From: Halopiger aswanensis
GTDB lineage: Archaea; Halobacteriota; Halobacteria; Halobacteriales; Natrialbaceae
Reading direction: 5' to 3'
Assembly: GCF_003610195.1 (NCBI RefSeq)
Contig: NZ_RAPO01000001.1
Span: forward strand, 248,001 to 312,000
DNA: 64,000 bases
Every line of letters begins with the position of its first letter. Within the stretch, counting starts at the first letter, position 1. Of the stretch, positions 1 to 64,000 are shown in pieces. The position numbers and the translations under genes were made by a program. The notes under the pieces were generated by a model that was given only the letters and a program-made list of their open reading frames with translations, made no database searches and was not told the origin of the DNA.

Positions 1-49
1 CACTCGACTTGTAATCGAGACTTCGTGGGTTCAAATCCCACCCCTGGCT
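1..49 (+). tRNA. tRNA-Thr (anticodon TGT), 3' part
   Basis: The window begins inside a tRNA. The anticodon arm is a 5-bp stem CTCGA/TCGAG around the loop CTTGTAA, so the anticodon is TGT (reads ACA, Thr). The T-arm is GTGGG-TTCAAAT-CCCAC at 25-41. The acceptor 3' strand CCCTGGC is at 42-48 and the discriminator T at 49. CCA is not encoded, as usual in haloarchaea. The D-arm and 5' acceptor strand lie outside the window. Confidence 0.9.
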
Positions 50-587
50 TGACTCCGTCAGTTCAACCTTCCTATCTGGTATTGCTCGACTCCAGTGGTC
101 GGAGTATGCCGGCAACTCGGACCGAAGCCCAACCCCGCGGGAAGTCTCGAAGCGGTTCACTACGTTACGCGGATTTTGAACCGGCAATCGTGAATGTGCT
201 GTCAGTCGTTGGAAGACAATAGCGATTCGCTGGCTGCTGTTGATCGCTGCGTCTGAACCAGCAGCCAGTCGGTCAGCAGCACGTGCGTGGGCGAGACTGA
301 ACACGGATGCATCCACAAGCCAACCGCGAAGCCGACCACAGAATACCGCTGTGAGTGGGAAATGGGGGTCGGAATGGGGGACGTCCACTCGGTGGGTGAC
401 ACTGACTGTCACCACACCACCATCCGGTATGTTACCATCGGTGATAATGTTTGGGATGGAGGACTGTTCGATACGGTTTGGAGTCCGACAGATAGAGTCG
501 CGACGTGACTCACAACTGCGATTGAAGCGTCCGAAGGAGTCGATCAAAAAATCGGTCCGTGAGTTATGGCACACAAACGGCGACCGA

Positions 588-667
588 ATCACCGGCCGGG
601 CAAACCGGTGATCCGTCCCGTCGGTGATCGGAAGGGTCGCGGTATCACGGGCAGTGATACCCGCGAC
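588..667. repeat. Two adjacent strong hairpins, possible structured RNA or terminator
   Basis: ATCACCGG (588-595) pairs perfectly with CCGGTGAT (605-612). GTCGCGGTATCAC (636-648) pairs with GTGATACCCGCGAC (654-667) with a single bulge. The two arms also share the short word GTGAT/ATCAC. No oligo-T run follows, and neither flank codes convincingly. It could be a small RNA gene, a processing signal or a leftover inverted repeat. Confidence 0.45.
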
Positions 668-1151
668 GGTGGCGAGGCGGAGATCTGTCCGGGCGAACAG
701 GCGCTGTCAGGGCACCGATAGTGGATCCCCCATCCCCTCGCCGATTGAACGTTCATTCACAGCAGTGATAAAGGTATCGGACCGGCCGTTTCCCGACAAC
801 TGATCCGCTTGAGTCGGGAACAGGGACGGTGTCTATCGAGATCGGCGACCGGGTGTTTTGTCTCAACGGACTACACGGCCGACAACTAGCCTCAACATCT
901 GTCTGATGCTATCGCTGGTCGATCTCGGAGTGCGATGCGATTACAGCAACTGAAACCGAACTGTCCCTCATTCGTCGGCAAAAACGGCTTACAACCCCTG
1001 CTTGTTCGGCGAATATTCCTGCTTGAAAGGTTTCAAAACGAATTACAATACTAATATCATCTCTCCATCTCTGCCCAAATAGTACTATAGCGGTCGAATA
1101 AATACATCTACGATCAAATCCGTCCATTGCTTTCGGAACAGGGCCAGAGGA

Positions 1152-1158
1152 TTTATAT
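1152..1158 (+). promoter_or_regulatory. TATA box of the HalOD1 gene
   Basis: TTTATAT is centred 28 bp before the ATG at 1183, the spacing of a leaderless haloarchaeal transcript, and it supports that start. Confidence 0.6.
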
Positions 1159-1182
1159 CTCGGCGAAGAAAGAGTCCGGCCA

Positions 1183-1473
1183 ATGCTACTCTCAGTCGAT
1201 CGTTCGGAAGCAGCCGACGACCAGTCGCTTAGTTTTGCAGTCATTGCCGCAGTCGCCGAACGGGAAGGCGTCGATCCGACCGATATCGAACCTCCGGAGT
1301 ACGAAGCGCTCTACGACGCGATCAACCCCGAAGCCCTCGATTCGCTTTTCGCGCCGCGAACGGACGGGACCGCTCGAACCGCCGGTCGCGTCGAATTCAC
1401 GTATTGTGACTACCACGTCGTCGTAACGAGTGACGGTGACGTCGAAGTACACGACGACGATCCACAGCAGTAA
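1183..1473 (+). CDS. HalOD1 output domain protein
   Basis: This 96-residue acidic protein consists of almost only one HalOD1 (haloarchaeal output domain 1) unit. The visible hallmarks are an N-terminal helix with AVAEREGVDP, the motif EPPEYEALYDAINPEALDSLF, and a closing beta hairpin (RVEFTYCDYHVVVTSDGDVEV). HalOD1 proteins are small output modules associated with haloarchaeal signalling; the biochemical role is unknown. No membrane segment or signal is present. It stands alone, facing a convergent thioesterase gene, and appears leaderless. Confidence 0.8.
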   Translation: MLLSVDRSEAADDQSLSFAVIAAVAEREGVDPTDIEPPEYEALYDAINPEALDSLFAPRTDGTARTAGRVEFTYCDYHVVVTSDGDVEVHDDDPQQ

Positions 1474-1520
1474 CCCCGTAGCTTCAGACACGTCCAGCAC
1501 ACGACACCGCTGAGCGCCGC

Positions 1521-1922
1521 TTACCCTCGAGTCGCGTCGATTCGTCGTCGCCACTCGTCCGGCAGTGTCCGCGAGTCGCCCGTCTCCTCGTCGACGAGCA
1601 CCTGGACCGTTCGTGCGGTTGCCGCCTGGTCGCCGTCCGCTCGGATCTCGTACTCGATCGGGAGACTCGAGGTGCCAAGTTCTGGGACCCGGAGGGCGAT
1701 AGTGACGTCGGCGTCGGCATCGATCGGACGGACGTAATCGATCTCGAGGTTTACCAGGACGGTGCCGGTGTCGACGAGCGAGACGCCGAGCACGTCGGTG
1801 AAGTACGCCTCGCGGGCTTGCTCGAGGTAGGTCGCGTACGTCGCGTTGTTGACGTGGCCCATGAAGTCGATGTCGCGGAGCCGAACGTCGATGCTGACGT
1901 CGTACTCGTACTCAGTTGTCAT
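1521..1922 (-). CDS. Acyl-CoA thioesterase, 4HBT hotdog family
   Basis: A 133-residue single hotdog-fold protein of the YbgC/4-hydroxybenzoyl-CoA thioesterase type. The N-terminal motif RLRDIDFMGHVNNATYATYLEQAR carries the Asp and the HVNN segment that place the catalytic residues. The C-terminal strand pair ends in TVQVLVDEETG. It should hydrolyse a short or aromatic acyl-CoA to free acid and CoA in the cytosol; the substrate cannot be read from sequence. An ATG eight codons upstream is in frame, but MTTEYEYDVSIDVRLRD is the more typical family start. Length fits the family. Confidence 0.85.
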   Translation of the reverse strand: MTTEYEYDVSIDVRLRDIDFMGHVNNATYATYLEQAREAYFTDVLGVSLVDTGTVLVNLEIDYVRPIDADADVTIALRVPELGTSSLPIEYEIRADGDQAATARTVQVLVDEETGDSRTLPDEWRRRIDATRG

Positions 1923-2054
1923 ATAAGCAGCGATGACTGCCAGCACCGTAGGCGTACCGCTCGGTATCAGCGTCGCCTGTCACGCCCGGTCGCTCGCGCG
2001 TAGACTTAGTGACAGCAAGAAACGCCACACGACGGCGACGATCGGCGCCGACGG

Positions 2055-2813
2055 CTACATCGTGGTGCGCGCCGCTTCGAAAACTTCCTCGTGGAGTCGG
2101 TCGGTGACGATATCGACCAGCGGTCGCATGTTCTTCGTGTCCGCGCGGTTGTACTCGACGAGCGTCTCGAGTGCGCCCTCGTCGCCGCGTTCGTACTCGT
2201 GCCAGAGGCGGACGGCGTCGCGCCCGCTGAGCTCCGGCATGTCGCGGTCGATGCCGAGTTCGCGTTCGATCGCCTTCAGCCCGCCGTCGAGGCCGACCTG
2301 CTTGCAGGGGTACATGAGATCGAGGTGCGGCACGTCGACGTCGATGTCGTAGCAGGTCTCGAGGAAGGGCACGTCGAACCGCGCGCCGTTGAACGTGACC
2401 AGCAGCGACGAGGCCTCGAGTTCTCGCTCGAGGCGCTCGCTCGTGAGGTCCCGTCCCTTGACGAACGTCTTCGTCTCGTCGCCGCGGTGGCAACTGACCG
2501 TCGTAACGTCGTGACACGAGGCGTCGAGCCCGGTCGTCTCGATGTCCAGGAAGCAGGTTTGCTCGCGGACGTTCTCGTACAGTCGCCAGCGGCTCGCGGA
2601 GGGGAGCCGCTCGGCGAACGGGGAGACGTCGCCGCGCTCCAAGTGGGCGCGTCCCTCGTCGATGAACGTCTCGATCCGGTCGGCGAGCGTGTCGCCGACG
2701 ACGTCGACGCTGCCGTCGAACTCGTCCCAGTGGGTGATTCCCCGTTCCCACAGGCGGCGTTCGGTCGTTTCGCCAACCCCGCGGACCGGGATGAAGCTGT
2801 TCTCGATTCGCAC
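2055..2813 (-). CDS. YprB-like RNase H-fold exonuclease, short form
   Basis: A 252-residue protein with an RNase H-like (YprB/RNase_H_2) nuclease fold. The first ~40 residues (VRGVGETTERRLWERGI) resemble a helix-hairpin-helix DNA-binding unit. The nuclease starts at CFLDIETTGLD, placing acidic ligands at D90 and E92. The middle motif LVTFNGARFDVPFLE supplies the next Asp, and YNRADTKNM near the end supplies the last. It probably acts in DNA repair or processing as a metal-dependent 3'-5' exonuclease. A larger paralogue sits at 33464-35047 beside a helicase. This copy has no helicase neighbour; the flanking genes are a thioesterase and a DUF7504-type protein. Confidence 0.8.
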   Translation of the reverse strand: MRIENSFIPVRGVGETTERRLWERGITHWDEFDGSVDVVGDTLADRIETFIDEGRAHLERGDVSPFAERLPSASRWRLYENVREQTCFLDIETTGLDASCHDVTTVSCHRGDETKTFVKGRDLTSERLERELEASSLLVTFNGARFDVPFLETCYDIDVDVPHLDLMYPCKQVGLDGGLKAIERELGIDRDMPELSGRDAVRLWHEYERGDEGALETLVEYNRADTKNMRPLVDIVTDRLHEEVFEAARTTM

Positions 2814-2945
2814 ACCTGTTCAGGGGAACGGGGTGGGTAAAAGCGCTTGGATCGGCGGTGACGGCCGCTCTGTCGGAGTTGAGGCCGGGCCCGATCGTAC
2901 TCGAGTTCGGACCGGATCACGAATCGACGATCGCTCACCGACCGC

Positions 2946-3638
2946 TTACAGCGATAGCCACTCGGTCCGCGTCCGTTGCTCGCGGAGTCGCCACCGCTGT
3001 TCGTAGCTTCCCGCTCGCTCCCGGAGTTCGACGACCGCATCGAACAGCGGCTCGAGCAGCGCGACGGTCTCGTGGGTCCGGGCGAGCGGCAGGTGCACGT
3101 GGCCCATTCCGTTAACGTGTTCGATCGCAGCGGTCGTCATGTGCAGGAGGCGAAACACGCGCTCGGCGCCGTACCTTCGGAGTAACGGCATCGGTGAGTC
3201 GATACAGACCCGCAGTTCAGCGGGGGAAAGCCCGTCCGCCGCGGCGTCGAGTTCGTCGATGGTTTCGATAATCTCGAGGCCGAGTGCCTCGAGTCGATCG
3301 CTACAGCCGGCGTATTGCGTGTCGTCGACTGACGGCTCGCCGTCGGCATCGGGTGCGTATTCGATCCATCTGACCGTTCCGTCTGGCGCGGGATCGTGCG
3401 AGGGGCGGTCCGCCCGATCCGTGACGAGAACGCGATACCGGGACCGGCCGGTCACCGACTCGTTGCCGTCGTCGTGATTACCGTCTCCACAGCCGCACAA
3501 CTGCCGGCAGGCGACTTCGTGGACTGCAGTCACGTCTTCGCCGACGACGAGGACGTTGCTCCCGTCCCGTTTGAGCGCCGGCAACGTTCGCAGGAACGCT
3601 GCACGCGTCTCTCCCCCACTCGCGTACTCACCGTCCAT
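2946..3638 (-). CDS. DUF7504-like haloarchaeal protein
   Basis: The protein of about 230 residues has the pattern of the haloarchaeal family I know as DUF7504: an N-terminal strand after a helix (LKRDGSNVLVVG), Cys-containing CRQLCGCGDG, a central variable acidic region, and a C-terminal ATPase-like shell ending in HMTTAAIEHVNGMGHVHLPL. The family resembles degenerate RecA/KaiC-type folds and is often near signalling genes; no function is established. I chose MDGEYASG as start because family members begin near there and an AT-rich TATA-like box (3664-3675) lies about 31 bp upstream. In-frame ATGs at 3719 and 3686 would add 27 or 16 residues. Confidence 0.65.
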   Translation of the reverse strand: MDGEYASGGETRAAFLRTLPALKRDGSNVLVVGEDVTAVHEVACRQLCGCGDGNHDDGNESVTGRSRYRVLVTDRADRPSHDPAPDGTVRWIEYAPDADGEPSVDDTQYAGCSDRLEALGLEIIETIDELDAAADGLSPAELRVCIDSPMPLLRRYGAERVFRLLHMTTAAIEHVNGMGHVHLPLARTHETVALLEPLFDAVVELRERAGSYEQRWRLREQRTRTEWLSL

Positions 3639-3738
3639 CCGGACTAACGGATAGCCGTCGTTGAAATAAATATTTCGGCCGTTCATCGTTTCAAAAACGT
3701 CCGGGCTGCGTAATATCATCCATTGACAATCGGCCGAC

Positions 3739-3745
3739 TTTTTAT
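3739..3745 (+). promoter_or_regulatory. TATA box for the coiled-coil protein gene
   Basis: TTTTTAT is centred 25 bp before the ATG at 3767, consistent with a leaderless mRNA. Confidence 0.55.
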
Positions 3746-3766
3746 CCCGGCTCTCGTAGTGCGTCT

Positions 3767-4564
3767 ATGGCCGATCAGGACGACGACCTCGCGGACGCCA
3801 TCCGCGAACTGACGCGGACCCTCGAGGATCTCCGGCAGGCACTCGATCAGTCGGACCGGGGAACGGGGGGCCGGGAACGCCGGGGATGGCGACCGCCGCT
3901 TCGCCCGCCGACGCCGCGGGAACTGCTCGCTTTCGCCGACGAGGTCGCGGTCCCCGCCGCCCTCACCGCCCTCGAGTCGAGCGTTCGCGCGCTCGAGGCG
4001 TTCCAGCGCGGGCTCAAACTCGTCAGGACGGAACGCGACGTTCGCGATCGGACGGCCGACGCGGCGACCGCGAGCGGCGACCGCGCGGACCGGCTCCGGG
4101 AGACGACCCTCGAGCGGCTCGATACTGCACTCGCCGAACTCCAGCGAGCGGCGTCGGAGGGGACGCTCCCGGCCGACGACGAGGCGCGGTCGCTGCTGAC
4201 CGACGCGCGCGAACTCCGCGACGAGGTCGACGCCCGGCTTCGCGAGGCGACGAGCGACGGTACGTCGACCGAGCCCGAATCGGACTCGTCGGCGGTTGAA
4301 ATCGACATCGAAGAGGGCACGCCCGACGGAGCCGAGGCGGACCGAGACGAGAGCGAGAGCGAGAGCGCGGCCACGGATGCCGAATCCGAGAACTCGAACG
4401 TCGACGTCGACGCCGAACTCGAGACGCTCAAGGATCAGTACGCTGCGGACGACGAGGGCGACCCCGCTGCGGACGGCGAAAACGGCACCGCGAACGAACG
4501 CGGCCCCGATTCGACGCCCGACGAGGGGAACGAGGACGAAGACGATGCCGACGACGCGACGTGA
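3767..4564 (+). CDS. Haloarchaeal coiled-coil acidic protein (DUF7547-like)
   Basis: 265 residues. Residues ~5-30 and ~85-160 are helical and heptad-like (LADAIRELTRTLEDLRQALDQ; LERLDTALAELQRAASEG). A proline-rich link (PPLRPPTPRELLAFADEVAVPAAL) joins them to a hydrophobic helix. The last ~100 residues are low-complexity Asp/Glu/Ser. No signal peptide, catalytic motif or Cys is present. I associate it with a haloarchaeal family of unknown function. The acidic tail is very repetitive and could drift fast. Monocistronic, divergent from the gene at 3638. Confidence 0.7.
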   Translation: MADQDDDLADAIRELTRTLEDLRQALDQSDRGTGGRERRGWRPPLRPPTPRELLAFADEVAVPAALTALESSVRALEAFQRGLKLVRTERDVRDRTADAATASGDRADRLRETTLERLDTALAELQRAASEGTLPADDEARSLLTDARELRDEVDARLREATSDGTSTEPESDSSAVEIDIEEGTPDGAEADRDESESESAATDAESENSNVDVDAELETLKDQYAADDEGDPAADGENGTANERGPDSTPDEGNEDEDDADDAT

Positions 4565-4830
4565 TCTCAGCTCCGGGGTCGACTGTTCGGCTTGACACCG
4601 CTGCTACCTGCCCGGATTCGAATTTCGACGAGCGACGGGACTAACGCCGCTCGCTCCGTGATATACGACCGCGAATCTTTCTCGAGAAGCGAGTGAGTAG
4701 TCCCGTGTTTATCGTCGGCGCCTGCCGCGGACTCGCACGCGCCGCCCCTCCAACAGGCAATTACAATTTGCGGCGCCGCGTGTACGGTCGGAATGCTAAT
4801 AGTGATCAATGCGCACGTTTCGGTGGGCCA

Positions 4831-5082
4831 ATGAGTACCGAACCAGCCACCCAGCGAGCGCGAACGACCTGCGACGACTGCGGCCTGCCGTACTACGCCG
4901 ACGAGAACGACGCGTGTCCGTACTGCGACACATCATCGGCGGCGACCGAGACCGACCCGCAGCGAGACCGGGGTTCGGAACCGACGCCGCCGGACCGCCG
5001 CCGCCGATCGGCCTCGAGACCGGGTTCGAAATCGCTGCTCCAGCGGCTCACGAACGCCCTCAAAGACGCGTTCCGCAGGTGA
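4831..5082 (+). CDS. Small zinc-ribbon protein
   Basis: An 83-residue protein with one treble-clef/zinc-ribbon unit near the N-terminus: CDDCGLPYYADENDACPYC holds two CxxC pairs 12 residues apart. The remainder is Arg/Pro-rich, ending in an amphipathic basic helix (LLQRLTNALKDAFRR) that might contact nucleic acid or membrane. The frame is open further upstream, but the ATG at 4831 begins the haloarchaeal-like acidic sequence. A weak TATA-like element (GCTAATAG, near 4799) lies 32 bp before it. Function unknown. Confidence 0.65.
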   Translation: MSTEPATQRARTTCDDCGLPYYADENDACPYCDTSSAATETDPQRDRGSEPTPPDRRRRSASRPGSKSLLQRLTNALKDAFRR

Positions 5083-5115
5083 GGGCGGCCGCGAGCCGCG
5101 GGGCGCTCGCACGCC

Positions 5116-5478
5116 CTATTCGACGGGCTCGAAGCGGTAGCCGTCCCAGTCCTGACTCTCGGGTTCGCGGATCCCGGCGCCGGGTTCTCGGAGTTCGTCG
5201 ACGTGGACCGGCCGGACTTCGTCGCCGGTCTCGATATCGCCGGTCGTAAGCTGACCGATCGCGCGGACCGATTCGCCGTCCACGTCGAACTCGACGATCG
5301 CGAGGTGGTTCGGTTCGCGGACGCCGGGCGGCGTTGCCGTCGAGGTCGTCCACGTGACGACCTCGGCCGTGTACTCGCTCAGGTCGATCGTTTCCGCCGG
5401 CTCCGCGCCGCCGGGGCCGCGCGGGTGGCCGGGGTAGCTGATCGAACCGTCCTCGTACTTGGTGGCTTCCATCGTCAT
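5116..5478 (-). CDS. OB-fold (DUF35-type) partner of the thiolase
   Basis: A 120-residue protein corresponding to the OB-fold half of DUF35 proteins (AEVVTWTTSTATPPGVREPNHLAIVEF, GQLTTGDIETGDEVRPVHV). In the archaeal HMG-CoA pathway, DUF35 proteins bridge thiolase and HMG-CoA synthase, usually with a rubredoxin-like zinc ribbon before the OB fold. Here there is no Cys at all, so that ribbon is lost. Its ATG overlaps the upstream thiolase stop by 4 nt (ATGA), so the two are translationally coupled and probably form one complex. Confidence 0.8.
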   Translation of the reverse strand: MTMEATKYEDGSISYPGHPRGPGGAEPAETIDLSEYTAEVVTWTTSTATPPGVREPNHLAIVEFDVDGESVRAIGQLTTGDIETGDEVRPVHVDELREPGAGIREPESQDWDGYRFEPVE

Positions 5479-6632
5479 TGTGCTGCCTCCATGATGGTCG
5501 TGATGACGCAGTTGCCGAAGCCGCCGACGTTACAGCAGAGGCCGACGTCGGCCTCGACCTGTCGCGGACCGGCTTCGCCCATCAGCTGTTCGTAGATCTC
5601 GACGGCCTGCGCGACGCCGCTGGCGCCGAGCGGGTGGCCCTTGGACTTGAGCCCTCCGGAGGTGTTGATCGGGAGTTCGCCGGTGTCGCGCTCGGTGTAG
5701 CCCTCCTCGACGAGCTTCCAAGCCTCGCCCTGCTCGGCGAAGCCCAGCCCCTCCATCTGGAGGAACTCGAGGATGGTGAACATGTCGTGGAGTTCGGCCA
5801 CGTCGATGTCGTCGGGGCCGCGACCGCTCATCTCGTAGGCGCCCTCGCCGCTCTCGACGACGCCGCCCATTACGGTCGGATCCTCGCGTTCGTGGACGAC
5901 GTGGGTATCCGTCGCGCCGTCGATGCCCGAGATGACGACGTAGTCGTCGGTGTACTCCCGGGCGACCGATTCGGGACAGAGCATCAGGGCCGCCGAGCCG
6001 TCCGTGATCGGACAGAAGTCGTACAGCCGCAGCGGGTCGGCCACGATCGGCGACTCGAGCACCGTCTCGAGATCGACCTCCTTCCGGAACTGCGCGTTCG
6101 GATTGTCGACGCCGTTCTTGTGGTTCTTGACGGCGACCTTCGCGAGACTCTCGCGGGGCGCGTCGAACCGCTCTAAGTAGTGGCGCGCGGTCAGGCCCGC
6201 AAACGAGGGCAGGGTCACGCCGTGTTTGTACTCGGCGGGGTGGGTCAGCGACGCGATGACGTCGGTGGCCTCGCCGGTCGTCTTGTGAGTCATCTTCTCG
6301 CCGCCGACGAGGAGGGTCATGTCGCTGGCCCCGCTGGCGACGGACTGCCAGGCGGCGTAGATCCCCGCGCCGCCGCTGGAGCTGGTCTGGTCGATGCGTT
6401 GGGTGTAGGCCGGTACCGCGTCGAGGTCCTGTGCCACGGCGTTCATCACGCCCGTCTGGCCCTCGAACTCGCCGCTCGCCATGTTCGAGACGTACAGGTG
6501 CTCGACGTCCGCGGCGTCGACACCCGCGTCCTCGAGACACTCGAGCCCGGCCTCCGAGAGGAGGTCCAGGATCCAGGCGTCCCGCTGCCCGAACTGGGTC
6601 ATGGACGAGCCGATGATTGCAACACGTTCCAT
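5475..6632 (-). CDS. Thiolase-like protein with Ser at the nucleophile position
   Basis: A 385-residue thiolase-superfamily protein of the SCP2/archaeal type. It keeps the second-half catalytic motifs: ELHDMFTI, the His of SKGHPLGASG (H333) and the Cys of CCNVGGFG (C367). At the usual nucleophilic Cys of the CASGG motif the sequence reads QTSSSGG, so the acyl-accepting residue is S84. Normal thiolases form an acyl-Cys intermediate there. It may therefore be a non-canonical acyltransferase, an acyl-CoA binding subunit or a degenerate partner. First gene of a two-gene operon with the DUF35-type protein. Confidence 0.85.
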   Translation of the reverse strand: MERVAIIGSSMTQFGQRDAWILDLLSEAGLECLEDAGVDAADVEHLYVSNMASGEFEGQTGVMNAVAQDLDAVPAYTQRIDQTSSSGGAGIYAAWQSVASGASDMTLLVGGEKMTHKTTGEATDVIASLTHPAEYKHGVTLPSFAGLTARHYLERFDAPRESLAKVAVKNHKNGVDNPNAQFRKEVDLETVLESPIVADPLRLYDFCPITDGSAALMLCPESVAREYTDDYVVISGIDGATDTHVVHEREDPTVMGGVVESGEGAYEMSGRGPDDIDVAELHDMFTILEFLQMEGLGFAEQGEAWKLVEEGYTERDTGELPINTSGGLKSKGHPLGASGVAQAVEIYEQLMGEAGPRQVEADVGLCCNVGGFGNCVITTIMEAAQ

Positions 6633-6684
6633 ATCCTACGGGACTCGAGTCAGCAATTTATAGGATAGGGATTGCGACGGGCGG

Positions 6685-7986
6685 TTAGGCCGACTCGGCC
6701 GCCGTCGTCCGCAACTCGCCCGCGCGCGAGCGCGCCTGCGAGATCACTGCAGGGCGGGCCTCGAAGGAAACGATGACGTCCTGATCGCCGTAGGTGACGT
6801 CGTCGACGTGTGCGTTGTCGTGGATCCACGAGACCAGACTCATCGTATCGTCGGTCATCGGCAGCATGAGTCGCTCCGCTTCCCAGTCGGGCAACTCCGC
6901 ATCGATCCGATCGAGCAGCGCTTCGACGTTCGTGCCCTCCTGTGCGCTGACCGTGACCGGGTTCGGCGCGAGCGAGGAGAGCGCCCGCCGCTTCTCCGCG
7001 AGTTCGTCGTCGTCGACCTTGTCGATCTTGTTCAGCACGGTCACGATCGGCGCTTCGTTGCGCTCGTAGAGGGTGTCGTGACAGGTGACGAGTTTCTCGT
7101 GGATCTCGTCGATATCCTCGCTGACGTCGACGACGAGCAAGACGAGATCCGCCCGGTAAACCGAATCGAGCGTCGACTTGAACGACTCGACGAGCCAGTG
7201 GGGCAGGTCGCTGATGAACCCGACGGTGTCGGTCACCAGCACGTCGCGAGGTTCGATGTCCGCGCGGCGGGTCGTCGTCCCCAGCGTCGTGAACAGCTTG
7301 TCCTGGGACTCGGCCGTCGCGTCGAGGTCCCGGTGGAGCCCCTCGTTCTCGTCGACGTCGAGGTCGGCCGCGAGCCGGCGCAGCAGCGTCGACTTGCCGG
7401 CGTTCGTGTAGCCCGCGAGCGCGACCAGATCGAAGCCCGAGTCGCGGCGACGCTCCCGACGCTGCTCCTCGGTCTGTTCGATGCGCTCGAGTTCGTCCTT
7501 GATCCGGCTGATCTGGTCCTTGATGTCCTGTTCGCGGCTCTCGTCGTACTCGCCCAGCCCCATGAAGCCGGGGTGCTCGTCGCGCTTGGCGAGGCTGGTC
7601 TTCGCTTCGGCGCGGGGCAGTTCGTAGCGGAGTTCGGCGAGTTCGACCTGCAGCTGCGCCTTCCGGGTCTGGGCGCGCTGGCCGAAGATCTCGAGGATCA
7701 GCGTGAATCGGTCGATGACCTCGACGCCCTCGGGGAGCATTTGGCCGAGGTTGTAGGTCTGGTAGGGACCGAGCCGGTTGTCGAAGATGACGGTCGTCGC
7801 CCCGGTTTGCTCGACGACCGCGGCGAGTTCCTCGGCCTTCCCTTCCCCGAGTTGAAGGGCGGGATCGGCCTTCCGCGACTGGGAGATCTCACCGACGACC
7901 GTGTAGCCGGCCGCGGTAGCGAGGTCGCGAATTTCGGTCGTATCTGGCGTTCCGGAGTCGACGCGCTTGGCGATGATCGCGTTCAT
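6685..7986 (-). CDS. hflX: GTPase HflX
   Basis: 433 residues, the full HflX layout. The N-terminal HflX domain includes LQLGEGKAEEL and IFDNRLGPYQTYNLGQML. A charged coiled-coil linker (~150-185) follows, then the GTPase domain with G1 GYTNAGKST (192-200), G3 DTVGFI and G4 NKID, and a short C-terminal domain. HflX binds the large ribosomal subunit and rescues or dissociates stalled ribosomes under stress in other organisms. Monocistronic on the minus strand. Length and motifs are typical, so it should be active. Confidence 0.95.
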   Translation of the reverse strand: MNAIIAKRVDSGTPDTTEIRDLATAAGYTVVGEISQSRKADPALQLGEGKAEELAAVVEQTGATTVIFDNRLGPYQTYNLGQMLPEGVEVIDRFTLILEIFGQRAQTRKAQLQVELAELRYELPRAEAKTSLAKRDEHPGFMGLGEYDESREQDIKDQISRIKDELERIEQTEEQRRERRRDSGFDLVALAGYTNAGKSTLLRRLAADLDVDENEGLHRDLDATAESQDKLFTTLGTTTRRADIEPRDVLVTDTVGFISDLPHWLVESFKSTLDSVYRADLVLLVVDVSEDIDEIHEKLVTCHDTLYERNEAPIVTVLNKIDKVDDDELAEKRRALSSLAPNPVTVSAQEGTNVEALLDRIDAELPDWEAERLMLPMTDDTMSLVSWIHDNAHVDDVTYGDQDVIVSFEARPAVISQARSRAGELRTTAAESA

Positions 7987-8384
7987 GCGAGTGGATGTGA
8001 GTGTGCGTGAGTCGGACGGTGGTCGTCACGTCGCTCGCTCGAGGGTGAGACGCGACTCGAGCCGAGCGGCGGCGCTTCGTCAGTGTCCGTCGTGAGCCGA
8101 CTGCACGGCTGCTCGAGGGCCGCGGACGGTCGACGCTGGGACCGATGCCGCGGGACCCTCGACACGCTAACGATGCCGGCCGCACACCTCCGTTGACCGA
8201 ACGAGTGACATAGATGCACGTACGCATCCGACCGCCTTGAATCCCGCGCCCGTCGTCGTCGGACGAGCCCGTCACGGCCGAAAGCAGCCGAATTCCGCAG
8301 CGACGAACCCGAATCGAAATCCGATACCGTCCAAGTGGACAGCGATCACAACAGTCATTATCGCCGACTCGAATGGTCGTGGCG
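7987..8384. other. Divergent intergenic region
   Basis: 398 bp between hflX (minus) and the FUN14 gene (plus). I see no gene. CATTATC at 8356-8362 sits 26 bp before the ATG at 8385. The hflX promoter is not obvious. Confidence 0.5.
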
Positions 8385-8699
8385 ATGATCGATGTCGATC
8401 CCGCAACGCTCGCCCTCGAGTTCGGCGGCGGGCTGGTGATCGGTGCGCTGGTCGGCTTCGGGACGAAGCGGGTCGCGAAGGTCCTCGCGATCGTGGTCGG
8501 AATCCAGTTGATGGCCTTTCGCTACCTCGAGTCCCAGGGGATCGTTATCGTCGACTACGAGCGGCTCTCGGCCGGGCTCGTCGGTAGTGGAGAACAGGTC
8601 GACGGAGTCGCGACGCCGTGGCTCGAGTCGGTGCTCTCGACGCTGACGATCGGCACCGGATTCGCGAGCGGCTTTCTGATCGGCTTTCACCGCGGGTAA
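8385..8699 (+). CDS. FUN14 domain membrane protein
   Basis: A 104-residue membrane protein related to the FUN14 family, best known from eukaryotic mitochondrial FUNDC1 and also present in archaea. Glycine-rich membrane segments are visible at the N-terminus (FGGGLVIGALVGFGTKRVAKVLAIVVG) and C-terminus (LTIGTGFASGFLIGF) around a charged middle (SQGIVIVDYERL). The archaeal function is unknown. I prefer the start MIDVDP at 8385 because CATTATC lies 26 bp upstream; an ATG at 8373 adds four residues. Confidence 0.75.
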   Translation: MIDVDPATLALEFGGGLVIGALVGFGTKRVAKVLAIVVGIQLMAFRYLESQGIVIVDYERLSAGLVGSGEQVDGVATPWLESVLSTLTIGTGFASGFLIGFHRG

Positions 8700-8780
8700 T
8701 CGGCCGTCTCGGATCGACTGACACAGCGGAAAAGCAATCGGCCGACGGGCTCGAAACGGTTGCTCCCGCCCCGCGACGCG

Positions 8781-9506
8781 CTATCGCGTCTTGATGTCGT
8801 CCTTGTCCTTGATGATCTCCGTCTCCGCTTCGCCGCTCGTGTGCTCGTTGACGACGTCGTAGAACTCGTTTTGCAGCCCCGCGGGGAACGTGAGCACGCC
8901 GATCCACGAGCCGTCGGACTGCCACTCCTCGCGCTCGAGATCGCCGAACTGCCGGATCTTTGCCTGCGCGCTACCCGCGTGCTCGGCGGGGATCTGTACG
9001 GCGACCGTCACCTCCTCGAACCGGATCGGGATGACCGGCCGCAGGTCGTCCAGCGCGTCGTCGACCTGACTTTCGACCGGTTCCATCGGATCGACCGTAA
9101 AGCCCGCCTCCTCGAGCGCGTTCTCGATGCGCTCGGGCGGGTGGGGCGCGTTGTCCATCTGCGGGTTGACCGCGTTGCGCGTAATCGTGTCGATCAGTTG
9201 CCGGCGCTTCTGTTCTTGCATCTCGCGGCGCTGCTCGGCCGTGATCTGAATTTCTCCCTCTTTGATCACCTCGGGGATGATCTCGAGGGGCTCGGTCGTA
9301 TCGAAGACCTTCTCGAGGTCGTTCTCGGCCGGCCGATCGCCCCGCGAGGCGTCCTCGAAGACGTCTTCGGCGGCGATAACGTCCTCGAGGTCCCCGTCGA
9401 ACTCGCCGCGTTTGATCGCCAGTGCCGCGTCCGGATCTACGAGGACTTCGAAGCGCGCCCCGTGGGACTCGAGTCGCGCCGTCACCGCCTCGTCGAGTGA
9501 TATCAT
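8781..9506 (-). CDS. Ribosome maturation protein SBDS/Sdo1
   Basis: 241 residues with the three-domain SBDS architecture: the N-terminal SBDS domain (KRGEFDGDLEDVIAAEDVFEDASRGDRP), the helical middle domain (TAEQRREMQEQKRRQLIDTITRNAVNP) and the C-terminal ferredoxin-like domain (LRPVIPIRFEEVTVAVQIP). It helps release the anti-association factor aIF6/eIF6 from new 60S-type subunits. The start at MISLDEAVTARL is chosen because TTTTAG on the minus strand (near 9532) lies 26 bp upstream. In archaea this gene typically neighbours proteasome, exosome and RNase P genes, as it does here. Confidence 0.95.
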   Translation of the reverse strand: MISLDEAVTARLESHGARFEVLVDPDAALAIKRGEFDGDLEDVIAAEDVFEDASRGDRPAENDLEKVFDTTEPLEIIPEVIKEGEIQITAEQRREMQEQKRRQLIDTITRNAVNPQMDNAPHPPERIENALEEAGFTVDPMEPVESQVDDALDDLRPVIPIRFEEVTVAVQIPAEHAGSAQAKIRQFGDLEREEWQSDGSWIGVLTFPAGLQNEFYDVVNEHTSGEAETEIIKDKDDIKTR

Positions 9507-9779
9507 ACCGGAGCATACCTCCGGCCGACTAAAAGAGCTTTTCCTGACGGTTCGGCTCGAGTATCGGAACCGGGCTCGCAACCGCAACCAAAGTCTTGCT
9601 GCCGCTCAGGTGCGAACACGGTTGGAACTCTCCGGACGGACGTTTCGGGCCGAACCCGGCCCGTGTCGGGGCCGACGTCGACTCGGTCGCAAAAGCGGGG
9701 TCGCGTCGCGGTCGAATCGGTGGGGGACCCGAACCGGGATCCCCCGCCGAACTCGAGACTCGATTACGCCGACGGGTCG

Positions 9780-10538
9780 TTACTCGTCGGTTTCTTCTTC
9801 CTCCTCGCTGCCGAGGAGGTCGTTCTCTTCGAGGTGGGTCGCGATCTTGTCCTGGTCGAACTGCTCGAATTCCTCCGTCTCGACGTCGACGGTCGCCAGC
9901 CCGACTTCGCTCGGAAGCAGGGAGCCGTCGTTGACCGACGCGAGCGCGTCCAGCGCGAGCTGGATGCCGCCGTCTAAGTCGGCTTCCTCGTCGTAGTTCT
10001 GCTCGAGGTAGTCCTGGAGGTCGCTGCGGTCGGCGCCGACGGCCAGGGCCTTCCACTCGTAGGGGGTCCCCGACGGGTCGGTCTCGAAGAGGCGCGGCTC
10101 GCCGTTCTCGATGCCGCCGACGATCAGCGCGACGCCGAACGGGCGGGCGCCGCCGACCTGGGTGTACTGCTGGATGTGGTCGGTGACTTCCTTGGTCAGC
10201 GTCTCGACGCCGATGGGCTCGCCGTAGCGCAGCTGGTTGACCTGCGTCTGGCGACGCGCGAAGTCGATCAGCTGGCGGGCGTCGGCGACGTGGCCGGCGC
10301 TGGCGATGCCGATGTGGTCGTCGGCCTTGTGAATTTTCTCGACGCTCGAGTCCTCGAGCAGCGGCGACGGGACGCGCTTGTCGACGGCGAGTACGACGCC
10401 GTCCTGGGTCCGCACACCGATGCTTGCTGTTCCTCGCTTGACCGCCTCACGGGCGTACTCGACCTGGTAGAGTCGACCGTCCGGTGAGAAGATCGTGATG
10501 CCGCGGTCGTACGCCTGCTGTTGGGCTTGTCCCTGCAT
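9780..10538 (-). CDS. psmA: Proteasome subunit alpha
   Basis: 252 residues with the alpha-subunit signature near the N-terminus (YDRGITIFSPDGRLYQVEYA), followed by the Ntn-hydrolase-fold core (GTASIGVRTQDGVVLAVDKR, GIASAGHVADARQLI). Alpha subunits form the gate rings of the 20S proteasome and lack the catalytic Thr, as expected. The tail is very acidic (EEEEETDE), a haloarchaeal trait. It starts four bases after rnp2, so it is probably co-transcribed with the RNase P genes; the ATPase partner (PAN) is not in this window. Confidence 0.97.
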   Translation of the reverse strand: MQGQAQQQAYDRGITIFSPDGRLYQVEYAREAVKRGTASIGVRTQDGVVLAVDKRVPSPLLEDSSVEKIHKADDHIGIASAGHVADARQLIDFARRQTQVNQLRYGEPIGVETLTKEVTDHIQQYTQVGGARPFGVALIVGGIENGEPRLFETDPSGTPYEWKALAVGADRSDLQDYLEQNYDEEADLDGGIQLALDALASVNDGSLLPSEVGLATVDVETEEFEQFDQDKIATHLEENDLLGSEEEEETDE

Positions 10539-10542
10539 AGTA

Positions 10543-11040
10543 TCACGCTAAATCTGAATCGTAGTCGTAATCGAGGTCTGTCGCACCCGCGAACGACTCC
10601 TCGAGTCGCACGTCGGCGACTTCGTTTCGCACGACGGCGACCCGCTCCTCGTTCCCGAACACGACGTTTCTCTCCTCGGAAACTTGCCCGCGTCGACCTA
10701 AATACTTTTCTTCAGCGGCACGGATCGTGCCACTGATACCGCGGACCCGAATTCCGACGGCAGCACCGTCTATCTCGTCGATACAGGCGATCGCCGCGCG
10801 GGCCGGTTCGGTCTCGCCGCGACGGACTTTGATAATCGCCTCACCGATTCCGTCCGTAAACTCGAACCGAACGACGCTCAGATCGGCGTCCGCGCTCCCC
10901 GGATCGCCCAGCAGGTTCTGGCCCGCGTACCACACCTCCCGCTGGAACACCCGCCGGTCGATCGACTCGTCGGGCCACGTCTCGAGTCCGACGGCGAGGT
11001 AGCGCCACCGGGGCCGGAGGTGTTTCGGGAGGTGCTTCAT
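10543..11040 (-). CDS. rnp2: RNase P protein component 2 (Pop5)
   Basis: 165 residues of the Pop5/Rpp14 family: MKHLPKHLRPRWRYLAVGLE at the start, the ferredoxin-like core with VVRFEFTDGIGEAIIKVRRG and a central AAIACIDEIDGAAVGIRVRGISGTIRAAEEKYLG. Pop5 pairs with Rpp30 to stimulate the catalytic RNA of RNase P in tRNA 5' maturation. Its ATG overlaps the stop of the methyltransferase by 4 nt (ATGA). Encoded two genes after its physical partner Rpp30 (rnp3). Confidence 0.93.
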   Translation of the reverse strand: MKHLPKHLRPRWRYLAVGLETWPDESIDRRVFQREVWYAGQNLLGDPGSADADLSVVRFEFTDGIGEAIIKVRRGETEPARAAIACIDEIDGAAVGIRVRGISGTIRAAEEKYLGRRGQVSEERNVVFGNEERVAVVRNEVADVRLEESFAGATDLDYDYDSDLA

Positions 11041-11681
11041 TCGTCGCTTTCGACGGCCTCAGCGTCGGACTCGGCCGCCGGCGTCCGCTCGGCGACGAGC
11101 ACCCCGACCTGGTCGTGGACGCGCTCGACGGCCGTCAGCGAAAAGCCGGCGTCAGTAAAGGCGTCCGCGAGGTCGCCGACCGTCGCCGGATCGTCGACCT
11201 CGGGCGAGTAGAACGGTTCCGCCGGGTCTGGTTCGCCGAAGAACATCACGTCCCCGAGGACGAACTTGCGCGGCTCGAGGTCGGCGATGACCGAAATCGC
11301 CTCGCGCTTCTCGTCGTCCGAGAGGTGGTGCATCGCGAAGTTCGAGGTAACGACGTCGACCGCGTCGTCGTACTCCGGTTCGCGGAAGGTACCGTAGTCG
11401 AACTCGAGGTTCTCGAGGCCCTCCTCGTCGGCCTTCCGCTGGGCTTCCTCCATCATGCCCTCGCTGATGTCGCGGCCGACGACCCGCTCGGCGTCCTCGG
11501 CGAGCGGGAGCGCGATGGCGCCGGTTCCGGTGCCGAGGTCGAGGACGACGTCCGTCGACTCGGGGGCGGCGTGTTCGATCACGAGGTTCGCGCAGGCGCG
11601 GTACTCGTCCGACTTGGACTCGTCGTACTCGCTGGCTTTCTCGTCGAACCGGGCGGCGTGGTCCTCAAGATCCTTCTTCAT
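11037..11681 (-). CDS. Class I SAM-dependent methyltransferase in the RNase P cluster
   Basis: 214 residues with a Rossmann methyltransferase fold: motif I VVLDLGTGTGAIALPL, the acidic post-I residue in VVGRDISEGMMEEA, and motif IV VVTSNFAMHHLSD. A C-terminal region (SPEVDDPATVGDLADAFTDAGF) resembles small-molecule methyltransferases. The substrate is unknown. It overlaps rnp3 upstream by 17 nt and rnp2 downstream by 4 nt, so it is locked into the operon; a tRNA/RNA-linked role is possible but unproven. The start MKKDLEDHAARFDE is preferred over an ATG nine codons earlier. Confidence 0.85.
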   Translation of the reverse strand: MKKDLEDHAARFDEKASEYDESKSDEYRACANLVIEHAAPESTDVVLDLGTGTGAIALPLAEDAERVVGRDISEGMMEEAQRKADEEGLENLEFDYGTFREPEYDDAVDVVTSNFAMHHLSDDEKREAISVIADLEPRKFVLGDVMFFGEPDPAEPFYSPEVDDPATVGDLADAFTDAGFSLTAVERVHDQVGVLVAERTPAAESDAEAVESDE

Positions 11682-12369
11682 ACCTGCCCCGTTCGACCCC
11701 GGGCTCAATGAACGACTCGGACTGGATGTGGCGATTGCGCTCGGCGATCCGCCCCCATTCGGCGAGCCCCTCCTCGACGAACTCGCTCGAGAGGCCGATC
11801 TGTTCGCCCAGCGCCGCCAGTTCCCGCGGGGCCCGGAGCTCGAGGTGCGAGTCCGGCGTCGCGCTCACGACGTAGGGCGCGTCGTAGTAGTCGACGATTT
11901 CAGCGAGTTTGCGCAGCGACTGCAACTCGCGGACTCGGCGGCCACCGTGGGTTCGTAGCACCGGCGAGAGATCGAACTCGAGGCGCACGCCGTTCTCGAG
12001 GGCGGCCTTCGCGAGGACGTGGTTGACGTCGCCCTCGTCGGCCATCGGGCGGGCGAGTACGTCGACCTTCTCGTTCTCGACGGCGAAGCGATTCATCGCC
12101 GGGGTCCCGCCCGCGACGGTGACGATGGTCTCGTCGGTCCGGTAGTTGCCGACCGCGCCGCTGGCCTGCTGGGGGTTGTCGGCCCGAATTTCGACGCCCG
12201 CCACGACGTCGACGCCGTACTCCTCGCGAATCCGGTCGGGGTCGTAGTCGGCGCGTGCGCCGGACGGGTTGCGCACGACCACGCCCTCGAAGCCGTAGTC
12301 GGCGGCCGCGCGGGCGAACCTGGCGACCGTACTCTGTCCGTCGGGGTGGGCGTGGACGGCCTCGTACAT
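11665..12369 (-). CDS. rnp3: RNase P protein component 3 (Rpp30)
   Basis: 234 residues of the Rpp30 TIM-barrel (PHP-like) family: MYEAVHAHPDGQSTVARFAR, GFEGVVVRNPSG, a central VEIRADNPQQASGAVGNYR and VRLEFDLSPVLRTHGGRRVRELQSLRKL. It forms the Pop5-Rpp30 heterotetramer of archaeal RNase P. Longer in-frame extension to 12471 is Ser/Arg-rich and unlike the family, so MYEAVHAH is the start. First gene of the rnp3-methyltransferase-rnp2-psmA run. Confidence 0.95.
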   Translation of the reverse strand: MYEAVHAHPDGQSTVARFARAAADYGFEGVVVRNPSGARADYDPDRIREEYGVDVVAGVEIRADNPQQASGAVGNYRTDETIVTVAGGTPAMNRFAVENEKVDVLARPMADEGDVNHVLAKAALENGVRLEFDLSPVLRTHGGRRVRELQSLRKLAEIVDYYDAPYVVSATPDSHLELRAPRELAALGEQIGLSSEFVEEGLAEWGRIAERNRHIQSESFIEPGVERGRYEEGS

Positions 12370-12770
12370 ACGCGTCCCCTCTCGCGGCTGGGACTTGGGG
12401 TTTGCGTCATCCGCCGCTGCTGACCGACCGTATCCGCCATCGTTAGGCCGGGAGTCCGTCTCGAGCACCACGAGAGACGGACGACTCGGGGGAGGGCAGG
12501 CCGTCGCCCGGTACTCACCGCGAGCGAACGTAGTGAGCGAGCGAAGCGAGGCGGCACTGCCGGCTCGGAACCGCGAACGGCGCAGCCGTGAGCGGGCCGA
12601 CGACTGACGTGGAGAACGCTACGCGTTCGGAACGGAAGGAGGAGTGCTTTTCATCGAAGTTTTGCCGAGTGCGGTCGCGAAGCGACCGCACGTGGTTCGA
12701 GACGCCGAAGGCGTCTCGTCATCACGGAAGACGCGAAGCGTCTTCCGAACGACAGCGCAAAAGTTCGGTT
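12370..12770. other. Intergenic region rich in perfect hairpins
   Basis: 401 bp between the 5' end of rnp3 and the 3' end of the TbsP-like gene, both on the minus strand, with no coding potential. It holds a 6-bp hairpin with TAC loop (12614-12628), words such as GCGAGCGAAGCGAG (12537-12550), and three larger hairpins listed separately. The promoter of rnp3 should be in the left part. Confidence 0.6.
12669..12747. repeat. Three consecutive perfect hairpins with GAA loops
   Basis: Three inverted repeats follow one another: 10-bp arms 12669-12678/12682-12691, 9-bp arms 12698-12706/12710-12718, and 10-bp arms 12725-12734/12738-12747. Each closes on a GAA loop inside CGAAG. Arm sequences differ while the loop is constant. 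They lie 24 bp beyond the stop of the TbsP-like gene, so they may act as 3' UTR structures or as DNA hairpins. Confidence 0.75.
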
Positions 12771-13589
12771 CTAGTTGAGGATGGACTGTGCCACCGTCGC
12801 GAGTTGGCCGTTATCCGCTTCCTGCAGGCGCTCGTCGCCGATCTTCAGACGCAGGCGCGGGCGGCCGACGTCGATCGGGACCTTCTCGGTGTCGATCAGG
12901 CCCATGTCTTCGAGTTTAGTCTTCGTCCGGCTGAACGTCGCTTTCGAGGCGATACCGACGTCCTCGCCCCACTTGCTGATGTCGTACAGCAGCGCTTCGT
13001 TCTTGGCGGCGACAAGCAGCGAGATCGTGACCTCGTCGAGGCCGTCCCCGTCGCCGCGGGCCGTCTCGAGCGAGTCCAAGATCGCGGTGAAGTCGGCCTC
13101 GGCCTCGGGGCTGATCTCCTCGGACAGCGTTTCGCGGACGTCCGAGATCGGCGGCGTCCGGAGGTTGTACGTCGAGGCTGCCTCCCAGCGCTCGGCGTAG
13201 GTGTCGTAGGTGTCCTCGACGAAACTCTCGTCGTCCGTGATGAGCCCGCCGACGCGGTCGCCGGCGTGGACGATCGCGACGATCCGATCCTCAGTGATGA
13301 CCAGCGAGTTCTCGGGCGCCTCCTCGAGCGTCCGCAGGGCGAGGGCGTCCTCGCTGATGAGGTCGGCCGCGTTCGAGGCGACGATGAAGTCGTCCATCAC
13401 TTCCTTCAGCGTCCGCTCGTCGGCGAGCATGTGCACCGTCGGCAACGTGCCGTCGAAACCGGTCGCAACGCCGACGAACTCCTCGATCGCATCCCGGGAC
13501 GGATTGACCATGTAAATGTCCCCACTCGCGTCCGTTAGGATGGACTCGAGGATATCGTCAATCTGGTGATTGAGTAAATTCGAGGTCAT
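12771..13589 (-). CDS. TbsP-like transcriptional regulator (DUF5821)
   Basis: 272 residues of the haloarchaeal DUF5821 family, which I associate with the regulator TbsP of sugar metabolism. The N-terminal half has an alpha/beta fold (DIYMVNPSRDAIEEFVGVAT, HMLADERTLKEVMDDFIVASNAADLI). The highly conserved C-terminal part (LDEVTISLLVAAKNEALLYDISKWGEDVGIASKATFSRTKTKLEDMGLI) is a winged helix-turn-helix. The protein ends with a charged tail (GRPRLRLKIGDERL). A TATA-like AATTAAG lies ~36 bp upstream. Three perfect hairpins follow the stop. The name TbsP is from memory. Confidence 0.75.
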   Translation of the reverse strand: MTSNLLNHQIDDILESILTDASGDIYMVNPSRDAIEEFVGVATGFDGTLPTVHMLADERTLKEVMDDFIVASNAADLISEDALALRTLEEAPENSLVITEDRIVAIVHAGDRVGGLITDDESFVEDTYDTYAERWEAASTYNLRTPPISDVRETLSEEISPEAEADFTAILDSLETARGDGDGLDEVTISLLVAAKNEALLYDISKWGEDVGIASKATFSRTKTKLEDMGLIDTEKVPIDVGRPRLRLKIGDERLQEADNGQLATVAQSILN

Positions 13590-13971
13590 CTCTCTACAGA
13601 AGTAAACGGATGTTCGCTACTTAATTTTGGTGGCCATTTGCACGCGATAACTTTGCTGTTGGGCCATCTAACGGTAATTTTTGTCCGATCATTCGTTGGT
13701 CAGATTACAGTATATGGCGGTCGTCTAACGCGATTCCGGCTACTGCTGGCGATTAGGGATCGTTATTATCTTCCAAATACGTATTTTTCATTATGCCAAC
13801 TGTTATGTGATTCCTGTGTGACCACAAGAGCGTATGGGTGATCGCGATACGCAGCGGTTGGCCCCTCGATCGCTTGCCGACCAGTCCCCCCGTGTCCGAA
13901 CGGACGACGTTCGGGTTGTCCCACCTGCAGGATCGAAAGGAGTCAGCACCTACGGCGGTCCGTAGCGACCG
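13590..13971. other. AT-rich intergenic region
   Basis: 382 bp between the TbsP-like gene's start and the end of the CHAT protein gene (both minus). Much of 13660-13850 is clearly richer in A+T than the surroundings and lacks the usual codon pattern. The only frame of size (13638-13841, TTG start) reads as non-haloarchaeal sequence. I see no gene or RNA. Confidence 0.5.
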
Positions 13972-16299
13972 TCATTCGAACCGAGCGCACAGTTCCCGCG
14001 ACCAGTAGACGTCGCCGTCGTAGATGACGGCGGCCTCCGTATTTTCGAGCAGGGCCGCCAGTTCCGGCGCCGAGAGAACGAAGTTCGATTCGTTGCCACA
14101 CAGCGTCGCGGCCGTGGCGTCGGCGTGTGGGACGTAGTACGACCCGGTCGTCCGCGTCGAGTAGCAGTCGAACGTCACCAGGTACCGGGGAGTATCCGCG
14201 TCACCGCTCGACCGCGGACGCGAGCGCGCGGTCGACGCTGTTCCCGCGCCCGTTCTGGACTCCGTCCGTCTCGATCGCGAGCGCGCCCGCTGGCCGTCCG
14301 TGAGCGGTTCGATCGTGATCGTCGTGGGGAACGGATTGGTTCCCTGTGCGAGCGAGTGGGTGCCGTCGCCGACGACCGCGTAGTCTTTCCCCATCATGAT
14401 CCGGCGCCTCGCGAGGCGCATGGCGCGTTCGATGCTGAAGCCGTGGACGAGGAAGGTAGCGAACGCCGAGCCGACCTTGATCGCGTGGTCGTTGAGGACC
14501 TTCGTGAACGTGACCGCGCCGGCGACGCTGCCCTTCTCGACCAGCTTCTGTCCCTCGTAGAAGGAGCCACAGGCGTTCAGGAAGAACGTCTGGGTCCGAC
14601 AGCGGTCGAGCGACGAAATCGAGAGCGATCCGTCGGGACAGCACAGGCCGCAGGTCTCGCAGTGCCCGATGTAGTGGACGAAGTCGTTTTCCGATTCGAA
14701 CAGGCGAGCGAGTTCGGCCGTCTCGAGCGATTCCTCGACGGTGACGTCCATCGAGCGCTCCTGGGCGCGGCGCCGGTAGATCGCGGCGACGTCGTCGTGT
14801 TCGCCGGCCATCTCGGGATCGTTGAGGACGACGCGGATCGACGTCGACTCGCGTTCGTCCGCTCGCTCGAGGTAGTCGAGCCGATTCCGGTAGGCTTCGG
14901 GGGCGGATTTGAAGACGTCGATCGGGACGCCCTCGGCGAGCCAGCCGTGGGTGCGGCCGTGCCGGAGTTCCGGCTTGACGATGTCGACGGAGGCGACCTG
15001 ACCGCTACTGGCCCTGGTGCGGTAGTCGGCCTCGAGTTCAGGTTTCCGACCGATTTGCGGTGGTGCGTCGAACCCGTTCCTGGTCGCAGTTACCTGCCCT
15101 TTCTCGATTCCAGTCCCGCTCCCGTCTACGGTCCCGGTCTCAGTCTCCGCAACCTCATCGCGACCGCGATAGAACTCCTCGAGCGAGCGTTCGACGAGTT
15201 CCTTCCCCTCGAGTTCGGTGGTTCGAGGCCGGTAGATCAGGCTCATTCGATCGAGCAGGAACGGCAGCGTCTCGAGGCTGTCGTAGGAGGGGCAGACGTA
15301 CGTCGCGAGGTGCCACTCGGGCAGTCGGTGTTCGATCGCCTCGTAGGGGACCTCGAGGTACGCCGCGAGGCGTTCGTCCGGCGACGCCTCGTACAGCGAC
15401 TCGCTCTCGAGGCCGAGCGCGTCGAGGACGCTGCACTCGCCGAGGGCGGTGCCGTACGGCCCCGCGTTCCGGACCAGGCAGTCCAGAAAGAACGTCTTCC
15501 GGAGCAGCCGCTCGACGTCGCTCTCGAGGGCCGGCATCGCGGGAAGGTGGCGCTCGATCCCCTGCTCGGGGAGTCGCAGCCGCGCGCCGTCGGGACAGTC
15601 CGCCCCCTCGAGCGTATCGGTGACGTGGACGGACGCCTGCAGGTAGTACGCGAGCGGCGCCGTCACGTACAGCGGCTCGTACCGGGGCGGCACGGCGAGT
15701 TCGATCCCCGTCTCGGGGAGGTCCGCGCGCAGACAGTCCGAAATCTCGAGTTCGTCGCCGGGCTCGAGCAGCGGGGGATGACCGCGAAGCGTCGGGTACG
15801 TCCGGTCGGGGCCGTCGGTCCGGTGGGCGGCGCCGAGGTGCGTAATCGCTTCGGCGATCGCCGCCGGCTCGTCCGGCACCGTCATCGAGCCGACGGGCAG
15901 TTCGTTGCGGCTCCGGAAGCCGACCGTCACCGACGTTCGCTCGGGGAAGGAGACGACGATCGACTCGAAGTCGTCGGTCTGCTCGATGATCGCCCGGCCG
16001 GTAAACTGGAGGTAGACCTTGATTTCGGCGTCGATGTCGATAACGTACTCGCCCGACGGGAGCGCGACCGGGTCGCCGTTCGGATCGAGTTCGTACCGGT
16101 CGTCGGCCTCGAGCGCGAAGGCGTAGCAGACGGCGTGTGGAAACTGGAGTTCGCTCGCGGTCACGACGACGCTCTCGTCGATCGGTCGCGGCATCTCGAC
16201 CGCGTCGTCGACGACGGAAAACTCGCCGCGGACCGCCACCGTCGCGCTGTCCACGTCGCGAGCGTAGAGCGTCTCGCGGTCCAGTTCCCACTCGATCAT
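13972..16299 (-). CDS. CHAT (caspase-like) domain protein
   Basis: A 775-residue soluble protein, no signal peptide. Residues ~1-175 look like beta-rich modules (SVTVGFRSRNELPVGSMTVPDE). Residues ~190-380 form a helical/beta region. Residues ~430-660 match the CHAT peptidase: strand-His motif VHYIGHC (H546), then strand-Cys motif FFLNACGSFYEGQ (C577) and GAVTFTKVLNDHAIKVGSAFATFLVHG. These are the positions of the catalytic His and Cys of caspase-like (clan CD) CHAT proteases. A Cys cluster (CETCGLCC, 547-554) follows the His directly. A basic linker (~690-710) leads to a 70-residue C-terminal domain. No known target or activator gene is adjacent; divergent from glyA. CHAT assignment rests on motifs only. 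Confidence 0.7.
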   Translation of the reverse strand: MIEWELDRETLYARDVDSATVAVRGEFSVVDDAVEMPRPIDESVVVTASELQFPHAVCYAFALEADDRYELDPNGDPVALPSGEYVIDIDAEIKVYLQFTGRAIIEQTDDFESIVVSFPERTSVTVGFRSRNELPVGSMTVPDEPAAIAEAITHLGAAHRTDGPDRTYPTLRGHPPLLEPGDELEISDCLRADLPETGIELAVPPRYEPLYVTAPLAYYLQASVHVTDTLEGADCPDGARLRLPEQGIERHLPAMPALESDVERLLRKTFFLDCLVRNAGPYGTALGECSVLDALGLESESLYEASPDERLAAYLEVPYEAIEHRLPEWHLATYVCPSYDSLETLPFLLDRMSLIYRPRTTELEGKELVERSLEEFYRGRDEVAETETGTVDGSGTGIEKGQVTATRNGFDAPPQIGRKPELEADYRTRASSGQVASVDIVKPELRHGRTHGWLAEGVPIDVFKSAPEAYRNRLDYLERADERESTSIRVVLNDPEMAGEHDDVAAIYRRRAQERSMDVTVEESLETAELARLFESENDFVHYIGHCETCGLCCPDGSLSISSLDRCRTQTFFLNACGSFYEGQKLVEKGSVAGAVTFTKVLNDHAIKVGSAFATFLVHGFSIERAMRLARRRIMMGKDYAVVGDGTHSLAQGTNPFPTTITIEPLTDGQRARSRSRRTESRTGAGTASTARSRPRSSGDADTPRYLVTFDCYSTRTTGSYYVPHADATAATLCGNESNFVLSAPELAALLENTEAAVIYDGDVYWSRELCARFE

Positions 16300-16324
16300 G
16301 TACTCTACTGCATGTCACCCCGTT

Positions 16325-16343
16325 CAGTTAGTCTTACTGACTG
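16325..16343 (-). promoter_or_regulatory. Inverted repeat before the CHAT gene, candidate operator
   Basis: CAGTTAGT and ACTGACTG are inverted arms with one mismatch and a 3-bp centre, 26-44 bp upstream of the CHAT start, where a TATA/BRE would be expected. It could be a repressor or activator site for the CHAT gene or the divergent glyA. Confidence 0.4.
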
Positions 16344-16442
16344 TTACCGTTACTTATCGGTGTCGGTCGTGCGGGTTGCCCACACTCGGACCCTCGGGTT
16401 CCCGGGGACCGTCCCGACGGCTCGAATCGGGCGAAAAGGTAC

Positions 16443-16449
16443 ACTTATG
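16443..16449 (+). promoter_or_regulatory. TATA box of glyA
   Basis: ACTTATG is centred 28 bp before the ATG at 16474 and decides for that start over the in-frame ATG at 16447. Confidence 0.55.
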
Positions 16450-16473
16450 CCGTCCCCAGTTCGCACAACGCAC

Positions 16474-17721
16474 ATGGAACACGACCACGTTCGGGAGGTC
16501 GATCCCGACGTCGCCGACGCGCTCGAGAACGAGGTCGACCGCCAGCGGTCGACGCTGCAGATGATCGCCAGCGAGAACCACGCCAGCGAGGCCGTCATCG
16601 ACGCCCAGGGGAGCGCCCTGACGAACAAGTACGCCGAGGGCTACCCCGGCGAGCGCTACTACGGCGGCTGCGAGTTCGCCGACGACGTCGAGGAACTCGC
16701 GATCGAGCGCGCGACGGAGCTGTTCGGCGCCGAGCACGTCAACGTTCAGCCCCACGCCGGCACGCAGGCCAACCAAGCCGTCTACTTCGCGATGCTCGAG
16801 CCCGGCGATAAGATCCTGTCGCTGGATCTGAACCACGGCGGCCACCTGAGCCACGGCCACCCCGCGAACTTCACGGGCCAGCTCTACGAGGTCGAGCAGT
16901 ACGAGGTCGACCCCGAGACGGGCTACATCGACTACGAGAGCCTCGCGGAGCACGCCGCGGAATTCGACCCCGACATCATCGTCTCGGGCTACTCCGCGTA
17001 CCCCCGCGAGATCGAGTGGGAGCGCATTCAGGACGTCGCCGACGACGTCGACGCGCTCCACCTCGCGGACATCGCCCACATCACCGGCCTCGTGGCGGCG
17101 GGCGTCCACCCCTCGCCAGTTGGCGTCGCCGACTTCGTCACCGGCTCGACCCACAAGACGATCCGCGCGGGCCGCGGCGGCATCGTCATGTGCGACGAGG
17201 AGTACGCCGACGACATCGACTCGGCGGTCTTCCCCGGCGGCCAGGGCGGCCCGCTGATGCACAACATCGCCGGCAAGGCGGTCGGCTTCAAGGAAGCGCT
17301 CCAGCCCGAATTCGAGGACTACGCCGAGCAGACCGTCGCGAACGCGAAGGCCCTGGGCGAGTCGCTGTCCGAGCACGGCTTCTCGCTGGTCTCGGGCGGC
17401 ACCGACAACCACCTCGTGCTGGTCGACCTGCGCGAGAGCCACCCCGACACCTCCGGCGGCGACGCCGAGGAGGCGCTCGAGGAGGCCGGCATCGTCCTCA
17501 ACGGGAACACGGTCCCCGGCGAGACGCGCTCGCCGTTCGACCCGAGCGGCATCCGCGCCGGGACGCCGGCGCTGACGACCCGCGGCTTCGACGAGGACGA
17601 CTGCCGCAAGGTCGGCGACCTCATCGCCCGCGTGATCGACAACCTCGAGGACGAAGAGGTCATCGCCGAGGTCCGCGAGGAAGTCGAGGAACTCTGCGAA
17701 GCGAACCCGCTGTACGAGTAA
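16474..17721 (+). CDS. glyA: Serine hydroxymethyltransferase
   Basis: 415 residues, PLP-dependent fold type I. It interconverts serine and glycine while loading a one-carbon unit on the folate/pterin carrier. Motifs: MIASENHASEAVIDAQGS, KYAEGYPGERYYGGCEFADDVE, VQPHAGTQANQAVY, DLNHGGHLSHGHP, DIAHITGLVAAG and the PLP lysine in TGSTHKTIRAGRGG (K228). C-terminal FDPSGIRAGTPALTTRGF is standard. folD, encoded 2 kb downstream, uses its product; thyA and folA are at 35-37 kb. Length is normal. Confidence 0.97.
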   Translation: MEHDHVREVDPDVADALENEVDRQRSTLQMIASENHASEAVIDAQGSALTNKYAEGYPGERYYGGCEFADDVEELAIERATELFGAEHVNVQPHAGTQANQAVYFAMLEPGDKILSLDLNHGGHLSHGHPANFTGQLYEVEQYEVDPETGYIDYESLAEHAAEFDPDIIVSGYSAYPREIEWERIQDVADDVDALHLADIAHITGLVAAGVHPSPVGVADFVTGSTHKTIRAGRGGIVMCDEEYADDIDSAVFPGGQGGPLMHNIAGKAVGFKEALQPEFEDYAEQTVANAKALGESLSEHGFSLVSGGTDNHLVLVDLRESHPDTSGGDAEEALEEAGIVLNGNTVPGETRSPFDPSGIRAGTPALTTRGFDEDDCRKVGDLIARVIDNLEDEEVIAEVREEVEELCEANPLYE

Positions 17722-17773
17722 CCCCCGCTCGGATCCCCCGAACCGACTGCGCTCTCACATCTCCCGTCTCGTT

Positions 17774-18469
17774 TTACGCCTTCTCGAGCGCTGCGCGCCA
17801 CTGCGCGTCCCCGTAGTTCGTCGCGACGACTTCCCAGGGCGTGCCGATCGTCGCCTCGCGGAGCCGATCGACGCTGAAGAGTCGAAAGAGCAGCGTCTCA
17901 CTGACCGCGTCCTCGTAGACGAGGTGGTAGACCCGGTAGGCGAGCCCCGGCGTCGGATCCTCGCGGTAGGCGAAGGCGTCGCTCGTGGCCTCGAGTTCGG
18001 GCGCGTAGTTGTCGAGGACGGCGGTCGCGTCGGGCGTCGTCACGTGTGCGAGATCGACGAGGAACTCGCGAACGCCCGCCATCGATCCGGCTAACCCGAT
18101 CTGCGTACCGATCGCGTGCGCCGACCGGAACCGGTCGCGGTCGAACTGCTCGCGGAGCGCGAACATGTCCCCGCGGCGGGCGTCCTCGACGCCGCGGTCG
18201 CGCATCGTCTCGACGAGGCGCTCGCTGACCTCGATCGCGACGGTCTCGTACCGCTCCTGGTAGTAGAGCGCGTCACGTCCCGCACCGGCGCCCATATCGA
18301 GAACCGGTCCCTCGATCCACTGGTCCCGCCATGCGCCCGACTCGTGGTCGCCGAAGTACCACTCCTCGATCCGGTGCTCGCGCACGTCGTTGCCATCGCG
18401 GTCGAGCAGCGGTTCCGATCGCTCGCCTCGGTAGTGGTCGCGGACGGCGCGACCGAGTGGGTCCGTCAT
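17774..18469 (-). CDS. Class I SAM-dependent methyltransferase
   Basis: 231 residues. Motif I is VLDMGAGAGRDALYYQ, with the following acidic strand end VAIEVSERLVETMRD. GDMFALREQFDRDRFRSAHAIGTQIGLAGS forms the middle, and TPDATAVLDNYAPE the later strands. The C-terminal part (GLAYRVYHLVYEDAVSETLLFRLFSVDRL) resembles haloarchaeal methyltransferases of unknown substrate. The start MTDPLGRAVRDHY is fixed by the TATA box at 18491-18500, 26 bp upstream. The larger open frame to 19279 is an antisense extension through the next gene and is not real. Convergent with glyA. Confidence 0.85.
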   Translation of the reverse strand: MTDPLGRAVRDHYRGERSEPLLDRDGNDVREHRIEEWYFGDHESGAWRDQWIEGPVLDMGAGAGRDALYYQERYETVAIEVSERLVETMRDRGVEDARRGDMFALREQFDRDRFRSAHAIGTQIGLAGSMAGVREFLVDLAHVTTPDATAVLDNYAPELEATSDAFAYREDPTPGLAYRVYHLVYEDAVSETLLFRLFSVDRLREATIGTPWEVVATNYGDAQWRAALEKA

Positions 18470-18490
18470 ACTCTGTGACACACTGGCAAA

Positions 18491-18500
18491 TTTAATAAAA
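18491..18500 (-). promoter_or_regulatory. TATA box of the methyltransferase gene
   Basis: Minus-strand TTTTATTAAA is centred 26 bp before the ATG at 18469, typical of a leaderless transcript. Confidence 0.6.
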
Positions 18501-18622
18501 CTGTAACACGGTGTGGTACCAGATATCACTCTTGGCCGACACCCGAGGTGCGCTCGAGCACGCTCGCGCTCCCTGTCACTCGCCGGCACGCGGCTTTTGC
18601 CCCGACCGGTCGTACCGCCGCT

Positions 18623-19570
18623 ATGTCCACGCGCCCGACCGGAACTATTCTCGACGACGATCGGTTGCTCGAACTCCGGAAGACCGACGAATCGGCGGCC
18701 TCGGAGCTGGCGCTCGAGTTGACGCCGGTCACCGAGTTCATGGACGCCGCGGCCGGCGATCAGATCGACTGGGACGTCGACGAGTACGAAGACCAGCCGA
18801 TGCTCGTCTGTAGCGCCATCCCTGACGCGCAGGTCGCCGACGCGCCCTACCCGCGCCAGTTGCTCGAGGAAAGCGGCGAGATCGTCGCGCCCGTCCCGGA
18901 CCCGCTCGTTCGGGCCGAGCCGCCCGAGGGGTTGGGGCTCGATCTCGAGGCGTACGACCCCTCTCAGCCCCTGCTGTTCGACGCGATCACGGCCGCGGAG
19001 ACGATCGGCCTCGTTCCGGTCCGATTCGACGACGGGGAACCGTACCGCGCCGAACCGCTGCCGAACACGCCCGACGACAGCGATCCGATCGCCGAGGGGA
19101 CCATCGAGCACGAGCGCGACGGCGACCCGACGCCCCGGCCCGAGACGATGGACGCGCCGATCGATCCGCTCGCGTTCGACGACGTCATGGCCAACGCGCC
19201 GACCGACGTTCCCGAGGCCGACGTCGTCGGCATCCTCGAGGCCATCGAGACCCACGACCTCGTCGGAGCGGGCGATCACGTCGCCGGCAAGCCGCCGCTG
19301 TCAGTCGACGACCGAGCCGTCTGTCTACTTCCCGACGACGCCTGGACGGAACGGCTGGCACCGGCCCTCGAGGAACGCGACGTGGACGTCGATCTCGGCG
19401 CGCTCGAGGTCGCGAAGGCGGTCCACGAGCGCCAAGCCGAGGAGTTGGTCGCGGCAGCCGGGACCGACGAGTACGATGATCTCCTCGAGGCGTACGCCGT
19501 CGTCGTCACCGACGAACGGGACACGGCCGAGTGGGAGGTTTCGGAGCCCGGAACGGCGGATCGCAGCTAA
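18623..19570 (+). CDS. Haloarchaeal hypothetical protein
   Basis: 315 residues, very acidic and soluble, with no signal, membrane segment, metal motif or recognisable domain. Visible blocks are an N-terminal RLLELRKTDESAASELALELTPVTEF, a central ALPNTPDD-type acidic linker (~155-200), and a C-terminal part with helices (VVGILEAIETHDLVGAGDHVAGKPPLSV; GALEVAKAVHERQAEELVAAAG). Codon use is normal for the window, so it is a resident gene. ATG 18623 begins the acidic sequence; the upstream open frame is Arg/Ala-rich. I do not recognise a function. Confidence 0.7.
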   Translation: MSTRPTGTILDDDRLLELRKTDESAASELALELTPVTEFMDAAAGDQIDWDVDEYEDQPMLVCSAIPDAQVADAPYPRQLLEESGEIVAPVPDPLVRAEPPEGLGLDLEAYDPSQPLLFDAITAAETIGLVPVRFDDGEPYRAEPLPNTPDDSDPIAEGTIEHERDGDPTPRPETMDAPIDPLAFDDVMANAPTDVPEADVVGILEAIETHDLVGAGDHVAGKPPLSVDDRAVCLLPDDAWTERLAPALEERDVDVDLGALEVAKAVHERQAEELVAAAGTDEYDDLLEAYAVVVTDERDTAEWEVSEPGTADRS

Positions 19571-19764
19571 GAGTGTTCTGGTCGCCGCCTCGCAGTCGTC
19601 GCGATTCGGCTGATTCATCGGTCGTCGGAATCGGCACGAGCGAGCGGTCTTTGCCAACGTGACTTGGATTACATATTCACACTCGTGCATACTATTAGCC
19701 AGTAGAACCCCCGTTCTGCGCACGAATCCGAGGGTTAATGAGTCTCGCGGTCGCCGTCTCGAGT

Positions 19765-20688
19765 ATGAGCGAGAGCGAAACCGAAACCGAGACCGAGACC
19801 GAGATCATCGACGGCAACGCCGTCGCGAGCCAGATTCGCGAAGACCTGACCGACGCCATCGAGACGCTCGCCGACGCGGGCGCGCGACCGGGGCTGGCGA
19901 CGGTGCTGATGGGCGACGACCCCGCCAGCGAGACCTACGTGAACATGAAACAGCGCGACTGCGAGGAGGTCGGCATCGAGAGCTACCACGTCGACGTCGA
20001 CGGCGACGCCCCGCCGGAGACGCTGTACGACGAAATCGCCGATCTCAACGAGAACGACGACGTCCACGGCTACATCGTCCAAGCACCCGTCCCGGACCAC
20101 GTCGACTACCGCGAGGTCATCCGCCGAGTCGACCCCGCGAAGGACGTCGACGGCTTCCACCCCGAGAACGTCGGCCGGCTGGTCGCTGGCGACGCTCGCT
20201 TCCGCCCCTGCACGCCCCACGGCGTCCAGAAACTGCTCGAGGCCGCGGACGTCGAGACCGAGGGCAAGGACGTGACGATCGTCGGCCGCTCCGATATCGT
20301 CGGCAAACCGCTGGCGAACCTGCTGATCCAGAAGGCCGAAGACGGCAACGCGACGGTGACGGTCTGTCACTCCCGCACGGACGACCTCGCCGAGAAGACT
20401 CGCAGCGCCGACATCGTCGTCGCCGCGGCCGGCGTGCCGGAACTGGTCGACGGCTCGATGATCGGCGAGGGCGCGGTCGTGATCGACGTGGGCGTCAACC
20501 GCGTCGACGCCGATAACGAGAAAGGGTACGAACTGGTCGGCGACGTCGAGTTCGAGAGCGCGAAGGAAAAGGCGAGCGCGATCACGCCGGTCCCCGGCGG
20601 CGTCGGTCCGATGACCCGCGCAATGTTGCTCTACAACACGGTCAAGGCCGCGAGCCTGCAGGAAGATATCGACGTCGACCTGCCCTGA
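19765..20688 (+). CDS. folD: Bifunctional methylene-THF dehydrogenase/cyclohydrolase
   Basis: 307 residues of FolD, which oxidises 5,10-methylene-THF and hydrolyses the methenyl form to 10-formyl-THF. Motifs: DDPASETYVNMKQRDCEEVGIE with the catalytic Lys, VHGYIVQAPVPDHVD, DVDGFHPENVGRL, FRPCTPHGVQKLL, the nucleotide site GRSDIVGKPLANLL, and TPVPGGVGPMTRAMLL. The start MSESETETE is chosen by the N-terminal Glu/Thr repeat and family length; an ATG nine codons earlier is possible. It uses the product of GlyA, encoded 2 kb upstream, but is not in its operon. Confidence 0.97.
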   Translation: MSESETETETETEIIDGNAVASQIREDLTDAIETLADAGARPGLATVLMGDDPASETYVNMKQRDCEEVGIESYHVDVDGDAPPETLYDEIADLNENDDVHGYIVQAPVPDHVDYREVIRRVDPAKDVDGFHPENVGRLVAGDARFRPCTPHGVQKLLEAADVETEGKDVTIVGRSDIVGKPLANLLIQKAEDGNATVTVCHSRTDDLAEKTRSADIVVAAAGVPELVDGSMIGEGAVVIDVGVNRVDADNEKGYELVGDVEFESAKEKASAITPVPGGVGPMTRAMLLYNTVKAASLQEDIDVDLP

Positions 20689-20777
20689 ATCGCTGTTGAC
20701 TGCGGTCGTCTCGAGTTGCTTCCTCAATTTCCGCCGATCTTCGGTCCTGTTTTCTGCTCCCGCGCAACGCCCGCTCG

Positions 20778-21509
20778 CTACTCGACCGCCGTGAACTCGA
20801 GACCCTCGAGTCGGTCCTGCGCCCGCCCGAACGCCAGTTCGTCGCCCCGGAGGCCGTTGGCCAGATCGCGGGTCGCGTCGATCAACTGCTCGGCGGTTCG
20901 GGACTCGATATCGCCGTCGAGCATCCGGATCCGTTTGACGTGTTCGCCGAGCGTCTCGAGGGCGGTGCGCTCGCTCGTGGTGAGGTCCCGATCGCGTTCG
21001 TCGACCCAGGTGCGGACGTCGCGGCGGTACTCGCGGACGGCGTTGGCGTAGGCGAGTCCGCGGGCCGTCCGGAGTGTGGTCGGTACCTCCTCGACGGGCG
21101 GACGCTGGCCGTCGTCGGCGTCGCGAAGCAGGGAGAGAAAGTACAATTCCTCGCGGTCGTCGAGTTGGATTTCGCGCGCGACGATGTCTGCGACGTGGAG
21201 CAGTTCGGTCGCGGCGAGGTAGGTATCGTCGAGGTCGCGAAGCTGGCCGGCGTTGACGAACCCGCGGCGTCGGACGTAGTCCCGGCAGTGTTCCTGTGCA
21301 CGTTCCGCGAGGTCGTCGGTCGGGACGTCATCGATGTCGCTGCGGACCGCCGTCAAATCGAAGGCAACCTGCAGGTCGGTGTGCTCAGTTCGCTCGTCGA
21401 TTCCGACGCTGCGGATGCTGCCGCAGGCGGGACAGCCGATGCTGCCGGTTTCGTAGTACGACCAGCGAGTCCCACACTCCTTGCACTCGCGCTCGCCCCT
21501 GATCTTCAT
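20778..21509 (-). CDS. Zinc-ribbon haloarchaeal protein (DUF7117-like)
   Basis: 243 residues starting with a zinc ribbon (MKIRGERECKECGTRWSYYETGSIGCPACGS), two CxxC pairs 16 residues apart, as in TFIIB-like or ribosomal ribbons. The rest is helical and charged (LAERAQEHCRDYVRRRGFVNAGQLRDLDDTYLAATELLHVADIV; WVDERDRDLTTSERTALETLGEHVKRIRM). I know the family as DUF7117; no activity is established. The longer frame to 21689 lacks haloarchaeal character. Convergent with folD. Confidence 0.75.
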   Translation of the reverse strand: MKIRGERECKECGTRWSYYETGSIGCPACGSIRSVGIDERTEHTDLQVAFDLTAVRSDIDDVPTDDLAERAQEHCRDYVRRRGFVNAGQLRDLDDTYLAATELLHVADIVAREIQLDDREELYFLSLLRDADDGQRPPVEEVPTTLRTARGLAYANAVREYRRDVRTWVDERDRDLTTSERTALETLGEHVKRIRMLDGDIESRTAEQLIDATRDLANGLRGDELAFGRAQDRLEGLEFTAVE

Positions 21510-21754
21510 GGCCGGCAATAGGGCCGGCATCCAAAAAGTCCCTCCGGAGCGCCGGTGGTCGCTCTCAACCCGGTGACTCGTCATCTCACGACGAGTGTCT
21601 CCCGGTCCGGAGTATTCGAACTGATGACGGTTTTCGGAAACGGACGGTATAGCGTCGCTGACCGTCACGAGACGCCGGATGACGTTCAATAGGTGATTAA
21701 CGTACGGCAGTTGCAGGCCGCACTGAAACCAACCGGAACGTTCTATCCGGGGAT

Positions 21755-22498
21755 ATGTCCCATCAAAGACTCAACCGACGCAAATTCGTCGCCGCGGCAG
21801 GTACAACTAGCGCGCTCGTGCTGGCCGGCTGTACCGACGGCGGCGGCGGAAACGGCGGCGAAGAGGGCAACGAAACCGAAGAAGACGGGATGGATACGAC
21901 CGACGAAGAGGACAACGAGAGCGGGCTCGGCGACGAGAACGAGACCGAAGATAACGAAACGGACAACGAAACCGAGACGGAAACCTACACGCTGACGGTC
22001 ACCGTCGAGGACGACCAGGGTGAGCCCGTCGAAGGTGCCACCGTTTCGGTCGAAGGCGACGGAGCGGGTGGCATGATGGACGACGAGATGGACGGCAACG
22101 AGACGGATGAGAACGCCACCGACGACAACGAAACCGACGACAACGAGAGCGCCCTCAACGAAACCGACGGCAACGAAACTGACGGCAACGAGACCGACGG
22201 CAACGAGACCGACGACGAGATGGGCGGTATGGGCCAGACCATGGAGGATGAGACCGACGAAAACGGCGAAGTCGAGTTCGAAGAACTCGAGGACGGTGAC
22301 TACACCGTCACCGCCGAATCAGACGGCGAGGAAGCCGAGGACGAGGTCACGATCGATGGCGAGGACGAGGAACTTACGCTGACTCTCGGCGAAGGCGGCG
22401 CTGGCGACGAGATGGACGGCAATGAGACCGACGGCAACGAGAGCGCCCTCAACGAGACTGACGACAACGAAAGCGACGATAACGAGAGCGACGAGTAA
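21755..22498 (+). CDS. Sequon-rich Tat lipoprotein with Ig-like domain
   Basis: 247 residues. Tat signal RRKFVAAAGTTSALVLAGC ends in a lipobox (LAGC), so the mature protein is a lipid-anchored surface protein. One carboxypeptidase-regulatory-like (Ig-fold) module, about 70 residues in two halves (TLTVTVEDDQGEPVEGATVSV ... VEFEELEDGDYTVTAES), is split by an inserted Asn-Glu-Thr-rich linker. I count 18 N-x-S/T sequons, mostly NET/NES. The linkers are extremely acidic. Close to a small gene at 22648. Function probably structural or adhesive. Confidence 0.85.
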   Translation: MSHQRLNRRKFVAAAGTTSALVLAGCTDGGGGNGGEEGNETEEDGMDTTDEEDNESGLGDENETEDNETDNETETETYTLTVTVEDDQGEPVEGATVSVEGDGAGGMMDDEMDGNETDENATDDNETDDNESALNETDGNETDGNETDGNETDDEMGGMGQTMEDETDENGEVEFEELEDGDYTVTAESDGEEAEDEVTIDGEDEELTLTLGEGGAGDEMDGNETDGNESALNETDDNESDDNESDE

Positions 22499-22647
22499 GT
22501 CCCTGCGGCCGCTCACCGCCGAAGACACCGCGAGGGAATTCCGTTCGAACTCGATATCCGTCGAACCGACGGTGGTCCGTCTCGAAGACGGAGCACCGAA
22601 CCGGTCTGCGCCCTACTATTTTGGTGCTGTCTCCGGTAGTCCCCTGT

Positions 22648-22794
22648 ATGCGCGACGAGGAAGAAATCCGCGAACAGTACGAATTTCTCACGGAGCACCT
22701 CGAGAGCGACGAGATGCGCCACGACGGCGTCGAGCAGATGTTCACCTACTACAAGCGCGCACTCGGCTGGGTGCTCGAGGAGGAACACATGTGA
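22648..22794 (+). CDS. 48-residue conserved-looking small protein
   Basis: ATG at 22648, stop at 22792-22794. It reads MRDEEEIREQYEFLTEHLES, then DEMRHDGVEQMFTYYKRALG and WVLEEEHM: acidic, helical, with haloarchaeal codon use. TACTATTTT (22614-22622) is centred 30 bp upstream, fitting a leaderless mRNA. It has the look of the short helical proteins common in haloarchaea. No domain recognised. Confidence 0.75.
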   Translation: MRDEEEIREQYEFLTEHLESDEMRHDGVEQMFTYYKRALGWVLEEEHM

Positions 22795-22862
22795 ATCCGT
22801 GACTGTTCACCGACACGTCTAGTTCCGTTACATTTAAGTCCTATCGACGAATTCTTTCAGGT

Positions 22863-22947
22863 GACGCTTCGCTTGGAGGGCCGAAGCGTCAGCGGGGACC
22901 AATTCAGGGCGGCAAGCGATCGCGTGACGTTTTTCCCGTCACGCGAT
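22863..22947. repeat. Two hairpin-forming inverted repeats
   Basis: A 9-bp-armed hairpin (22863-22890) is followed 28 bp later by an 11-bp-armed hairpin (22919-22947) whose loop is T-rich. They sit downstream of the small gene 22648-22794, so termination or mRNA 3' protection is possible. Confidence 0.55.
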
Positions 22948-23217
22948 TTGCTTTCCTGTTTACTACACGTCCGAGCGACTGCTTCGTTCTGCACAGTAAT
23001 CGATACCGTTCAACTGGCCGCTGTCTCGCTCAATCCAATATAAATATACCGAAATAAATTCACCGTACTGTAAACATGAACGACACGTTATGTATGCGTC
23101 GCGGGGAAATCAGTCATGGCGATTATCATTCGAAACGATGCTCACGCCCCGGGAATTCCCCCGGTATTGCTCCGTTTCACTCGTAACGACCCGATAGCCT
23201 TATTAAAATTCGACAGT

Positions 23218-23234
23218 AAGTCCGAGTCGGACTT
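23218..23234. promoter_or_regulatory. Perfect palindrome at the PadR start, candidate operator
   Basis: AAGTCCGA-G-TCGGACTT: two perfect 8-bp arms around one base, ending 5 bp before the ATG of the PadR-type regulator. Position between TATA (23199-23210) and ATG fits autorepression by a dimeric winged-helix protein. Confidence 0.6.
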
Positions 23235-23239
23235 TCCCA

Positions 23240-23515
23240 ATGTACGACCTGACAGGATTTCAGCGCGACTTACTCTACGTGATCGCCGGCGAGGAAGAAC
23301 CCCACGGGCTGGCCATCAAGGAGGAACTCGAGGAGTACTACGAGAAGGAGATCCATCACGGGCGTCTCTACCCGAACCTCGACACGCTCGTCGACAAGGG
23401 CCTCGTCGAGAAGGGACGGCGCGACCGCCGGACGAACTTCTATACGCTCACGCGCCGCGGCCGGCGCGAACTCGAGGCGCGTCGGGAGTGGGAATCCCAG
23501 TACGTCGACCTCTAA
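23240..23515 (+). CDS. PadR-family transcriptional regulator
   Basis: 91-residue winged-helix protein of the PadR family (small, PadR-s2 type without a long C-terminal helix domain): DLTGFQRDLLYVIAGEEEPHGLAIKEELEEYY, the recognition/wing part IHHGRLYPNLDTLVDKGLVEKGRRDRRTNFYTLTRRG and a final helix RRELEARREWESQYVDL. PadR proteins usually repress a neighbouring membrane gene. The palindrome at 23218-23234 just before the ATG is a likely self-operator. Followed 9 bp later by a membrane zinc-ribbon gene. Confidence 0.88.
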   Translation: MYDLTGFQRDLLYVIAGEEEPHGLAIKEELEEYYEKEIHHGRLYPNLDTLVDKGLVEKGRRDRRTNFYTLTRRGRRELEARREWESQYVDL

Positions 23516-23524
23516 CCCGGGGCT

Positions 23525-23785
23525 GTGGCTTCGTCGCGAACGCTCACCGCACTCGCCGGCCTCGCGCTCGGCGGACTCGTCAGCGTCGCTGCGTGGATCT
23601 ACTTCGAGACGGTACTGCTGTTTCTGTTCCTGCCGTTCGTTCCGTTCCTCTTCGATCGCGGCCGCCGTACCGACTCTGCCGCTCGGGCGGTGCGACACTG
23701 TCCCGACTGCGACTTCCGCACGACCGAGCAGAGCTACGAGCACTGCCCTCGAGATGGATCGCGGCTGCGAGACCCGCGGGAGTAG
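23525..23785 (+). CDS. Small membrane protein with zinc ribbon
   Basis: 86 residues, GTG start, nine bases after the PadR-type gene and probably in its operon. The N-terminal two-thirds is hydrophobic (LAGLALGGLVSVAAWIYFET, VLLFLFLPFVPFLF), giving two membrane segments. The C-terminus has a zinc-ribbon-like motif HCPDCDFRTTEQSYEHCPRDG with two Cys pairs. No known function; the coupling suggests it is the regulated partner. Confidence 0.75.
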   Translation: MASSRTLTALAGLALGGLVSVAAWIYFETVLLFLFLPFVPFLFDRGRRTDSAARAVRHCPDCDFRTTEQSYEHCPRDGSRLRDPRE

Positions 23786-23883
23786 CGCGAACCGCCAACG
23801 GTTCGGTGCCATCGATTCGCCCACCTGACGCGTGCTCCGCCGCCAGCACGCCGTTTATGTACGGTCGGGGCGAATGTCCGAGA

Positions 23884-25176
23884 GTGAACGAGGTTCCGCT
23901 GCAACTCGCCGATCCGCCGCTAGAGGAGACGGTCGTGCGGATTGCGCTGGCCGGCGCACTGGGGATGTTCCTCGGCCTCGAGCGCGAGTGGTCCCAGAAA
24001 TCCGCTGGCATCCGAACGTTCTCGCTGATCAGCCTGCTCGCCGCCGTCTTTACGATCCTCTCGCTCGAGACCGCGGTCGGGGAGGGACTGCTCGTCCTGG
24101 GCGGTTTCCTCGTGATCGTTCAGGGCGTCCTACTGGCGGTCCAGGGACTGCTCGGGGACGAGGACACGGGCCTGTCGTTGACGACCTCGGTCTCGATGCT
24201 CGTCGCCTACGGCGTCGGCGCGCTCGTCGCCGCACAGTACATCATCGAGGGCGTGACCGTCGCCGTGCTCTCGTCGCTGCTGCTCGTCCTCAAGCGCGAA
24301 CTCCACGAGTTCGCGTGGGGCCTCTCCCGCGAGGAGATGCGGTCGACGACCGAGTTCGCCATCCTCGCGTTCGTTATCTATCCGCTGTTGCCGTCCAGTT
24401 ACGAACTCAACCTCGGCGTCACGACGATCGACCTCGAGCCGACGGTCATCTGGCTCATGGTCGTCGCGGTCGCGGGGATCGGGATCGCCAACTACGCGAT
24501 CGTCTCGACCTACGGCGACCGCGGCATCGCCGTTACCGGCTTCTTCGGCGGCCTCGCGTCGTCGACGGCCGTCGTCGGGACGATGCTCGATCACGTCCGC
24601 CAGCGGCCCGACGCCGCCTCCTACGCCGTCGCCGCTATTCTACTCGCGAACGCCGCGATGGCCGCGCGCAATCTCGCGATCGCCGTCGGGTTCACGATCG
24701 GCGGGGGAAGTCCTGTACTCGTCGAGGCGGTCGTCCCGCTCGGCGCCGTCATCGTCGTCGCGTTCGCTATCGCCGGCCTGACCGCCGACTGGGGCGAGTC
24801 CAGCGAGATGGACCTCGAGAGCCCCTTTTCCCTCAAGAACGCCCTCGCGTTCGGCGCGGTCTTCCTCGTCGTGCTCGTGTTCGGGTCGGTGGCCGAGAGT
24901 TCGTTCGGCACACTCGGCTTCTACGCGACGGCCGTCGCCAGCGGCTTCGTCTCGAGCGCCGGCGCGACCACGTCGGCGGTCGTCCTCTACCGAGGGGGCC
25001 AACTCGCAGCCGCCGAGGCGACGATCGCTATCCTGCTCGCGACGGTCTCGAGCATCCTCGTGAAGGCGATGCTGGCGGCGACGTCGTCGAACGACGGATT
25101 CCGCAATCAGGTCGCGATCTACAGCGCCGCGCTGTTGCTCGGCGGCTCGCTGGCGTCGCTCGTCTTCATCGTCTAA
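23884..25176 (+). CDS. MgtC/SapB-type membrane protein with DUF4010
   Basis: 430 residues, about 12 membrane segments. The N-terminal third matches MgtC/SapB (ETVVRIALAGALGMFLGLEREW, SAGIRTFSLISLLAAVFTIL), and the remainder DUF4010 (FFGGLASSTAVVGTMLDHVRQRPD, ASGFVSSAGATTSAVVLYRGG). Such fusions are common in bacteria and haloarchaea; the transport or sensing role is unknown. I prefer the GTG at 23884 because TTTATG (23854-23859) is 27 bp upstream; the in-frame ATG at 23857 lies inside that TATA element. Confidence 0.85.
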   Translation: MNEVPLQLADPPLEETVVRIALAGALGMFLGLEREWSQKSAGIRTFSLISLLAAVFTILSLETAVGEGLLVLGGFLVIVQGVLLAVQGLLGDEDTGLSLTTSVSMLVAYGVGALVAAQYIIEGVTVAVLSSLLLVLKRELHEFAWGLSREEMRSTTEFAILAFVIYPLLPSSYELNLGVTTIDLEPTVIWLMVVAVAGIGIANYAIVSTYGDRGIAVTGFFGGLASSTAVVGTMLDHVRQRPDAASYAVAAILLANAAMAARNLAIAVGFTIGGGSPVLVEAVVPLGAVIVVAFAIAGLTADWGESSEMDLESPFSLKNALAFGAVFLVVLVFGSVAESSFGTLGFYATAVASGFVSSAGATTSAVVLYRGGQLAAAEATIAILLATVSSILVKAMLAATSSNDGFRNQVAIYSAALLLGGSLASLVFIV

Positions 25177-25225
25177 CCGGAAGGCAGTCGCATCCCTTTA
25201 CTTCGCCCTCCGCGAAACGGACGGT

Positions 25226-26590
25226 ATGGACAGAGAGACGGTCGAACCGCAGGTCGAGGCGCTCCCCGGCCAGCGAGCGCAGCAGTGGGTCGACTACCAC
25301 CACGAGTTCGCCGCGCCGAGCACCTACGTCTACGAGTTCGTCTGGGATACGAGCCGCGAGGCGATCGGCCCCTTCTGTACCGACGTCGACGGCAACGTCC
25401 TGCTGGATTTCACGAGTCACGTCGCCGCCGCGCCGCTCGGATACAACAACCCGGCCCTCCGCGAGAAACTCGAGGCGTTCGACCTCGTCGATCCGCTGAA
25501 GATCGCCGGCCAGGACTTCTACGTGAGCACCGACGGCAGCGAGCCCCCGGCCGAGGCGAAGCTTCCCGGCCCGTCACAGTTGATGGACCGGCTCGTCGCC
25601 GCGACGGACCACTACGACATGGATCGCGTCTTCCTCTCGAACTCCGGCGCAGAAGCCGTCGAGAACGGGATCAAGATCTGCTACGCCGCGGGCGGCCACC
25701 GCGCGTTCACCTTCGAGGGCGCGTTCCACGGCCGGACGCTGGGCGCGCTCTCGCTCAACCGCTCGAAGACGGTCCACCGTCGCGGCTACCCCGAGGTCCC
25801 GGGCGTAGTCAGCGTTCCCTACCCAGCGAGCGACGAAGCCTACGAGACCCGCTGGCTCACCGACGGTCCCGGCGGCAACGTCGTCGCCGACAAGCTCCAC
25901 CCCGATCAGGGCGTGATCGACCCCGACGAGGTCGCCTTCCTCATCCTCGAGCCGATCCAGGGCGAGGGCGGCTACCGGGTCGCCCACGACGAGTTCGCGC
26001 GGGATCTCGAGGCCCTGCGCGACCGCTACGACCTCACCGTCGTCGTCGACGAGATCCAGTCCGGCGTCGGCCGGACCGGCGAACTCTGGGCCGTCGACCA
26101 CCTCGATCTCACGCCGGACGTCATCACCGCGGGGAAGGGGCTGCGGGTCGGCGCGACGATCTCTCGCTCCGACGTCTTCCCCGAGCAGAAGAGCCGCCTC
26201 TCCTCGACGTGGGGCGCGGGCGACGTCATCGCCTCGATGCAGGGCGCGCTGACGATGGACATTATCCACGAGCAGAACCTGCTCGCGAACGTCCGCGAAC
26301 GGGGCCAGCAACTACGTGCGGGACTCGAGGATGCCATCGACGACGGCGACCTCCCCGGCGCCGTCGACGTCCGGGGCCGCGGCCTCATGCTCGCCGTCGA
26401 GTTCGATACTAAGGAGCGCCGCGATGCGGTTCTCGAGGCGGCCTTCGAGCGCGGCTTCCTGACGCTGGGCTGCGGGCACAAGACCCTGCGGCTGCTCCCG
26501 CCGCTCGACGTCACCGAGCGCGAAATCGACCTCGGTCTGCGGTTGCTCCGGGAGGCAGCTGCAGACGTGGCACCGGAGTTCGACCGATAG
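25226..26590 (+). CDS. Class III (omega) aminotransferase
   Basis: 454 residues, PLP fold type I. Motifs: FLSNSGAEAVENGIKICY, FEGAFHGRTLGALSL, LILEPIQGEGGYRV, VVVDEIQSGVGRTGELW, PLP lysine in ITAGKGLRVGATIS (K304), and FLTLGCGHKTLRLLPPL. It transfers an omega-amino group (for example from GABA, beta-alanine or lysine) to 2-oxoglutarate or another ketoacid. The LGCG-x-KTLR region resembles haloarchaeal enzymes with uncertain substrate. Likely monocistronic, between the MgtC-like gene and a small membrane gene. Confidence 0.9.
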   Translation: MDRETVEPQVEALPGQRAQQWVDYHHEFAAPSTYVYEFVWDTSREAIGPFCTDVDGNVLLDFTSHVAAAPLGYNNPALREKLEAFDLVDPLKIAGQDFYVSTDGSEPPAEAKLPGPSQLMDRLVAATDHYDMDRVFLSNSGAEAVENGIKICYAAGGHRAFTFEGAFHGRTLGALSLNRSKTVHRRGYPEVPGVVSVPYPASDEAYETRWLTDGPGGNVVADKLHPDQGVIDPDEVAFLILEPIQGEGGYRVAHDEFARDLEALRDRYDLTVVVDEIQSGVGRTGELWAVDHLDLTPDVITAGKGLRVGATISRSDVFPEQKSRLSSTWGAGDVIASMQGALTMDIIHEQNLLANVRERGQQLRAGLEDAIDDGDLPGAVDVRGRGLMLAVEFDTKERRDAVLEAAFERGFLTLGCGHKTLRLLPPLDVTEREIDLGLRLLREAAADVAPEFDR

Positions 26591-26671
26591 CGACCGTCTC
26601 GAGGACGACACACCCGCATCGTCGTACGAAAGCCCCAGCCTCTTCTCGCGTCCGGGACAAGACTGAGTACA

Positions 26672-27028
26672 ATGATTGGCGCCTTTACCGTCGGGAAGAA
26701 AGCGGTCAAGTTCGGGTACAAACGCTACGGGATTCCGGGCGCGATCGCCTCGGGCGGGCTCGTGCTGGTCGGTTACGTGGCCGTCCGCCGCGCGCTGAAA
26801 TCCCAGACGAACGCCAACGACGCGACGCTCGATTCGGCCATCGACGCCGAGTCGATCAAGTCGGCGGTCGAAGAGGACGGGCTGCAGGCGGTGACCGACA
26901 CGCAGACGCTCGACGACGCGATCAACCAGGACGAACTGAATACGCCCGTCGACACGGGCGACGTCCAGTCGTCGGTCTCCGAGGAAACCGAGGAGTTCAC
27001 CGACGAAGGCAACGAAGGGCAGGCGTAG
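26672..27028 (+). CDS. Small single-span membrane protein
   Basis: 118 residues. The N-terminus is basic (KKAVKFGYKRYGIP), then one hydrophobic segment (GAIASGGLVLVGYVAV) and a long acidic soluble tail (SQTNANDATLDSAIDAESIKSAV...). The shape suggests a cytoplasmic membrane protein with an internal tail. No family recognised. Codon use is normal. Confidence 0.65.
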   Translation: MIGAFTVGKKAVKFGYKRYGIPGAIASGGLVLVGYVAVRRALKSQTNANDATLDSAIDAESIKSAVEEDGLQAVTDTQTLDDAINQDELNTPVDTGDVQSSVSEETEEFTDEGNEGQA

Positions 27029-27087
27029 AATCGCTGTTTTCCGGTGTGCGCGTAGGCGCTACGTGAGCGCCCCGCGGCCGTCCGCTC

Positions 27088-28380
27088 TTACTCGCCGCGG
27101 AGGTCGTTCATGTGGTCGATCCGTCGCTGGACGAGGTCGGGCTTGCCGATGTCGTGGCGCATGTGCAGTCCCTCGTCCCCGGCGACCGCGAGGGCGTCCT
27201 CGGCGATTTCTTCGGCCTCGGTAATCGAATCGGCGAGGCCGACGACGGCGAAGGCACGAGAGGTGGTCGTGTAGATGCCGTCGTCGCGCTCGTCGACGCT
27301 GGCGTAGTACAGCAGCGCGTCGCCGGCGCTCTCCTCGTCCACCGTGACCTTCGCTCCCGCCTCGGGATCCGTCGGGTAGCCCTCGGGGACGGCGTACTTG
27401 CAGACCGTCGCCTGCTCGGCAAAGTCGAGTTTCGGCAGCGACTCGCCGTCTCGAGCAGCCGTCAGCACGTCGAGGAAGTCGGTCTCGAGGACGGGCAGCG
27501 TGTTCATCGCCTCGGGGTCGCCGAAGCGGGCGTTGAACTCGACGACTTTCGGGCCGTCGCGGGTCAGCATGAACTGGCCGTAGAGGATCCCGCGGTAGTC
27601 CTCGAGGGCGTCGACGGTCGCCTCGATGATCGAGACGGCCTCGTCGTAGTCGTCCTCGGTCATAAAGGGCAGGTGCGTCGTCGCGTCGGAGTAGCTGCCC
27701 ATCCCCCCGGTGTTCGGGCCTTCGTCGCCCTCGTAGGCGCGCTTGTGGTCCTGCACCGCCGGCGCGGTGCGGAACTCGCCGTTGGCGACGAACGCCTGGA
27801 CGGTGAACTCCTCGCCGATCAGTCGCTCCTCGAGGACGATTCGGTCGTAATCGGACTCGCGGATGTACGCCTTGCCCTCCTCGGCGGTCACCTGATCGCC
27901 GATGACTTTCACGCCCTTCCCGCCCGTGAGGCCGGCGGGCTTGATCGCGAGATCGCCGTCGTACTCGTCGATGAAGTCGCAGGCGGCCTCCATGTCGTCG
28001 AAGGTCTCGAAGTCCGGACAGCCCGGAATGTCGTTTTCCTGCATGAACCGCCGCTGGAACGCCTTGTCCGTCTCGATGCGGGCGTCTTCTTCCTTCGGCC
28101 CGAAGGCGTAGACGCCGGCGGCCTCGAGTTCGTCCGCGACGCCGGCCTCGAGGGGCGATTCGGGGCCGATGACGGCGATCGTCGCATCGACATCTTCCGC
28201 GTACTCGACGACTGCCTTGGGGTTGGTCGTCTCGAGCGTCTCGAAGTCGGTCGCGACCGCGGCGATACCGGGGTTGCGGTTGCTGGCGCAGGCGTAGAGG
28301 TCGGCCTCGCTATCCTCGAGTGCGCGGGCGATAGCGTGTTCGCGCCCGCCGCCGCCGATCAGGAGCACGTTCTCTCGCAT
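27088..28380 (-). CDS. purD: Phosphoribosylamine-glycine ligase
   Basis: 430 residues, ATP-grasp enzyme of de novo purine synthesis, joining glycine and phosphoribosylamine. N-terminal MRENVLLIGGGGREHAIARAL and GPESPLEAGVADELEA; ATP-grasp core FMQENDIPGCPDFETF, KPAGLTGGKGVKVI, LEERLIGEEFTVQAFV, DHKRAYEGDEGPNTGGMGSY and FNARFGDPEAMNTL. C-terminal part includes YYASVDERDDG. The start MRENVLL is the family start; an ATG 17 codons earlier is in frame but the extra residues are not family-like. Monocistronic here. Confidence 0.96.
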   Translation of the reverse strand: MRENVLLIGGGGREHAIARALEDSEADLYACASNRNPGIAAVATDFETLETTNPKAVVEYAEDVDATIAVIGPESPLEAGVADELEAAGVYAFGPKEEDARIETDKAFQRRFMQENDIPGCPDFETFDDMEAACDFIDEYDGDLAIKPAGLTGGKGVKVIGDQVTAEEGKAYIRESDYDRIVLEERLIGEEFTVQAFVANGEFRTAPAVQDHKRAYEGDEGPNTGGMGSYSDATTHLPFMTEDDYDEAVSIIEATVDALEDYRGILYGQFMLTRDGPKVVEFNARFGDPEAMNTLPVLETDFLDVLTAARDGESLPKLDFAEQATVCKYAVPEGYPTDPEAGAKVTVDEESAGDALLYYASVDERDDGIYTTTSRAFAVVGLADSITEAEEIAEDALAVAGDEGLHMRHDIGKPDLVQRRIDHMNDLRGE

Positions 28381-28572
28381 GGTCGCTAGCGGAACGCACG
28401 AACCTGTAAGCGTTGCTCTTTTCTCGAGCAAAAGTATGCACGATCGCGACTATCCGAGTCGTCGGTGCGCGTTACGCCTCGACGCGCCGTCCCGCTCGAA
28501 CCGCCGCGCTCGCGACTTCAGATGCTGAAGCTGCGGGGTTTACCTTACGGCGCCCGAAACGGACTGTCTGCC

Positions 28573-28914
28573 ATGGGCGAGGACTGCGACGTCGAAACTA
28601 TCGGGGGCGTTCTGGAAGACGACGTGGCCCGGTCTATCCTCGTTCACGCCCGCACGGAAGCGCTCTCGGCGAGCGCGCTCGCCGACCGCTGCGACGTCTC
28701 GACGGTGACGATCTATCGACGGCTCGAGACGCTTCGCGAACACGACCTCGTCTCGGCGTCGACGGTGCCCGAGCGCGACGGCAATCACTACAAGGTGTAT
28801 CGGACGAACGTCCGGCGCCTGACGGTTGATCTCACCGAGGAGGGGTTCGAGTTGACCGTCGAACGCAACGACACGCCCGCTGACCGATTCACCAGACTCA
28901 TCGAGGAGATGTAA
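28573..28914 (+). CDS. ArsR-like winged-helix regulator
   Basis: 113 residues: a winged helix-turn-helix (VLEDDVARSILVHARTEALSASALADRCDVSTVTIYRRLETLREHDLV) and a beta wing with basic YKVYRTNVRRLTVDL, then an amphipathic tail. Such regulators are frequently paired with a three-span membrane protein in haloarchaea, as here (2-nt gap). TTTACCTTA (28539-28547) lies 30 bp upstream of the ATG, decisive for this start over an upstream ATG. The ligand is unknown. Confidence 0.82.
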   Translation: MGEDCDVETIGGVLEDDVARSILVHARTEALSASALADRCDVSTVTIYRRLETLREHDLVSASTVPERDGNHYKVYRTNVRRLTVDLTEEGFELTVERNDTPADRFTRLIEEM

Positions 28915-28916
28915 CA

Positions 28917-29255
28917 ATGATTCCGACCACCGACCTATCGCTCGAAGCGATCGTCCAGGGAAGTCTGTTTCTCGTGTTGACCGTTCTCGGCCTCGCCATC
29001 GTCGGCGTCGCGTTTCGGGGCTATCGGCGGAACCGGAGCCGCCCCATGCTGTTCCTCGCGATCGGATTCGCCGCGATAATCGTCCCCGAACTCGCGATGA
29101 CGGTCGTCACGAGGGTCGTCGCGGTCTCCGAGTTCGAGACGGTAACCGTGTACCAGGTGACGAACGTCTTCGCGTTCCTCTGTATCCTCCGCGCGATTAC
29201 GATGGATCCCGGTCGATCACGAGCGGGCGATAGTCGGGGGCGTCCCGACGATTGA
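28917..29255 (+). CDS. DUF7521-like three-span membrane protein
   Basis: 112 residues with three hydrophobic segments: SLFLVLTVLGLAIVGVAF, PMLFLAIGFAAIIVPELAMTV and VYQVTNVFAFLCILRAI. A basic loop (RGYRRNRSRP) follows segment one and a charged tail ends it. It begins two bases after the winged-helix gene stop, so translation is coupled. I know the pattern as DUF7521; the pair may be a membrane sensor with a DNA-binding partner, which is inference. Confidence 0.78.
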   Translation: MIPTTDLSLEAIVQGSLFLVLTVLGLAIVGVAFRGYRRNRSRPMLFLAIGFAAIIVPELAMTVVTRVVAVSEFETVTVYQVTNVFAFLCILRAITMDPGRSRAGDSRGRPDD

Positions 29256-29377
29256 CCCGCGTGCTCGGTCGCCGCCCCGCTCGCGAACCCGCGGCCACGG
29301 GTGGTCTCGGCGGGCGCGGGTTCTGTTTCTGAAGCCGCGATAGACGGTATTTGATCCCCGATCCGGTAGTCGGATCC

Positions 29378-30382
29378 ATGGCCGAATCAACGATCGACGA
29401 CTCACCCGATCGGTCGATCGGCGAGAGACTGCTGTACGATTCGAGCGGCGCACGGTTGCGTGCTCTCTGGCGGGTGCTCGTCCCGCTCCTCGTCGCCGTC
29501 GCGATCTACGCCGCCGGTCAGTCGCTGGTCAACCGCTTTGCGGCCGGTCTCCTCGAGCCGATCGCTGACGGAACGTCGCGGGTGGTCGCAACCGCGGTAC
29601 TGTTCGTCGCGCTGTCGGCGGTGATCGCCCTCGCGGGCGTCGCCGGCCTACTCGTCGCGTCGCGACTCGATCGACGCCCCCTCTCGAGTTACGGGCTCGA
29701 CGTGTCGGGCCGATGGCTCCGAGATTTCGCAGCCGGTATCCTCATCGGCGTCGTCGCCGCCGCGGGAGCGATCGGCTACCTGGCCGCTCGAGGGGACGTC
29801 GCTCTCAGTCCGTCGGTGACGGGCGTCGGCGTCGACTCCCCGCCGTTGGGCGGACTCGTCGTCCTGGTGTTGCTGCTCTTTTTGCTCGCCAACAATGCGT
29901 TCGAGGAGATCGTTTTTCGGGCGATCGTGATCGGGAACGCGGTCGAAGGGTTTCGCTCCGGAGCGTCGAACGCGACGGTCGCCGTCGTCGGTGCGGTCGT
30001 CGTCAGCCTTCCCGTCTTCGGCGCGCTGCATCTACTCGGCGGCGGCCCTATGGCCGTCGTCACGAGCGCTATCGGCGGTATCCTGTTCGCGACGGCGTAC
30101 GTCCTGACGGGCCGGTTGGCGCTCCCGATCGGCGTGCACTTCGGCGGCCTCGCCGACCTCAGCATCCGCCAGCAACCCCTCTCGACTGATCCGGAACTGA
30201 CGCTGCCGTCGGTCGTCGTCGCCGAACTGACCGGCGACCCGTCGTTCCTCACGGGTATCGAACTCTGGGCCGTCAGATTACTCCTCGGAGTTGCACTGAT
30301 CTGCCTCTGGGTGTACGCGACCGACGGCGAGGTTTCGATCGCCGATCGAGTGCTCGCCACCGCTGCTGACTCGGAGCGGTGA
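29378..30382 (+). CDS. CPBP-family intramembrane metalloprotease
   Basis: 334 residues, about eight membrane segments. CPBP (type II CAAX prenyl endopeptidase/bacteriocin-processing-like) motifs: EEIVFR in NNAFEEIVFRAIVIGN, FGALH (second motif) and a later HFGGLAD. The first motif carries the two Glu and Arg, the second the His. Archaeal substrates are unknown; some bacterial members confer immunity or sort proteins. GTATTTGA at 29348-29355 supports the start at 29378. Followed directly by a small membrane gene. Confidence 0.88.
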   Translation: MAESTIDDSPDRSIGERLLYDSSGARLRALWRVLVPLLVAVAIYAAGQSLVNRFAAGLLEPIADGTSRVVATAVLFVALSAVIALAGVAGLLVASRLDRRPLSSYGLDVSGRWLRDFAAGILIGVVAAAGAIGYLAARGDVALSPSVTGVGVDSPPLGGLVVLVLLLFLLANNAFEEIVFRAIVIGNAVEGFRSGASNATVAVVGAVVVSLPVFGALHLLGGGPMAVVTSAIGGILFATAYVLTGRLALPIGVHFGGLADLSIRQQPLSTDPELTLPSVVVAELTGDPSFLTGIELWAVRLLLGVALICLWVYATDGEVSIADRVLATAADSER

Positions 30383-30432
30383 CGCTCGAGTCATCAGAAG
30401 AATCACGATACCGTCCCTACCAGTTATCCTCA

Positions 30433-30744
30433 ATGCTCGAGTGGTTCGGCGGGGTTTCGAACGTCGTCGCACTCGCCATCCCGGTATTCGGTCTGCTCCT
30501 GCTCGCAGTCCTCTCGAGAGTTATCGAGACGAACCGGAGCCGGCGATACATCGTTCCGGCGTTTTGTTGCTGGGCTGGATTCCATCTCGTGCTCGCCCTC
30601 TACGAGGGAACGCTCGTTCCGGTGCCTCGCCTCCTCAGCGTCGGTCTCGCGGCCGCGTTGCTGCTCGGATGGCTGGTACTGTTCTGCCGCGGGCTGTACG
30701 AGATCCGGACGCTGCGGAACTCGTCCGGATACTTCTGGCTGTAA
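30433..30744 (+). CDS. Small three-span membrane protein
   Basis: 103 residues: spans SNVVALAIPVFGLLLLAVLSR, IVPAFCCWAGFHLVLALY and LLSVGLAAALLLGWLVLFCRGLY, ending in a charged RTLRNSSGYFWL. Related in layout to the DUF7521-like protein upstream. The ATG at 30433 begins the membrane part; an in-frame GTG at 30379 overlaps the CPBP stop (GTGA) and would give coupled translation of a 121-residue form. Probably the last gene of the CPBP unit. Confidence 0.65.
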   Translation: MLEWFGGVSNVVALAIPVFGLLLLAVLSRVIETNRSRRYIVPAFCCWAGFHLVLALYEGTLVPVPRLLSVGLAAALLLGWLVLFCRGLYEIRTLRNSSGYFWL

Positions 30745-30760
30745 CGCTGCCGAACCAGAA

Positions 30761-33463
30761 TTACGCGTAGAACAGCGGCGGCCGCCGCTCGCCGCCGTAC
30801 TCCTCGTCGGGGAGGTGGGCCTCGAGCGCGTCCTCGTCGGCATCGCCCAGCAACTGATCCAGCACGTCGACGGCTGCGTCTCGGTGCAGCGGCTGGTTGT
30901 CGTTCCCGCACTGCTCGTCCATCACGCAGGCGGGACAGCCGTCAACGCGCCCGCAGTCGCAGTCGGAGATGTGCTCGCGGGCCCGCCGGGCGACGGCCTC
31001 GAAGTTCTCGTAGATCGCCCGTGCGAACCCGAGGCCGCCGTCGATCCCGTCGTAGATGAACCACCCGCTGGCCGGCTCGCGCTCGAGGCCCTGCGCGATC
31101 TCTCTGACGGTGGCTTCCGCGGCGGCGATGTTCTGCGGTGCGTCGCCGTCCGGGGCTGCCGTCCCGAATCCGTCCGTCTCGCTCGGCGACTGATCGAGGT
31201 GCGAGTCGATCGTCAGCGTCGCCAGGCCGCCCAGATCTCGCTTGTCGACCATCAACTCGAGCGGGGCGACGCCGATCGTCGCGTGCTCGGCGGCGTGGAG
31301 CCCGCCCGCGTAGCCGAGGTGGGCCGTTTGCGCGAGGTCGCCGTCCATCTCGGGGACCTCGAACTCGCGGTACTTCTCCACGAGGGCGTCCTCGACGTAC
31401 TGGGGTACCTCGAGCCAGCAGAGTTGCGTTTCCATCGACAGCGGCGGATTGTCGGTGGGGATGGCCTGCTCTTTCTTCTTCCCGCCGTGGACGGCGACCT
31501 TGTCGTAGGTGCCGTGGTAGACCAGTACCCGGCCGCGGCCGAAGTGCAGGGTGAAGTCGCCGATCTCGCGCGATTCCTCCGAGACCGCGTCCAGCACCGT
31601 CACGTCGGTCCGCGTTCGCGTGTAGTAGTCGACGTCCGTCGGCCGCACCGTCACCGAGGGCCGGGGCGCGTCGTGCTCGACGTCGACGACCTCGTACTGC
31701 TGGCCCTGATGGAGGCGGACCGCGCCCTCGTGGAAGTCCCGCAGGACGCGCTCCTCCGCCAGCGGCTCCATCTGCGGGTCGTACCCCTCGTCGACGCCGT
31801 CGGCTAGTTCGACCTCGTACTCCTCGCCGGTCGTCGCGTACAGCGAAATGGACTGCTGGGGCCGGGGCGAGCCGACGTAGGAAACGCCGGTTTCGAGGCT
31901 CCCCTGCAACTGCCCGGCGCGGCGCCACATCTCGAGCGCCCGCTCGAGGCGTTCGCGCTCGGCGAGCCGACCGATATCCGACTCGTCGATCGCGAGTTCG
32001 TCGGCCGCACAGCGCAGGTGCTGGGCGAAGACGGCGTCGTTGTCCGCGTCGACGACCGCGTCCTCGACGTCGTTCTCGAGCAGGTAGTCGGGGTTGGTCA
32101 CGACGTACTGGTCCAGCGTGCGGTGTTCAGCGACGAGTACGGAGAGGGCCCGCTTCGTACCCCGTCCCGCGCGGCCGATCTGCTGCCAGAACGACTGACG
32201 TTGGCCGGGATACCCCAGCTGAACGGTGGCGTCCATCTCGCCGATGTTGATCCCCAGCTCGAGGGCGTTCGTCGAGGCGACCCCGTCCAACACGCCGGTC
32301 TTGAGCTGGTGTTCGGTCCCGTGGCGCTTCTTCCGCGAGTGGCCGGCGTGGTAGGGTTCGATGGCGCTGCCGCGGTCGGGATTCGCGTAGTAGCGGCGGT
32401 TGTCGTGGCGGTGCTTCGACGCCCGCTTGACCGAGAGTTCCGCGAGCTTCCTCGAGGGCGAGAACAGCAGCGTCTGGGCGTCGTGGTAGGTGAGATGCGA
32501 GAGTAGCCGCGGGGCCTCGACGGTGGCGGGGACGCGCTCGACGACCGCGTCCTCGCCGCCGTCGCTCTGTGTTGTCTCATTACTGTCTTGTTCGTTCCAC
32601 TCGTCCCGCTCGTCCTCCGTATCCTCTCGCGCCCGTGGCGGCGGGTTCCACAGCACCAGATCCCGCGGTCCCGTCGGCGAGCCGTCCTCGTCGACGACGG
32701 CCACGGGTTCGTCGATCAAGGCCTCGGAGTGCTCGCCCGGGTTGCCGATCGTCGCGCTCGTGAGTACGAACTGCGGATCTGCCGCGTAGTACTCGAGGAC
32801 CCGTTTCAACCGCCGAACGATCCAGGCGACGTGCATCCCGTGGACGCCGGTGTAGGTGTGGGACTCGTCGATCACGACGAGGTCGCAGGCCGACAGGAAG
32901 CGCGCCCAGCGGTCGTGGTCGTGCAGATACGTATTCACACCCGCGAAGTTCGAGATGATGACGTCGGCCTCCTCGCGGATCTGTCGGCGGGTCTGTCCGC
33001 GTTCCGTGTCGCCGTCGTAGACCCGGACCGAGATCTCGAGCCCAAGATCGTCGAAGAGGTCGTTCAACTCACGCTCCTGGTCCCGCGAGAGCGCCTTCGT
33101 CGGGTAGAGGACGTAGGCGGTGGAGTCCTCGCCGCGAGCCCGCGCCTCGAGATAGTTCCGCGCGATCTGGAGCGCGTAGATGCGGGTCTTCCCCGAGGAG
33201 GTGCTCGTCGCGACGCAGACGTTCTCCTCGCGCGCCAGCGCCTCGAGAGCCTCGGCCTGATGGGCGTAGAGGTCGTTTGCGAGCGGCTCCGCGAGTTCCG
33301 GCCGGAGGATCTCCTCGTTCGGAACCGTCTGGGCGTCTCGGCCGGGTAACTCGAGGACCGAAACGTCGTCGTCCGACCGGTAACCGGGGAAGGTGTTCGT
33401 CAGTTCGTCGCCGGTGATCGGAATTCCTGTGCTGTCGTTGGTTTCGCCCGCTCGGTCGCTCAT
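30761..33463 (-). CDS. MrfA-like DEAD/DEAH helicase with DUF1998 (MZB) zinc domain
   Basis: 900 residues, superfamily 2 helicase of the Hrq1/MrfA (YprA) group. Walker A STSSGKT (G91-K92-T93), motif II VIDESHTY, motif III TSATIGNP, motif VI IGRAGRG and the RecA2 motif ASTNALELGINIGEMDATVQLGYPG. The C-terminal half has an insertion region and the DUF1998/MZB Cys set (C835, C837, C843, C846, C852). In Bacillus, MrfA with MrfB excises mitomycin-type DNA adducts. Here the nuclease gene lies immediately upstream with no gap: stop and ATG abut. Probably a 3'-5' helicase for DNA repair. Confidence 0.88.
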   Translation of the reverse strand: MSDRAGETNDSTGIPITGDELTNTFPGYRSDDDVSVLELPGRDAQTVPNEEILRPELAEPLANDLYAHQAEALEALAREENVCVATSTSSGKTRIYALQIARNYLEARARGEDSTAYVLYPTKALSRDQERELNDLFDDLGLEISVRVYDGDTERGQTRRQIREEADVIISNFAGVNTYLHDHDRWARFLSACDLVVIDESHTYTGVHGMHVAWIVRRLKRVLEYYAADPQFVLTSATIGNPGEHSEALIDEPVAVVDEDGSPTGPRDLVLWNPPPRAREDTEDERDEWNEQDSNETTQSDGGEDAVVERVPATVEAPRLLSHLTYHDAQTLLFSPSRKLAELSVKRASKHRHDNRRYYANPDRGSAIEPYHAGHSRKKRHGTEHQLKTGVLDGVASTNALELGINIGEMDATVQLGYPGQRQSFWQQIGRAGRGTKRALSVLVAEHRTLDQYVVTNPDYLLENDVEDAVVDADNDAVFAQHLRCAADELAIDESDIGRLAERERLERALEMWRRAGQLQGSLETGVSYVGSPRPQQSISLYATTGEEYEVELADGVDEGYDPQMEPLAEERVLRDFHEGAVRLHQGQQYEVVDVEHDAPRPSVTVRPTDVDYYTRTRTDVTVLDAVSEESREIGDFTLHFGRGRVLVYHGTYDKVAVHGGKKKEQAIPTDNPPLSMETQLCWLEVPQYVEDALVEKYREFEVPEMDGDLAQTAHLGYAGGLHAAEHATIGVAPLELMVDKRDLGGLATLTIDSHLDQSPSETDGFGTAAPDGDAPQNIAAAEATVREIAQGLEREPASGWFIYDGIDGGLGFARAIYENFEAVARRAREHISDCDCGRVDGCPACVMDEQCGNDNQPLHRDAAVDVLDQLLGDADEDALEAHLPDEEYGGERRPPLFYA

Positions 33464-35047
33464 CTAGAAATCACCCAGTCCGGTCTGTTCGCTGTCGGCT
33501 GTGCTCGTTTCGCTGGTGTCGCTTTGCGTCGAGATCGATTCTGAAGACGATGCCTCCGCAGTCCCCGAATTTGAGCCTGTCGTCGCACCGGAATCCGAAA
33601 CCCGCGGCGCGTCCTGAAGCCGCTCGTAGACGTGCCACAGTGCTCGACAATCGTCTTCGCAGTAGGCCTCGTGGCGGTCCCACTCGAGCGGCTCGCCGGT
33701 CCGCATGAACCGCTGGTAGGCCGCCGCGGTCTGCGCGCCGTCGAGGCCCGTCCCCGCGTCCTCGTAGCCGAGTGCGCCGGCGACCGACTCGAGTTTGTTC
33801 GTCCGGCCGGGCAGAATCGCGTTCTCGTTGCGGACGGCCCACAGGTAGAGGTCCAGTTTGGGGATCGAGTCCCACTCCTCGGCGTAGTAGGGGACGTGTT
33901 TCGCCACGAACGCGTCCAGGTGGCGGTAGTCGAAGTGCCACCCGTTCCAGGTCAGCAGGGCCCTGTTGGGGTGGACGCCCAGCAGCCAGTCGCAGAAGGC
34001 CTCGAGCACCGACGCTGGATCGTTCGGATCGTCCCGTTCGACGAACGCCTGGTACGTATCCGCGGCGGGGTCGTAGACGCCGATCTGCCAGATGATCGTC
34101 GGCGAGAGCCCGTCGGTCTCGATGTCTACACACAGCGGCGGCGTCGACCAGTTCTCGCCCGGCAGCGACTCATCCGTTACTCGCCGCGGCTCGCCCGTCT
34201 CGAGGACCGTCGCGTGGTGGTGCATCCGCCGAGCGCGGTCCCACCCGACGTTCGGGAGTTCGGCGAGCGTCTCGACCGGCGTCTCGAGCAACTCGGCGCG
34301 AGTCGTCACGCCGCGCTCGGCGAGGCGTCCGGCGGTCTTCGGACCGATCCCGGACACCGATTCGAGGCCGAAGTCGGTGACGTCGTAGGTGTCGACGCCG
34401 ATCCCGTCGGCGGTGAACTCGAGGAGCGCGACCGACTGCTCGCCTCCGTAACCCTCGGTGTCCCCGACTCCCTGCACGCGGACAGAGACGCAGTCATCGC
34501 CAGCGGGCTCGCAGTTGATCGCAGGATCGTGATCGACGCTTCGAACTGTCCCGTCGACCTCGAGGTTCCACAGTTCGTCGTAGCCGGCCGGTTCGCCGCC
34601 CGTCAGGACGGTCGTCACGCGGCCGGTCGGCAGCGCCGCAGCGAGGGCGTCGGCGCCCTCGAGGGTCGTCTCGAGGGCCGTCGGTCGCGTCGAAGTCGCG
34701 ACGTTGTCGCAGACGAGCGCGGTACCGTCGTCTGCTGACTCGAGCGCGCTCGAGATGTCGTCCGGAGACGCCCGCATCGCTCGTACGCTCTGTACGACGG
34801 CGACGTCGCGGTCGTCGACCTCTCGCCGGTGGACGGCCCCGTCGCCGGTCTCGAGCGGCGGGTGGAAGACGGGTGCGTCGAACGCCCGTCGCGCCGCGGC
34901 GAACGCCTGCGGCTCGCGGGACGGGCCGAGCACCCAGACGGCGTCGGGCTCGAGGGTCCGATCGACGTCCGCGAGGGTCGCGGCGGGCCGGTCGACGATC
35001 GCCGACGGCGGGAGGGCGAGCAGGCGAGCGCCGGCTCGAGCGGTCAT
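33464..35047 (-). CDS. MrfB/YprB-like nuclease with helix-hairpin-helix domain
   Basis: 527 residues in three parts. Residues 1-~215 form a TOPRIM-less alpha/beta region of unknown fold (ALPTGRVTTVLTGGEPAGYDELWNLEVDGTVRSVDHDP). Residues ~225-275 are a helix-hairpin-helix DNA-binding unit (SVSGIGPKTAGRLAERGV, ELPNVGWDRARRM). Residues ~300-470 are an RNase H-fold exonuclease with D308 and E310 (CVDIETDGLS), LTWNGWHFDYRHL, and YCEDDCRALWHVYERL. The tail is Ser/Thr-rich. The helicase ATG follows its stop without a gap, matching the yprA-yprB (mrfAB) pairing of bacteria. Start MTARAGARLLALP chosen; the frame extends upstream. Confidence 0.85.
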   Translation of the reverse strand: MTARAGARLLALPPSAIVDRPAATLADVDRTLEPDAVWVLGPSREPQAFAAARRAFDAPVFHPPLETGDGAVHRREVDDRDVAVVQSVRAMRASPDDISSALESADDGTALVCDNVATSTRPTALETTLEGADALAAALPTGRVTTVLTGGEPAGYDELWNLEVDGTVRSVDHDPAINCEPAGDDCVSVRVQGVGDTEGYGGEQSVALLEFTADGIGVDTYDVTDFGLESVSGIGPKTAGRLAERGVTTRAELLETPVETLAELPNVGWDRARRMHHHATVLETGEPRRVTDESLPGENWSTPPLCVDIETDGLSPTIIWQIGVYDPAADTYQAFVERDDPNDPASVLEAFCDWLLGVHPNRALLTWNGWHFDYRHLDAFVAKHVPYYAEEWDSIPKLDLYLWAVRNENAILPGRTNKLESVAGALGYEDAGTGLDGAQTAAAYQRFMRTGEPLEWDRHEAYCEDDCRALWHVYERLQDAPRVSDSGATTGSNSGTAEASSSESISTQSDTSETSTADSEQTGLGDF

Positions 35048-35156
35048 TAGTCGTCGGGAGGCGCGGGGGGACAAAGAGGGTTTGGACAGCGCGGTGAAAG
35101 TGGTCGGTTCGATCAGTCCGAACCCACTATGTACGGGCACTCCAAATGAGGCGATA

Positions 35157-36173
35157 ATGCAACAGTACCTCGATCTCGTCGACGCGGCGCTCTCGGAGGG
35201 GACCTACAAACCCAACCGGACCGGCGTCGACACGATTTCGTCGTTCAGCGAGCACTACGAGGTCGACCTCCAGGAGGGGTACCCGCTCCTGACCACCAAG
35301 AAGATGGACGGCTACCGGTGGAACTCGATGCTCCACGAGGTCTGCTGGTACCTCTCCGGCGAGGAGCACATCCGCAACCTCCGCGAGGAGACTAAGATCT
35401 GGGACGCCTGGGCCGACGAGGAGGGACGCCTCGATACCGCCTACGGGCGCTTCTGGCGTCGCTATCCGATTCCCGAAAGCGAGGCGCAACTCGAGGGCGA
35501 GTCCTGGCCGGACGAGACGAACCGCTGGGTCACTGCGGAGGACGACGGCCGCCGCACGTTCGACCAGCTCCAGTACGTGATCGACACGCTCTCGGATTCG
35601 CCCAACTCGCGCCGGCTCGTGGTCAACGCCTGGCACCCCGCGAACGCGGCCGTCTCGACGCTGCCGCCCTGTCACTACTCCTTCGTCTTCAACGTCCAGG
35701 GCGACCGGCTGAACTGCCACCTGACCCAGCGCTCGGGCGACATCGCGCTCGGGGTTCCGTTCAACATCGCCGCGTACGCGCTGCTGACGAAGGTCGTCGC
35801 CCAGCAGACCGGCTTCGAACCCGGCACCTTCGCCCATACGGTCGTCGACGCCCACGTCTACTGCGGCAAGGGCGAGCGCGGCGAGTGGTACGCCGACAAC
35901 CTCGCAGACCTCCAGTCCCGGCTGGCCGACGTCGACGACCGCGAGGACTACCGCGCGGTCAAGGAGTGGCTCGAGTCCGAGGCGCCGCCCGAAGCCGAGG
36001 GGAACGAACGCATGGATCACGTCCCCGGCCTGCTCGAGCAGCTGTCGCGGGAACCGCTCGAGCGGCCGACGCTCGAGGTAGCGGACGTCTCGATCGACGA
36101 GCTAACCGCCGAGGACGTCGAACTCAACGACTACGAGTCCCACGAGGGGATCAAGTTCGGAGTCGCCGAATGA
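35157..36173 (+). CDS. thyA: Thymidylate synthase
   Basis: 338 residues, ThyA type: converts dUMP to dTMP using methylene-THF. Motifs: GYPLLTTKKM, EVCWYLSGEEHIRNL, IWDAWADE, YGRFWRR, the catalytic Cys in LPPCHYSF (C172), RSGDIALGVPFNIAAYALL and HVYCG. The insertion between the W domain and Cys (PESEAQLEGESWPDETNRW) is larger than in E. coli. TATA-like CACTATGTA is centred 28 bp upstream. Its stop overlaps folA by ATGA. Confidence 0.97.
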   Translation: MQQYLDLVDAALSEGTYKPNRTGVDTISSFSEHYEVDLQEGYPLLTTKKMDGYRWNSMLHEVCWYLSGEEHIRNLREETKIWDAWADEEGRLDTAYGRFWRRYPIPESEAQLEGESWPDETNRWVTAEDDGRRTFDQLQYVIDTLSDSPNSRRLVVNAWHPANAAVSTLPPCHYSFVFNVQGDRLNCHLTQRSGDIALGVPFNIAAYALLTKVVAQQTGFEPGTFAHTVVDAHVYCGKGERGEWYADNLADLQSRLADVDDREDYRAVKEWLESEAPPEAEGNERMDHVPGLLEQLSREPLERPTLEVADVSIDELTAEDVELNDYESHEGIKFGVAE

Positions 36174-36718
36174 GCGAGGACGAAGCCGACGTCGTTCCGA
36201 TCGACCTCGACCTCGACCGCGAGCTCGTCGGCATCGTCGCCGTCGCCGACAACGGCGTCATCGGGAAGGACGGCGACATGCCCTGGCACATCCCCGCGGA
36301 TCTACAGCACTTCAAGGAGACCACGATGGACCGCCCCGTCATCATGGGGCGGATCACCTACGAGGGCATCCTCGAGGCGCTGGGCGAACCCCTCCCGGGA
36401 CGGACGACCGTCGTGCTGACGAGTCGGGACCTCGAGACGCCCGAGAACGCCGTCGTCGCGACCGATCTCGCGGAAGCCGTCGAGGCGGCCGCGGCGGCGG
36501 CGAGAGAGCGTCACGACGGCGCGGACCGAATCTTCGTCGCCGGGGGCGCGACGGTATACGAGCAGTTCCTGCCCGCGCTCGATCGGCTGATCGTCACCGA
36601 GGTTCACGACGATCCGGAGGGCGACACCCGATTCCCCGACTGGGATCGCGAGGCGTGGACCGCAATCGAGCGCGACGAGCGCGACGGCTTCGCGTTCGTC
36701 GAGTACGTTCGGGAGTAG
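36170..36718 (+). CDS. folA: Dihydrofolate reductase
   Basis: 182 residues, DHFR fold: VGIVAVADNGVIGKDGDMPWHIPADLQHF, PVIMGRITYEGIL, TVVLTSRDLE, IFVAGGATVYEQF and LIVTEVHDDPEGDTRFPDW. It regenerates THF after ThyA, so the gene overlaps thyA by 4 nt. An N-terminal acidic extension (MSEDEADVVPIDLDLDRE) precedes the usual start of the fold. Directly followed, with no gap, by a kinase-like gene. Confidence 0.96.
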   Translation: MSEDEADVVPIDLDLDRELVGIVAVADNGVIGKDGDMPWHIPADLQHFKETTMDRPVIMGRITYEGILEALGEPLPGRTTVVLTSRDLETPENAVVATDLAEAVEAAAAAARERHDGADRIFVAGGATVYEQFLPALDRLIVTEVHDDPEGDTRFPDWDREAWTAIERDERDGFAFVEYVRE

Positions 36719-37573
36719 ATGACGACAGCCGACTCGATCGCCGACGCCGTCGCAAACGCGCTCGAGGTGCAACCCACGAACGCCGTCGAACTACAGGGCG
36801 GACAGATCGGGTCCGCGTACCGGATCGACCGTGCGGACGGCCCGCCCGTCGTCGCGAAGGTCGGCGACACGCCGCTCGAGGTCGAGGCGTTCATGCTCCG
36901 GCGGCTCGCCCGCGAAAGCGAGTTGCCCGTCCCCGAGGTACACTACGCCGCCGACGACCTGCTCGTCCTCGAGTACGTCGAGGGAACGACCGACCACGAC
37001 CCCGAAGTCGCCCGCGACGCGGCGGATCACCTCGCAGCCCTGCACGAACACACCGCCGACGCGTTCGGGTTCGAGCGCGATACCCTCACGGGCCCCGTCC
37101 GCCAGCCGAATCCGTGGACCGACTCGTGGATCGACTTCTACCGCGAGCATCGCCTCGAGCACGTCGCGGCCCTCGCGCTCGAGGGCGGATCGCTCCCGGC
37201 GGCGCTGGACGAGCGCATCGACGCGGTCGCGGCCGACCTCGAGTCGCTGCTCGTCGAACCCGACGCACCCGCGCTGATCCACGGCGACGTCTGGACGACG
37301 AACGTCCTCTCGCGCGACGGCGGGGTGACGGCGTTTCTCGATCCGGCGACCTACTACGCCCACCCCGAGATCGAACTCGCGTTTATCGATTGGACCGAGA
37401 CGTTCGGCGACGCGTTCGTCGACCGGTATCGGGAACACCGTCCGCTCGAGTCCGGCTTTTTCGATCGGCGGCGGTACGTCTACCGGCTCTATCCGCTGCT
37501 CGTCCACGGCCACCTCTTCGGCGGTCGGTACGTCGGGCAACTCGAGGCGACGCTGGATCGACTCGGCTACTGA
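36719..37573 (+). CDS. Fructosamine-kinase/APH-fold small-molecule kinase
   Basis: 284 residues, protein-kinase-like APH fold. N-lobe: QGGQIGSAYRIDRADG and VVAKVGDTPLEVEAFMLRRL (Lys and Glu of the ATP site). C-lobe: catalytic HGDVWTTNVL and metal-binding FLDPATYYAHPEIELAF. The layout fits the fructosamine-3-kinase family, which phosphorylates ketoamines on protein. It starts at the base after the folA stop, giving a thyA-folA-kinase operon; whether this has a folate-linked meaning is unclear. Confidence 0.85.
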   Translation: MTTADSIADAVANALEVQPTNAVELQGGQIGSAYRIDRADGPPVVAKVGDTPLEVEAFMLRRLARESELPVPEVHYAADDLLVLEYVEGTTDHDPEVARDAADHLAALHEHTADAFGFERDTLTGPVRQPNPWTDSWIDFYREHRLEHVAALALEGGSLPAALDERIDAVAADLESLLVEPDAPALIHGDVWTTNVLSRDGGVTAFLDPATYYAHPEIELAFIDWTETFGDAFVDRYREHRPLESGFFDRRRYVYRLYPLLVHGHLFGGRYVGQLEATLDRLGY

Positions 37574-37623
37574 GTCGACCGGCTCGGACTGCACCCGTGT
37601 GTCCGATAGTTTCCTGCCGCCGT

Positions 37624-39540
37624 TCAGTACCCCGAGAGCGTTATCGCGCTCTGAGCGACGAAGGACGTGGTTCCGGTCGAATGGGGGAGCGCCGCCGTCG
37701 GGGCCTCTCGCAGGAGCCAGACGATGACGCGTTCGCCCTGAATCGGCTCGTCTCCGATGTACTGTGCCGGGTGGTAGAACGCTGACTCGACCGACGGCTC
37801 CTCGAGTCGCTGTTGCTGGGGAATCTCGCCGGCAGCGCGGCGGGCGACGACCACCTCCGTACCGTCCTCGAGCGGCAGTTCGATCGTCTCCGAGCCCTCG
37901 GGGTTCCGCAATCGGACGACCGTATCCGGGGTGCCGACGAGATAGAACTCGGTTTCGGGGGCTGATCGGCCGGTTTCGTCGACGACTTCGACCGCGACGC
38001 TGTCCGTGGTCCCCGGAACGGGATCCATCGCGATCGCCGAGATGGAGTGGTGGGCGACGGCGTACTCGGGTTCCTCGCCGTCGGCGACATCGGCAGCATC
38101 CGTGTCGTCGGTGTCAGCAGTAGCACCGTCCTCATCGTCGTCCGCATCGCCGACCGCGGGAGCCGCGTACTCGGTGCTGAATCCCGGTCCCTGTCGCTTC
38201 CAGACGGGCGTGACCACGCCGTCCGCCCAGAAGTCGTAGGCGAGTTCGTGGCTCGACTGGCCGAACCGGTAGCCGGAGTGGTGGTCCTGCCCGTCGGGCG
38301 CCTGCGCTCCCGTCTCGTAGTGCGATCTGAACCGGAATCCCGACGGCCGATCGTCCGCGTCGTCGTATTCGACGATGCCGAGCGGCCCCGGCCCGCCGAA
38401 CTCGAGACTGTGGACGTCCCAGCGGAGCAACTCGCCGCTGAAGACCGGTTCGTCGTCCGGGAAGAACCACTCCAACGTCGACTCGCCGTCGCGTTCCGGC
38501 AGCCCGTAGCCGGTGAACGTCACCGGCGACTCGAGGCGCTCGAAGACCGGGGTGCCCCGATACGAGGCGGTGATCTCGGCGCCGTGGGTGCCCGGCGGCT
38601 CCCAGTCGATGGTCCAGTCGTCCCGGTCGAACGACTGGGGCGGGTCCTCGGTCCGATGGCTGCCGTCGTCCGCGGTGTACCACGGTCGCCGCTCGAACGG
38701 GACGCCGGAGACGGCGTCGAGGACGGTCTCCTCGGCGGGCTCGAGGCTGGCGGCCAGTTCGTGCGGCGGATACTCGGCGAACCGCTCGACCGTGCTGACG
38801 TCGACGACGTCGCCCACCTTGCCGTCTCGGATGTCCACGTAGGCGACGACCGCCCGCGTCGCGTCGCCGTCCGCGACGAACAGGACGACCGGATTCACGC
38901 CGCCGTGTTCGATTCCCCTGGCGGACGTGATCGCCTCGGAGACGGTAAACAGCGGAAACCAGTCGGCGCCGTCGACGGCCGCTTGCACCCGTGAGTCCTC
39001 GAGAACTCGCGCTAGCTGTTCGGACTCGAAGTCGGTCGCCTCCCAGGCGCGCCAGGCGACGTCCTGCGGCTCGGTGATCGTCAGCGCGACGAGGTCGTCC
39101 GTCCCCCGATCGACGTGGCCGTAGGCTACCTGTCGCTCGAGGGCGGTGACGTCGAACCGCCCCTCCTCGAGGCCGCCCTCGATCTCGACGTCCGGACACC
39201 CCTGGACGCTGACGGTGTCGCGATTCGCGAGCGGTTCGTACGCCTCGTAACTCGAGATCATGTCCGCGGCGGCGGCGTGGACCTCGGGATCGGACAGGAG
39301 CACCTCGAGCGCACGCCGTTTCCGGTACGTGTACAGAACCGCTGTTTCGTCATCTGCCCGTTGAGCCGCTTCGGATTGGGCTGCAGGAGGGGAGCGCGTC
39401 GCATCGCTCCCGCCTGCGCCTCGTTGTGCCGCCGAACGGCCGCCGATCGCACCCAGCCCCGCTCCGGCCGCCACCGTTCGGACGAACCGTCGACGCCGGA
39501 TCGCTCGAGTGGACGGCCGTTCATTGTCATGAGCTACCAT
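37624..39540 (-). CDS. Large Tat-exported protein of unknown function
   Basis: 638 residues. Signal RRRRFVRTVAAGAGLGAIGG is a Tat type, with no lipobox nearby, so probably secreted. Three regions: residues ~65-260 alpha/beta with repeats of VALTITEPQ, VVAYVDIRDGKVGDVVDV; ~290-470 beta-rich with Trp/Gly (WTIDWEPPGTHGAEITASYRGTP, YGLPERDGESTLEWFFPDDEP, SYRFGQ); an acidic Asp/Thr linker (~475-500) and a C-terminal ~120 residues. Parts vaguely resemble copper amine oxidase repeats, but I see no TOPAquinone motif and cannot confirm it. Function unknown. Confidence 0.7.
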   Translation of the reverse strand: MVAHDNERPSTRAIRRRRFVRTVAAGAGLGAIGGRSAAQRGAGGSDATRSPPAAQSEAAQRADDETAVLYTYRKRRALEVLLSDPEVHAAAADMISSYEAYEPLANRDTVSVQGCPDVEIEGGLEEGRFDVTALERQVAYGHVDRGTDDLVALTITEPQDVAWRAWEATDFESEQLARVLEDSRVQAAVDGADWFPLFTVSEAITSARGIEHGGVNPVVLFVADGDATRAVVAYVDIRDGKVGDVVDVSTVERFAEYPPHELAASLEPAEETVLDAVSGVPFERRPWYTADDGSHRTEDPPQSFDRDDWTIDWEPPGTHGAEITASYRGTPVFERLESPVTFTGYGLPERDGESTLEWFFPDDEPVFSGELLRWDVHSLEFGGPGPLGIVEYDDADDRPSGFRFRSHYETGAQAPDGQDHHSGYRFGQSSHELAYDFWADGVVTPVWKRQGPGFSTEYAAPAVGDADDDEDGATADTDDTDAADVADGEEPEYAVAHHSISAIAMDPVPGTTDSVAVEVVDETGRSAPETEFYLVGTPDTVVRLRNPEGSETIELPLEDGTEVVVARRAAGEIPQQQRLEEPSVESAFYHPAQYIGDEPIQGERVIVWLLREAPTAALPHSTGTTSFVAQSAITLSGY

Positions 39541-40458
39541 GATCGACAGTGGTCGACGGCAGAAACCGATAAAGTCTACTACCGTTTCTGACGTATCTCG
39601 GTGTTGTTTTCGGAGGCGTACTCGATATGATGCCCGTTACCGTCGCAAAGGGAGAGTTTCCGTCGCCGCCGGACGGCGCCGTTGAGCGTCTCGTCGGAAC
39701 TGCGTCTCGAACCCGCTCCGATCGCCGTTCGGACGCCACAAGTGCAAACGAGGCGATTCGGGGCGAACTGGCTCGATTCCACCGGACTGGCGTCGATCCG
39801 TGCACGATCGCTACTCCCCGAGTTCATCACGCTGAGTGACGTATCGCTGCCGAGTCCGTCTCTCATACGGCCTGACTGTCGCAGGAACGCGCGTTCGACG
39901 GACAACCCGTTCCACCGCTGTCACGATCGCTCTGTTTACTCGGAAGGTGACAATTTCGCGAATGGATCACCGCTATCGCCGCAAGTAGTTTAGCAATCGA
40001 CACGATCGACGGACTCGTGGTGGATCGTGTCGGACGCTCGTTCACGACTACCGATGATTACGCGTTTGACCGCGCGCGCATTCGTCTGCTACTCTCGGCC
40101 CGACGGCTATACCGACCTACCGACGGTCAGTTATCGGCGGGTAGCCACCGTCGCCATTGTTTCGCTCGGCGACCGACGCAATTCCGGTTTTCCACTCGCA
40201 AACGATGTCAGTCGCGTTTTTGATGCTCGTGGCGCGGTGACAGTTCTTCGCGAATCCGATTTTTCGACCGGGAAACTGTCAGCGACCGTGTCTTCCTAAA
40301 CCCAGCGAATTGGGCGCAACGAACGTCTTTCGAACGCAATCACTCGCGGATACTCCCAGGCTGATTAAATTAATTGATACGGAAAGAAACGGTCGGCGGC
40401 GTTTATTCGACAACTCGGTCAAGGTCAGTCCGCCCCAAAACGGGGTGTGAGAGAAATA
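39541..40458. other. 0.9-kb stretch without a gene
   Basis: Between the Tat protein (minus) and the paralogue array (plus). Several short frames exist but none with haloarchaeal codon pattern or homology that I can see. AT-rich segments at about 40360-40400 (TTAAATTAATTGATAC) make a promoter for the gene at 40459. Confidence 0.55.
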
Positions 40459-40989
40459 ATGAGCGAACAAGACACGACAGGCGACTCGAGGCGGTCGTTC
40501 ATGGCGAAGGGTGCCCTCGCGACGGGCGCGTTAGCGCTCGGCGGGTTCGGGACAGCCACGGTCAGCGCACAGGAGGACCAGATAGCGGTCTTCGCGACGG
40601 ATCTCTATCCTGGTGCGGATTTCGACGTCATCGCCCAGCTACAGGAGAGTACGACCGTCGAGATCCTCCAATTAGACGGGGAAACAGTGTCGGAGATCTC
40701 CCAGCCCGACGAGTGGACCGGGCACATCATCCGGTACGACATCGGGCAGGAGTCCGGCATCACGACGTTCCTCTTCGTGCGCGGTGCAGGGCTGAGCGCC
40801 GGTGACAGCGGGACGCTCGGCGAGGAAGCGTCGGTGCTGAGCTCGGACCTGAACCTCATGAGTACGTCGGTCTCCAGCGGTGGCGGTGGCACCGACACCA
40901 GCGATAGCGAAACCAGCGACAGCGACATGATGACCGAGGAGAACGAGACGACAACCGAGAACGAAACGACGGTCGAGGGAGGTGACTAA
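40459..40989 (+). CDS. Tandem-array paralogue 1, Tat-exported beta domain
   Basis: 176 residues. Signal RRSFMAKGALATGALALGGF leads to a ~95-residue domain of beta character: IAVFATDLYPGADFDVIAQL, VEILQLDGETVSEISQPDEW, TGHIIRYDIG, FLFVRGAGLSAGDSGTLGEE, LNLMSTSV, then a Ser/Glu/Thr tail with NETT sequons. The ATG at 40459 is preferred to a GTG four codons upstream. It is the first of three consecutive genes with the same domain (40459, 40991, 41372). Confidence 0.75.
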   Translation: MSEQDTTGDSRRSFMAKGALATGALALGGFGTATVSAQEDQIAVFATDLYPGADFDVIAQLQESTTVEILQLDGETVSEISQPDEWTGHIIRYDIGQESGITTFLFVRGAGLSAGDSGTLGEEASVLSSDLNLMSTSVSSGGGGTDTSDSETSDSDMMTEENETTTENETTVEGGD

Positions 40990-40990
40990 C

Positions 40991-41317
40991 ATGGTTCAAG
41001 ACGATGACGGACAGGTCCTAGTGTTCACGTACGACTACGAGGCCGGCGAGAGCTTCGACGTCGTCTCACAGCTCGAGACGTCGACGACCGTCCGAATCCT
41101 CCAGACCGCCGACGAGGAGACCGTCCCGGAAATCTCACAGCCCGACGAGTACAACGGTCACGTCGTCCGGTACCAGGCCGACGACGGACCGCAGGGTCCC
41201 ACGGTGCTCCTGTTCACCCGCGACCAGACCTTCGAGAGCGGCGAATCCGGCTCGCTCGGTGAAGACGCACAGATGTTCAGCAGCCGACTGAACCTCATTT
41301 CGACGTCGCTAGAATAA
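40991..41317 (+). CDS. Tandem-array paralogue 2, no signal peptide
   Basis: 108 residues, one base after the stop of paralogue 1. The whole protein is the shared domain: VLVFTYDYEAGESFDVVSQLE, VRILQ, EETVPEISQPDEY, NGHVVRYQADDG, TVLLFTRDQTFESGESGSLGED, LNLISTSL. It lacks a signal peptide, so it should remain in the cytoplasm or be carried with its partner. Identities with paralogue 1 are spread over the entire domain. Probably co-transcribed with it. Confidence 0.75.
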   Translation: MVQDDDGQVLVFTYDYEAGESFDVVSQLETSTTVRILQTADEETVPEISQPDEYNGHVVRYQADDGPQGPTVLLFTRDQTFESGESGSLGEDAQMFSSRLNLISTSLE

Positions 41318-41371
41318 CGCTTCGGCCTTTATTTTTATCGACGGGTGCCGGTTCCGGGTGATTGCGGATGA

Positions 41372-42049
41372 ATGAAACACCGTCCCGTTGCCAGTCGAAG
41401 ACCGAACCGACCGAGCGGCGGCGCGACCGTCGACGCCAGCGGCAGCGAAACAGAACCAATACCATATCAGCAACACATGACGCCCAAACCAGCGGCCAAC
41501 GGCTCGAGCGAGTCAGACGTACCAGGAGCCGATCCAGTGTCCACTGCGACGAACGATCGATCGGACGCGACCGACGCAGCCGGCGGGCGGTCGGCCGAAT
41601 CGATCCGGTTGCAGGCCGATCCCGGCGCGTGTTCGGCCGACGGCGGCTCGCCGGACGAGACTGACGAGCCGGATCGACTCGTACTGGTTCCGATGAACGA
41701 CTATCAGCCCGGGATGACCGGCCGAGTCGTCGATCGGCTTCCGGCCCCGATCGTCGTCGACCTCCTCGCGCTGCCGAACGGGGACACGGTTTCCGTCCTC
41801 ACCCAGCCCGACGAGTACCGCGGCTACGTCGTCCGATCCACGCTCACGGCAACGCAGGTCCGGTCGACGACGATCGTCTTTACGCGCGACTCGCTCGAGA
41901 CGGGTGCGTGCTACGTATTCGAAGTCGGCGCGCAACTGTTTAGCACGCAGTTGTCCCTCCTGCGGACGACCGTCCGTCGCGTCGGAGCGGCCGATTCGAG
42001 TGATTCGGGCGAGTCCGACGAGTCGGCAGCCGCCGCAAACGACGCGTAG
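41372..42049 (+). CDS. Tandem-array paralogue 3, long disordered N-terminus
   Basis: 225 residues. The first ~100 are Ser/Asp/Pro-rich and disordered, with no signal. Then the shared domain: LVLVPMNDYQPGMTGRVVDRL, VDLLALPNGDTVSVLTQPDEY, RGYVVRSTL, TIVFTRDSLETGACYVFEVG, LFSTQLSLLRTTV, and a Ser/Asp tail. The N-terminal start is uncertain; ATG 41477 would remove 35 residues. TTATTTTTATC (41328-41338) is upstream. More divergent than the other two. Confidence 0.65.
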   Translation: MKHRPVASRRPNRPSGGATVDASGSETEPIPYQQHMTPKPAANGSSESDVPGADPVSTATNDRSDATDAAGGRSAESIRLQADPGACSADGGSPDETDEPDRLVLVPMNDYQPGMTGRVVDRLPAPIVVDLLALPNGDTVSVLTQPDEYRGYVVRSTLTATQVRSTTIVFTRDSLETGACYVFEVGAQLFSTQLSLLRTTVRRVGAADSSDSGESDESAAAANDA

Positions 42050-42119
42050 CGACTGCCGAGGGTCCGATCCCGATTCCGCGAGCCCGGGTCTTTTACCGGC
42101 CGCCCACCTAGGGTCGCGC

Positions 42120-44354
42120 ATGGATACCCCGACCCGGCGAAACCGGCTCGAGGACGAGGAGAGCCCCTATCTGCGCCAGCACGCGGACAACCCCGTCAAC
42201 TGGCAACCGTGGGACGAACGGGCCCTCGAGGCGGCCCGCGAGCGCGACGTGCCGATCTTCCTCTCGATCGGCTACTCGGCGTGTCACTGGTGTCACGTCA
42301 TGGAGGAAGAGAGCTTTCAGGACGAGGACGTCGCCGAAGTTCTCAACGAGAACTTCGTCCCGGTCAAGGTCGACCGCGAGGAGCGCCCGGACATCGACTC
42401 GATCTACATGACCGTCTGCCAGCTCGTCTCCGGGCGGGGCGGCTGGCCCCTCTCGGCGTGGCTCACTCCCGAGGGCAAGCCCTTCTTCATCGGGACCTAC
42501 TTCCCCCGCGAGGGCCAGCGCGGTCAGCCCGGGTTCCTCGACCTCTGTGAGCGCATCAGCGATTCGTGGAACAGCGAAGACCGCGAGGAGATGGAACACC
42601 GCGCCGACCAGTGGACCGAGGCCGCGAAGGACCGCCTCGAGGAGACGCCCGAGGGTGCGGGCGCAGGCGGCGCGGCCGAACCGCCCTCGAGCGAGGTGCT
42701 CGAAACGGCCGCCAACACGGCACTCCGGAGCGCGGACCGCCAGTACGGCGGCTTCGGTTCGGACGGGCCGAAGTTCCCCCAGCCCGCCCGCCTCCAGGCC
42801 CTCGCCCGCGCGTACGACCGCACCGGTCGCGAGGAGTACCGCGAGGTGCTCGAGGAAACCCTGGACGCGATGGCCGCAGGCGGCCTCTACGACCACGTCG
42901 GCGGCGGGTTCCACCGGTACTGCGTCGACCGCGACTGGACGGTGCCTCACTTCGAGAAGATGCTGTACGACAACGCCGAGATTCCGCGAGCCTACCTCAC
43001 GGGCTATCAGCTCACCGGCGACGAGCGCTACGCCGAGGTCGTCGCGGAGACGCTCGCGTTCGTCGACCGCGAACTCACCCACGAGGAGGGCGGCTTCTTC
43101 AGCACGCTCGACGCGCAGAGCGAGCACCCCGAGACCGGCGAGCGCGAGGAGGGCGCCTTCTACGTCTGGACGCCCGAGGAAGTTCACGACGCGCTCGAGG
43201 ACGAGACGACGGCCGACCTCTTCTGTGACCGGTACGATATCACGGAGTCCGGGAACTTCGAGGGCCGGAACCAGCCCAACCGCGTCCGCTCGATCGACGA
43301 CCTCGCCGAGGAGTACGATCTCGAGGCCAGCGAGGTACAGGAGCGCCTCGACGCTGCGCGCCAGCAACTGTTCGCGGCCCGCGAGCAACGGCCGCGGCCG
43401 AACCGCGACGAGAAGGTGCTGGCGGGCTGGAACGGCCTGATGATCGCGACCTGCGCCGAGGCCGCGCTCGTGCTCGGCGACGACCAGTACGCCGATATGG
43501 CCGTTGCGGCCCTCGAGTTCGTCCGGGATCGGCTCTGGGACGTCGACGAGCAGCGGCTCAACAGGCGGTACAAGGACGTCTCCGAGCCACGGTCGGAGGA
43601 TCGTGAGACGGAGTCTCACGGTGGCGACGTCAAGGTCGACGGCTACCTCGAGGATTACGCCTTCCTCGCGCGCGGCGCACTGGGCTGTTACGAGGCCACC
43701 GGCGATGTCGACCACCTCCGATTCGCGCTCGAGTTGGCCCGCACGATCGAGGCCGAGTTCTGGGACGCCGACCGCGGCACGCTCTATTTCACCCCCGAGA
43801 GCGGCGAGTCGCTGGTCACCCGCCCGCAGGAACTGGGCGACCAGTCGACGCCCGCCGCGACCGGCGTCGCCGTCGAAGTCCTGCTCGCACTCGCGGAGTT
43901 CGCCGACGAGGAGTTCGAGGAGATCGCGGCGACCGTCCTCGAGACCCACGCGAACAAGATCGAAGCCAACTCGCTCGAGCACACGACGCTCTGTCTCGCC
44001 GCCGATCGCCTCGAGTCCGGCGCGCTCGAGGTGACCGTCGCGGCCGACGACCTCCCCGACGAGTGGCGCGACCGGTTCGCCTCGCGGTACTTCCCCGATC
44101 GGCTGTTCGCGCGCCGACCGGCGACCGAGGGCGAACTCGAGGAGTGGCTCGACCATCTGCACCTGGAGGAGGCGCCGCCGATCTGGGCCGGCCGCGAGGC
44201 CCGCGACGGCGAGCCGACGCTGTACGTCTGCCGGAACCGGACCTGTTCGCCGCCGACCCACGACGTCGAGGAGGCCCTCGAGTGGCTCGGCGACAACGCG
44301 GCGGCCGAGGGTGCGGAAGCGGAAACGCTCGAGGAGGACGAAAGCCCGTTCTGA
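42120..44354 (+). CDS. YyaL/DUF255-type thioredoxin-domain protein
   Basis: 744 residues, the YyaL (human SPATA20-like) family. The N-terminal thioredoxin-like domain begins RLEDEESPYLRQHADNPVNWQPW and carries CHWCH in SIGYSACHWCHVMEEESF, followed by NENFVPVKVDREERPDIDSIYM. The remainder is an (alpha/alpha)6-barrel-like part (GGLYDHVGGGFHRYCVDRDW, HFEKMLYDNAEIPRAYL, WNGLMIATCAEAAL). The family's enzymatic role is not settled. Normal length, ATG start at 42120, monocistronic. Confidence 0.9.
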   Translation: MDTPTRRNRLEDEESPYLRQHADNPVNWQPWDERALEAARERDVPIFLSIGYSACHWCHVMEEESFQDEDVAEVLNENFVPVKVDREERPDIDSIYMTVCQLVSGRGGWPLSAWLTPEGKPFFIGTYFPREGQRGQPGFLDLCERISDSWNSEDREEMEHRADQWTEAAKDRLEETPEGAGAGGAAEPPSSEVLETAANTALRSADRQYGGFGSDGPKFPQPARLQALARAYDRTGREEYREVLEETLDAMAAGGLYDHVGGGFHRYCVDRDWTVPHFEKMLYDNAEIPRAYLTGYQLTGDERYAEVVAETLAFVDRELTHEEGGFFSTLDAQSEHPETGEREEGAFYVWTPEEVHDALEDETTADLFCDRYDITESGNFEGRNQPNRVRSIDDLAEEYDLEASEVQERLDAARQQLFAAREQRPRPNRDEKVLAGWNGLMIATCAEAALVLGDDQYADMAVAALEFVRDRLWDVDEQRLNRRYKDVSEPRSEDRETESHGGDVKVDGYLEDYAFLARGALGCYEATGDVDHLRFALELARTIEAEFWDADRGTLYFTPESGESLVTRPQELGDQSTPAATGVAVEVLLALAEFADEEFEEIAATVLETHANKIEANSLEHTTLCLAADRLESGALEVTVAADDLPDEWRDRFASRYFPDRLFARRPATEGELEEWLDHLHLEEAPPIWAGREARDGEPTLYVCRNRTCSPPTHDVEEALEWLGDNAAAEGAEAETLEEDESPF

Positions 44355-44387
44355 CGGACCGAGCGGGTGGCACGTTCTCCCGTCCGC

Positions 44388-45722
44388 TCAGTCGTCCGCA
44401 TCGGCTGCGGACTCGAGATCCGCGTCGCCGACGACCGCTCGATCGGGGAGGGCCGGCGTCGGTTCTCGGCCCAGCGTGAGCAGGCGCTCGGTGCGGGTGA
44501 TCTCGTCAGCGCTCGGATCGTCCTTCTCGATCCGCTCGAACTCGACCGCGACGCCGTCGGGTTCGGCGGCGATCCGCACGGCGCACAGCTGGTAGGACGG
44601 ATAGAACACCGGCGGGAGCAGCCCGGCGACGACGTCGCGGCGGTGGAGGCGCTTCAGCCACGTGCCGGTGTTGACGAGCAACCGGCCCTCGACGTCGTTC
44701 AGCAGCGGGCGGTGGGTGTGGCCGTAACAGAAGACCGCCGTCTCGGGGCGCTCGGCGAACACCTCGCGGGCGGCCGCCGCGTACGGTTCGTCGGGGTCGA
44801 CGGTGAGGTCCGTCTCGAACACGCCGAACCGATCGACCGTCTTCCCGACGTCGCGGAGGATGAGGTAGAGCGGCACGCCCGCGAGCACCAACACGCCGGC
44901 GATCGCCGCGTTGGCGACGAGGAGGAAGTGGACCGCCTCCCCGACGAGACCGAGTCGGGCGAGCGCCGCGTCGGCCGCCTCGACGGGCATCGTCCAGACG
45001 CCGGCGACGTCCAGCCCGGCCAGCACCGCCAGCAGGACGCTGACGTTGAACAGCAGCAGGATCGGAATCACAGCGTAGCGCAGGAGGGGGTTCATTTCGC
45101 GGTAGAAGTACTTCGAGAGGAGCCAGCGCGGGACTCGTTCGGTCGGCGTCACCGCCTGCACGTCCTTCAGCCAGTTGAACCGCCCCCGCTCGGACAGCCG
45201 GCCGGCCCTGCTCGTGACGTTGGTGTTGTAGTAGTAGCCCAGCGGCGTCTCGTACGGATTGCCGAAGTCCTCGAACCGGTTGTTGGGATCGCGCTGGTGC
45301 CCGTGTTCGAAGTAAATCGTCCGATCGCCGACCGGTCGGGTGATCGACTCGGCCCGGACGAGATCGACGTTGTACTCGGCTAACCGCTCGACGTACTCGT
45401 CGTAGGCCGCGAGCTCGTTGTCGTGGTTGCCCGGCAACAGCGTAATCGGGATCGACTCGCCCGTCTCGCGCAACTGTTCGAACAGATCGGGATACCGGTC
45501 GGTCAGTACGTCGAACTTCGCCAATCCGTCGACTTCGGTGAACTCCCACAGCCCGAACGCGTCGCCGTTGATGACCAGTTCCGCGTTCTCGTCGGTCGTC
45601 GCCAGCCGCTCGAGAAAGTCGAGCAACTCCTCGAGGAAGTCGACCTCGCCGAGTTGTTCGTCGCCGCCGATGTGGAGGTCGCTTACCACGTAGTAGACCC
45701 GATCGTCCGCGTCGGCTGCCAT
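44388..45722 (-). CDS. Membrane-associated metallophosphoesterase
   Basis: 444 residues. Calcineurin-like metal ligands: VVSDLHIGG, NGDAFGLWE, LPGNHDNE, FEHGHQ and YGHTHRP, with D/H residues in the standard order. A hydrophobic pair of segments (YAVIPILLLFNVSVLLAVLAGL; HFLLVANAAIAGVLVLAGV) is inserted between the GHQ and GHTH motifs, anchoring the enzyme at the membrane. The substrate (UDP-sugar, lipid or cyclic nucleotide) cannot be told. Convergent with the YyaL-like gene. Confidence 0.85.
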   Translation of the reverse strand: MAADADDRVYYVVSDLHIGGDEQLGEVDFLEELLDFLERLATTDENAELVINGDAFGLWEFTEVDGLAKFDVLTDRYPDLFEQLRETGESIPITLLPGNHDNELAAYDEYVERLAEYNVDLVRAESITRPVGDRTIYFEHGHQRDPNNRFEDFGNPYETPLGYYYNTNVTSRAGRLSERGRFNWLKDVQAVTPTERVPRWLLSKYFYREMNPLLRYAVIPILLLFNVSVLLAVLAGLDVAGVWTMPVEAADAALARLGLVGEAVHFLLVANAAIAGVLVLAGVPLYLILRDVGKTVDRFGVFETDLTVDPDEPYAAAAREVFAERPETAVFCYGHTHRPLLNDVEGRLLVNTGTWLKRLHRRDVVAGLLPPVFYPSYQLCAVRIAAEPDGVAVEFERIEKDDPSADEITRTERLLTLGREPTPALPDRAVVGDADLESAADADD

Positions 45723-45856
45723 GACGGTGCACGTCCGACGCCGAACGGGATAGTGCTGGTCCCTTCTCGGAGTCGAAACGCACCGCTGATGGGGTGCCAG
45801 AACGTCAGCGAACGGAATCGAACGCCGGCACGGAACCGAACGGAGAACGGGATCGC

Positions 45857-46231
45857 TTACGCCAGTTCGTCCTCGAGTCGCTGGGCCAGCCAGATCGCCG
45901 GCGGGAGGTCCTCCTCCTCGACGAACCGCGTGATCTCCTCGCCGTCGTCGTTCTCGACGACGATCGTCGGGATGTACTCGACGCCGTACTCGTCGACGCC
46001 CGGCCCCTGCTTGTCCTCGTCGACCGCGATCTCCTCGATGCGGTCCTCGGGAACCTCCGCGGCGTCCAGCGCGGCGCCGAAATCGGGCAGCAGGGCGCGG
46101 CAGTCCTTACACCAGTCGCCGCCCCAGACCTTGTACACCAGTTCGTCGTTGTGTTCCTCGAGCGTGTCGACGGCGTCCTCGTAGGACGCTGCGTCCCACG
46201 TCGGGTTCGGGTTCATGGTCTCGAGACTCAT
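45857..46231 (-). CDS. Thioredoxin-family protein
   Basis: 124 residues, thioredoxin fold, cytosolic. Active site WCKDC in VYKVWGGDWCKDCRALLPDF, with the cis-Pro in EYIPTIVV. WCKDC rather than WCGPC resembles haloarchaeal thioredoxin/TlpA-like proteins with a lower or altered redox potential. TTAA on the minus strand at 46257-46260 lies ~27 bp upstream, supporting ATG 46231. Confidence 0.85.
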   Translation of the reverse strand: MSLETMNPNPTWDAASYEDAVDTLEEHNDELVYKVWGGDWCKDCRALLPDFGAALDAAEVPEDRIEEIAVDEDKQGPGVDEYGVEYIPTIVVENDDGEEITRFVEEEDLPPAIWLAQRLEDELA

Positions 46232-46587
46232 ACGCACGGATTGTTCGTCGGGGGGCTTAACGACCGTGCTTCTGGCAGGCTCTGCACGTGCGCTCGCGTG
46301 ACCGCCAGCCGCTTCGGTAGCGGGCCGACCGACCGCCGCGGGCGGGACTGAAAGGGGCTGGTCCGCTGGACGAAGACGGGCGACGGAAGCACCGCAGGCG
46401 AGCGACGACCGGACGCGAGCCGAGGCGCGCACCGAGCCCATCGAGTCGAGCGGACCAGGGGCTTTCGAGGTGTGCATTACGCTCGAAGCACGTACTGGAT
46501 GCTCGCGTTCCGCAACTAACCGATACACCGGCACGTCCTGCCTGAGTCCAGCACCGGTTTATGGCTCGAACGCACTAGGGGTTGCTA
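46232..46587. other. Divergent promoter region
   Basis: 356 bp between thioredoxin (minus) and the cysteine-synthase-like gene (plus). TTTATG at 46558-46563 is 28 bp before the latter's ATG. No gene seen. Confidence 0.5.
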
Positions 46588-47565
46588 ATGAAAGGGAGTA
46601 TCCTGGACACCATCGGCTCGCCGCTGGTCCAGGTCGACTCGCCGGAGGGGGCGACCGTCGCCGCCAAGGTCGAATCCTTCAACCCCGGTGGGTCGGCCAA
46701 GGATCGGCCGGCTCGAGAGATGGTCCGCGCGGCCGAACGCGAGGGGCGCATCGAACCCGGCGACTGGCTCGTCGAACCGACCAGCGGCAACACGGGCATC
46801 GGCCTGTCGCTGGTCGCGGCCGCCCGCGGCTACGACCTCACGATCGTCATGCCCGCCGACAAATCCGAGGAGCGCCGGCAGGTCATGGCCGCCTACGGCG
46901 CCGACCTCGAGCTCGTCGACGGCGACATGGAAGACGCCCGCGCTCGCGCCGACGAACTCGAGGCGGAGGGCGCGGTTCAGTTAGGGCAGTTCGAGAACCC
47001 CGCGAATCCCGAAGCCCACTACAAGACGACCGGCGAGGAGATCGTCGAACAGGTCGGCGACCGCGAGATCGACGCCTTCGTGGCCGGCGTCGGCACCGGC
47101 GGTACCATCTCCGGCACCGGCCGTCGACTCCGGGAGGAGTTCCCCGACATGGACATCATCGCCGTCGAACCCGAGCGCAACGCCGTCCTCTCGACGGGCG
47201 AGTCCGGCAAGGACGACTTCCAGGGGATGGGGCCCGGCTTCGTCAGCGACAACCTCGATCTGGACCTGATCGACCGCGTCGAAACCGTTCGACTCGAGAA
47301 CGCCGAGGAGGAGTGTCGCCGCCTCGCCCGCGACGAAGGCATCCTCGTGGGCCAGTCCAGCGGCGCGACGAGCCTCGTTTCCCAGCGCATCGCCCGCGAA
47401 ATCGCCGAACCCGACCTCGAGTGTCCGGAGGTTCCCGGCGCGTTCGACGAGCCGGCGGCGACCCCCGAACCCGACGGCGGCCAGCCGGCCGAGGACTGCC
47501 CGCTCGTGGTGACGGTCTTCTGGGACAGCGGCGAGCGGTACCTCTCGACGGGCCTGTTCGACTGA
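46588..47565 (+). CDS. Cysteine synthase family PLP enzyme
   Basis: 325 residues, PLP fold type II (CysK/CysM family). SFNPGGSAKDRPAREMV gives the PLP lysine (K38), TSGNTGIGLSLVAAARGY the substrate/phosphate loop, VAGVGTGGTISGTGRRL the phosphate-binding Gly loop, and VGQSSGATSLV the serine loop. It makes cysteine from an O-activated serine and sulfide (or a related beta-replacement). The C-terminal end (DCPLVVTVFWDSGERYLSTGLFD) is typical. Leaderless promoter at 46558-46563. Confidence 0.9.
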   Translation: MKGSILDTIGSPLVQVDSPEGATVAAKVESFNPGGSAKDRPAREMVRAAEREGRIEPGDWLVEPTSGNTGIGLSLVAAARGYDLTIVMPADKSEERRQVMAAYGADLELVDGDMEDARARADELEAEGAVQLGQFENPANPEAHYKTTGEEIVEQVGDREIDAFVAGVGTGGTISGTGRRLREEFPDMDIIAVEPERNAVLSTGESGKDDFQGMGPGFVSDNLDLDLIDRVETVRLENAEEECRRLARDEGILVGQSSGATSLVSQRIAREIAEPDLECPEVPGAFDEPAATPEPDGGQPAEDCPLVVTVFWDSGERYLSTGLFD

Positions 47566-47703
47566 TCGTTCGCCCCGCTTTCGCCGCTCCGGTCGCCTCG
47601 ATTTCCTCTGCCGATATTGATATTATCGAAGGGCGTCATAGGAAAAACGCTTCTTTTAGTTACGCAAACGGTCTTTAGTCACCCGCGTCTACGTTCGGTC
47701 GAG

Positions 47704-48459
47704 ATGACATCCCCGACTTCGCGGCCGACCTGCTCGAGGCGAGCGCTCCTCCTCGGCACGAGCGGTGCACTCGCCCTCTCCGCGGGCTGTATCCAGAACC
47801 TCGACGACGGCAGCGACGCTGACCCCGGGTCCGACTCCGGCAATTCCGACGACGAGTCGGACGGCGGGAACGAATCCGGCGACGGAAACGAGTCCGAGGA
47901 CGAATCCGGGACCGACGGCTCCGACGACAATTCCTTCGAGTACGAGACCCATTCCTACCAGTATCCCGAAACGCCAACGCAACCGGACGCCGCGCTGTTC
48001 GTAACGCAGGACGGCGCCGAAGGCTGGCTCGCCGACCGCGGCCTCGAGGAGGATCCGGTCGCCGAGTTCGTCGCCGACACGACCTTCGAGAATAGCGTGC
48101 TGGTCCCGCTCGAGGCCGACGCACCGAGCCACTGCTACGAGATGGTCCTCGAGTCGATCGACGTCATCGATGGCGACGGCGACGACGTTCTCGACCTCGA
48201 GGCCGCCGTCCGCGACGTGTCCGAGGAGACGGAGTACTGCGCGCAGGCGAAGACGACGGTCGGACTGCTGGTTCGCGCGACGTTCGAGTCGGTGCCGGTG
48301 ACGGAGATTTCGGTGCGGATCGTCGACGACGACGGGAACGAACACGGGATCGGCGCCGGCCACGATACTGCGACCGAAACCGAGTCGGATACCGCCGACG
48401 GCGGGAACGAAACCGGGTCAACAAACGACAGCGAGACGGAGGACAACGTCGCGTCGTAG
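47704..48459 (+). CDS. Haloarchaeal lipoprotein of unknown function
   Basis: 251 residues. Twin Arg and hydrophobic core SRRALLLGTSGALALSAGC end in a lipobox (LSAGC), so it is lipid-anchored. Then a Gly/Ser/Glu/Asp linker (~30-80) and a ~140-residue domain (FEYETHSYQYPETPTQPDAALFVTQDGAEGW, ENSVLVPLEADAPSHCYEMVLESIDVI, EYCAQAKTTVGLLVRATFESVPVTEISVRIVDDDG) with two Cys. The tail is again acidic. Domain fold unknown; a surface or substrate-binding role is possible. Confidence 0.8.
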   Translation: MTSPTSRPTCSRRALLLGTSGALALSAGCIQNLDDGSDADPGSDSGNSDDESDGGNESGDGNESEDESGTDGSDDNSFEYETHSYQYPETPTQPDAALFVTQDGAEGWLADRGLEEDPVAEFVADTTFENSVLVPLEADAPSHCYEMVLESIDVIDGDGDDVLDLEAAVRDVSEETEYCAQAKTTVGLLVRATFESVPVTEISVRIVDDDGNEHGIGAGHDTATETESDTADGGNETGSTNDSETEDNVAS

Positions 48460-48473
48460 CCGTACTTCCCCCG

Positions 48474-49076
48474 CTAGGGAGAGTATTCTTCTTCAGTGAG
48501 CCGGACGACGAGCGTCTCGTCGACGTCCCGGAGGTCGTACGTCGGCAACTCGCCGTCCGTCCGGCGCACGTACAGCGGTTCGACGAGCCGCGGTCGCCCG
48601 CGGTTGCCGTCGGGATCGGCGGCAGCGTCGGCGGCGGTCTCGTCCCCGTTCTCGCTCGAGGCGGCTTCCGAGTCACTCCGTGCCGATCCGCCTGACGCCG
48701 ACTCCGGGCCGGCCGCTGCTTCGGCCGCAGATTCGGGCTCGTCCACCTCGAGTCCGTACACTTTGCAGTACTCGGCGGTCGTCTCGGGGTCGACGTCGCC
48801 GTTCCGGAGTTGCTCGGCCAGCGAGCGGGAGAGCCACTCCTCGTCGCTCACGCTCGGTTCCTGGACGAGCGCCTCGTCGACGAATCGGGTGAGATACCAG
48901 TCGAGGTCGTTCAGCAGGGAGACGGCGGCGCCCACGCTAACCGTCCGAACGGCCAGCGAGTTCTCGAACGGCCGCTCGAGGTCGTAGGTCGCGAGTGCCT
49001 CGCGGGAGGTCTCGCGCGAGAGGAGTTCGTAGCGGAGGGTGCTCTCGGGCTTCCCGATGAGACAGACGCGGGTCAC
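48474..49076 (-). CDS. DUF5804-type haloarchaeal protein
   Basis: 200 residues. The conserved core is TRVCLIGKPESTLRYELLSRETSREALATYDLERPFENSLAV, VSVGAAVSLLNDLDWYLTRFVDEALVQEPSVSDEEWLSRSL and the C-terminal RLVEPLYVRRTDGELPTYDLRDVDETLVVRLTEEEY. A Ser/Ala/Glu-rich insertion (~115-155) splits it. The family is haloarchaeal, function unknown. Cytosolic, single gene. Confidence 0.8.
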   Translation of the reverse strand: MTRVCLIGKPESTLRYELLSRETSREALATYDLERPFENSLAVRTVSVGAAVSLLNDLDWYLTRFVDEALVQEPSVSDEEWLSRSLAEQLRNGDVDPETTAEYCKVYGLEVDEPESAAEAAAGPESASGGSARSDSEAASSENGDETAADAAADPDGNRGRPRLVEPLYVRRTDGELPTYDLRDVDETLVVRLTEEEYSP

Positions 49077-49242
49077 TACCTGCAGGTGGGGTCGTCTCCG
49101 TAATGTGGGTTTCGTTGTTCCCGGGGCAGACGCTCCGTTTCGACCGGTTCCGGACGGACGCGGACGCGAACGTGTCGCACACGTTCAGCGGAAGCGGATA
49201 GTCATGATTTCATAAAGGTCGACCATGTAAACCCGAGCGTCG

Positions 49243-49341
49243 ATGGACGACGCTCGATACCGCTCGAGCGGGATGGAAGGGACGACGTTGCGATCGGCCG
49301 ACGATTGGAGACTGGTGCTGTCGGTGGTGGACGACCCGTGA
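49243..49341 (+). CDS. 32-residue leader ORF
   Basis: ATG at 49243, stop TGA at 49339-49341. MDDARYRSSGMEGTTLRSAD opens it and WRLVLSVVDDP ends it. TTTCATAAA (49208-49216) is 30 bp upstream, so this ATG, not the following GTG, is at the expected leaderless position. Its stop overlaps the GTG of the next gene (GTGA). It may be a coupling leader or a short protein; the coding claim is tentative. Confidence 0.4.
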   Translation: MDDARYRSSGMEGTTLRSADDWRLVLSVVDDP

Positions 49342-49616
49342 TCGGCGACGCACCGATCGACGGACTCTACGCCGGTTCGAACGGCCACTACTACACCGAC
49401 TGGGAAGTGACGCGAAACCTCAGGCGCGGGACGTGGCGCCGCTGCATTCGTCAGCGGGAGCCGGATCGCCGCCTCGTCGAAACGACCGAGGGCGGCTTGC
49501 TCATGCTGACGGCGATCGAGCCGACGTCGTTGCCGACGTGGGTCGAGATCCGCGTGGCGGGCGACGCTGCGCGGGTCGTCGACACCCGGTATCCGTCGCT
49601 CGAGACGCGCCGCTGA
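49338..49616 (+). CDS. Small hypothetical protein, coupled to a leader ORF
   Basis: 92 residues from GTG 49338: IGDAPIDGLYAGSNGHYYTDWEVTRNLRRG, WRRCIRQREPDRRLVETTEGGLLMLTAIEP, VEIRVAGDAARVVDTRYP. Mixed alpha/beta, more Arg-rich than its neighbours, no domain recognised. A TTG start at 49305 is possible. It overlaps the 32-codon leader by GTGA. Confidence 0.55.
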   Translation: MIGDAPIDGLYAGSNGHYYTDWEVTRNLRRGTWRRCIRQREPDRRLVETTEGGLLMLTAIEPTSLPTWVEIRVAGDAARVVDTRYPSLETRR

Positions 49617-49752
49617 CGCGGCGATCGGCGTCGATCGGCGCCGCTCGGATGCGTCGAACCTGCCCGCCGGCGCGACTGACCGCCCGGGCGGAATATAAAG
49701 CGTACCGATATAAACGCGGACGGCATAGACCGTCCCGGTCGAACGACGCGGC

Positions 49753-50559
49753 GTGAATCGACGGGCGTTTCTCGGGGCGGTCGGATCGGTCGCGTCGCTC
49801 GGAACGTTCGCGTACGCGACCCGCGCCGGCGGCGAGACCCTCGAGGTGCGCGTTTGGTTCTCGGACCGGGCGGCCGACTACGACAACGTACCGGACCGCA
49901 TTCGCGAGTACCTCGGCCGGATCCTCGATCTGGGGTTCTGGACGGTCGAGCTATCGATCGGCGGGACCGTCCCGGTATCGACCGAGGACGGCGCACAGGT
50001 TACGCGCCGCGGCGAGTGGCCGCTGGCGATCGCCGCGGGGGCGCTCGGCGCGCGCGACCTCCGGCCGGCCGCCGACGTCAACCTGCTCGTCACGGACGGG
50101 GGGATGCGACGCGCGCCGACCGGCTACGGGCTGCCCCGGGTCGCGTCGGTCGGCGGCGCCCGGTACATCGACGACCTCGAGCCGTTCGACGAACTGTTCG
50201 GTGGCGCCGGCGGCGATAGCGAATCGGGGGCGGAACCGGACCCGCGCCGGATCGCGCCGATGACGGACGCGACGCGGACGATGCAGGTGCTCGTCCACGA
50301 GGTCGGCCACGCGCTCGGTCTCAAACACGAACACGGCGTCGCGTTCCGGGCCGGCGATGCCGTCGTCGCAACGCCGATGATAAGCGCGTACGCCTTCGAT
50401 CCCGACCACGAGACCGATCGCTCGCGGTGCGGGACCGACTATCCGGACCCGACCGGTCGCGAGCGCGCGCTGAGTTTCGCCTTCTCGTCGTGTGCACGCC
50501 GGGAGCTAGCGGCCGCTGCTGGCCAGTCTCGGCTCGTGAATTCGTGGCGGCGACCCTGA
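49753..50559 (+). CDS. Tat-exported metzincin-like zinc protease
   Basis: 268 residues, GTG start. Tat-like signal NRRAFLGAVGSVASLGTFAYA. The middle is alpha/beta with EVRVWFSDRAADYDNVPDRIREYLGRI. The zinc motif HEVGHALGLKH (H182, E183, H186, H192) is the metzincin HExxHxxGxxH pattern, and ATPMISAY (M209) is a plausible Met-turn 17 residues on. It should act outside the cytoplasmic membrane. The family is otherwise unlike known haloarchaeal proteases that I recall. TATA-like GATATAAAC at 49708-49716. Confidence 0.8.
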   Translation: MNRRAFLGAVGSVASLGTFAYATRAGGETLEVRVWFSDRAADYDNVPDRIREYLGRILDLGFWTVELSIGGTVPVSTEDGAQVTRRGEWPLAIAAGALGARDLRPAADVNLLVTDGGMRRAPTGYGLPRVASVGGARYIDDLEPFDELFGGAGGDSESGAEPDPRRIAPMTDATRTMQVLVHEVGHALGLKHEHGVAFRAGDAVVATPMISAYAFDPDHETDRSRCGTDYPDPTGRERALSFAFSSCARRELAAAAGQSRLVNSWRRP

Positions 50560-50650
50560 TCGGCCCGCGTACTCGCGGCGCTGTGCGCTTCGAATACTGC
50601 GATCGTAGCGACGGCAAACACAGAAACCGAAACCGCGTCTGTCCGTTCGG

Positions 50651-51007
50651 TTACTCGTCGTCGTCCTCGGGCTCGCCGCGCGCGAACTCCGCCTGCGCGT
50701 TGGCGTCGCCCTCGACCTCGACGTCGCCGGCGCTCGGTCCCTCGATAAGGGACTCGAAGTCGTCGACCTCGTCGTACTGGTCGCGGTAGACCAACGCCGC
50801 CTTCCCCATCGAGGTGATCTCGTAGAGGCCGGACCGCTCGGCCGGGCCGATCTTCTCGACGAGTCCGTAGTCCTCGAGCACCGGCAGCCTCGTGTTGATG
50901 TTCTTCCGACTCTTCCCCGTGTGCTCTGCGAGGTTCGTCGCGACGTTTCGTCCCTTGTCCTCGAGAGCCTCGAGGATCAGGAAGTCAGTTGGTTGACGTA
51001 GCTTCAC
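50651..51007 (-). CDS. PhiH1-repressor-like winged-helix protein
   Basis: 118 residues with the winged-helix segment LRQPTDFLILEALEDKGRNVATNLAEHTGKSRKNINTRLPVLEDYGLVEKIG, then ERSGLYEITSMGKAALVYRD and an acidic tail. This is the haloarchaeal phage PhiH1-repressor-type regulator, common as a chromosomal gene, so it does not itself show a prophage. No phage genes flank it. Confidence 0.8.
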   Translation of the reverse strand: MKLRQPTDFLILEALEDKGRNVATNLAEHTGKSRKNINTRLPVLEDYGLVEKIGPAERSGLYEITSMGKAALVYRDQYDEVDDFESLIEGPSAGDVEVEGDANAQAEFARGEPEDDDE

Positions 51008-51252
51008 TCTAGTTCACTCTCGTAGGTGCAACTATATTTCCAGTGGTAACTAATACTTTCGGCTCTCAGGCGCCGTTCTAGTGGTTATTACCATCGGAAG
51101 AATTATTGGTTACGGTACTGATCGTTCGCGTGGGCACGATCACGGCAGTTCTCCCGGACCCCCGACGCGACGGCGATAGACGTCCCCCACTCGCCCTGAT
51201 CGTGCCCGGCCTGCCCCTGTCGGTTTCACGACCCCGGTGGCGCTTCCCGTCC

Positions 51253-52065
51253 TCACTCCGCGAGCAGTTCGACCCCCGTCGTCTCGAGCCACTCCAGAAA
51301 CGACGCCACGTCCGCCGGCGACGCGACCCGTGTCGAGGCCGCCGACGGCTCGTCGTCGCCGACCAAGATGCCGACGCCGTCGGGTTCGACGGCCCGAAAC
51401 GCGGATTCGTCGGTCGTGTCGTCGCCGATATAGAGCGCCACCGTGTCCTCCGGCAGTTCCGCGTCGATCAACTCGACGGCGTTCCCCTTGCCCCACGGAA
51501 TCGACGGCTCGATCTCGAGGATCTGTTTTCCGCCCGAAATCTCGAGCGCGTCGCCGCCGAACCGGTCGACGACCTCGCGCGTCCGGCGCTCGACGACGGG
51601 GTGTGCGGCCTCGGGGACGGACCGGACGTGAACCGTCGCGGTTAGCCGCTTGTCCTCGATTCGAGCGTTGGGAATCGGCTCGAGGGCCGTCTCGAGCGTC
51701 TCGCACGCGCGTTCGATCCGCGTCGCCCGCTTGCGAGCGACCGGGTGGACGGCGACCGAGCCTCGCCGCTCGAGCTCGAGCCCGTGGTTGCCGGCGTAGA
51801 TCGACGGCCCGTCGATGCGCTCGCGGACGTCGGTCAGCGCGCGGCCGCTGATGATCGCGGTCGTAACCGCCGATTCGGCCGCGAGAGCCTCGACCGCGGC
51901 TTCGTTCGCCGGCGTCGGCGCTGCCTCGTCGGGCTCCTCGACGATTGGCGCGAGCGTGCCGTCGAAGTCCAGACACGCGAGTAACCGCGAGGCGTTCGAA
52001 AGCGCCGTTCGAACGGCCGGGAGCTGTTCCTCGAGCGGGTCGGGAACGGTGTCGTCAGTCGTCAT
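51253..52065 (-). CDS. otsB: Trehalose-6-phosphate phosphatase
   Basis: 270 residues, HAD superfamily. LDFDGTLAPIV gives the Asp nucleophile/acid pair, TAIISGRAL the second motif, GNHGLELERRG the cap entry, GKGNAVELI with the Lys and GDDTTDESAF the final acidic motif. It dephosphorylates trehalose-6-P to the compatible solute trehalose. It follows otsA on the minus strand. A start 20 codons upstream would overlap otsA; MTTDDTVPD is more likely. Confidence 0.93.
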   Translation of the reverse strand: MTTDDTVPDPLEEQLPAVRTALSNASRLLACLDFDGTLAPIVEEPDEAAPTPANEAAVEALAAESAVTTAIISGRALTDVRERIDGPSIYAGNHGLELERRGSVAVHPVARKRATRIERACETLETALEPIPNARIEDKRLTATVHVRSVPEAAHPVVERRTREVVDRFGGDALEISGGKQILEIEPSIPWGKGNAVELIDAELPEDTVALYIGDDTTDESAFRAVEPDGVGILVGDDEPSAASTRVASPADVASFLEWLETTGVELLAE

Positions 52066-52106
52066 CGATCGGGGACGCGTTCGGTCGTCGGCTTCGACGC
52101 GGTGCG

Positions 52107-53762
52107 TTATGCCGTCGTCGTCCATTCGTGGGAGTCGCGGTCGTCGTCCTCGTTCTCGCCCTTATCCTCGTTCGAATCAGTCGCCGTCGACTGTTCGCCG
52201 TGAACGTGTCGAATCCAGTCGAACTGCGTGTCCATCCACGCCTCGAGGTCGTGATCGAACACGCGGGTCCGCAGGGTTTGCATCCGCTGTCGCCGTTCGT
52301 GTATCGGCATCGAGAGCGCCCGCTCGAGCTGAGCGGCCGTCCCGTCGGCGTCGGTCGGATCGATCGTGAGCGCGTGGGGCCCGAGTCGTTCGTGGGCGCC
52401 CGCCCGGTCGCTCAGGAGCAGCGTGCCGTCGCCGTCGACGTTCGCGGCCACGTACTCCTGGGCGACCAGATTCATCCCGTCGGCCAGCGAACTGACGACC
52501 ATTACGTCCGCGTAGCGGTACAGCGCACAGAGCGCCTCGTGTTCGACGTAATCCTCGGTGTAGACGATCGGCTGCCAGTCGTCGGTGCCGAACCGGCAGT
52601 TGATTCGGTCGGCCTCGCTACGGACGTGCTCGCCGTACCGCTGGTAGGTCGGAATGTCGGTCCGCGAGGGCGTCGACTTCTGGACGAAGGTGAACTCGCC
52701 GCGCCAGTCCGGGTTCCGCTCGAAGAAGCGCTCGAGCGCGGCGAACCGTTCGGGGATGCCCTTCGCGTAGTCGAGGCGGTCGACGCCGAGGCCGAGGACG
52801 GTGTCGTCCGGGATCCCGTACTCAGTACGGATGTCGGTGAGTTGCGATCGGTCGACCGCACGGGCGTCGCGATCGTACTTGTCGGCGTCGACACCCATCG
52901 GCGTCGCGACGACCCGTGTCGTGTGTCCGTCGTAGCGAACCGTCCCCTCGCGGCGATCGACGCTGGCCGAGGGAAGGTACTGCTCGACGCAGTCGAGGAA
53001 CTCGGTCGCGTACCAGTCGACGTGAAAGCCGAGCAGATCGTTCCCGAGCAGCCCCTCGAGGACGTGGCCGGCGGCGGGACACTGCTGGAAGGTCTCGGGG
53101 GATGGCCACGGGATGTGCCAGAACTGCGCGACGGTCGTCGACGCGGGGACGGACTGGCGAATCAGTCGCGGCGCGAGCGCGAAGTGGTAGTCCTGCAGCC
53201 AGACGATCGAGTCGTCGGCTGCGTGCTCGACGACCGCATCGGCGAAGCGCTCGTTGACGGTTCGGTACCAGTCGAAGTCGTTCGACCGGTGGTTGATGAG
53301 GTCGGTAAAGCCGTGACAGAGCGGCCAGAGGACGCGGTTGCTGAAACCGTAGTAGTACGACTCGACGGCCTCCTCGGAGAGATCGATTCGACGCAGCGTG
53401 TACGCTCCCTCGTCGGGCGGAACCTCGACGCAGTGGTCGTCGTCCGCGACCGCGAAGTCGGCGTCGCCGTCGCCCCAGGCGATCCAGGTCCCGTTGGCTT
53501 CTTGGACGACCGGATCGAGCCCCGCGGTCAGCCCGCCGGCCGGTTCGTCGACGGTGATAGATCGATCGCGCTCGTCGTCATCGCCGTCACCGTCGCTCTC
53601 GTACTCGTGACGGTACGGCTGCCGGTTCGAAACGACGATCAGCGAGCCGGGGCAGTTCGGGCCGTCCGATCGGGGGTCCTCGATCGCCCGACCGCGTCCG
53701 CCGGCACCGACCTGGCCCCGATACGAATTCGTCGACGACAAACGCTCTTCAGGGAATCGCAT
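52107..53762 (-). CDS. otsA: Trehalose-6-phosphate synthase (GT20)
   Basis: 551 residues, glycosyltransferase family 20: SLIVVSNRQPYRHEY, the glycine-rich loop PAGGLTAGLDPVV, VWLQDYHFALAPRLIR, WHIPWPSPETF, LLGFHVDWYATEFL and GVDRLDYAKGIPERFAAL, then SSLADGMNLVAQEYVA. Transfers glucose from UDP- or GDP-glucose to glucose-6-P. The acidic inserts (YESDGDGDDDERDR; tail EDKGENEDDDRD) are halophilic. Start at ATG 53762 gives a 37-residue N-terminal lead before the fold; the frame continues upstream. Forms the trehalose operon with otsB. Confidence 0.94.
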   Translation of the reverse strand: MRFPEERLSSTNSYRGQVGAGGRGRAIEDPRSDGPNCPGSLIVVSNRQPYRHEYESDGDGDDDERDRSITVDEPAGGLTAGLDPVVQEANGTWIAWGDGDADFAVADDDHCVEVPPDEGAYTLRRIDLSEEAVESYYYGFSNRVLWPLCHGFTDLINHRSNDFDWYRTVNERFADAVVEHAADDSIVWLQDYHFALAPRLIRQSVPASTTVAQFWHIPWPSPETFQQCPAAGHVLEGLLGNDLLGFHVDWYATEFLDCVEQYLPSASVDRREGTVRYDGHTTRVVATPMGVDADKYDRDARAVDRSQLTDIRTEYGIPDDTVLGLGVDRLDYAKGIPERFAALERFFERNPDWRGEFTFVQKSTPSRTDIPTYQRYGEHVRSEADRINCRFGTDDWQPIVYTEDYVEHEALCALYRYADVMVVSSLADGMNLVAQEYVAANVDGDGTLLLSDRAGAHERLGPHALTIDPTDADGTAAQLERALSMPIHERRQRMQTLRTRVFDHDLEAWMDTQFDWIRHVHGEQSTATDSNEDKGENEDDDRDSHEWTTTA

Positions 53763-54042
53763 TCGCTGCGTATCCACAGTCCGGCGACGGGTTGATTCGC
53801 GGCCTGCGATCGCATGGGGATTTAATGACTCGTCGGGATACGTCTCCCCGAGCGTTCGTTCGACGAGTGCGCCTCTGACGGCTGCTATACGCGGAAATTG
53901 TCGGTTCCGGACGATCCACAGTTGGTCGCGACCGCCTGAAACGAAGTCCGCGACCGTCCCCGACGGCACGCCGCGAGCAAGCCCGTCCCGGACGCGATCC
54001 GGTCCCTAAACCTACTTCCCGCAGTCGGCCGATGATTCGGCC

Positions 54043-55269
54043 ATGGCTGTGGACACGCCGTTCGACCAGCGACTCGCCGCCTGCCGGCGCCGACTCGAGG
54101 AGGCAGCCGCCGACCTCGCGGTCTGTTTCCCGAGTCCGAACCTGACCTACCTCACGGGGTTCGAGGAATCGCCGTCCGAACGGCACCTGTTGCTGTTCGT
54201 GCCCCGCGAGGGGATGGATGCCGAGCCGACGCTCGTCGCACCGACGATGTACGAGTCCCAACTCGCCGCGCTTCCGCCGTCGACCCTCGAGTTGCGACTG
54301 TGGGACGACGAGGAGGGGCCGCTCGGGACGGTTGCGCGGACGCTCGAGGACATGGACGTGCTCGAAGACATGGACGTCGATGTACGCACACACGCGAGTC
54401 AAGACGCCGACTCGAGTGCGAACCGCGAACCGACCGTCCTCGTCGACGATCGCATGTGGGCGACGTTCACTCAGGACCTGCGGACGCTCCTGCCCGACGC
54501 CGAGTTCGGCCTCGCGAGTGCCGTCCTCGAGCCGCTTCGAATTCGAAAGGATAACCTCGAACTCGAAACGCTCCGCCGGGCCGCCGAGATCGCGGATCGC
54601 GTCTCGCTCGAGGTCCGCGAGCGGGGTGACGAGTTGGTCGGCTGGACGGAGGCCGAACTGGCCGCCGAAATCGAGCGCTTGCTCGCCGAGTACGGCGGGG
54701 AAGAGCCCGCGTTCGAAACGATCGCCGCGTCGGGGCCCAACGGCGCGCGACCCCACCACCACAGCGGAGATCGGGAGATCGAACGCGGCGATCCGATCGT
54801 GCTGGACTTCGGCGCGTTCGTCGCCGCCGATCTCGAGGGCGGAACTGCTCGCTATCCCGGCGATCAGACCCGAACGATCGTCGTCGGCGAGCCGCCCGCG
54901 GAGTACGAGCGCGTCCACGAGGTCGTCGCCGAGGCCCAGCAGGCCGCGGTCGAGGCCGTCGAGCCCGGGGTCGCAGCCGAGGACGTGGATCGGGCCGCCC
55001 GCGAGGTCATCGAAGACGCCGGCTACGGCGACGCCTTCGTCCACCGGACCGGCCACGGCGTCGGCCTCGAGGTCCACGAGGCGCCCTACATCGTCGACGG
55101 AAACGATCGGGAACTCGAGCCGGGAATGGTCTTCTCCGTCGAGCCGGGGATCTACCTCGGGGATCGGTTCGGCGTCCGGATCGAGGACCTCGTGGTCGTC
55201 ACCGAGGACGGCGCGGCGCGACTCAACGACTCGCCGCGCGGCTGGGAAACCGGCGCCGGCAGTCGGTGA
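54043..55269 (+). CDS. M24 metallopeptidase (Xaa-Pro dipeptidase type)
   Basis: 408 residues, creatinase/prolidase architecture. N-terminal domain (LAVCFPSPNLTYLTGFEESPSERHLLLFV) and C-terminal pita-bread domain with the five metal ligands: two Asp in VLDFGAF and PGDQTRT, His in TGHGVGLEVHE, and two Glu in SVEPGIYL and RIEDLVVV. It should cleave Xaa-Pro peptide bonds. The middle linker contains a short Glu-Asp-Met repeat (LEDMDVLEDMDVDV). Probably cytosolic, in peptide recycling. Confidence 0.92.
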   Translation: MAVDTPFDQRLAACRRRLEEAAADLAVCFPSPNLTYLTGFEESPSERHLLLFVPREGMDAEPTLVAPTMYESQLAALPPSTLELRLWDDEEGPLGTVARTLEDMDVLEDMDVDVRTHASQDADSSANREPTVLVDDRMWATFTQDLRTLLPDAEFGLASAVLEPLRIRKDNLELETLRRAAEIADRVSLEVRERGDELVGWTEAELAAEIERLLAEYGGEEPAFETIAASGPNGARPHHHSGDREIERGDPIVLDFGAFVAADLEGGTARYPGDQTRTIVVGEPPAEYERVHEVVAEAQQAAVEAVEPGVAAEDVDRAAREVIEDAGYGDAFVHRTGHGVGLEVHEAPYIVDGNDRELEPGMVFSVEPGIYLGDRFGVRIEDLVVVTEDGAARLNDSPRGWETGAGSR

Positions 55270-55383
55270 CTCCGGGGCTCGCCGAGTCGCGATTCTGCGA
55301 CGCCGCTCGCGTGTCGCGCCCGGACAAAAAGGGGCGACGATAGGCGACGAAAGAAGCAGGGGTGAAGCAGCCGAACCGGCTGC

Positions 55384-55557
55384 TCAGTAGTAGTACAGCT
55401 CGAGTTCGTGGCCGCAGTTCTGACAGCAGGTCTCCCGGCCCTGGAGCCGGTTCGACCCGGTGTCGCTGATACCGGGGCCGGCGGGCAGCGATGCAGCGAT
55501 CGTCGCATCACATTCGGGACAGCCGATCTGCATGGCCGAGCGGTTCGCTTGCGACAT
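55384..55557 (-). CDS. Small zinc-ribbon protein
   Basis: 57 residues with two CxxC pairs: IGCPECDATIAASLP and TCCQNCGHELELYYY at the C-terminal end. A minus-strand TATA-like GTATAACT lies ~32 bp upstream of ATG 55557. Typical of haloarchaeal zinc-finger microproteins; function unknown. The ATG could also be the MQIG at 55536. Confidence 0.72.
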   Translation of the reverse strand: MSQANRSAMQIGCPECDATIAASLPAGPGISDTGSNRLQGRETCCQNCGHELELYYY

Positions 55558-55862
55558 ACATCGGGTGTATGCTGACACCCCGATTAGTTATACCAGCCGT
55601 ACGCTGCCGAACGCGTTCCGTTCCGGACCGTTCGAATCGGTATACTGTCGTTTACGTCGTCGAACGGGTGAAACGGTGACTAGGGTTTGATTATCCGCAG
55701 TCGGCCTCGTTCTCGAGCGAAGGTGGGCCTTCCGACGCGGCGGCCGCGGCTGGTGGTGTGAGGGCGCCTATCAGTTGCGGGAGTGAAACTGGACGGCCGG
55801 GACGCGGTCCCTTCGGGAGGCGTACCAACGAACCTTTGACCTCGCCATCCTACGAGACAGAT
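55558..55862. other. Intergenic region before the Sco operon
   Basis: 305 bp, no gene seen. It should hold the divergent promoters of the zinc-ribbon gene and the Sco operon. Confidence 0.5.
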
Positions 55863-56648
55863 ATGGAACGACGGACGTATCTGCAGGCGCTCGGGGCGGC
55901 GGGCACCGTCGGACTCGCCGGTTGTCTCGACGACGCGATGGGCGTCGTCGGACTCGGCGACGACGGGACGGTACTCGGGCCGCCGGAGCAGTCGCGCGGC
56001 GATCCCGACGTCGCGGCCTACCCGGTCCACGGCGAGGAGTTCCCCGCCTTTTCGCTCCCGGATCCGCTCGCCGACGAGACGATCACCCGCGACCAGTTCG
56101 CCGGCGAGCGGGCGATCGTCATGACTTACTTCTTCACCTCGTGTCCGGACGGTGCCTGTCCGGCACTCATGACGCGGCTCCGTCGCATTCAGGAGGACGC
56201 CGCCCAGCAGGGGTACGCCGACGACATCGCCCTACTCGCGATGACGTTCGATCCCGAACGCGACACGCCCGACGTGCTCGCCGACTACGCCGCCGAGCAG
56301 GGGGTCGACCACGAGGCCGACAACTGGCACTTCCTTCGCCCGGAGACGAACGAGGCGGCCCGGGACGCAGCCGACACGTTCGGACTCGGACTGCAGCGGA
56401 TCGAGGACGGCGAACCGGGCGCCGGCGGCGGACACGGCGGTGCCGGCAACGAGAGCGACGGCCACGAGGGCAACGAAAGCGGCCACGACGACCACGACCA
56501 CGGCGAGTACACCTTCCAGCACATCAACCTGATCCTGCTGGCCAACAAAGAGGGAGTCGTGGAACGATCGTACCCGCAGGCGCTCAACACGGACATGGCG
56601 GGTATCGAGGACATCGTCGACGACGCACGAACCGTCGCACGGGAGTGA
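55863..56648 (+). CDS. Sco1/SenC-family lipoprotein
   Basis: 261 residues. Signal ending in GLAGC (lipobox) after ERRTYLQALGAAGTV. Thioredoxin-like Sco fold: FPAFSLPDPLADETITRDQF, YFFTSCPDGACPALM (C94 and C99), and HINLILLANKEG (H220), the three ligands used for copper in Sco proteins. The Cys spacing is CxxxxC, one residue more than the usual CxxxC. A His-rich loop (HGGAGNESDGHEGNESGHDD) precedes the His and may bind metal. It probably delivers copper to the CuA centre of a terminal oxidase. First gene of a Sco-TlpA-CcdA operon. Confidence 0.88.
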   Translation: MERRTYLQALGAAGTVGLAGCLDDAMGVVGLGDDGTVLGPPEQSRGDPDVAAYPVHGEEFPAFSLPDPLADETITRDQFAGERAIVMTYFFTSCPDGACPALMTRLRRIQEDAAQQGYADDIALLAMTFDPERDTPDVLADYAAEQGVDHEADNWHFLRPETNEAARDAADTFGLGLQRIEDGEPGAGGGHGGAGNESDGHEGNESGHDDHDHGEYTFQHINLILLANKEGVVERSYPQALNTDMAGIEDIVDDARTVARE

Positions 56649-56654
56649 TCGATC

Positions 56655-57230
56655 GTGCACCGACGCGACCTCCTCACCGGGCTCGGAAGCGCGGGCGTGC
56701 TCGCGGGCGCCGGAGCCGTCGCCGTCTACGGCCTTCCGTCGGTCGACGAACTCACCGGCGAGGCCGAGAGCGACGACGAGGAGGAACCCGCCGACCCCCT
56801 CGAGCTCGAGACGATCGACGCGCCGGGCAGCGAGCCCGGCGAGATGCTCGTCCCCGAACCGGGTCGGCCGACCTTTATCGACCTGTTCGCGACGTGGTGT
56901 TCGCCCTGCGAGAAACAGATGCCGGCGCTCGCCGACGCCCACGAGCGGGTCGCCGATACCGACGTCCAGTTCGTCTCGGTCACGAACGAGGGGATCAGTC
57001 ACGACGAACTCGCCGCCTGGTGGGAGGAACACGACGGCAGTTGGCCCATCGCGGTCGACCCCGCCGCGGAGTTGAGCGCGCGCTACCTCGAGTCGGGCTA
57101 CCCGACCGCGGTCACGATCGACGCGTCCGGGCGGGTGCTGTGGGCCGACGACGGCGTCAAGTCGGCCGACGAACTCGTCGGCAAGATCGAGGCCGCGATC
57201 GACGCCAGCGAGGAGGGCGGCGACGGCTAA
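56655..57230 (+). CDS. TlpA/ResA-like extracytoplasmic thioredoxin
   Basis: 191 residues, GTG start. The N-terminal HRRDLLTGLGSAGVLAGAGAV is a Tat-like signal/anchor. Thioredoxin fold: TFIDLFATWCSPCEKQMPAL (C82, C85), the cis-Pro in SGYPTAVTIDASGRVL. WCSPC and the TlpA helix are typical of thiol reductases that act on Sco, cytochrome c or CuA apoproteins outside the membrane. It follows the Sco gene by six bases and precedes a CcdA-like gene by one. Confidence 0.9.
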   Translation: MHRRDLLTGLGSAGVLAGAGAVAVYGLPSVDELTGEAESDDEEEPADPLELETIDAPGSEPGEMLVPEPGRPTFIDLFATWCSPCEKQMPALADAHERVADTDVQFVSVTNEGISHDELAAWWEEHDGSWPIAVDPAAELSARYLESGYPTAVTIDASGRVLWADDGVKSADELVGKIEAAIDASEEGGDG

Positions 57231-57231
57231 C

Positions 57232-57906
57232 ATGGTCGACGCGACGACCCTCGAGTCGCTGACGTTCGCGCTGATCGCCGGGATTTCGACGTTTTTCTCC
57301 CCGTGTGCGTATCCGCTTTTGCCCGGCTACGTCGGCTTCTACGTGAACCAGACCGACGGCGAGCGGGCCTCGCTGGGCGGTGCACTCGGCCGCGGCATCG
57401 TCGCGGGACTCGGCACGCTCGGGACGTTCGCCGTGCTCTTCGGCTCCGCGTTCTGGATCGGCCACGCGACGCTCTCGAACATCGTCTACTTCGAGCCGCT
57501 GATCGGCGCGCTGCTGGTCGTCTTCGGCCTGCTGGTCGTCTTCGACCGCGCGCCGTCGCTGTCGGTGCCGCTGCCCCAGCGGCGCTCGAGCGTCCTCGGG
57601 TTCGGGGTCTTCGGTGCGGGCTACGCGCTGGCCGCGGCGGGCTGTGTCGCGCCGCTGTTCGTCGGCGTCGTCGCGCAGGCGCTGTCGCTGCCGGCGGCGT
57701 CGGGGATCGCGGTCGTCGGAACCTACGTCGGGAGCATCGTCGTCCTGATGGTCTCGTTGACCGTCGCCACCGGGATGGGGCTGCTCGCGGGTGCCGGTCG
57801 GTTCGTCACCCACGGGAAGCGCCTCAAGCGCCTCGCAGGGGCGATCATGATCGTCGCCGGCCTCGGGCAACTCTACCTCGCGGTGGTCATCCTCGACGTG
57901 ATCTGA
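57232..57906 (+). CDS. CcdA-type thiol transporter (DsbD beta domain)
   Basis: 224 residues, six membrane segments. The conserved Cys pair is in TFFSPCAYPLLPGY and AAGCVAPLFVG, as in CcdA, which moves reducing equivalents from cytoplasmic thioredoxin across the membrane to TlpA/ResA. The Gly-rich GSIVVLMVSLTVATGMGLLAGAG is the last part. Its ATG follows the tlpA stop by one base. Together with the preceding genes this is a Sco/TlpA/CcdA thiol-copper delivery operon. Confidence 0.92.
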   Translation: MVDATTLESLTFALIAGISTFFSPCAYPLLPGYVGFYVNQTDGERASLGGALGRGIVAGLGTLGTFAVLFGSAFWIGHATLSNIVYFEPLIGALLVVFGLLVVFDRAPSLSVPLPQRRSSVLGFGVFGAGYALAAAGCVAPLFVGVVAQALSLPAASGIAVVGTYVGSIVVLMVSLTVATGMGLLAGAGRFVTHGKRLKRLAGAIMIVAGLGQLYLAVVILDVI

Positions 57907-58111
57907 CCCGCCCGAGCGGGCGAGTGTCGGCCCGCGGACGGCGACCTCGAGCGGGGGATGCGGCCTCGAGCGGTGCTTCGAGTGCGAGTACTGCAGTCAC
58001 GAACGGACAGTCGTTTTCTGAGCGGTGTCGCGTACTGCCCGGAACCGCGCCCTCTCCCCGGCACCCGCAGGTCTGAAAGGTATCCCTCCGCCTGTCGAAT
58101 TACCGACAACG

Positions 58112-58531
58112 ATGTATCAGGACATCATGCTCGCGACCGACGGCAGCGAGGGTGCACGCCAGGCGACCGAACACGCGATCGAACTCACGCGACAACTGGA
58201 TGCCAATCTGCACATCCTCTCGGTGTCCGAAGACGGCCCCCACGCAACCGACACCCGGGACGAGATGCGCCACGACGAGGAGGGCGAGGCCGTGGGGGCG
58301 GTCGAGGAGGCCGAACGGACCGCGGCCGACGCGGGCCTCGATGTCACGTCGACCATCCGCCACGGCGTCCCGCAGGAGGAGATCGTCAAGGCGGCCGAGG
58401 AGAACCCGATCGACCTCATCATCGTCGGCACGGTCGGACGCTCCGGACTCGATCAGTTGGTCGTCGGCAGCGTCGCCGAGGAAGTCGTCCGGAACGCGCC
58501 GGTTCCGGTCGTCGTCGTTCGGGAGACGTAG
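58112..58531 (+). CDS. Universal stress protein UspA
   Basis: 139 residues, single Usp fold: MYQDIMLATDGSEGARQATEHAIELTRQLDANLHIL and the ATP motif VGTVGRSGLDQLVVGSVAEEVV (GxxG-x9-GS). Dimeric ATP-binding stress protein. Lies between the CcdA-like gene and a large regulator; no clear operon. ATG 58112 is the family start. Confidence 0.92.
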   Translation: MYQDIMLATDGSEGARQATEHAIELTRQLDANLHILSVSEDGPHATDTRDEMRHDEEGEAVGAVEEAERTAADAGLDVTSTIRHGVPQEEIVKAAEENPIDLIIVGTVGRSGLDQLVVGSVAEEVVRNAPVPVVVVRET

Positions 58532-58763
58532 CGGTATCGTCCGAGCCGATCGCCGCCCGAACCGCCGAGACTGGCGCTGCACGATACTCGCCGGGCGGCC
58601 CGCCCCGTAATCCGGTGCTACCCGTCGATACGAGATCGATAATTAACCCGCCGGCGACGGAATCGGCCTCCACTGTGGGCTGCCGTTCCGGCGGGACCGC
58701 CGATCGAACGCACCTCGAGCGCCCGCGCAATAGGATCAGCGACACGCGCGAGGTGAGCGACCG

Positions 58764-61700
58764 ATGAGCGACGGCGCTACCGCGACGGTCGGCGATGTCG
58801 TTCGCGTGCTCGTCGTCGGCGACTCGCCTCGGATCGACCGCACGGTGGACGCTCTCGCCGGCGCGTTCGATTCGGGCGCGCTGGTCCGGGCGCGGTCGGT
58901 TTCGGAGGGGCTCGAGCGGCTGGCCGAGACCGAGGTCCACTGTCTCGTCTGCGAGTTTCGGGCCGATCCCGGTGCCGCGGATCGCGGGGACGGCCCCGCT
59001 CGGCTCGAGCGCCTTGCGGCCCGAACCGACGCGCCGATCGTCGCCGTCACGGACGGGGCGTCGGCCGACCGGGCGCTCGAGGCCGGCGCAACCGACGTCG
59101 TCGAAACCGACGACTCGAGCGCCGTCGTCGCGACTCGCGTTCGAAACGCCGCACAGCGCTGGCGGCTCGCCACCGAAAAATCGGACCTGAACCGGCGCGC
59201 TCGTGCTATTCTCGAGGGATCCGATGCGCTCGTCCTGACTGTCGACGAAGACGGCGCGATCGCGTACGCGAGCCCCGCCGTCGAGTCGCGACTGGGGTAC
59301 ACGCCGGACGAACTCGAGCGCACGACGCTCACCCAGCTTGTCCATCCCGACGACCGCGACGACGCTCGGGACCTGCTCGCGGCCGTCGCAGCGGCGCCGT
59401 TCGGTGCGAGTGAGCGCCGGACGCTGCGGCTGGGCGACGGCGACGGGCGGTGGCGGCTCGTCGAACTGACTTGCGCCGACCGCCTCGCGGCACCGGCGAT
59501 CGACGGCCTCGTCGTCACCATCACAGCCGTCGGTCCCGCCGGCCGCGACGACGGCGTCCGAGCGGCGATCGACCGCCTCCCGGGACCGGTGTTCGCGCTC
59601 GGACCCGACTGGGAGCTGCGGTACGCGAACCCGGCCGCGCGGCGGTTTTTCGACGGCGAGCCGCGGCCGGGGACCGTCGTCTGGTCCCTGCTGCCGGAGT
59701 CGATCCGCGATACGTTCTCCAGCCGGCTTCGAGAGGCCGCGACGACCGGATCGACCGTCCGCTTCGACGCGGCGGTCGGCGAACGCCGACTCGAGGTGGT
59801 GGCCGCGCCCGACGACGACGGGCTGACGGTCCTCGCTCGCGACCGGAAGCCACCCGGGACGTCGGCACTCGAGTCGCCGCAGGGACGGCAGGAGCGCGAC
59901 CGCCTCGAACTGCTCGAGTCGACGATCGACGCGCTCGAGGACGGAGTAGCCGTGCTCGAGGGCGAGACGATCGAACTGGCGAACGCGGCGCTGCTCGAAC
60001 TAACCGACGCGACGACGCTCGTCGGCCGAGAGGTCGACGCGCTGTTCGACGACGCCCTCGCGGCGACGGTTCGCGAGCGCGCCCGATCGCCGATCGTCCG
60101 CTGGATGGAGCCGATCACCGGGCGCCTCGTGGCAGGTGGAGGTGAGCGATCCGAGTCGGACGCGTCTGCAGCACCGAGCGACGCCGACGGTCTCGAGGCC
60201 GGTGACGGACGGCCCGTCGACGTCTTCGTCGCGCCGCTTCCCGACGACGAGCGAGAGCGGACGCTCTGTGTCGTCCGGGATCGGCGCCGTTCTGGGGCCG
60301 CGGCGCTCTCGTCAGTTCAGGATGCGCTCGCCGACTTGGCTCGCGCGGAGACCGATGCGGACGTCCGTCAGGCCGTCGTCGACGGACTTCGTGCTGCCAC
60401 CGACGCCGAGTTAGCCGCCTGGTACCTCGTCGACGAGGACCGACTCAGGCCCGCGGCGATGACGACCCGCGACGGACAGCCGGCGGTCGAACTGCCGCCG
60501 ATCGAGCGCGATCCGCCGGCGTTCGACGACCGTGATCGGGACGAACCGGACGCCGGCTCGAGCGGGGGTACGGACCCCTTCGCCATCGACCAGCCGACCG
60601 TCTACGACCGCTCGGCCCTCGAGCCGGCGCTGGCTCGGTCCGGAATCCGGGCCGAGCGCGTGCTCGCCGTCCCGGTCGACGACCGCGCGGTCGTGCTGGC
60701 GACCAGCAGCGAACCGATGGCGTTCGAGGCGCTGGATCTCGACGCTCCGGCGGCGCTGGCGGATGCGGCGTCACTCGCTCTCGACCGGCTCTCGGAGCGG
60801 GCCCGCGTTCGCGACTGCCGCCGCGATCGCACGCGTCTCGAGTCGGCCCTCGCCCGCGACGAGCGACTCCGGACCTGCGAGCGCGACCTGCTCGCAGCGG
60901 AGGCACGGGAGGCTGTCGAACAGCGACTCTGCGACGGCGTGCTGTCGCTCTCGTCCGCCGACGGGACCGACGGCGACCGCGACCGCGACGACGGCGTCGA
61001 ACTGGCGTGGGTCGGCCGAACCGCCGCGGGCCGCGAGACGCTGACCGCGTCGACGTGGGCCGGTCGCGACGGCGAGTTCCTCGAGTCGGCATCGCTTCCG
61101 CTCGAGGCGGACGCGGACGATCCGGCCGTCCGGACTGCGACGCGCCGCGAGCCGACGGTCGTCGACGATCTCGAGGCCGCCGTCCGGGATCGCGAGAACG
61201 GGGCGGACGTCCACCGCGAAGCGCTCGAGCGGGGCTTCCGTGCGGCGCTGAGCGTCCCGATCGAACACGACGAGTTCCAGTACGGGACGCTGACCGCGTA
61301 CGCGACCCGGTCCGCGGCGTTCGACGAAGACCTGCGGGCGGCCTGTACGCACCTCGCGAGCGTCGCCGGCCACGCGATCGGCGCGCTCGAGCGCAAGCGC
61401 GCCCTGCTTTCCGACAGCGTCGCCGAACTCGAGATCGTCGTCCGCGACGAGTCCGAGCCGCTGTCCGCGATCGCTCGCGGCGTCGGCAGTCGAATCGACG
61501 TCCGGACGGTCGTCCCGCGGACGTCGGGCGGTTCGACGGTGTACTGCACGATCGCTGACGCCGACCCGGCGGCGATTCAGACGACGCTCGACGGGATTTC
61601 AGCAGTCGAGTCGTTTCGGGAGGTCGGCGACAACGACGACGGTGATGACGAAAATGGCGGGGATGACAAAACCAGTCGCAATCGAGTCCCTCTCGAGATC

Positions 61701-62126
61701 CGCCTGTCGGCGTCGACCGTCGCGGAGACCCTCGCGGAGTACGGCGGCGTGTTGCGCTCGATAGAGCCGGTCGACGACCGAGCTCGACTCGTGATCGAAC
61801 TCGCGAGCACGGTCGACGTGCGCGCGTTCGTCCGAACGATCGAGCGCACCCACTCGGGGACCGAACTGGCCGCACGCCGCGAGCGAGACCGGTCCGTCCC
61901 GCCCGCGCGCCCGTTCGACGCCGAACTCCGCGACCGCCTTTCGGAACGGCAGTTGCGAACGCTCGAGGCCGCCTACTACGGCGGGTTCTTCGACTGGCCC
62001 CGCGAGAGCACCGGCGAGGAGGTCGCCGAGACGCTGGGGATCTCCCAGCCGACGTTCAGCCGTCATCTTCGGTTGGCCCAGCACAAGCTATTCGAACTGC
62101 TGTTCGACGAGCGGGGCGAAGAGTGA
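58764..62126 (+). CDS. Bacterio-opsin-activator-type multi-sensor regulator
   Basis: 1120 residues. Domains in order: a receiver-like domain (~12-125; GVDV-type VVGDSPRIDRTVDALAG, HCLVCEFRADPG, where the phosphoacceptor Asp is Glu), PAS1 (~145-260), PAS2 (~270-365), PAS3 (~385-520), GAF (~530-670), a second GAF (~700-885), the bat-type GAF/HTH domain (~885-1040) and the C-terminal HTH_10 (LSERQLRTLEAAYYGGFFDWPRESTGEEVAETLGISQPTFSRHLR). Such regulators sense light or redox and control rhodopsin-type genes; no opsin gene is visible here. Two acidic linkers separate PAS3 and GAF. Confidence 0.9.
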   Translation: MSDGATATVGDVVRVLVVGDSPRIDRTVDALAGAFDSGALVRARSVSEGLERLAETEVHCLVCEFRADPGAADRGDGPARLERLAARTDAPIVAVTDGASADRALEAGATDVVETDDSSAVVATRVRNAAQRWRLATEKSDLNRRARAILEGSDALVLTVDEDGAIAYASPAVESRLGYTPDELERTTLTQLVHPDDRDDARDLLAAVAAAPFGASERRTLRLGDGDGRWRLVELTCADRLAAPAIDGLVVTITAVGPAGRDDGVRAAIDRLPGPVFALGPDWELRYANPAARRFFDGEPRPGTVVWSLLPESIRDTFSSRLREAATTGSTVRFDAAVGERRLEVVAAPDDDGLTVLARDRKPPGTSALESPQGRQERDRLELLESTIDALEDGVAVLEGETIELANAALLELTDATTLVGREVDALFDDALAATVRERARSPIVRWMEPITGRLVAGGGERSESDASAAPSDADGLEAGDGRPVDVFVAPLPDDERERTLCVVRDRRRSGAAALSSVQDALADLARAETDADVRQAVVDGLRAATDAELAAWYLVDEDRLRPAAMTTRDGQPAVELPPIERDPPAFDDRDRDEPDAGSSGGTDPFAIDQPTVYDRSALEPALARSGIRAERVLAVPVDDRAVVLATSSEPMAFEALDLDAPAALADAASLALDRLSERARVRDCRRDRTRLESALARDERLRTCERDLLAAEAREAVEQRLCDGVLSLSSADGTDGDRDRDDGVELAWVGRTAAGRETLTASTWAGRDGEFLESASLPLEADADDPAVRTATRREPTVVDDLEAAVRDRENGADVHREALERGFRAALSVPIEHDEFQYGTLTAYATRSAAFDEDLRAACTHLASVAGHAIGALERKRALLSDSVAELEIVVRDESEPLSAIARGVGSRIDVRTVVPRTSGGSTVYCTIADADPAAIQTTLDGISAVESFREVGDNDDGDDENGGDDKTSRNRVPLEIRLSASTVAETLAEYGGVLRSIEPVDDRARLVIELASTVDVRAFVRTIERTHSGTELAARRERDRSVPPARPFDAELRDRLSERQLRTLEAAYYGGFFDWPRESTGEEVAETLGISQPTFSRHLRLAQHKLFELLFDERGEE

Positions 62127-62209
62127 GAGTGTGGGTGAGGGCGAGGGTAATACGCTATTTCTTCCGCAACAGGGAACCGGGGAGTGACCGTCGACCAGTG
62201 TAGTTCGAC

Positions 62210-62250
62210 CTTATCCGGCCGACGATGGCCGGTAAGACACTATTTCTTTC
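62210..62250 (+). terminator. Hairpin followed by pyrimidine run
   Basis: CTTA-CCGGCC (62210-62220, one bulge) pairs with GGCCGG-TAAG (62227-62236) and TATTTCTTTC follows. A similar word, CTATTTCTTCC, occurs at 62153-62163. Probable terminator of the preceding large regulator, by analogy with T-rich archaeal terminators. Confidence 0.45.
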
Positions 62251-62414
62251 AGCGCGTAGCTGACGGATAACCGATGCGTGAATCAGTATTGACGACAGCC
62301 GATTGATCGGTTCCGTGTATAGCGTCTACGACCATGTACTCGCGGTCGAATCACGCATTCGATGAGCGTGTCCCCGGTAATACGAACTTACACCGATACC
62401 TGTCGTCCATCCGG

Positions 62415-63221
62415 ATGGCGGATGCTGCTGTGAGCATCGATCTCTCCGACGTCGAGTCCGCCGCTCGAACTGACCCGGACGCCGAGGGGGCCGAAGCCCC
62501 CGCCGAGACCGATGCCGAGGCGCCAACCGGCGACGCGGCCGATGTCGACCGCACCGGCGTCCGCTCCGAAGCCGACGGCGGCATCGTCGCGCAACTCCGA
62601 CTCGATCACGCCGACCTCTTCCTCCGCCCGACCCTCCGCCGCGCGACCGACGTCACCGTCGAACCCGACTACTGGACCACCGTCGAAAACGACCGCACCG
62701 TCGTCTTTCTAACCGTCTACGGCGCCGAATTCGACGCCTTCGAGGCCGCCCTCGAGGCGGACCCGACCGCCGCCGATCCCGTCCTGGTCGACCGCTACAC
62801 GGATCGACGCGTCTACCGGGTCGCCGTCGCCGATCGGACGCTGACGTTCGTCGAGCAGACGGCCGCCGTCGGCGGGCGCGTGCTCGAGATGACCAGTTGC
62901 CGGGCCGGCTGGTGCGTCCAGTTACGATTCCCGAGCCGCGACGATCTCGTCTCGTTCAACGAGTACTGCCGAGAGCGCGGCATCTCGCTGACGGTGGATC
63001 ACCTCCGCGTCTCGGACGACGAGGACGACGGCGTCGTCGCGCTGACCGAGAAACAGCAGGAACTGCTCGCGGTCGCCCACGAGGAAGGGTACTTCGACGT
63101 CCCCCGCGGCATCTCACAGGACGAACTGGCGGACCGACTCGGCGTCTCGAAGTCGGCCATCTCCCAGCGCCTTCGCCGGGCGATCGGCGAACTCTGCGAG
63201 TCGACGCTCTCCCGCCGCTAA
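62415..63221 (+). CDS. HTH_10/bat-type regulator, short
   Basis: 268 residues. The N-terminal ~60 residues are low-complexity Ala/Glu/Asp. Residues ~65-200 resemble the bat domain (AQLRLDHADLFLRPTLRRATDVTVEPDYWTT, VYGAEFDAFEAALEADPTAADPVLVDRYTDRRVYRV). The C-terminal HTH_10 is ALTEKQQELLAVAHEEGYFDVPRGISQDELADRLGVSKSAISQRLRRA. ATG 62415 is chosen because AATACGAACTTA is ~27 bp upstream; the frame reaches 62334. It is a likely relative and possibly a partner of the large regulator upstream. Confidence 0.85.
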   Translation: MADAAVSIDLSDVESAARTDPDAEGAEAPAETDAEAPTGDAADVDRTGVRSEADGGIVAQLRLDHADLFLRPTLRRATDVTVEPDYWTTVENDRTVVFLTVYGAEFDAFEAALEADPTAADPVLVDRYTDRRVYRVAVADRTLTFVEQTAAVGGRVLEMTSCRAGWCVQLRFPSRDDLVSFNEYCRERGISLTVDHLRVSDDEDDGVVALTEKQQELLAVAHEEGYFDVPRGISQDELADRLGVSKSAISQRLRRAIGELCESTLSRR

Positions 63222-63467
63222 CGGCCGATCGTCTTCGGGTTCTTGGTTGGGTTCGGATACCAGTTGCTAGTCGCTCGAGGGGCGATCAGTACGACGTGCT
63301 TTCGAGCGCGAGGCGTGAAAATACGGCCGATCGAGAATATCGGCTCGAGTGTAGTTCGATCCCTCGACCCGAGTGTAAGAGTGTAACTGTGCGTCCGAAG
63401 CCGCGAACTCGCGTCCGAGGTATCGCGCGCGGTGAAGCGGCCGCGGGTGCGGTCGTCGTGGTTGCCG

Positions 63468-63656
63468 TTACTCGTCGTCGTCGGCGTCGTCCTTCATCGA
63501 GCCGAGCTGGGAGACGAGTTCGTCGGTCGAGATGTCCGACTCGAAGGACATCTCCCCGTTGTGGTCGTTCTCGTGGACGTTTACAGCTTCAGCGGTGTCA
63601 TCGTCGTCGTTCGTCTGTTGCTGTTGCTCGGATTCGTCGTAGCTACCAAAACCCAT
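63468..63656 (-). CDS. DUF5786-type acidic small protein
   Basis: 62 residues beginning MGFGSYDESEQQQQT, with Asp-rich middle and C-terminal ISTDELVSQLGSMKDDADDDE. It matches the haloarchaeal family I recall as DUF5786; no known function. Monocistronic. Confidence 0.85.
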   Translation of the reverse strand: MGFGSYDESEQQQQTNDDDDTAEAVNVHENDHNGEMSFESDISTDELVSQLGSMKDDADDDE

Positions 63657-63756
63657 ACGTAGACCACGACGCCGCCCCTCAAAGGTGTGGCGGTTCGGGG
63701 GTAGTTCCGGGAGTCGTTGGCACCCGACGCCGTAGTGCGGTCTCGCCCCGCGAGCG

Positions 63757-64000
63757 CTACTTGAACCGGAGGAACTGCCGGTCGTACTCCGGCTCGCCGC
63801 GGCGGGGGTGAATCGTGATGAACGACGCCGGTGGAAGCTCGGCCAACCGGGCCGGCAACCCCTCGAGTTCGGTCCGCCAGCCGACGTCGCCCCGCCGCGG
63901 CGAGAGCGTGACGATGAGGTCGTCGTCGTCGGTTTCTCCCTCGAGGCGAGGGACCAGCCGGTGCCAGCCGTCGAGCGAACTGAACTCGGCGGCGGCCTCC
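63757..64000 (-). CDS. C-terminal end of a probable cation/proton antiporter (partial)
   Basis: The last 80 codons of a gene running off the window; stop at 63757-63759. The readable part includes LVPRLEGETDDDDLIVTLSP, RRGDVGWRTELEGLPARLAE, LPPASFITIHPRRGEPEYDR and QFLRFK. This arrangement (VVLxSxRRG-x-W-x5-LP-x-LA..FxxIxP) resembles the Usp-like C-terminal regulatory domain of some Kef/NhaP-type cation:proton antiporters. The membrane part is outside the window, so this is tentative. Confidence 0.5.
   Translation of the reverse strand, partial: EAAAEFSSLDGWHRLVPRLEGETDDDDLIVTLSPRRGDVGWRTELEGLPARLAELPPASFITIHPRRGEPEYDRQFLRFK

Follow-up and report, generated by a model that had tools for sequence, protein, structure and literature searches.

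The question raised by this locus is whether an open reading frame of a haloarchaeon, Halopiger aswanensis, encodes a working caspase-like peptidase of the CHAT type and, if it does, whether such an enzyme belongs to a defence system or to the core physiology of the cell. Most of what is known about CHAT proteases comes from bacterial defence; among eukaryotes, separase is a relative. A sequence-only reading of the window (the whole stretch of DNA that was analysed, 64,000 nucleotides) had placed a CHAT protease candidate at 13972-16299; these coordinates proved exact, with the ORF on the minus strand. The gene and its parts are as follows:

13972..16299 (-): gene for a CHAT-family protein (P0001) of 775 aa, stop codon included; a single ORF with full-length orthologues
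15184..16299 (-): N-terminal domain, residues 1-372, beta-rich over 1-141 and then alpha/beta; AF2 pLDDT 90
14980..15183 (-): linker, residues 373-440, disordered and fast-evolving; pLDDT <50 for 373-439, conservation 0.13, dN/dS 0.49 for 381-440
14320..14979 (-): CHAT peptidase domain, residues 441-660 (start approximate), from fold, profile and a dN/dS of 0.05
14818..14820 (-): D494, candidate acid of the S1 pocket, right behind the first CHAT strand; D or E in 184/188
14662..14664 (-): H546, candidate catalytic His; 187/188, paired with the CHAT His by hhalign
14638..14661 (-): CETCGLCC, residues 547-554; conservation is confined to C547 (clade A) and C554 (whole family)
14569..14571 (-): C577, candidate catalytic Cys in LNACGS; 187/188, aligned with CHAT LSAC
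14365..14370 (-): G644-D645, GD motif at the domain end (GDP in some members); 188/188 and 184/188
13975..14199 (-): small C-terminal alpha/beta domain, residues 701-775, from the AF2 model; moderately conserved

The C-terminal domain is preceded by a stretch (residues 679-696) that is disordered in the AF2 model, and the GD motif resembles the GDP with which CHAT/C25 domains end.

Taken by itself, the Halopiger protein has no meaningful match in Pfam or NCBIfam, CHAT included, and a sequence search of the PDB with the family profile returned no match. The domain nevertheless belongs to the CHAT type, although it lies at the divergent margin of the Pfam family, an assignment that follows from its predicted fold, from Pfam matches in relatives and from profile-profile alignment. 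AlphaFold2 on an alignment of 59 sequences gave a model with a mean pLDDT of 84 and a pTM of 0.84, for which the best Foldseek match in the PDB was SAVED-CHAT (8tl0, 8.6e-7), followed by separase (5fby, 7.8e-6), gingipain (7.4e-5), caspase-4 (1.1e-3) and 7zoq (8.6e-3), an entry titled as a CRISPR effector with a caspase regulator. The fold comparison that had been proposed for residues 430-660 thus leads to SAVED-CHAT, separases, gingipains and caspases. The Pfam CHAT model (PF12770) is matched by 19 of the 59 orthologues, one of which (L067) scores 24.7 bits, above the 24-bit gathering cut-off, and two more family members, from genomes searched with the CHAT model, also exceed the cut-off (34.1 and 28.1 bits). 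When the family was aligned with four bona fide CHAT sequences, hhalign gave an alignment of 174 columns with a probability of 92% and an E value of 5.3e-7, placing HYIGHC on the HFACHG-type motif of CHAT, with GH on the catalytic H, and LNAC on LSAC. H546 (within FVHYIGHC) and C577 (within FFLNACGSF) had been recognized from their CHAT-like spacing and strand-loop context; they are 31 residues apart, and the predicted strands E538-544 and E569-575 end just ahead of them. The original call of a CHAT peptidase is backed by fold, profile, motif and conservation alike.

Orthologues lacking the His or the Cys had been named as evidence against that call, and none was seen. In an alignment of 76 orthologous proteins, H546 and C577 are both invariant, as are G545, N575 and S579, and in a larger set of 188 sequences, which includes close relatives, the two residues are kept in 187 members. 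The sole exception, L149, has lost both together, implying that they work as a pair, and their invariance indicates that the placement of the His and the Cys is not due to chance. In clade A, the CHAT core is also the most conserved part of the protein (0.82 vs. 0.62-0.67). Nei-Gojobori dN/dS, calculated between the Halopiger gene and its nearest relative among the sampled genomes (92% identical), is 0.054 for the CHAT domain, 0.135 for the N-terminal domain and 0.49 for the linker. Purifying selection acts strongly on the CHAT region, and a catalytic core that appears as the most constrained part is as expected of a working enzyme.

Based on these results, we consider it likely that the protein is a catalytically competent, latent CHAT (clan CD) cysteine peptidase that stands alone, has a housekeeping role, carries an N-terminal regulatory domain and prefers a basic residue at P1. 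Within a caspase-like core that is closed by the GD motif, C577 would attack the peptide bond, and H546 would act as the base. The N-terminal ~370 residues, tethered by the long disordered linker, most likely hold the protease latent, and the binding of a ligand or partner to this domain would release it. Among clan CD enzymes, the S1 residue is Asp163 in gingipain R and Arg in caspase (PMC4357240). By analogy, D494 appears to sit where these enzymes place their S1 residue, and since it is acidic, cleavage is predicted after Arg or Lys and not after Asp, which allows for a clear yes/no test.

It was suggested earlier that the N-terminal region resembles nothing known and may be the activating sensor. 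The former part is borne out, as a Foldseek search of the PDB with this domain gave no match below 1e-3, while the latter is plausible, given polar residues that are conserved across the family. R166, P169, R172, H174, D273, R277 and W329 are conserved family-wide, and all of these except P169 look like parts of a putative ligand site.

The proposal that CETCGLCC, which directly follows H546, forms a four-cysteine cluster for metal binding or redox sensing found no support in the comparison. C550 is a cysteine in the Halopiger protein only and C553 is one in 21/76 orthologues, so that a four-Cys metal site is rejected as a family feature. All 76 orthologues have C547, which is not kept in clade B (described below). 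C554 lies in a GhxCxDG hairpin and is shared by 188/188 aligned family members, including L149 with its lost dyad, and, by eye, in many dyad-less relatives (L201, L205, L207-L211 and L213). Because it survives where the dyad does not, C554 probably has a structural role rather than a catalytic or redox one.

The genes on either side of the CHAT gene bear on its possible role:

16474..17721 (+): glyA (serine hydroxymethyltransferase), divergent neighbour; within 1.5 kb in 71/75 orthologous loci
12771..13589 (-): TbsP-like transcription regulator (named by our own reading), downstream neighbour; syntenic in 70/75

Genes of the RNase P/psmA/SBDS type (names partly by our own reading) are also nearby, and the earlier remark that TPR, CRISPR and toxin genes are missing from the immediate surroundings holds: the neighbours are glyA, the regulator and housekeeping genes. 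The survey of gene neighbourhoods shows this synteny to be fixed in the clade that contains the Halopiger gene (clade A). In a scan of species genomes, 75 related loci were found, all of them haloarchaeal and nearly all full length, with best-segment identities of 37-66%. Counting any family member above threshold and not the clade A gene alone, and with weak best matches in a few genomes (e.g., G016 and G027), relatives occur in 101/101 genomes of the same taxonomic family and, by alignment search, in 131/145 genomes of the class. Outside the class, the protein family also occurs in four genomes of a single further family of the phylum, two of which we take to be Methanocella. As the gene stands alone in a fixed syntenic setting and nearly every genome of its taxonomic family has a relative, both the target and the trigger would probably be core cellular components rather than parts of a mobile defence module.

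Alternative to a working peptidase, the protein might be a scaffold or ligand sensor built on the CHAT fold, with the N-terminal domain doing the main work and the dyad retained just for autoprocessing as a rare event. The conserved polar positions of the N-terminal domain fit such a role, and a third, divergent set of relatives from several haloarchaea retains this domain without a recognizable dyad; these are, by their sequences, pseudoproteases, and they count against an active protease in that proteolysis is then not the selected function in part of the family. However, within the clade of the Halopiger gene it is the CHAT core, and not the N-terminal domain, that is the most conserved and most strongly selected part, and the dyad is kept in every orthologue, making a scaffold or sensor an unlikely reading here. 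It is less probable still that the protein is an anti-phage effector or cell-death executioner, triggered in the manner of Craspase or SAVED-CHAT. The nearest solved fold is that of SAVED-CHAT, and clade B relatives are found on plasmids and in several copies. By contrast, no PADLOC model matched, no relatives were found on viral contigs, and the fixed housekeeping synteny, the near-universal presence in the family and the lack of SAVED, TPR or CRISPR genes nearby all argue against defence.

A third alternative concerns Haloferax, whose extracts show strong LEVDase activity, a caspase-like activity for which the gene is not known (PMC3615174). Exactly one family copy is present in 15/15 genomes of a genus that is probably Haloferax, judging from plasmid DNA shared with named Haloferax, and the five copies examined show clade B features. 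In these copies, an in-frame TGA considered as a recoded codon turned out, from the L124 coordinates, to be the terminal stop just past the ORF end. The CHAT family offers a concrete list of candidates for the gene-less archaeal activity. However, the acidic S1 position predicts Arg or Lys at P1 rather than Asp, caspase-like sites of the proteasome are an alternative source, and the Haloferax copy belongs to clade B, a different clade from that of the Halopiger gene. Mainly owing to the predicted basic P1, we give little weight to the CHAT family as the source of the LEVDase/IETDase activity, and rate it marginally below a defence role.

The peptidase that we favor can be set beside several known systems. 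With SAVED-CHAT (8tl0) and PF12770 it shares the core fold and the HxxGH and LxAC active-site motifs, but it differs from SAVED-CHAT in lacking a SAVED domain (no Pfam match in the protein itself or in 59 orthologues) and a defence gene context, in having its own N-terminal domain without a PDB fold match, and in the invariant extra Cys eight residues past the His. TPR-CHAT (Csx29/Craspase, represented by the 7zoq match) is likewise a CHAT protease with a large N-terminal regulatory region; unlike Craspase, the Halopiger protein is encoded in chromosomal housekeeping synteny without type III CRISPR genes nearby, and no TPR family was found in Pfam scans of the 59 orthologues. Separase (C50), the second-best fold match, has a known P1 Arg, which is here predicted, although its N-terminus is of another type and there is no securin or cohesin context, so that the similarity is at the fold level only. 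Metacaspases and orthocaspases (C14) have the clan CD dyad in common with the family, for which the Peptidase_C14 profile gave no match in 59 members. An earlier survey, in whose text neither CHAT nor haloarchaea are mentioned, found metacaspases in 5/114 archaeal genomes (PMC3501461). If our reading is true, the CHAT proteases would gain a housekeeping member from archaea that is conserved, syntenic and equipped with a regulatory domain of its own, and that is testable in genetically tractable haloarchaea. This conserved, unstudied protein is a promising candidate for a fundamental proteolytic switch of archaea.

The description of the gene as an orphan is right locally but not overall, as nearly all haloarchaea carry members of the family, the Halopiger genome itself contains a paralogue, and one clade is coupled to DUF7504/HalOD1 signalling genes. 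In a tree of 124 proteins with Methanocella-type sequences as outgroup, clade A (n=68, support 0.6) holds the Halopiger gene and clade B (n=52) has a support of 0.998. Clade B relatives on RefSeq plasmids, annotated as 'CHAT domain-containing' or 'caspase family protein', share the two-domain architecture, the dyad and C554; unlike the Halopiger protein, they lack C547, are mobile and multi-copy, and often stand right behind DUF7504 (with or without HalOD1). DUF7504 lies directly upstream on the same strand in 19/50 clade B loci, fused to HalOD1 in some, and is nearby in seven more, with such pairs on haloarchaeal chromosomes and plasmids (L116, L119, L122-L128, L133, L141, L143 and others). 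As a local partner of the clade A gene it was rejected, since none occurs in the flanks of the 75 orthologous loci. A literature search found no paper mentioning DUF7504. HalOD1 proteins have been described as components of haloarchaeal signalling, and the KaiC-like domains of some of them are inactivated (PMC5847659).

Four DUF7504 genes in the Halopiger genome are over the cut-off, and one of them stands alone in the window at 2946-3719 (-) (PF24336, 1e-48), ~10 kb from the CHAT gene. Since many CHAT genes of clade B have DUF7504 as their operon partner, this one could act in trans with the CHAT protein. More speculatively, and with a likelihood as low as that of a scaffold or sensor, the syntenic core protease, the copies paired with DUF7504/HalOD1 (KaiC-like) and pseudoprotease regulators or sensors might together form an archaeal caspase-style network underlying stress responses.

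Several further arrangements were observed. In a clade B subgroup (L132, L140, L153, L183 and L186), a conserved upstream gene of ~250 aa has no Pfam match; a divergent DUF7504 was rejected (hhalign probability 0.2%), and by eye the product may be metallo-beta-lactamase-like. In the pseudo-CHAT proteins (L200-L213), which occur at times as tandem pairs (L209, L210), the N-terminal domain of the family is joined to a remnant of the CHAT domain without the His and Cys. The paralogue in the Halopiger genome (L079:5534-7603) follows glpABC and an AAA gene of the Cdc6-like type, and four other loci share this arrangement wholly or partly; the clade B paralogue with an upstream AAA/Cdc6-lid gene beside glpABC is seen at L079:5534-13394, L165, L166, L167 and L169. 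At L163:4072-11306, three clade B copies stand in tandem.

Follow-up and report, generated by a model that had tools for sequence, protein, structure and literature searches.

Tandem small-barrel proteins of Halopiger aswanensis with predicted Tat export and a promoter box in common with a cupredoxin-type oxidoreductase

The window, a stretch of 64,000 nucleotides from Halopiger aswanensis, carries three tandem paralogous genes, here called A, B and C. We propose that their products belong to a group of exported surface proteins in the regulon of a cupredoxin oxidoreductase and that A and B likely form a pair, a reading that we consider evenly balanced as a whole. Export together with co-regulation, judged from sequence features, is the probable part of it; that B hitchhikes out with A through the Tat system is a tentative part, for which our expectation falls somewhat below even. 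A would be the Tat-exported, tailed form, probably located at the cell surface and built on an OB-fold-like barrel, and B would be its tailless partner, made from the same mRNA through coupling. The two would assemble as paralogous subunits, B leaving with A by hitchhiker export, and the family would contribute binding or accessory subunits to extracytoplasmic cupredoxin-linked oxidation at the cell surface. If so, the work adds an exported protein family that is missing from the family libraries searched.

The three genes and their family

Gene A (40459..40989, plus strand) encodes a Tat signal, a domain at about 40579-40872 and an acidic C-terminal tail with NxT sequons. Gene B (40991..41317, plus strand; 108 aa) is the bare domain with neither signal nor tail, and gene C (41372..42049, plus strand) has its domain at about 41681-41977 behind a hydrophilic N-terminus derived from a decayed signal. 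An earlier note on this DNA had reported three tandem open reading frames here, and they were found where it placed them. The shared domain that it saw in all three, which spans about 100 residues, was borne out by pairwise BLASTP, with E-values of 1e-11 or better (A-B, 53% identity over 101 aa, E 7e-32; B-C, 36% over 103 aa, E 1e-15; A-C, 30% over 105 aa, E 1e-11), so the paralogy of the three is far beyond chance. The motif QPDE(W/Y)xG(H/Y)(I/V)(I/V)R matched exactly in A, B and C. The strand motif, described as FxxR, was present but reads F-x-R-(D/G), and the closing LxLxST deviates in C, which reads LSLLRTT. The note was right about the trio, the paralogy and the difference in predicted localisation, but it overlooked a second A-B pair on a different contig of the source genome (C4:521598-522307) as well as the promoter box, the 5' hairpin and the link to a cupredoxin-type oxidoreductase.

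Orthologous C proteins begin at a Met equivalent to 41477; the N-terminus of C would therefore be about 35 residues shorter than stated, and the true start is probably 41477 rather than 41372. The N-terminus of C, described before as long and disordered, is indeed long and hydrophilic, but that description was incomplete: related C copies (e.g., L047 and L098) have retained a hydrophobic, signal-like core, which in the window's copy has decayed. C is evidently a third, more divergent paralogue, presumably descended from exported forms, whose signal was lost in Halopiger aswanensis.

The view that the domain is undescribed was upheld, as profile searches linked it to no known family and it is absent from Pfam, NCBIfam, PADLOC and PDB sequences. 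Pfam gave no match for A, B or C up to E 10, NCBIfam gave nothing except Tat-signal models (for A, below threshold), and sequence and profile searches of the PDB and searches of PHROGs gave no significant match. No PADLOC family was matched by A, B or C, and membership in anti-phage defence was not found. A scan of 88 diverse family members against family libraries likewise returned no convincing match. Bacterial SH3 (SH3_16, PF18348) was considered and rejected, with 6 of the 88 members matching weakly, below the Pfam gathering score, and a best E of 0.0049 among 88 scans. A viral origin was also rejected: a search of 50,697 phage records found nothing similar, no match in viral contigs was confirmed, and comparison with predicted viral folds yielded nothing below E 0.001. 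The accessible portions of the literature on secretomes, Tat substrates, sorbosone dehydrogenase, SPW proteins, exported OB-folds, hitchhikers and leaders held no description of the family.

Profile searches detected the family in 66 of 391 Halobacteria genomes, 59 of them in the window's own family (Natrialbaceae) and 7 in one other family; by BLAST the figure for the class was 63 of 391. Within Natrialbaceae it was present in 72 of 125 genomes, and the 12 positive genomes in a draw of 392 from the phylum all fell within the same two families of Halobacteria. On these whole-genome searches the family is restricted to those two families. Its members come from Halovivax, Natrinema, Haloterrigena, Natribaculum, Haladaptatus and Halorussus, among others, with 1 to 6 copies per genome, and neither single copies with random neighbours nor a known family was the rule; tandem arrays occur often, as do conserved neighbours. 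Plasmid copies in RefSeq are annotated as hypothetical, Tat-signal or calcium-binding proteins. The proteins labelled as calcium-binding on Natrinema halophilum and Natribaculum luteum plasmids are members of this same small-barrel family, and the label is unsupported for the window's proteins by any Pfam (E 10) or NCBIfam model.

AlphaFold models were made of B (88-sequence alignment, pLDDT 89.1) and of one copy, f6, from the other Halobacteria family (128 sequences, pLDDT 90.4). Both showed the same seven strands and single helix. In each case the top structural matches were small OB-type barrels (S28e, EutN, PriB, gene V protein, L2 and ModE), with Z at most 4.7, and Foldseek against the PDB gave E 0.33 or worse. 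These models suggest a small, OB-fold-like beta-barrel; the matches are weak, and we do not call the domain a member of the OB-fold. Cysteine occurs in 11 of 173 domains, and nothing points to a Cys metal site. Bacterial exported OB-fold proteins exist in the BOF family (YgiW/SipA/VisP type). In the accessible accounts of that family, its members resemble ours as small exported proteins around an OB-like barrel, but no sequence relation was found, the OB-like fold here being a weak structural match, and the present family differs in its Tat-type signal, its acidic or Gly/Asn tails and its signal-less paralogous partner.

Promoter box, leader hairpin and candidate regulon

Upstream of A lies a promoter box, GAAACGGTCG-N6-TTTAT (40386..40406, plus strand), composed of an upstream element and a TATA-like box; it is an exact match to GRAACRRTSGNNNNNNYTTAT and is conserved in alignment. 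The GRAACRRTSGNNNNNNYTTAT pattern had 2 matches in the 4.87 Mb source genome and 0 for the reversed control. A hairpin, CGCCCC-AAAAC-GGGGTG, follows in the 5' leader (40431..40447, plus strand), its 3' arm overlapping the Shine-Dalgarno-like GGGGTGTGA. The consensus upstream of copies that start a transcript was GRAACRRTSG-N6-YTTAT, then a CCC(C)-loop-GGG(G) hairpin, then GTGAGAGA-ATG. A broad test placed this element before 85 of the 173 copies, made up of 65 of the 93 with twin-arginine and 20 of the remaining 80; the other 28 twin-arginine copies fail the test for the whole element. Neither B nor C of the window is preceded by it, and the second A-B pair of the source genome has no box.

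In 84 copies the CCC arm follows the TATA-like box by 28-31 nt (5-95%). Given the usual archaeal spacing from TATA box to transcript start, the hairpin would sit where the mRNA should begin, at its 5' end. Many haloarchaeal mRNAs are leaderless, and a 5'-end hairpin overlapping the ribosome site would offer a case in which translational control in haloarchaea could be tested. To quantify the hairpin, copies were picked by the box alone, since a set filtered for CCC..GGG would be biased. The CCC..GGG pattern was present in 85 of 86 copies picked in this way, and 53 of 56 deduplicated relatives had a stem score of 4 or more, whereas 300 shuffles gave 23.8 on average and 33 at most. Outer pairs of the hairpin vary among A-T, T-A, G-C and C-G in a set picked with the CCC..GGG filter. 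Consensus RNA folding of 68 leaders found no pair, which we guess is due to the hairpin sliding relative to its flanks, and Rfam had no match in 40250-42200.

The exact box was counted by us at 120 sites in the 125 genomes of the window's family, compared to 3 for the reversed pattern. About 59 of the 120 were assigned by coordinates to the small-barrel family, and the count in fetched loci was 58 of 173 family copies. From the other 61 sites, 60 were fetched, and 44 of these are followed on the same strand by a gene for a secreted protein that combines a cupredoxin with a glucose/sorbosone dehydrogenase (cupredoxin-GSDH); the remaining site (L148) also precedes such a gene, giving 45 in all. 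A loose core, AACGGTMG-N5,6-TTTAT, had 18 sites in 8 genomes and 1 reversed-control match. By coordinates, 7 of the 18 belong to the small-barrel family, 5 to a Tat-exported neighbour named Tat638, 3 to cupredoxin-GSDH and 3 lie elsewhere. The cupredoxin-GSDH of the source genome matched GSDH (PF07995, E 2e-29) and Copper-bind (PF00127, E 2e-9) in Pfam. Haloarchaeal cupredoxin-GSDH (PF00127 plus PF07995) is like A in its Tat-type signal and in the box, with similarity running past the TATA-like box; it differs in an unrelated coding sequence and in having no 5' hairpin. Genomes that lack the small-barrel family, such as the same-genus G242, retain the box before cupredoxin-GSDH, so the regulon can do without the family, and its regulator either predates the family or is independent of it. 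Within these genomes the box is near-exclusive to the family and to Tat-exported cupredoxin-GSDH, with a variant at Tat638, and may well mark a common regulator, although a common promoter is no proof of a common pathway. So rare and specific a box would offer an experimental handle linking the family to secreted copper-linked oxidoreductases.

Four core sites occur in the source genome, namely those of A, Tat638, cupredoxin-GSDH and a site at C1:364359-364377. The last is an exact AACGGTCG-N6-TTTAT (L246 in the source genome, G000) before about 0.8 kb with no convincing same-strand protein gene; it is conserved in G242 (L241) and possibly precedes a small RNA. SPW-repeat membrane proteins with the exact box in G005 and G203 are a possible further regulon member, and a relative in the source genome gave a weak model match, at E 0.27 (loci L162/L231, L199 and L170). 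Other scattered single genes with the box are possibly chance. The cupredoxin-GSDH of the source genome (L228, C2:429500-433000) has an acidic, NxT-rich end much like the tail of A.

Thymidylate synthase, DHFR or the thioredoxin-domain YyaL lies near 34 of the 80 fetched loci, as in the window (for L137, by a distant 29% match), and these common neighbours point to an old fixed chromosomal spot. Tat638, a divergent 638-aa protein with predicted Tat export (37624..39540, minus strand), is a conserved neighbour that adjoins 10 of the 80 loci including the window's, some of which have left the fixed spot. Its box variant, AACGGTAG-N5-TTTAT (39569..39586, minus strand), is also found in orthologues. 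Tat638 had no Pfam, NCBIfam or PDB match. In the L097 orthologue, a BLAST match alone relates an N-terminal domain to the GSDH cupredoxin, at 46% identity (E 1e-27), and all 9 Tat638 orthologues matched no copper-binding family of Pfam up to E 1. A by-eye impression of Tat638 as a distant copper amine oxidase was unsupported by profile searches.

Coupling, export signals and tails

The Tat signal attributed to A is present, with the Tat-type motif SRRSFMAKG, a twin-arginine n-region, a hydrophobic h-region and an AxA-type site; the NCBIfam TAT model scored it at 14 bits, slightly under the curated cut-off of 16.7. The Shine-Dalgarno sequence of B, GGAGGTGA (40978..40985, plus strand), lies within the last codons of A, which accounts for the frequent NGGE or NGGD end of A. 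Among 24 A-B pairs selected for a signal-less partner, the gap was -1 to 2 nt, and an SD-like motif was inside the end of A in 23. This arrangement suggests that B is translationally coupled to A. B also has the features expected of a Tat hitchhiker, being a signal-less partner encoded together with A.

Domain copies were surveyed across the 80 fetched loci, which held 173, and 170 of these entered the tree after three short ones were dropped. Twin-arginine copies by pattern numbered 90 of the 170, 74 with a tail and 16 without; 17 copies had a tail but no twin-arginine, and 63 had neither. The association of twin-arginine and tail was strong by Fisher's test when relatedness was ignored (p 5e-16). 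Among 14 phylogenetically independent pairs on well-supported branches, the tail agreed with the twin-arginine in about 6 and ran against it in about 0.3 (median p 0.03, range 0.0156-0.289), and the association was not significant among signal-bearing copies alone (median p 0.125). Signal classes are simple patterns, such that L104_7159 and L105_6070 (RRSS) were scored without twin-arginine and L093_5971, scored with it, is doubtful. In the 74 twin-arginine copies with a tail, the tail averaged 37% Asp+Glu and 40% Gly+Asn, and an N-x-S/T sequon was present in 44. The usual form is a Tat-type protein with an acidic or Gly/Asn-rich tail adjoining tailless paralogues with a broken twin-arginine or a lost signal, and a tailed twin-arginine copy next to one with neither feature is a recurrent combination across the sequences surveyed. 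In partners that keep a signal, the arginine pair now reads RH, RQ, RY, RD, SG, KR and so on, and the hydrophobic core and AQ site are kept. A clade of L128, L129, L131, L133 and L136 is reversed, with a tailless twin-arginine copy and a tailed second copy.

Duplication with different predicted localisation, as proposed in the earlier note, is real and recurs across relatives. In the tree, A and B from Natrinema-type loci separated into two groups of 21, both well supported. The A and B domains of L087 and of L088/L089 clustered together, which we read as gene conversion or repeated origin. Across five loci each, dN/dS was 0.05-0.29 for A, 0.08-0.43 for B and 0.22-0.50 for C, and it was 0.02-0.32 for partner copies without twin-arginine. 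With values of 0.02-0.50 in the tested pairs, A, B, C and the broken-arginine groups do not look like pseudogenes, and the sampled copies are under purifying selection.

Proposed export of the pair and alternative explanations

Co-export of B with A is proposed from the coupling, the homology and the observation that one partner alone has repeatedly lost its twin-arginine. The main rival, which we consider doubtful, follows the secreted/cytosolic idea of the earlier note and is a split in localisation in which A works outside and B, with C, is a cytoplasmic regulator, chaperone or counterpart for the same ligand. It would explain why B has no signal in any of the 24 coupled pairs, themselves selected for a signal-less partner, and it agrees with the loss of the signal core of C in the window's lineage and with purifying selection on the sampled copies. 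However, many partners without twin-arginine (e.g., L058, L059 and L108-L112) retain their hydrophobic core together with an AQ cleavage-like site, which suggests that these still exit the cytoplasm. That the copies are dosage duplicates, amplified for surface expression, with twin-arginine loss as drift and the box as a strong promoter class, we regard as improbable. Copy numbers of 1 to 6, the clustering of A and B domains in L087 and L088/L089 as gene conversion would give, and the exceptions to the pairing rule would all fit amplification, but drift sits poorly with purifying selection on the copies without twin-arginine (dN/dS 0.02-0.32), as does a general promoter class with a box nearly confined to a few gene families.

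A secreted toxin A with a paralogous intracellular immunity protein B, in halocin-like competition, is very improbable. The tight A-B coupling and tandem arrays would suit such a pair, but A is conserved rather than hypervariable (domain 96% identical to that of L099; dN/dS 0.05-0.29), 34 of 80 loci sit at one fixed spot, no PADLOC model matched and partners elsewhere bear signals. A bolder form of the paired-export reading, in which one promoter code (the AACGGT box at a fixed TATA-like distance) joins the OB-like family, the cupredoxin dehydrogenase and Tat638, and the family consists of paralogue-pair hitchhikers with recurrent twin-arginine loss, we consider rather unlikely.

Known Tat hitchhiker partners are unrelated enzyme subunits with cofactors, whereas A and B are two paralogues of one small domain whose co-export is putative. 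If such pairs do travel together, they would provide a small natural test of homologous subunits sharing one Tat signal. In the accessible portions of the reports on PaoABC (PMC4273604) and on heterodimers (PMC10924467), as in A-B, one subunit carries the twin-arginine signal and an adjacently encoded partner does not.

Arrays of five and four tandem copies, mostly with their own promoter and hairpin element, were observed at L044 and L045, respectively. At L141 (G357), A-B lies about 11 kb from C and a fragmentary domain copy is found near a neighbour gene, which suggests a rearranged or truncated second operon.
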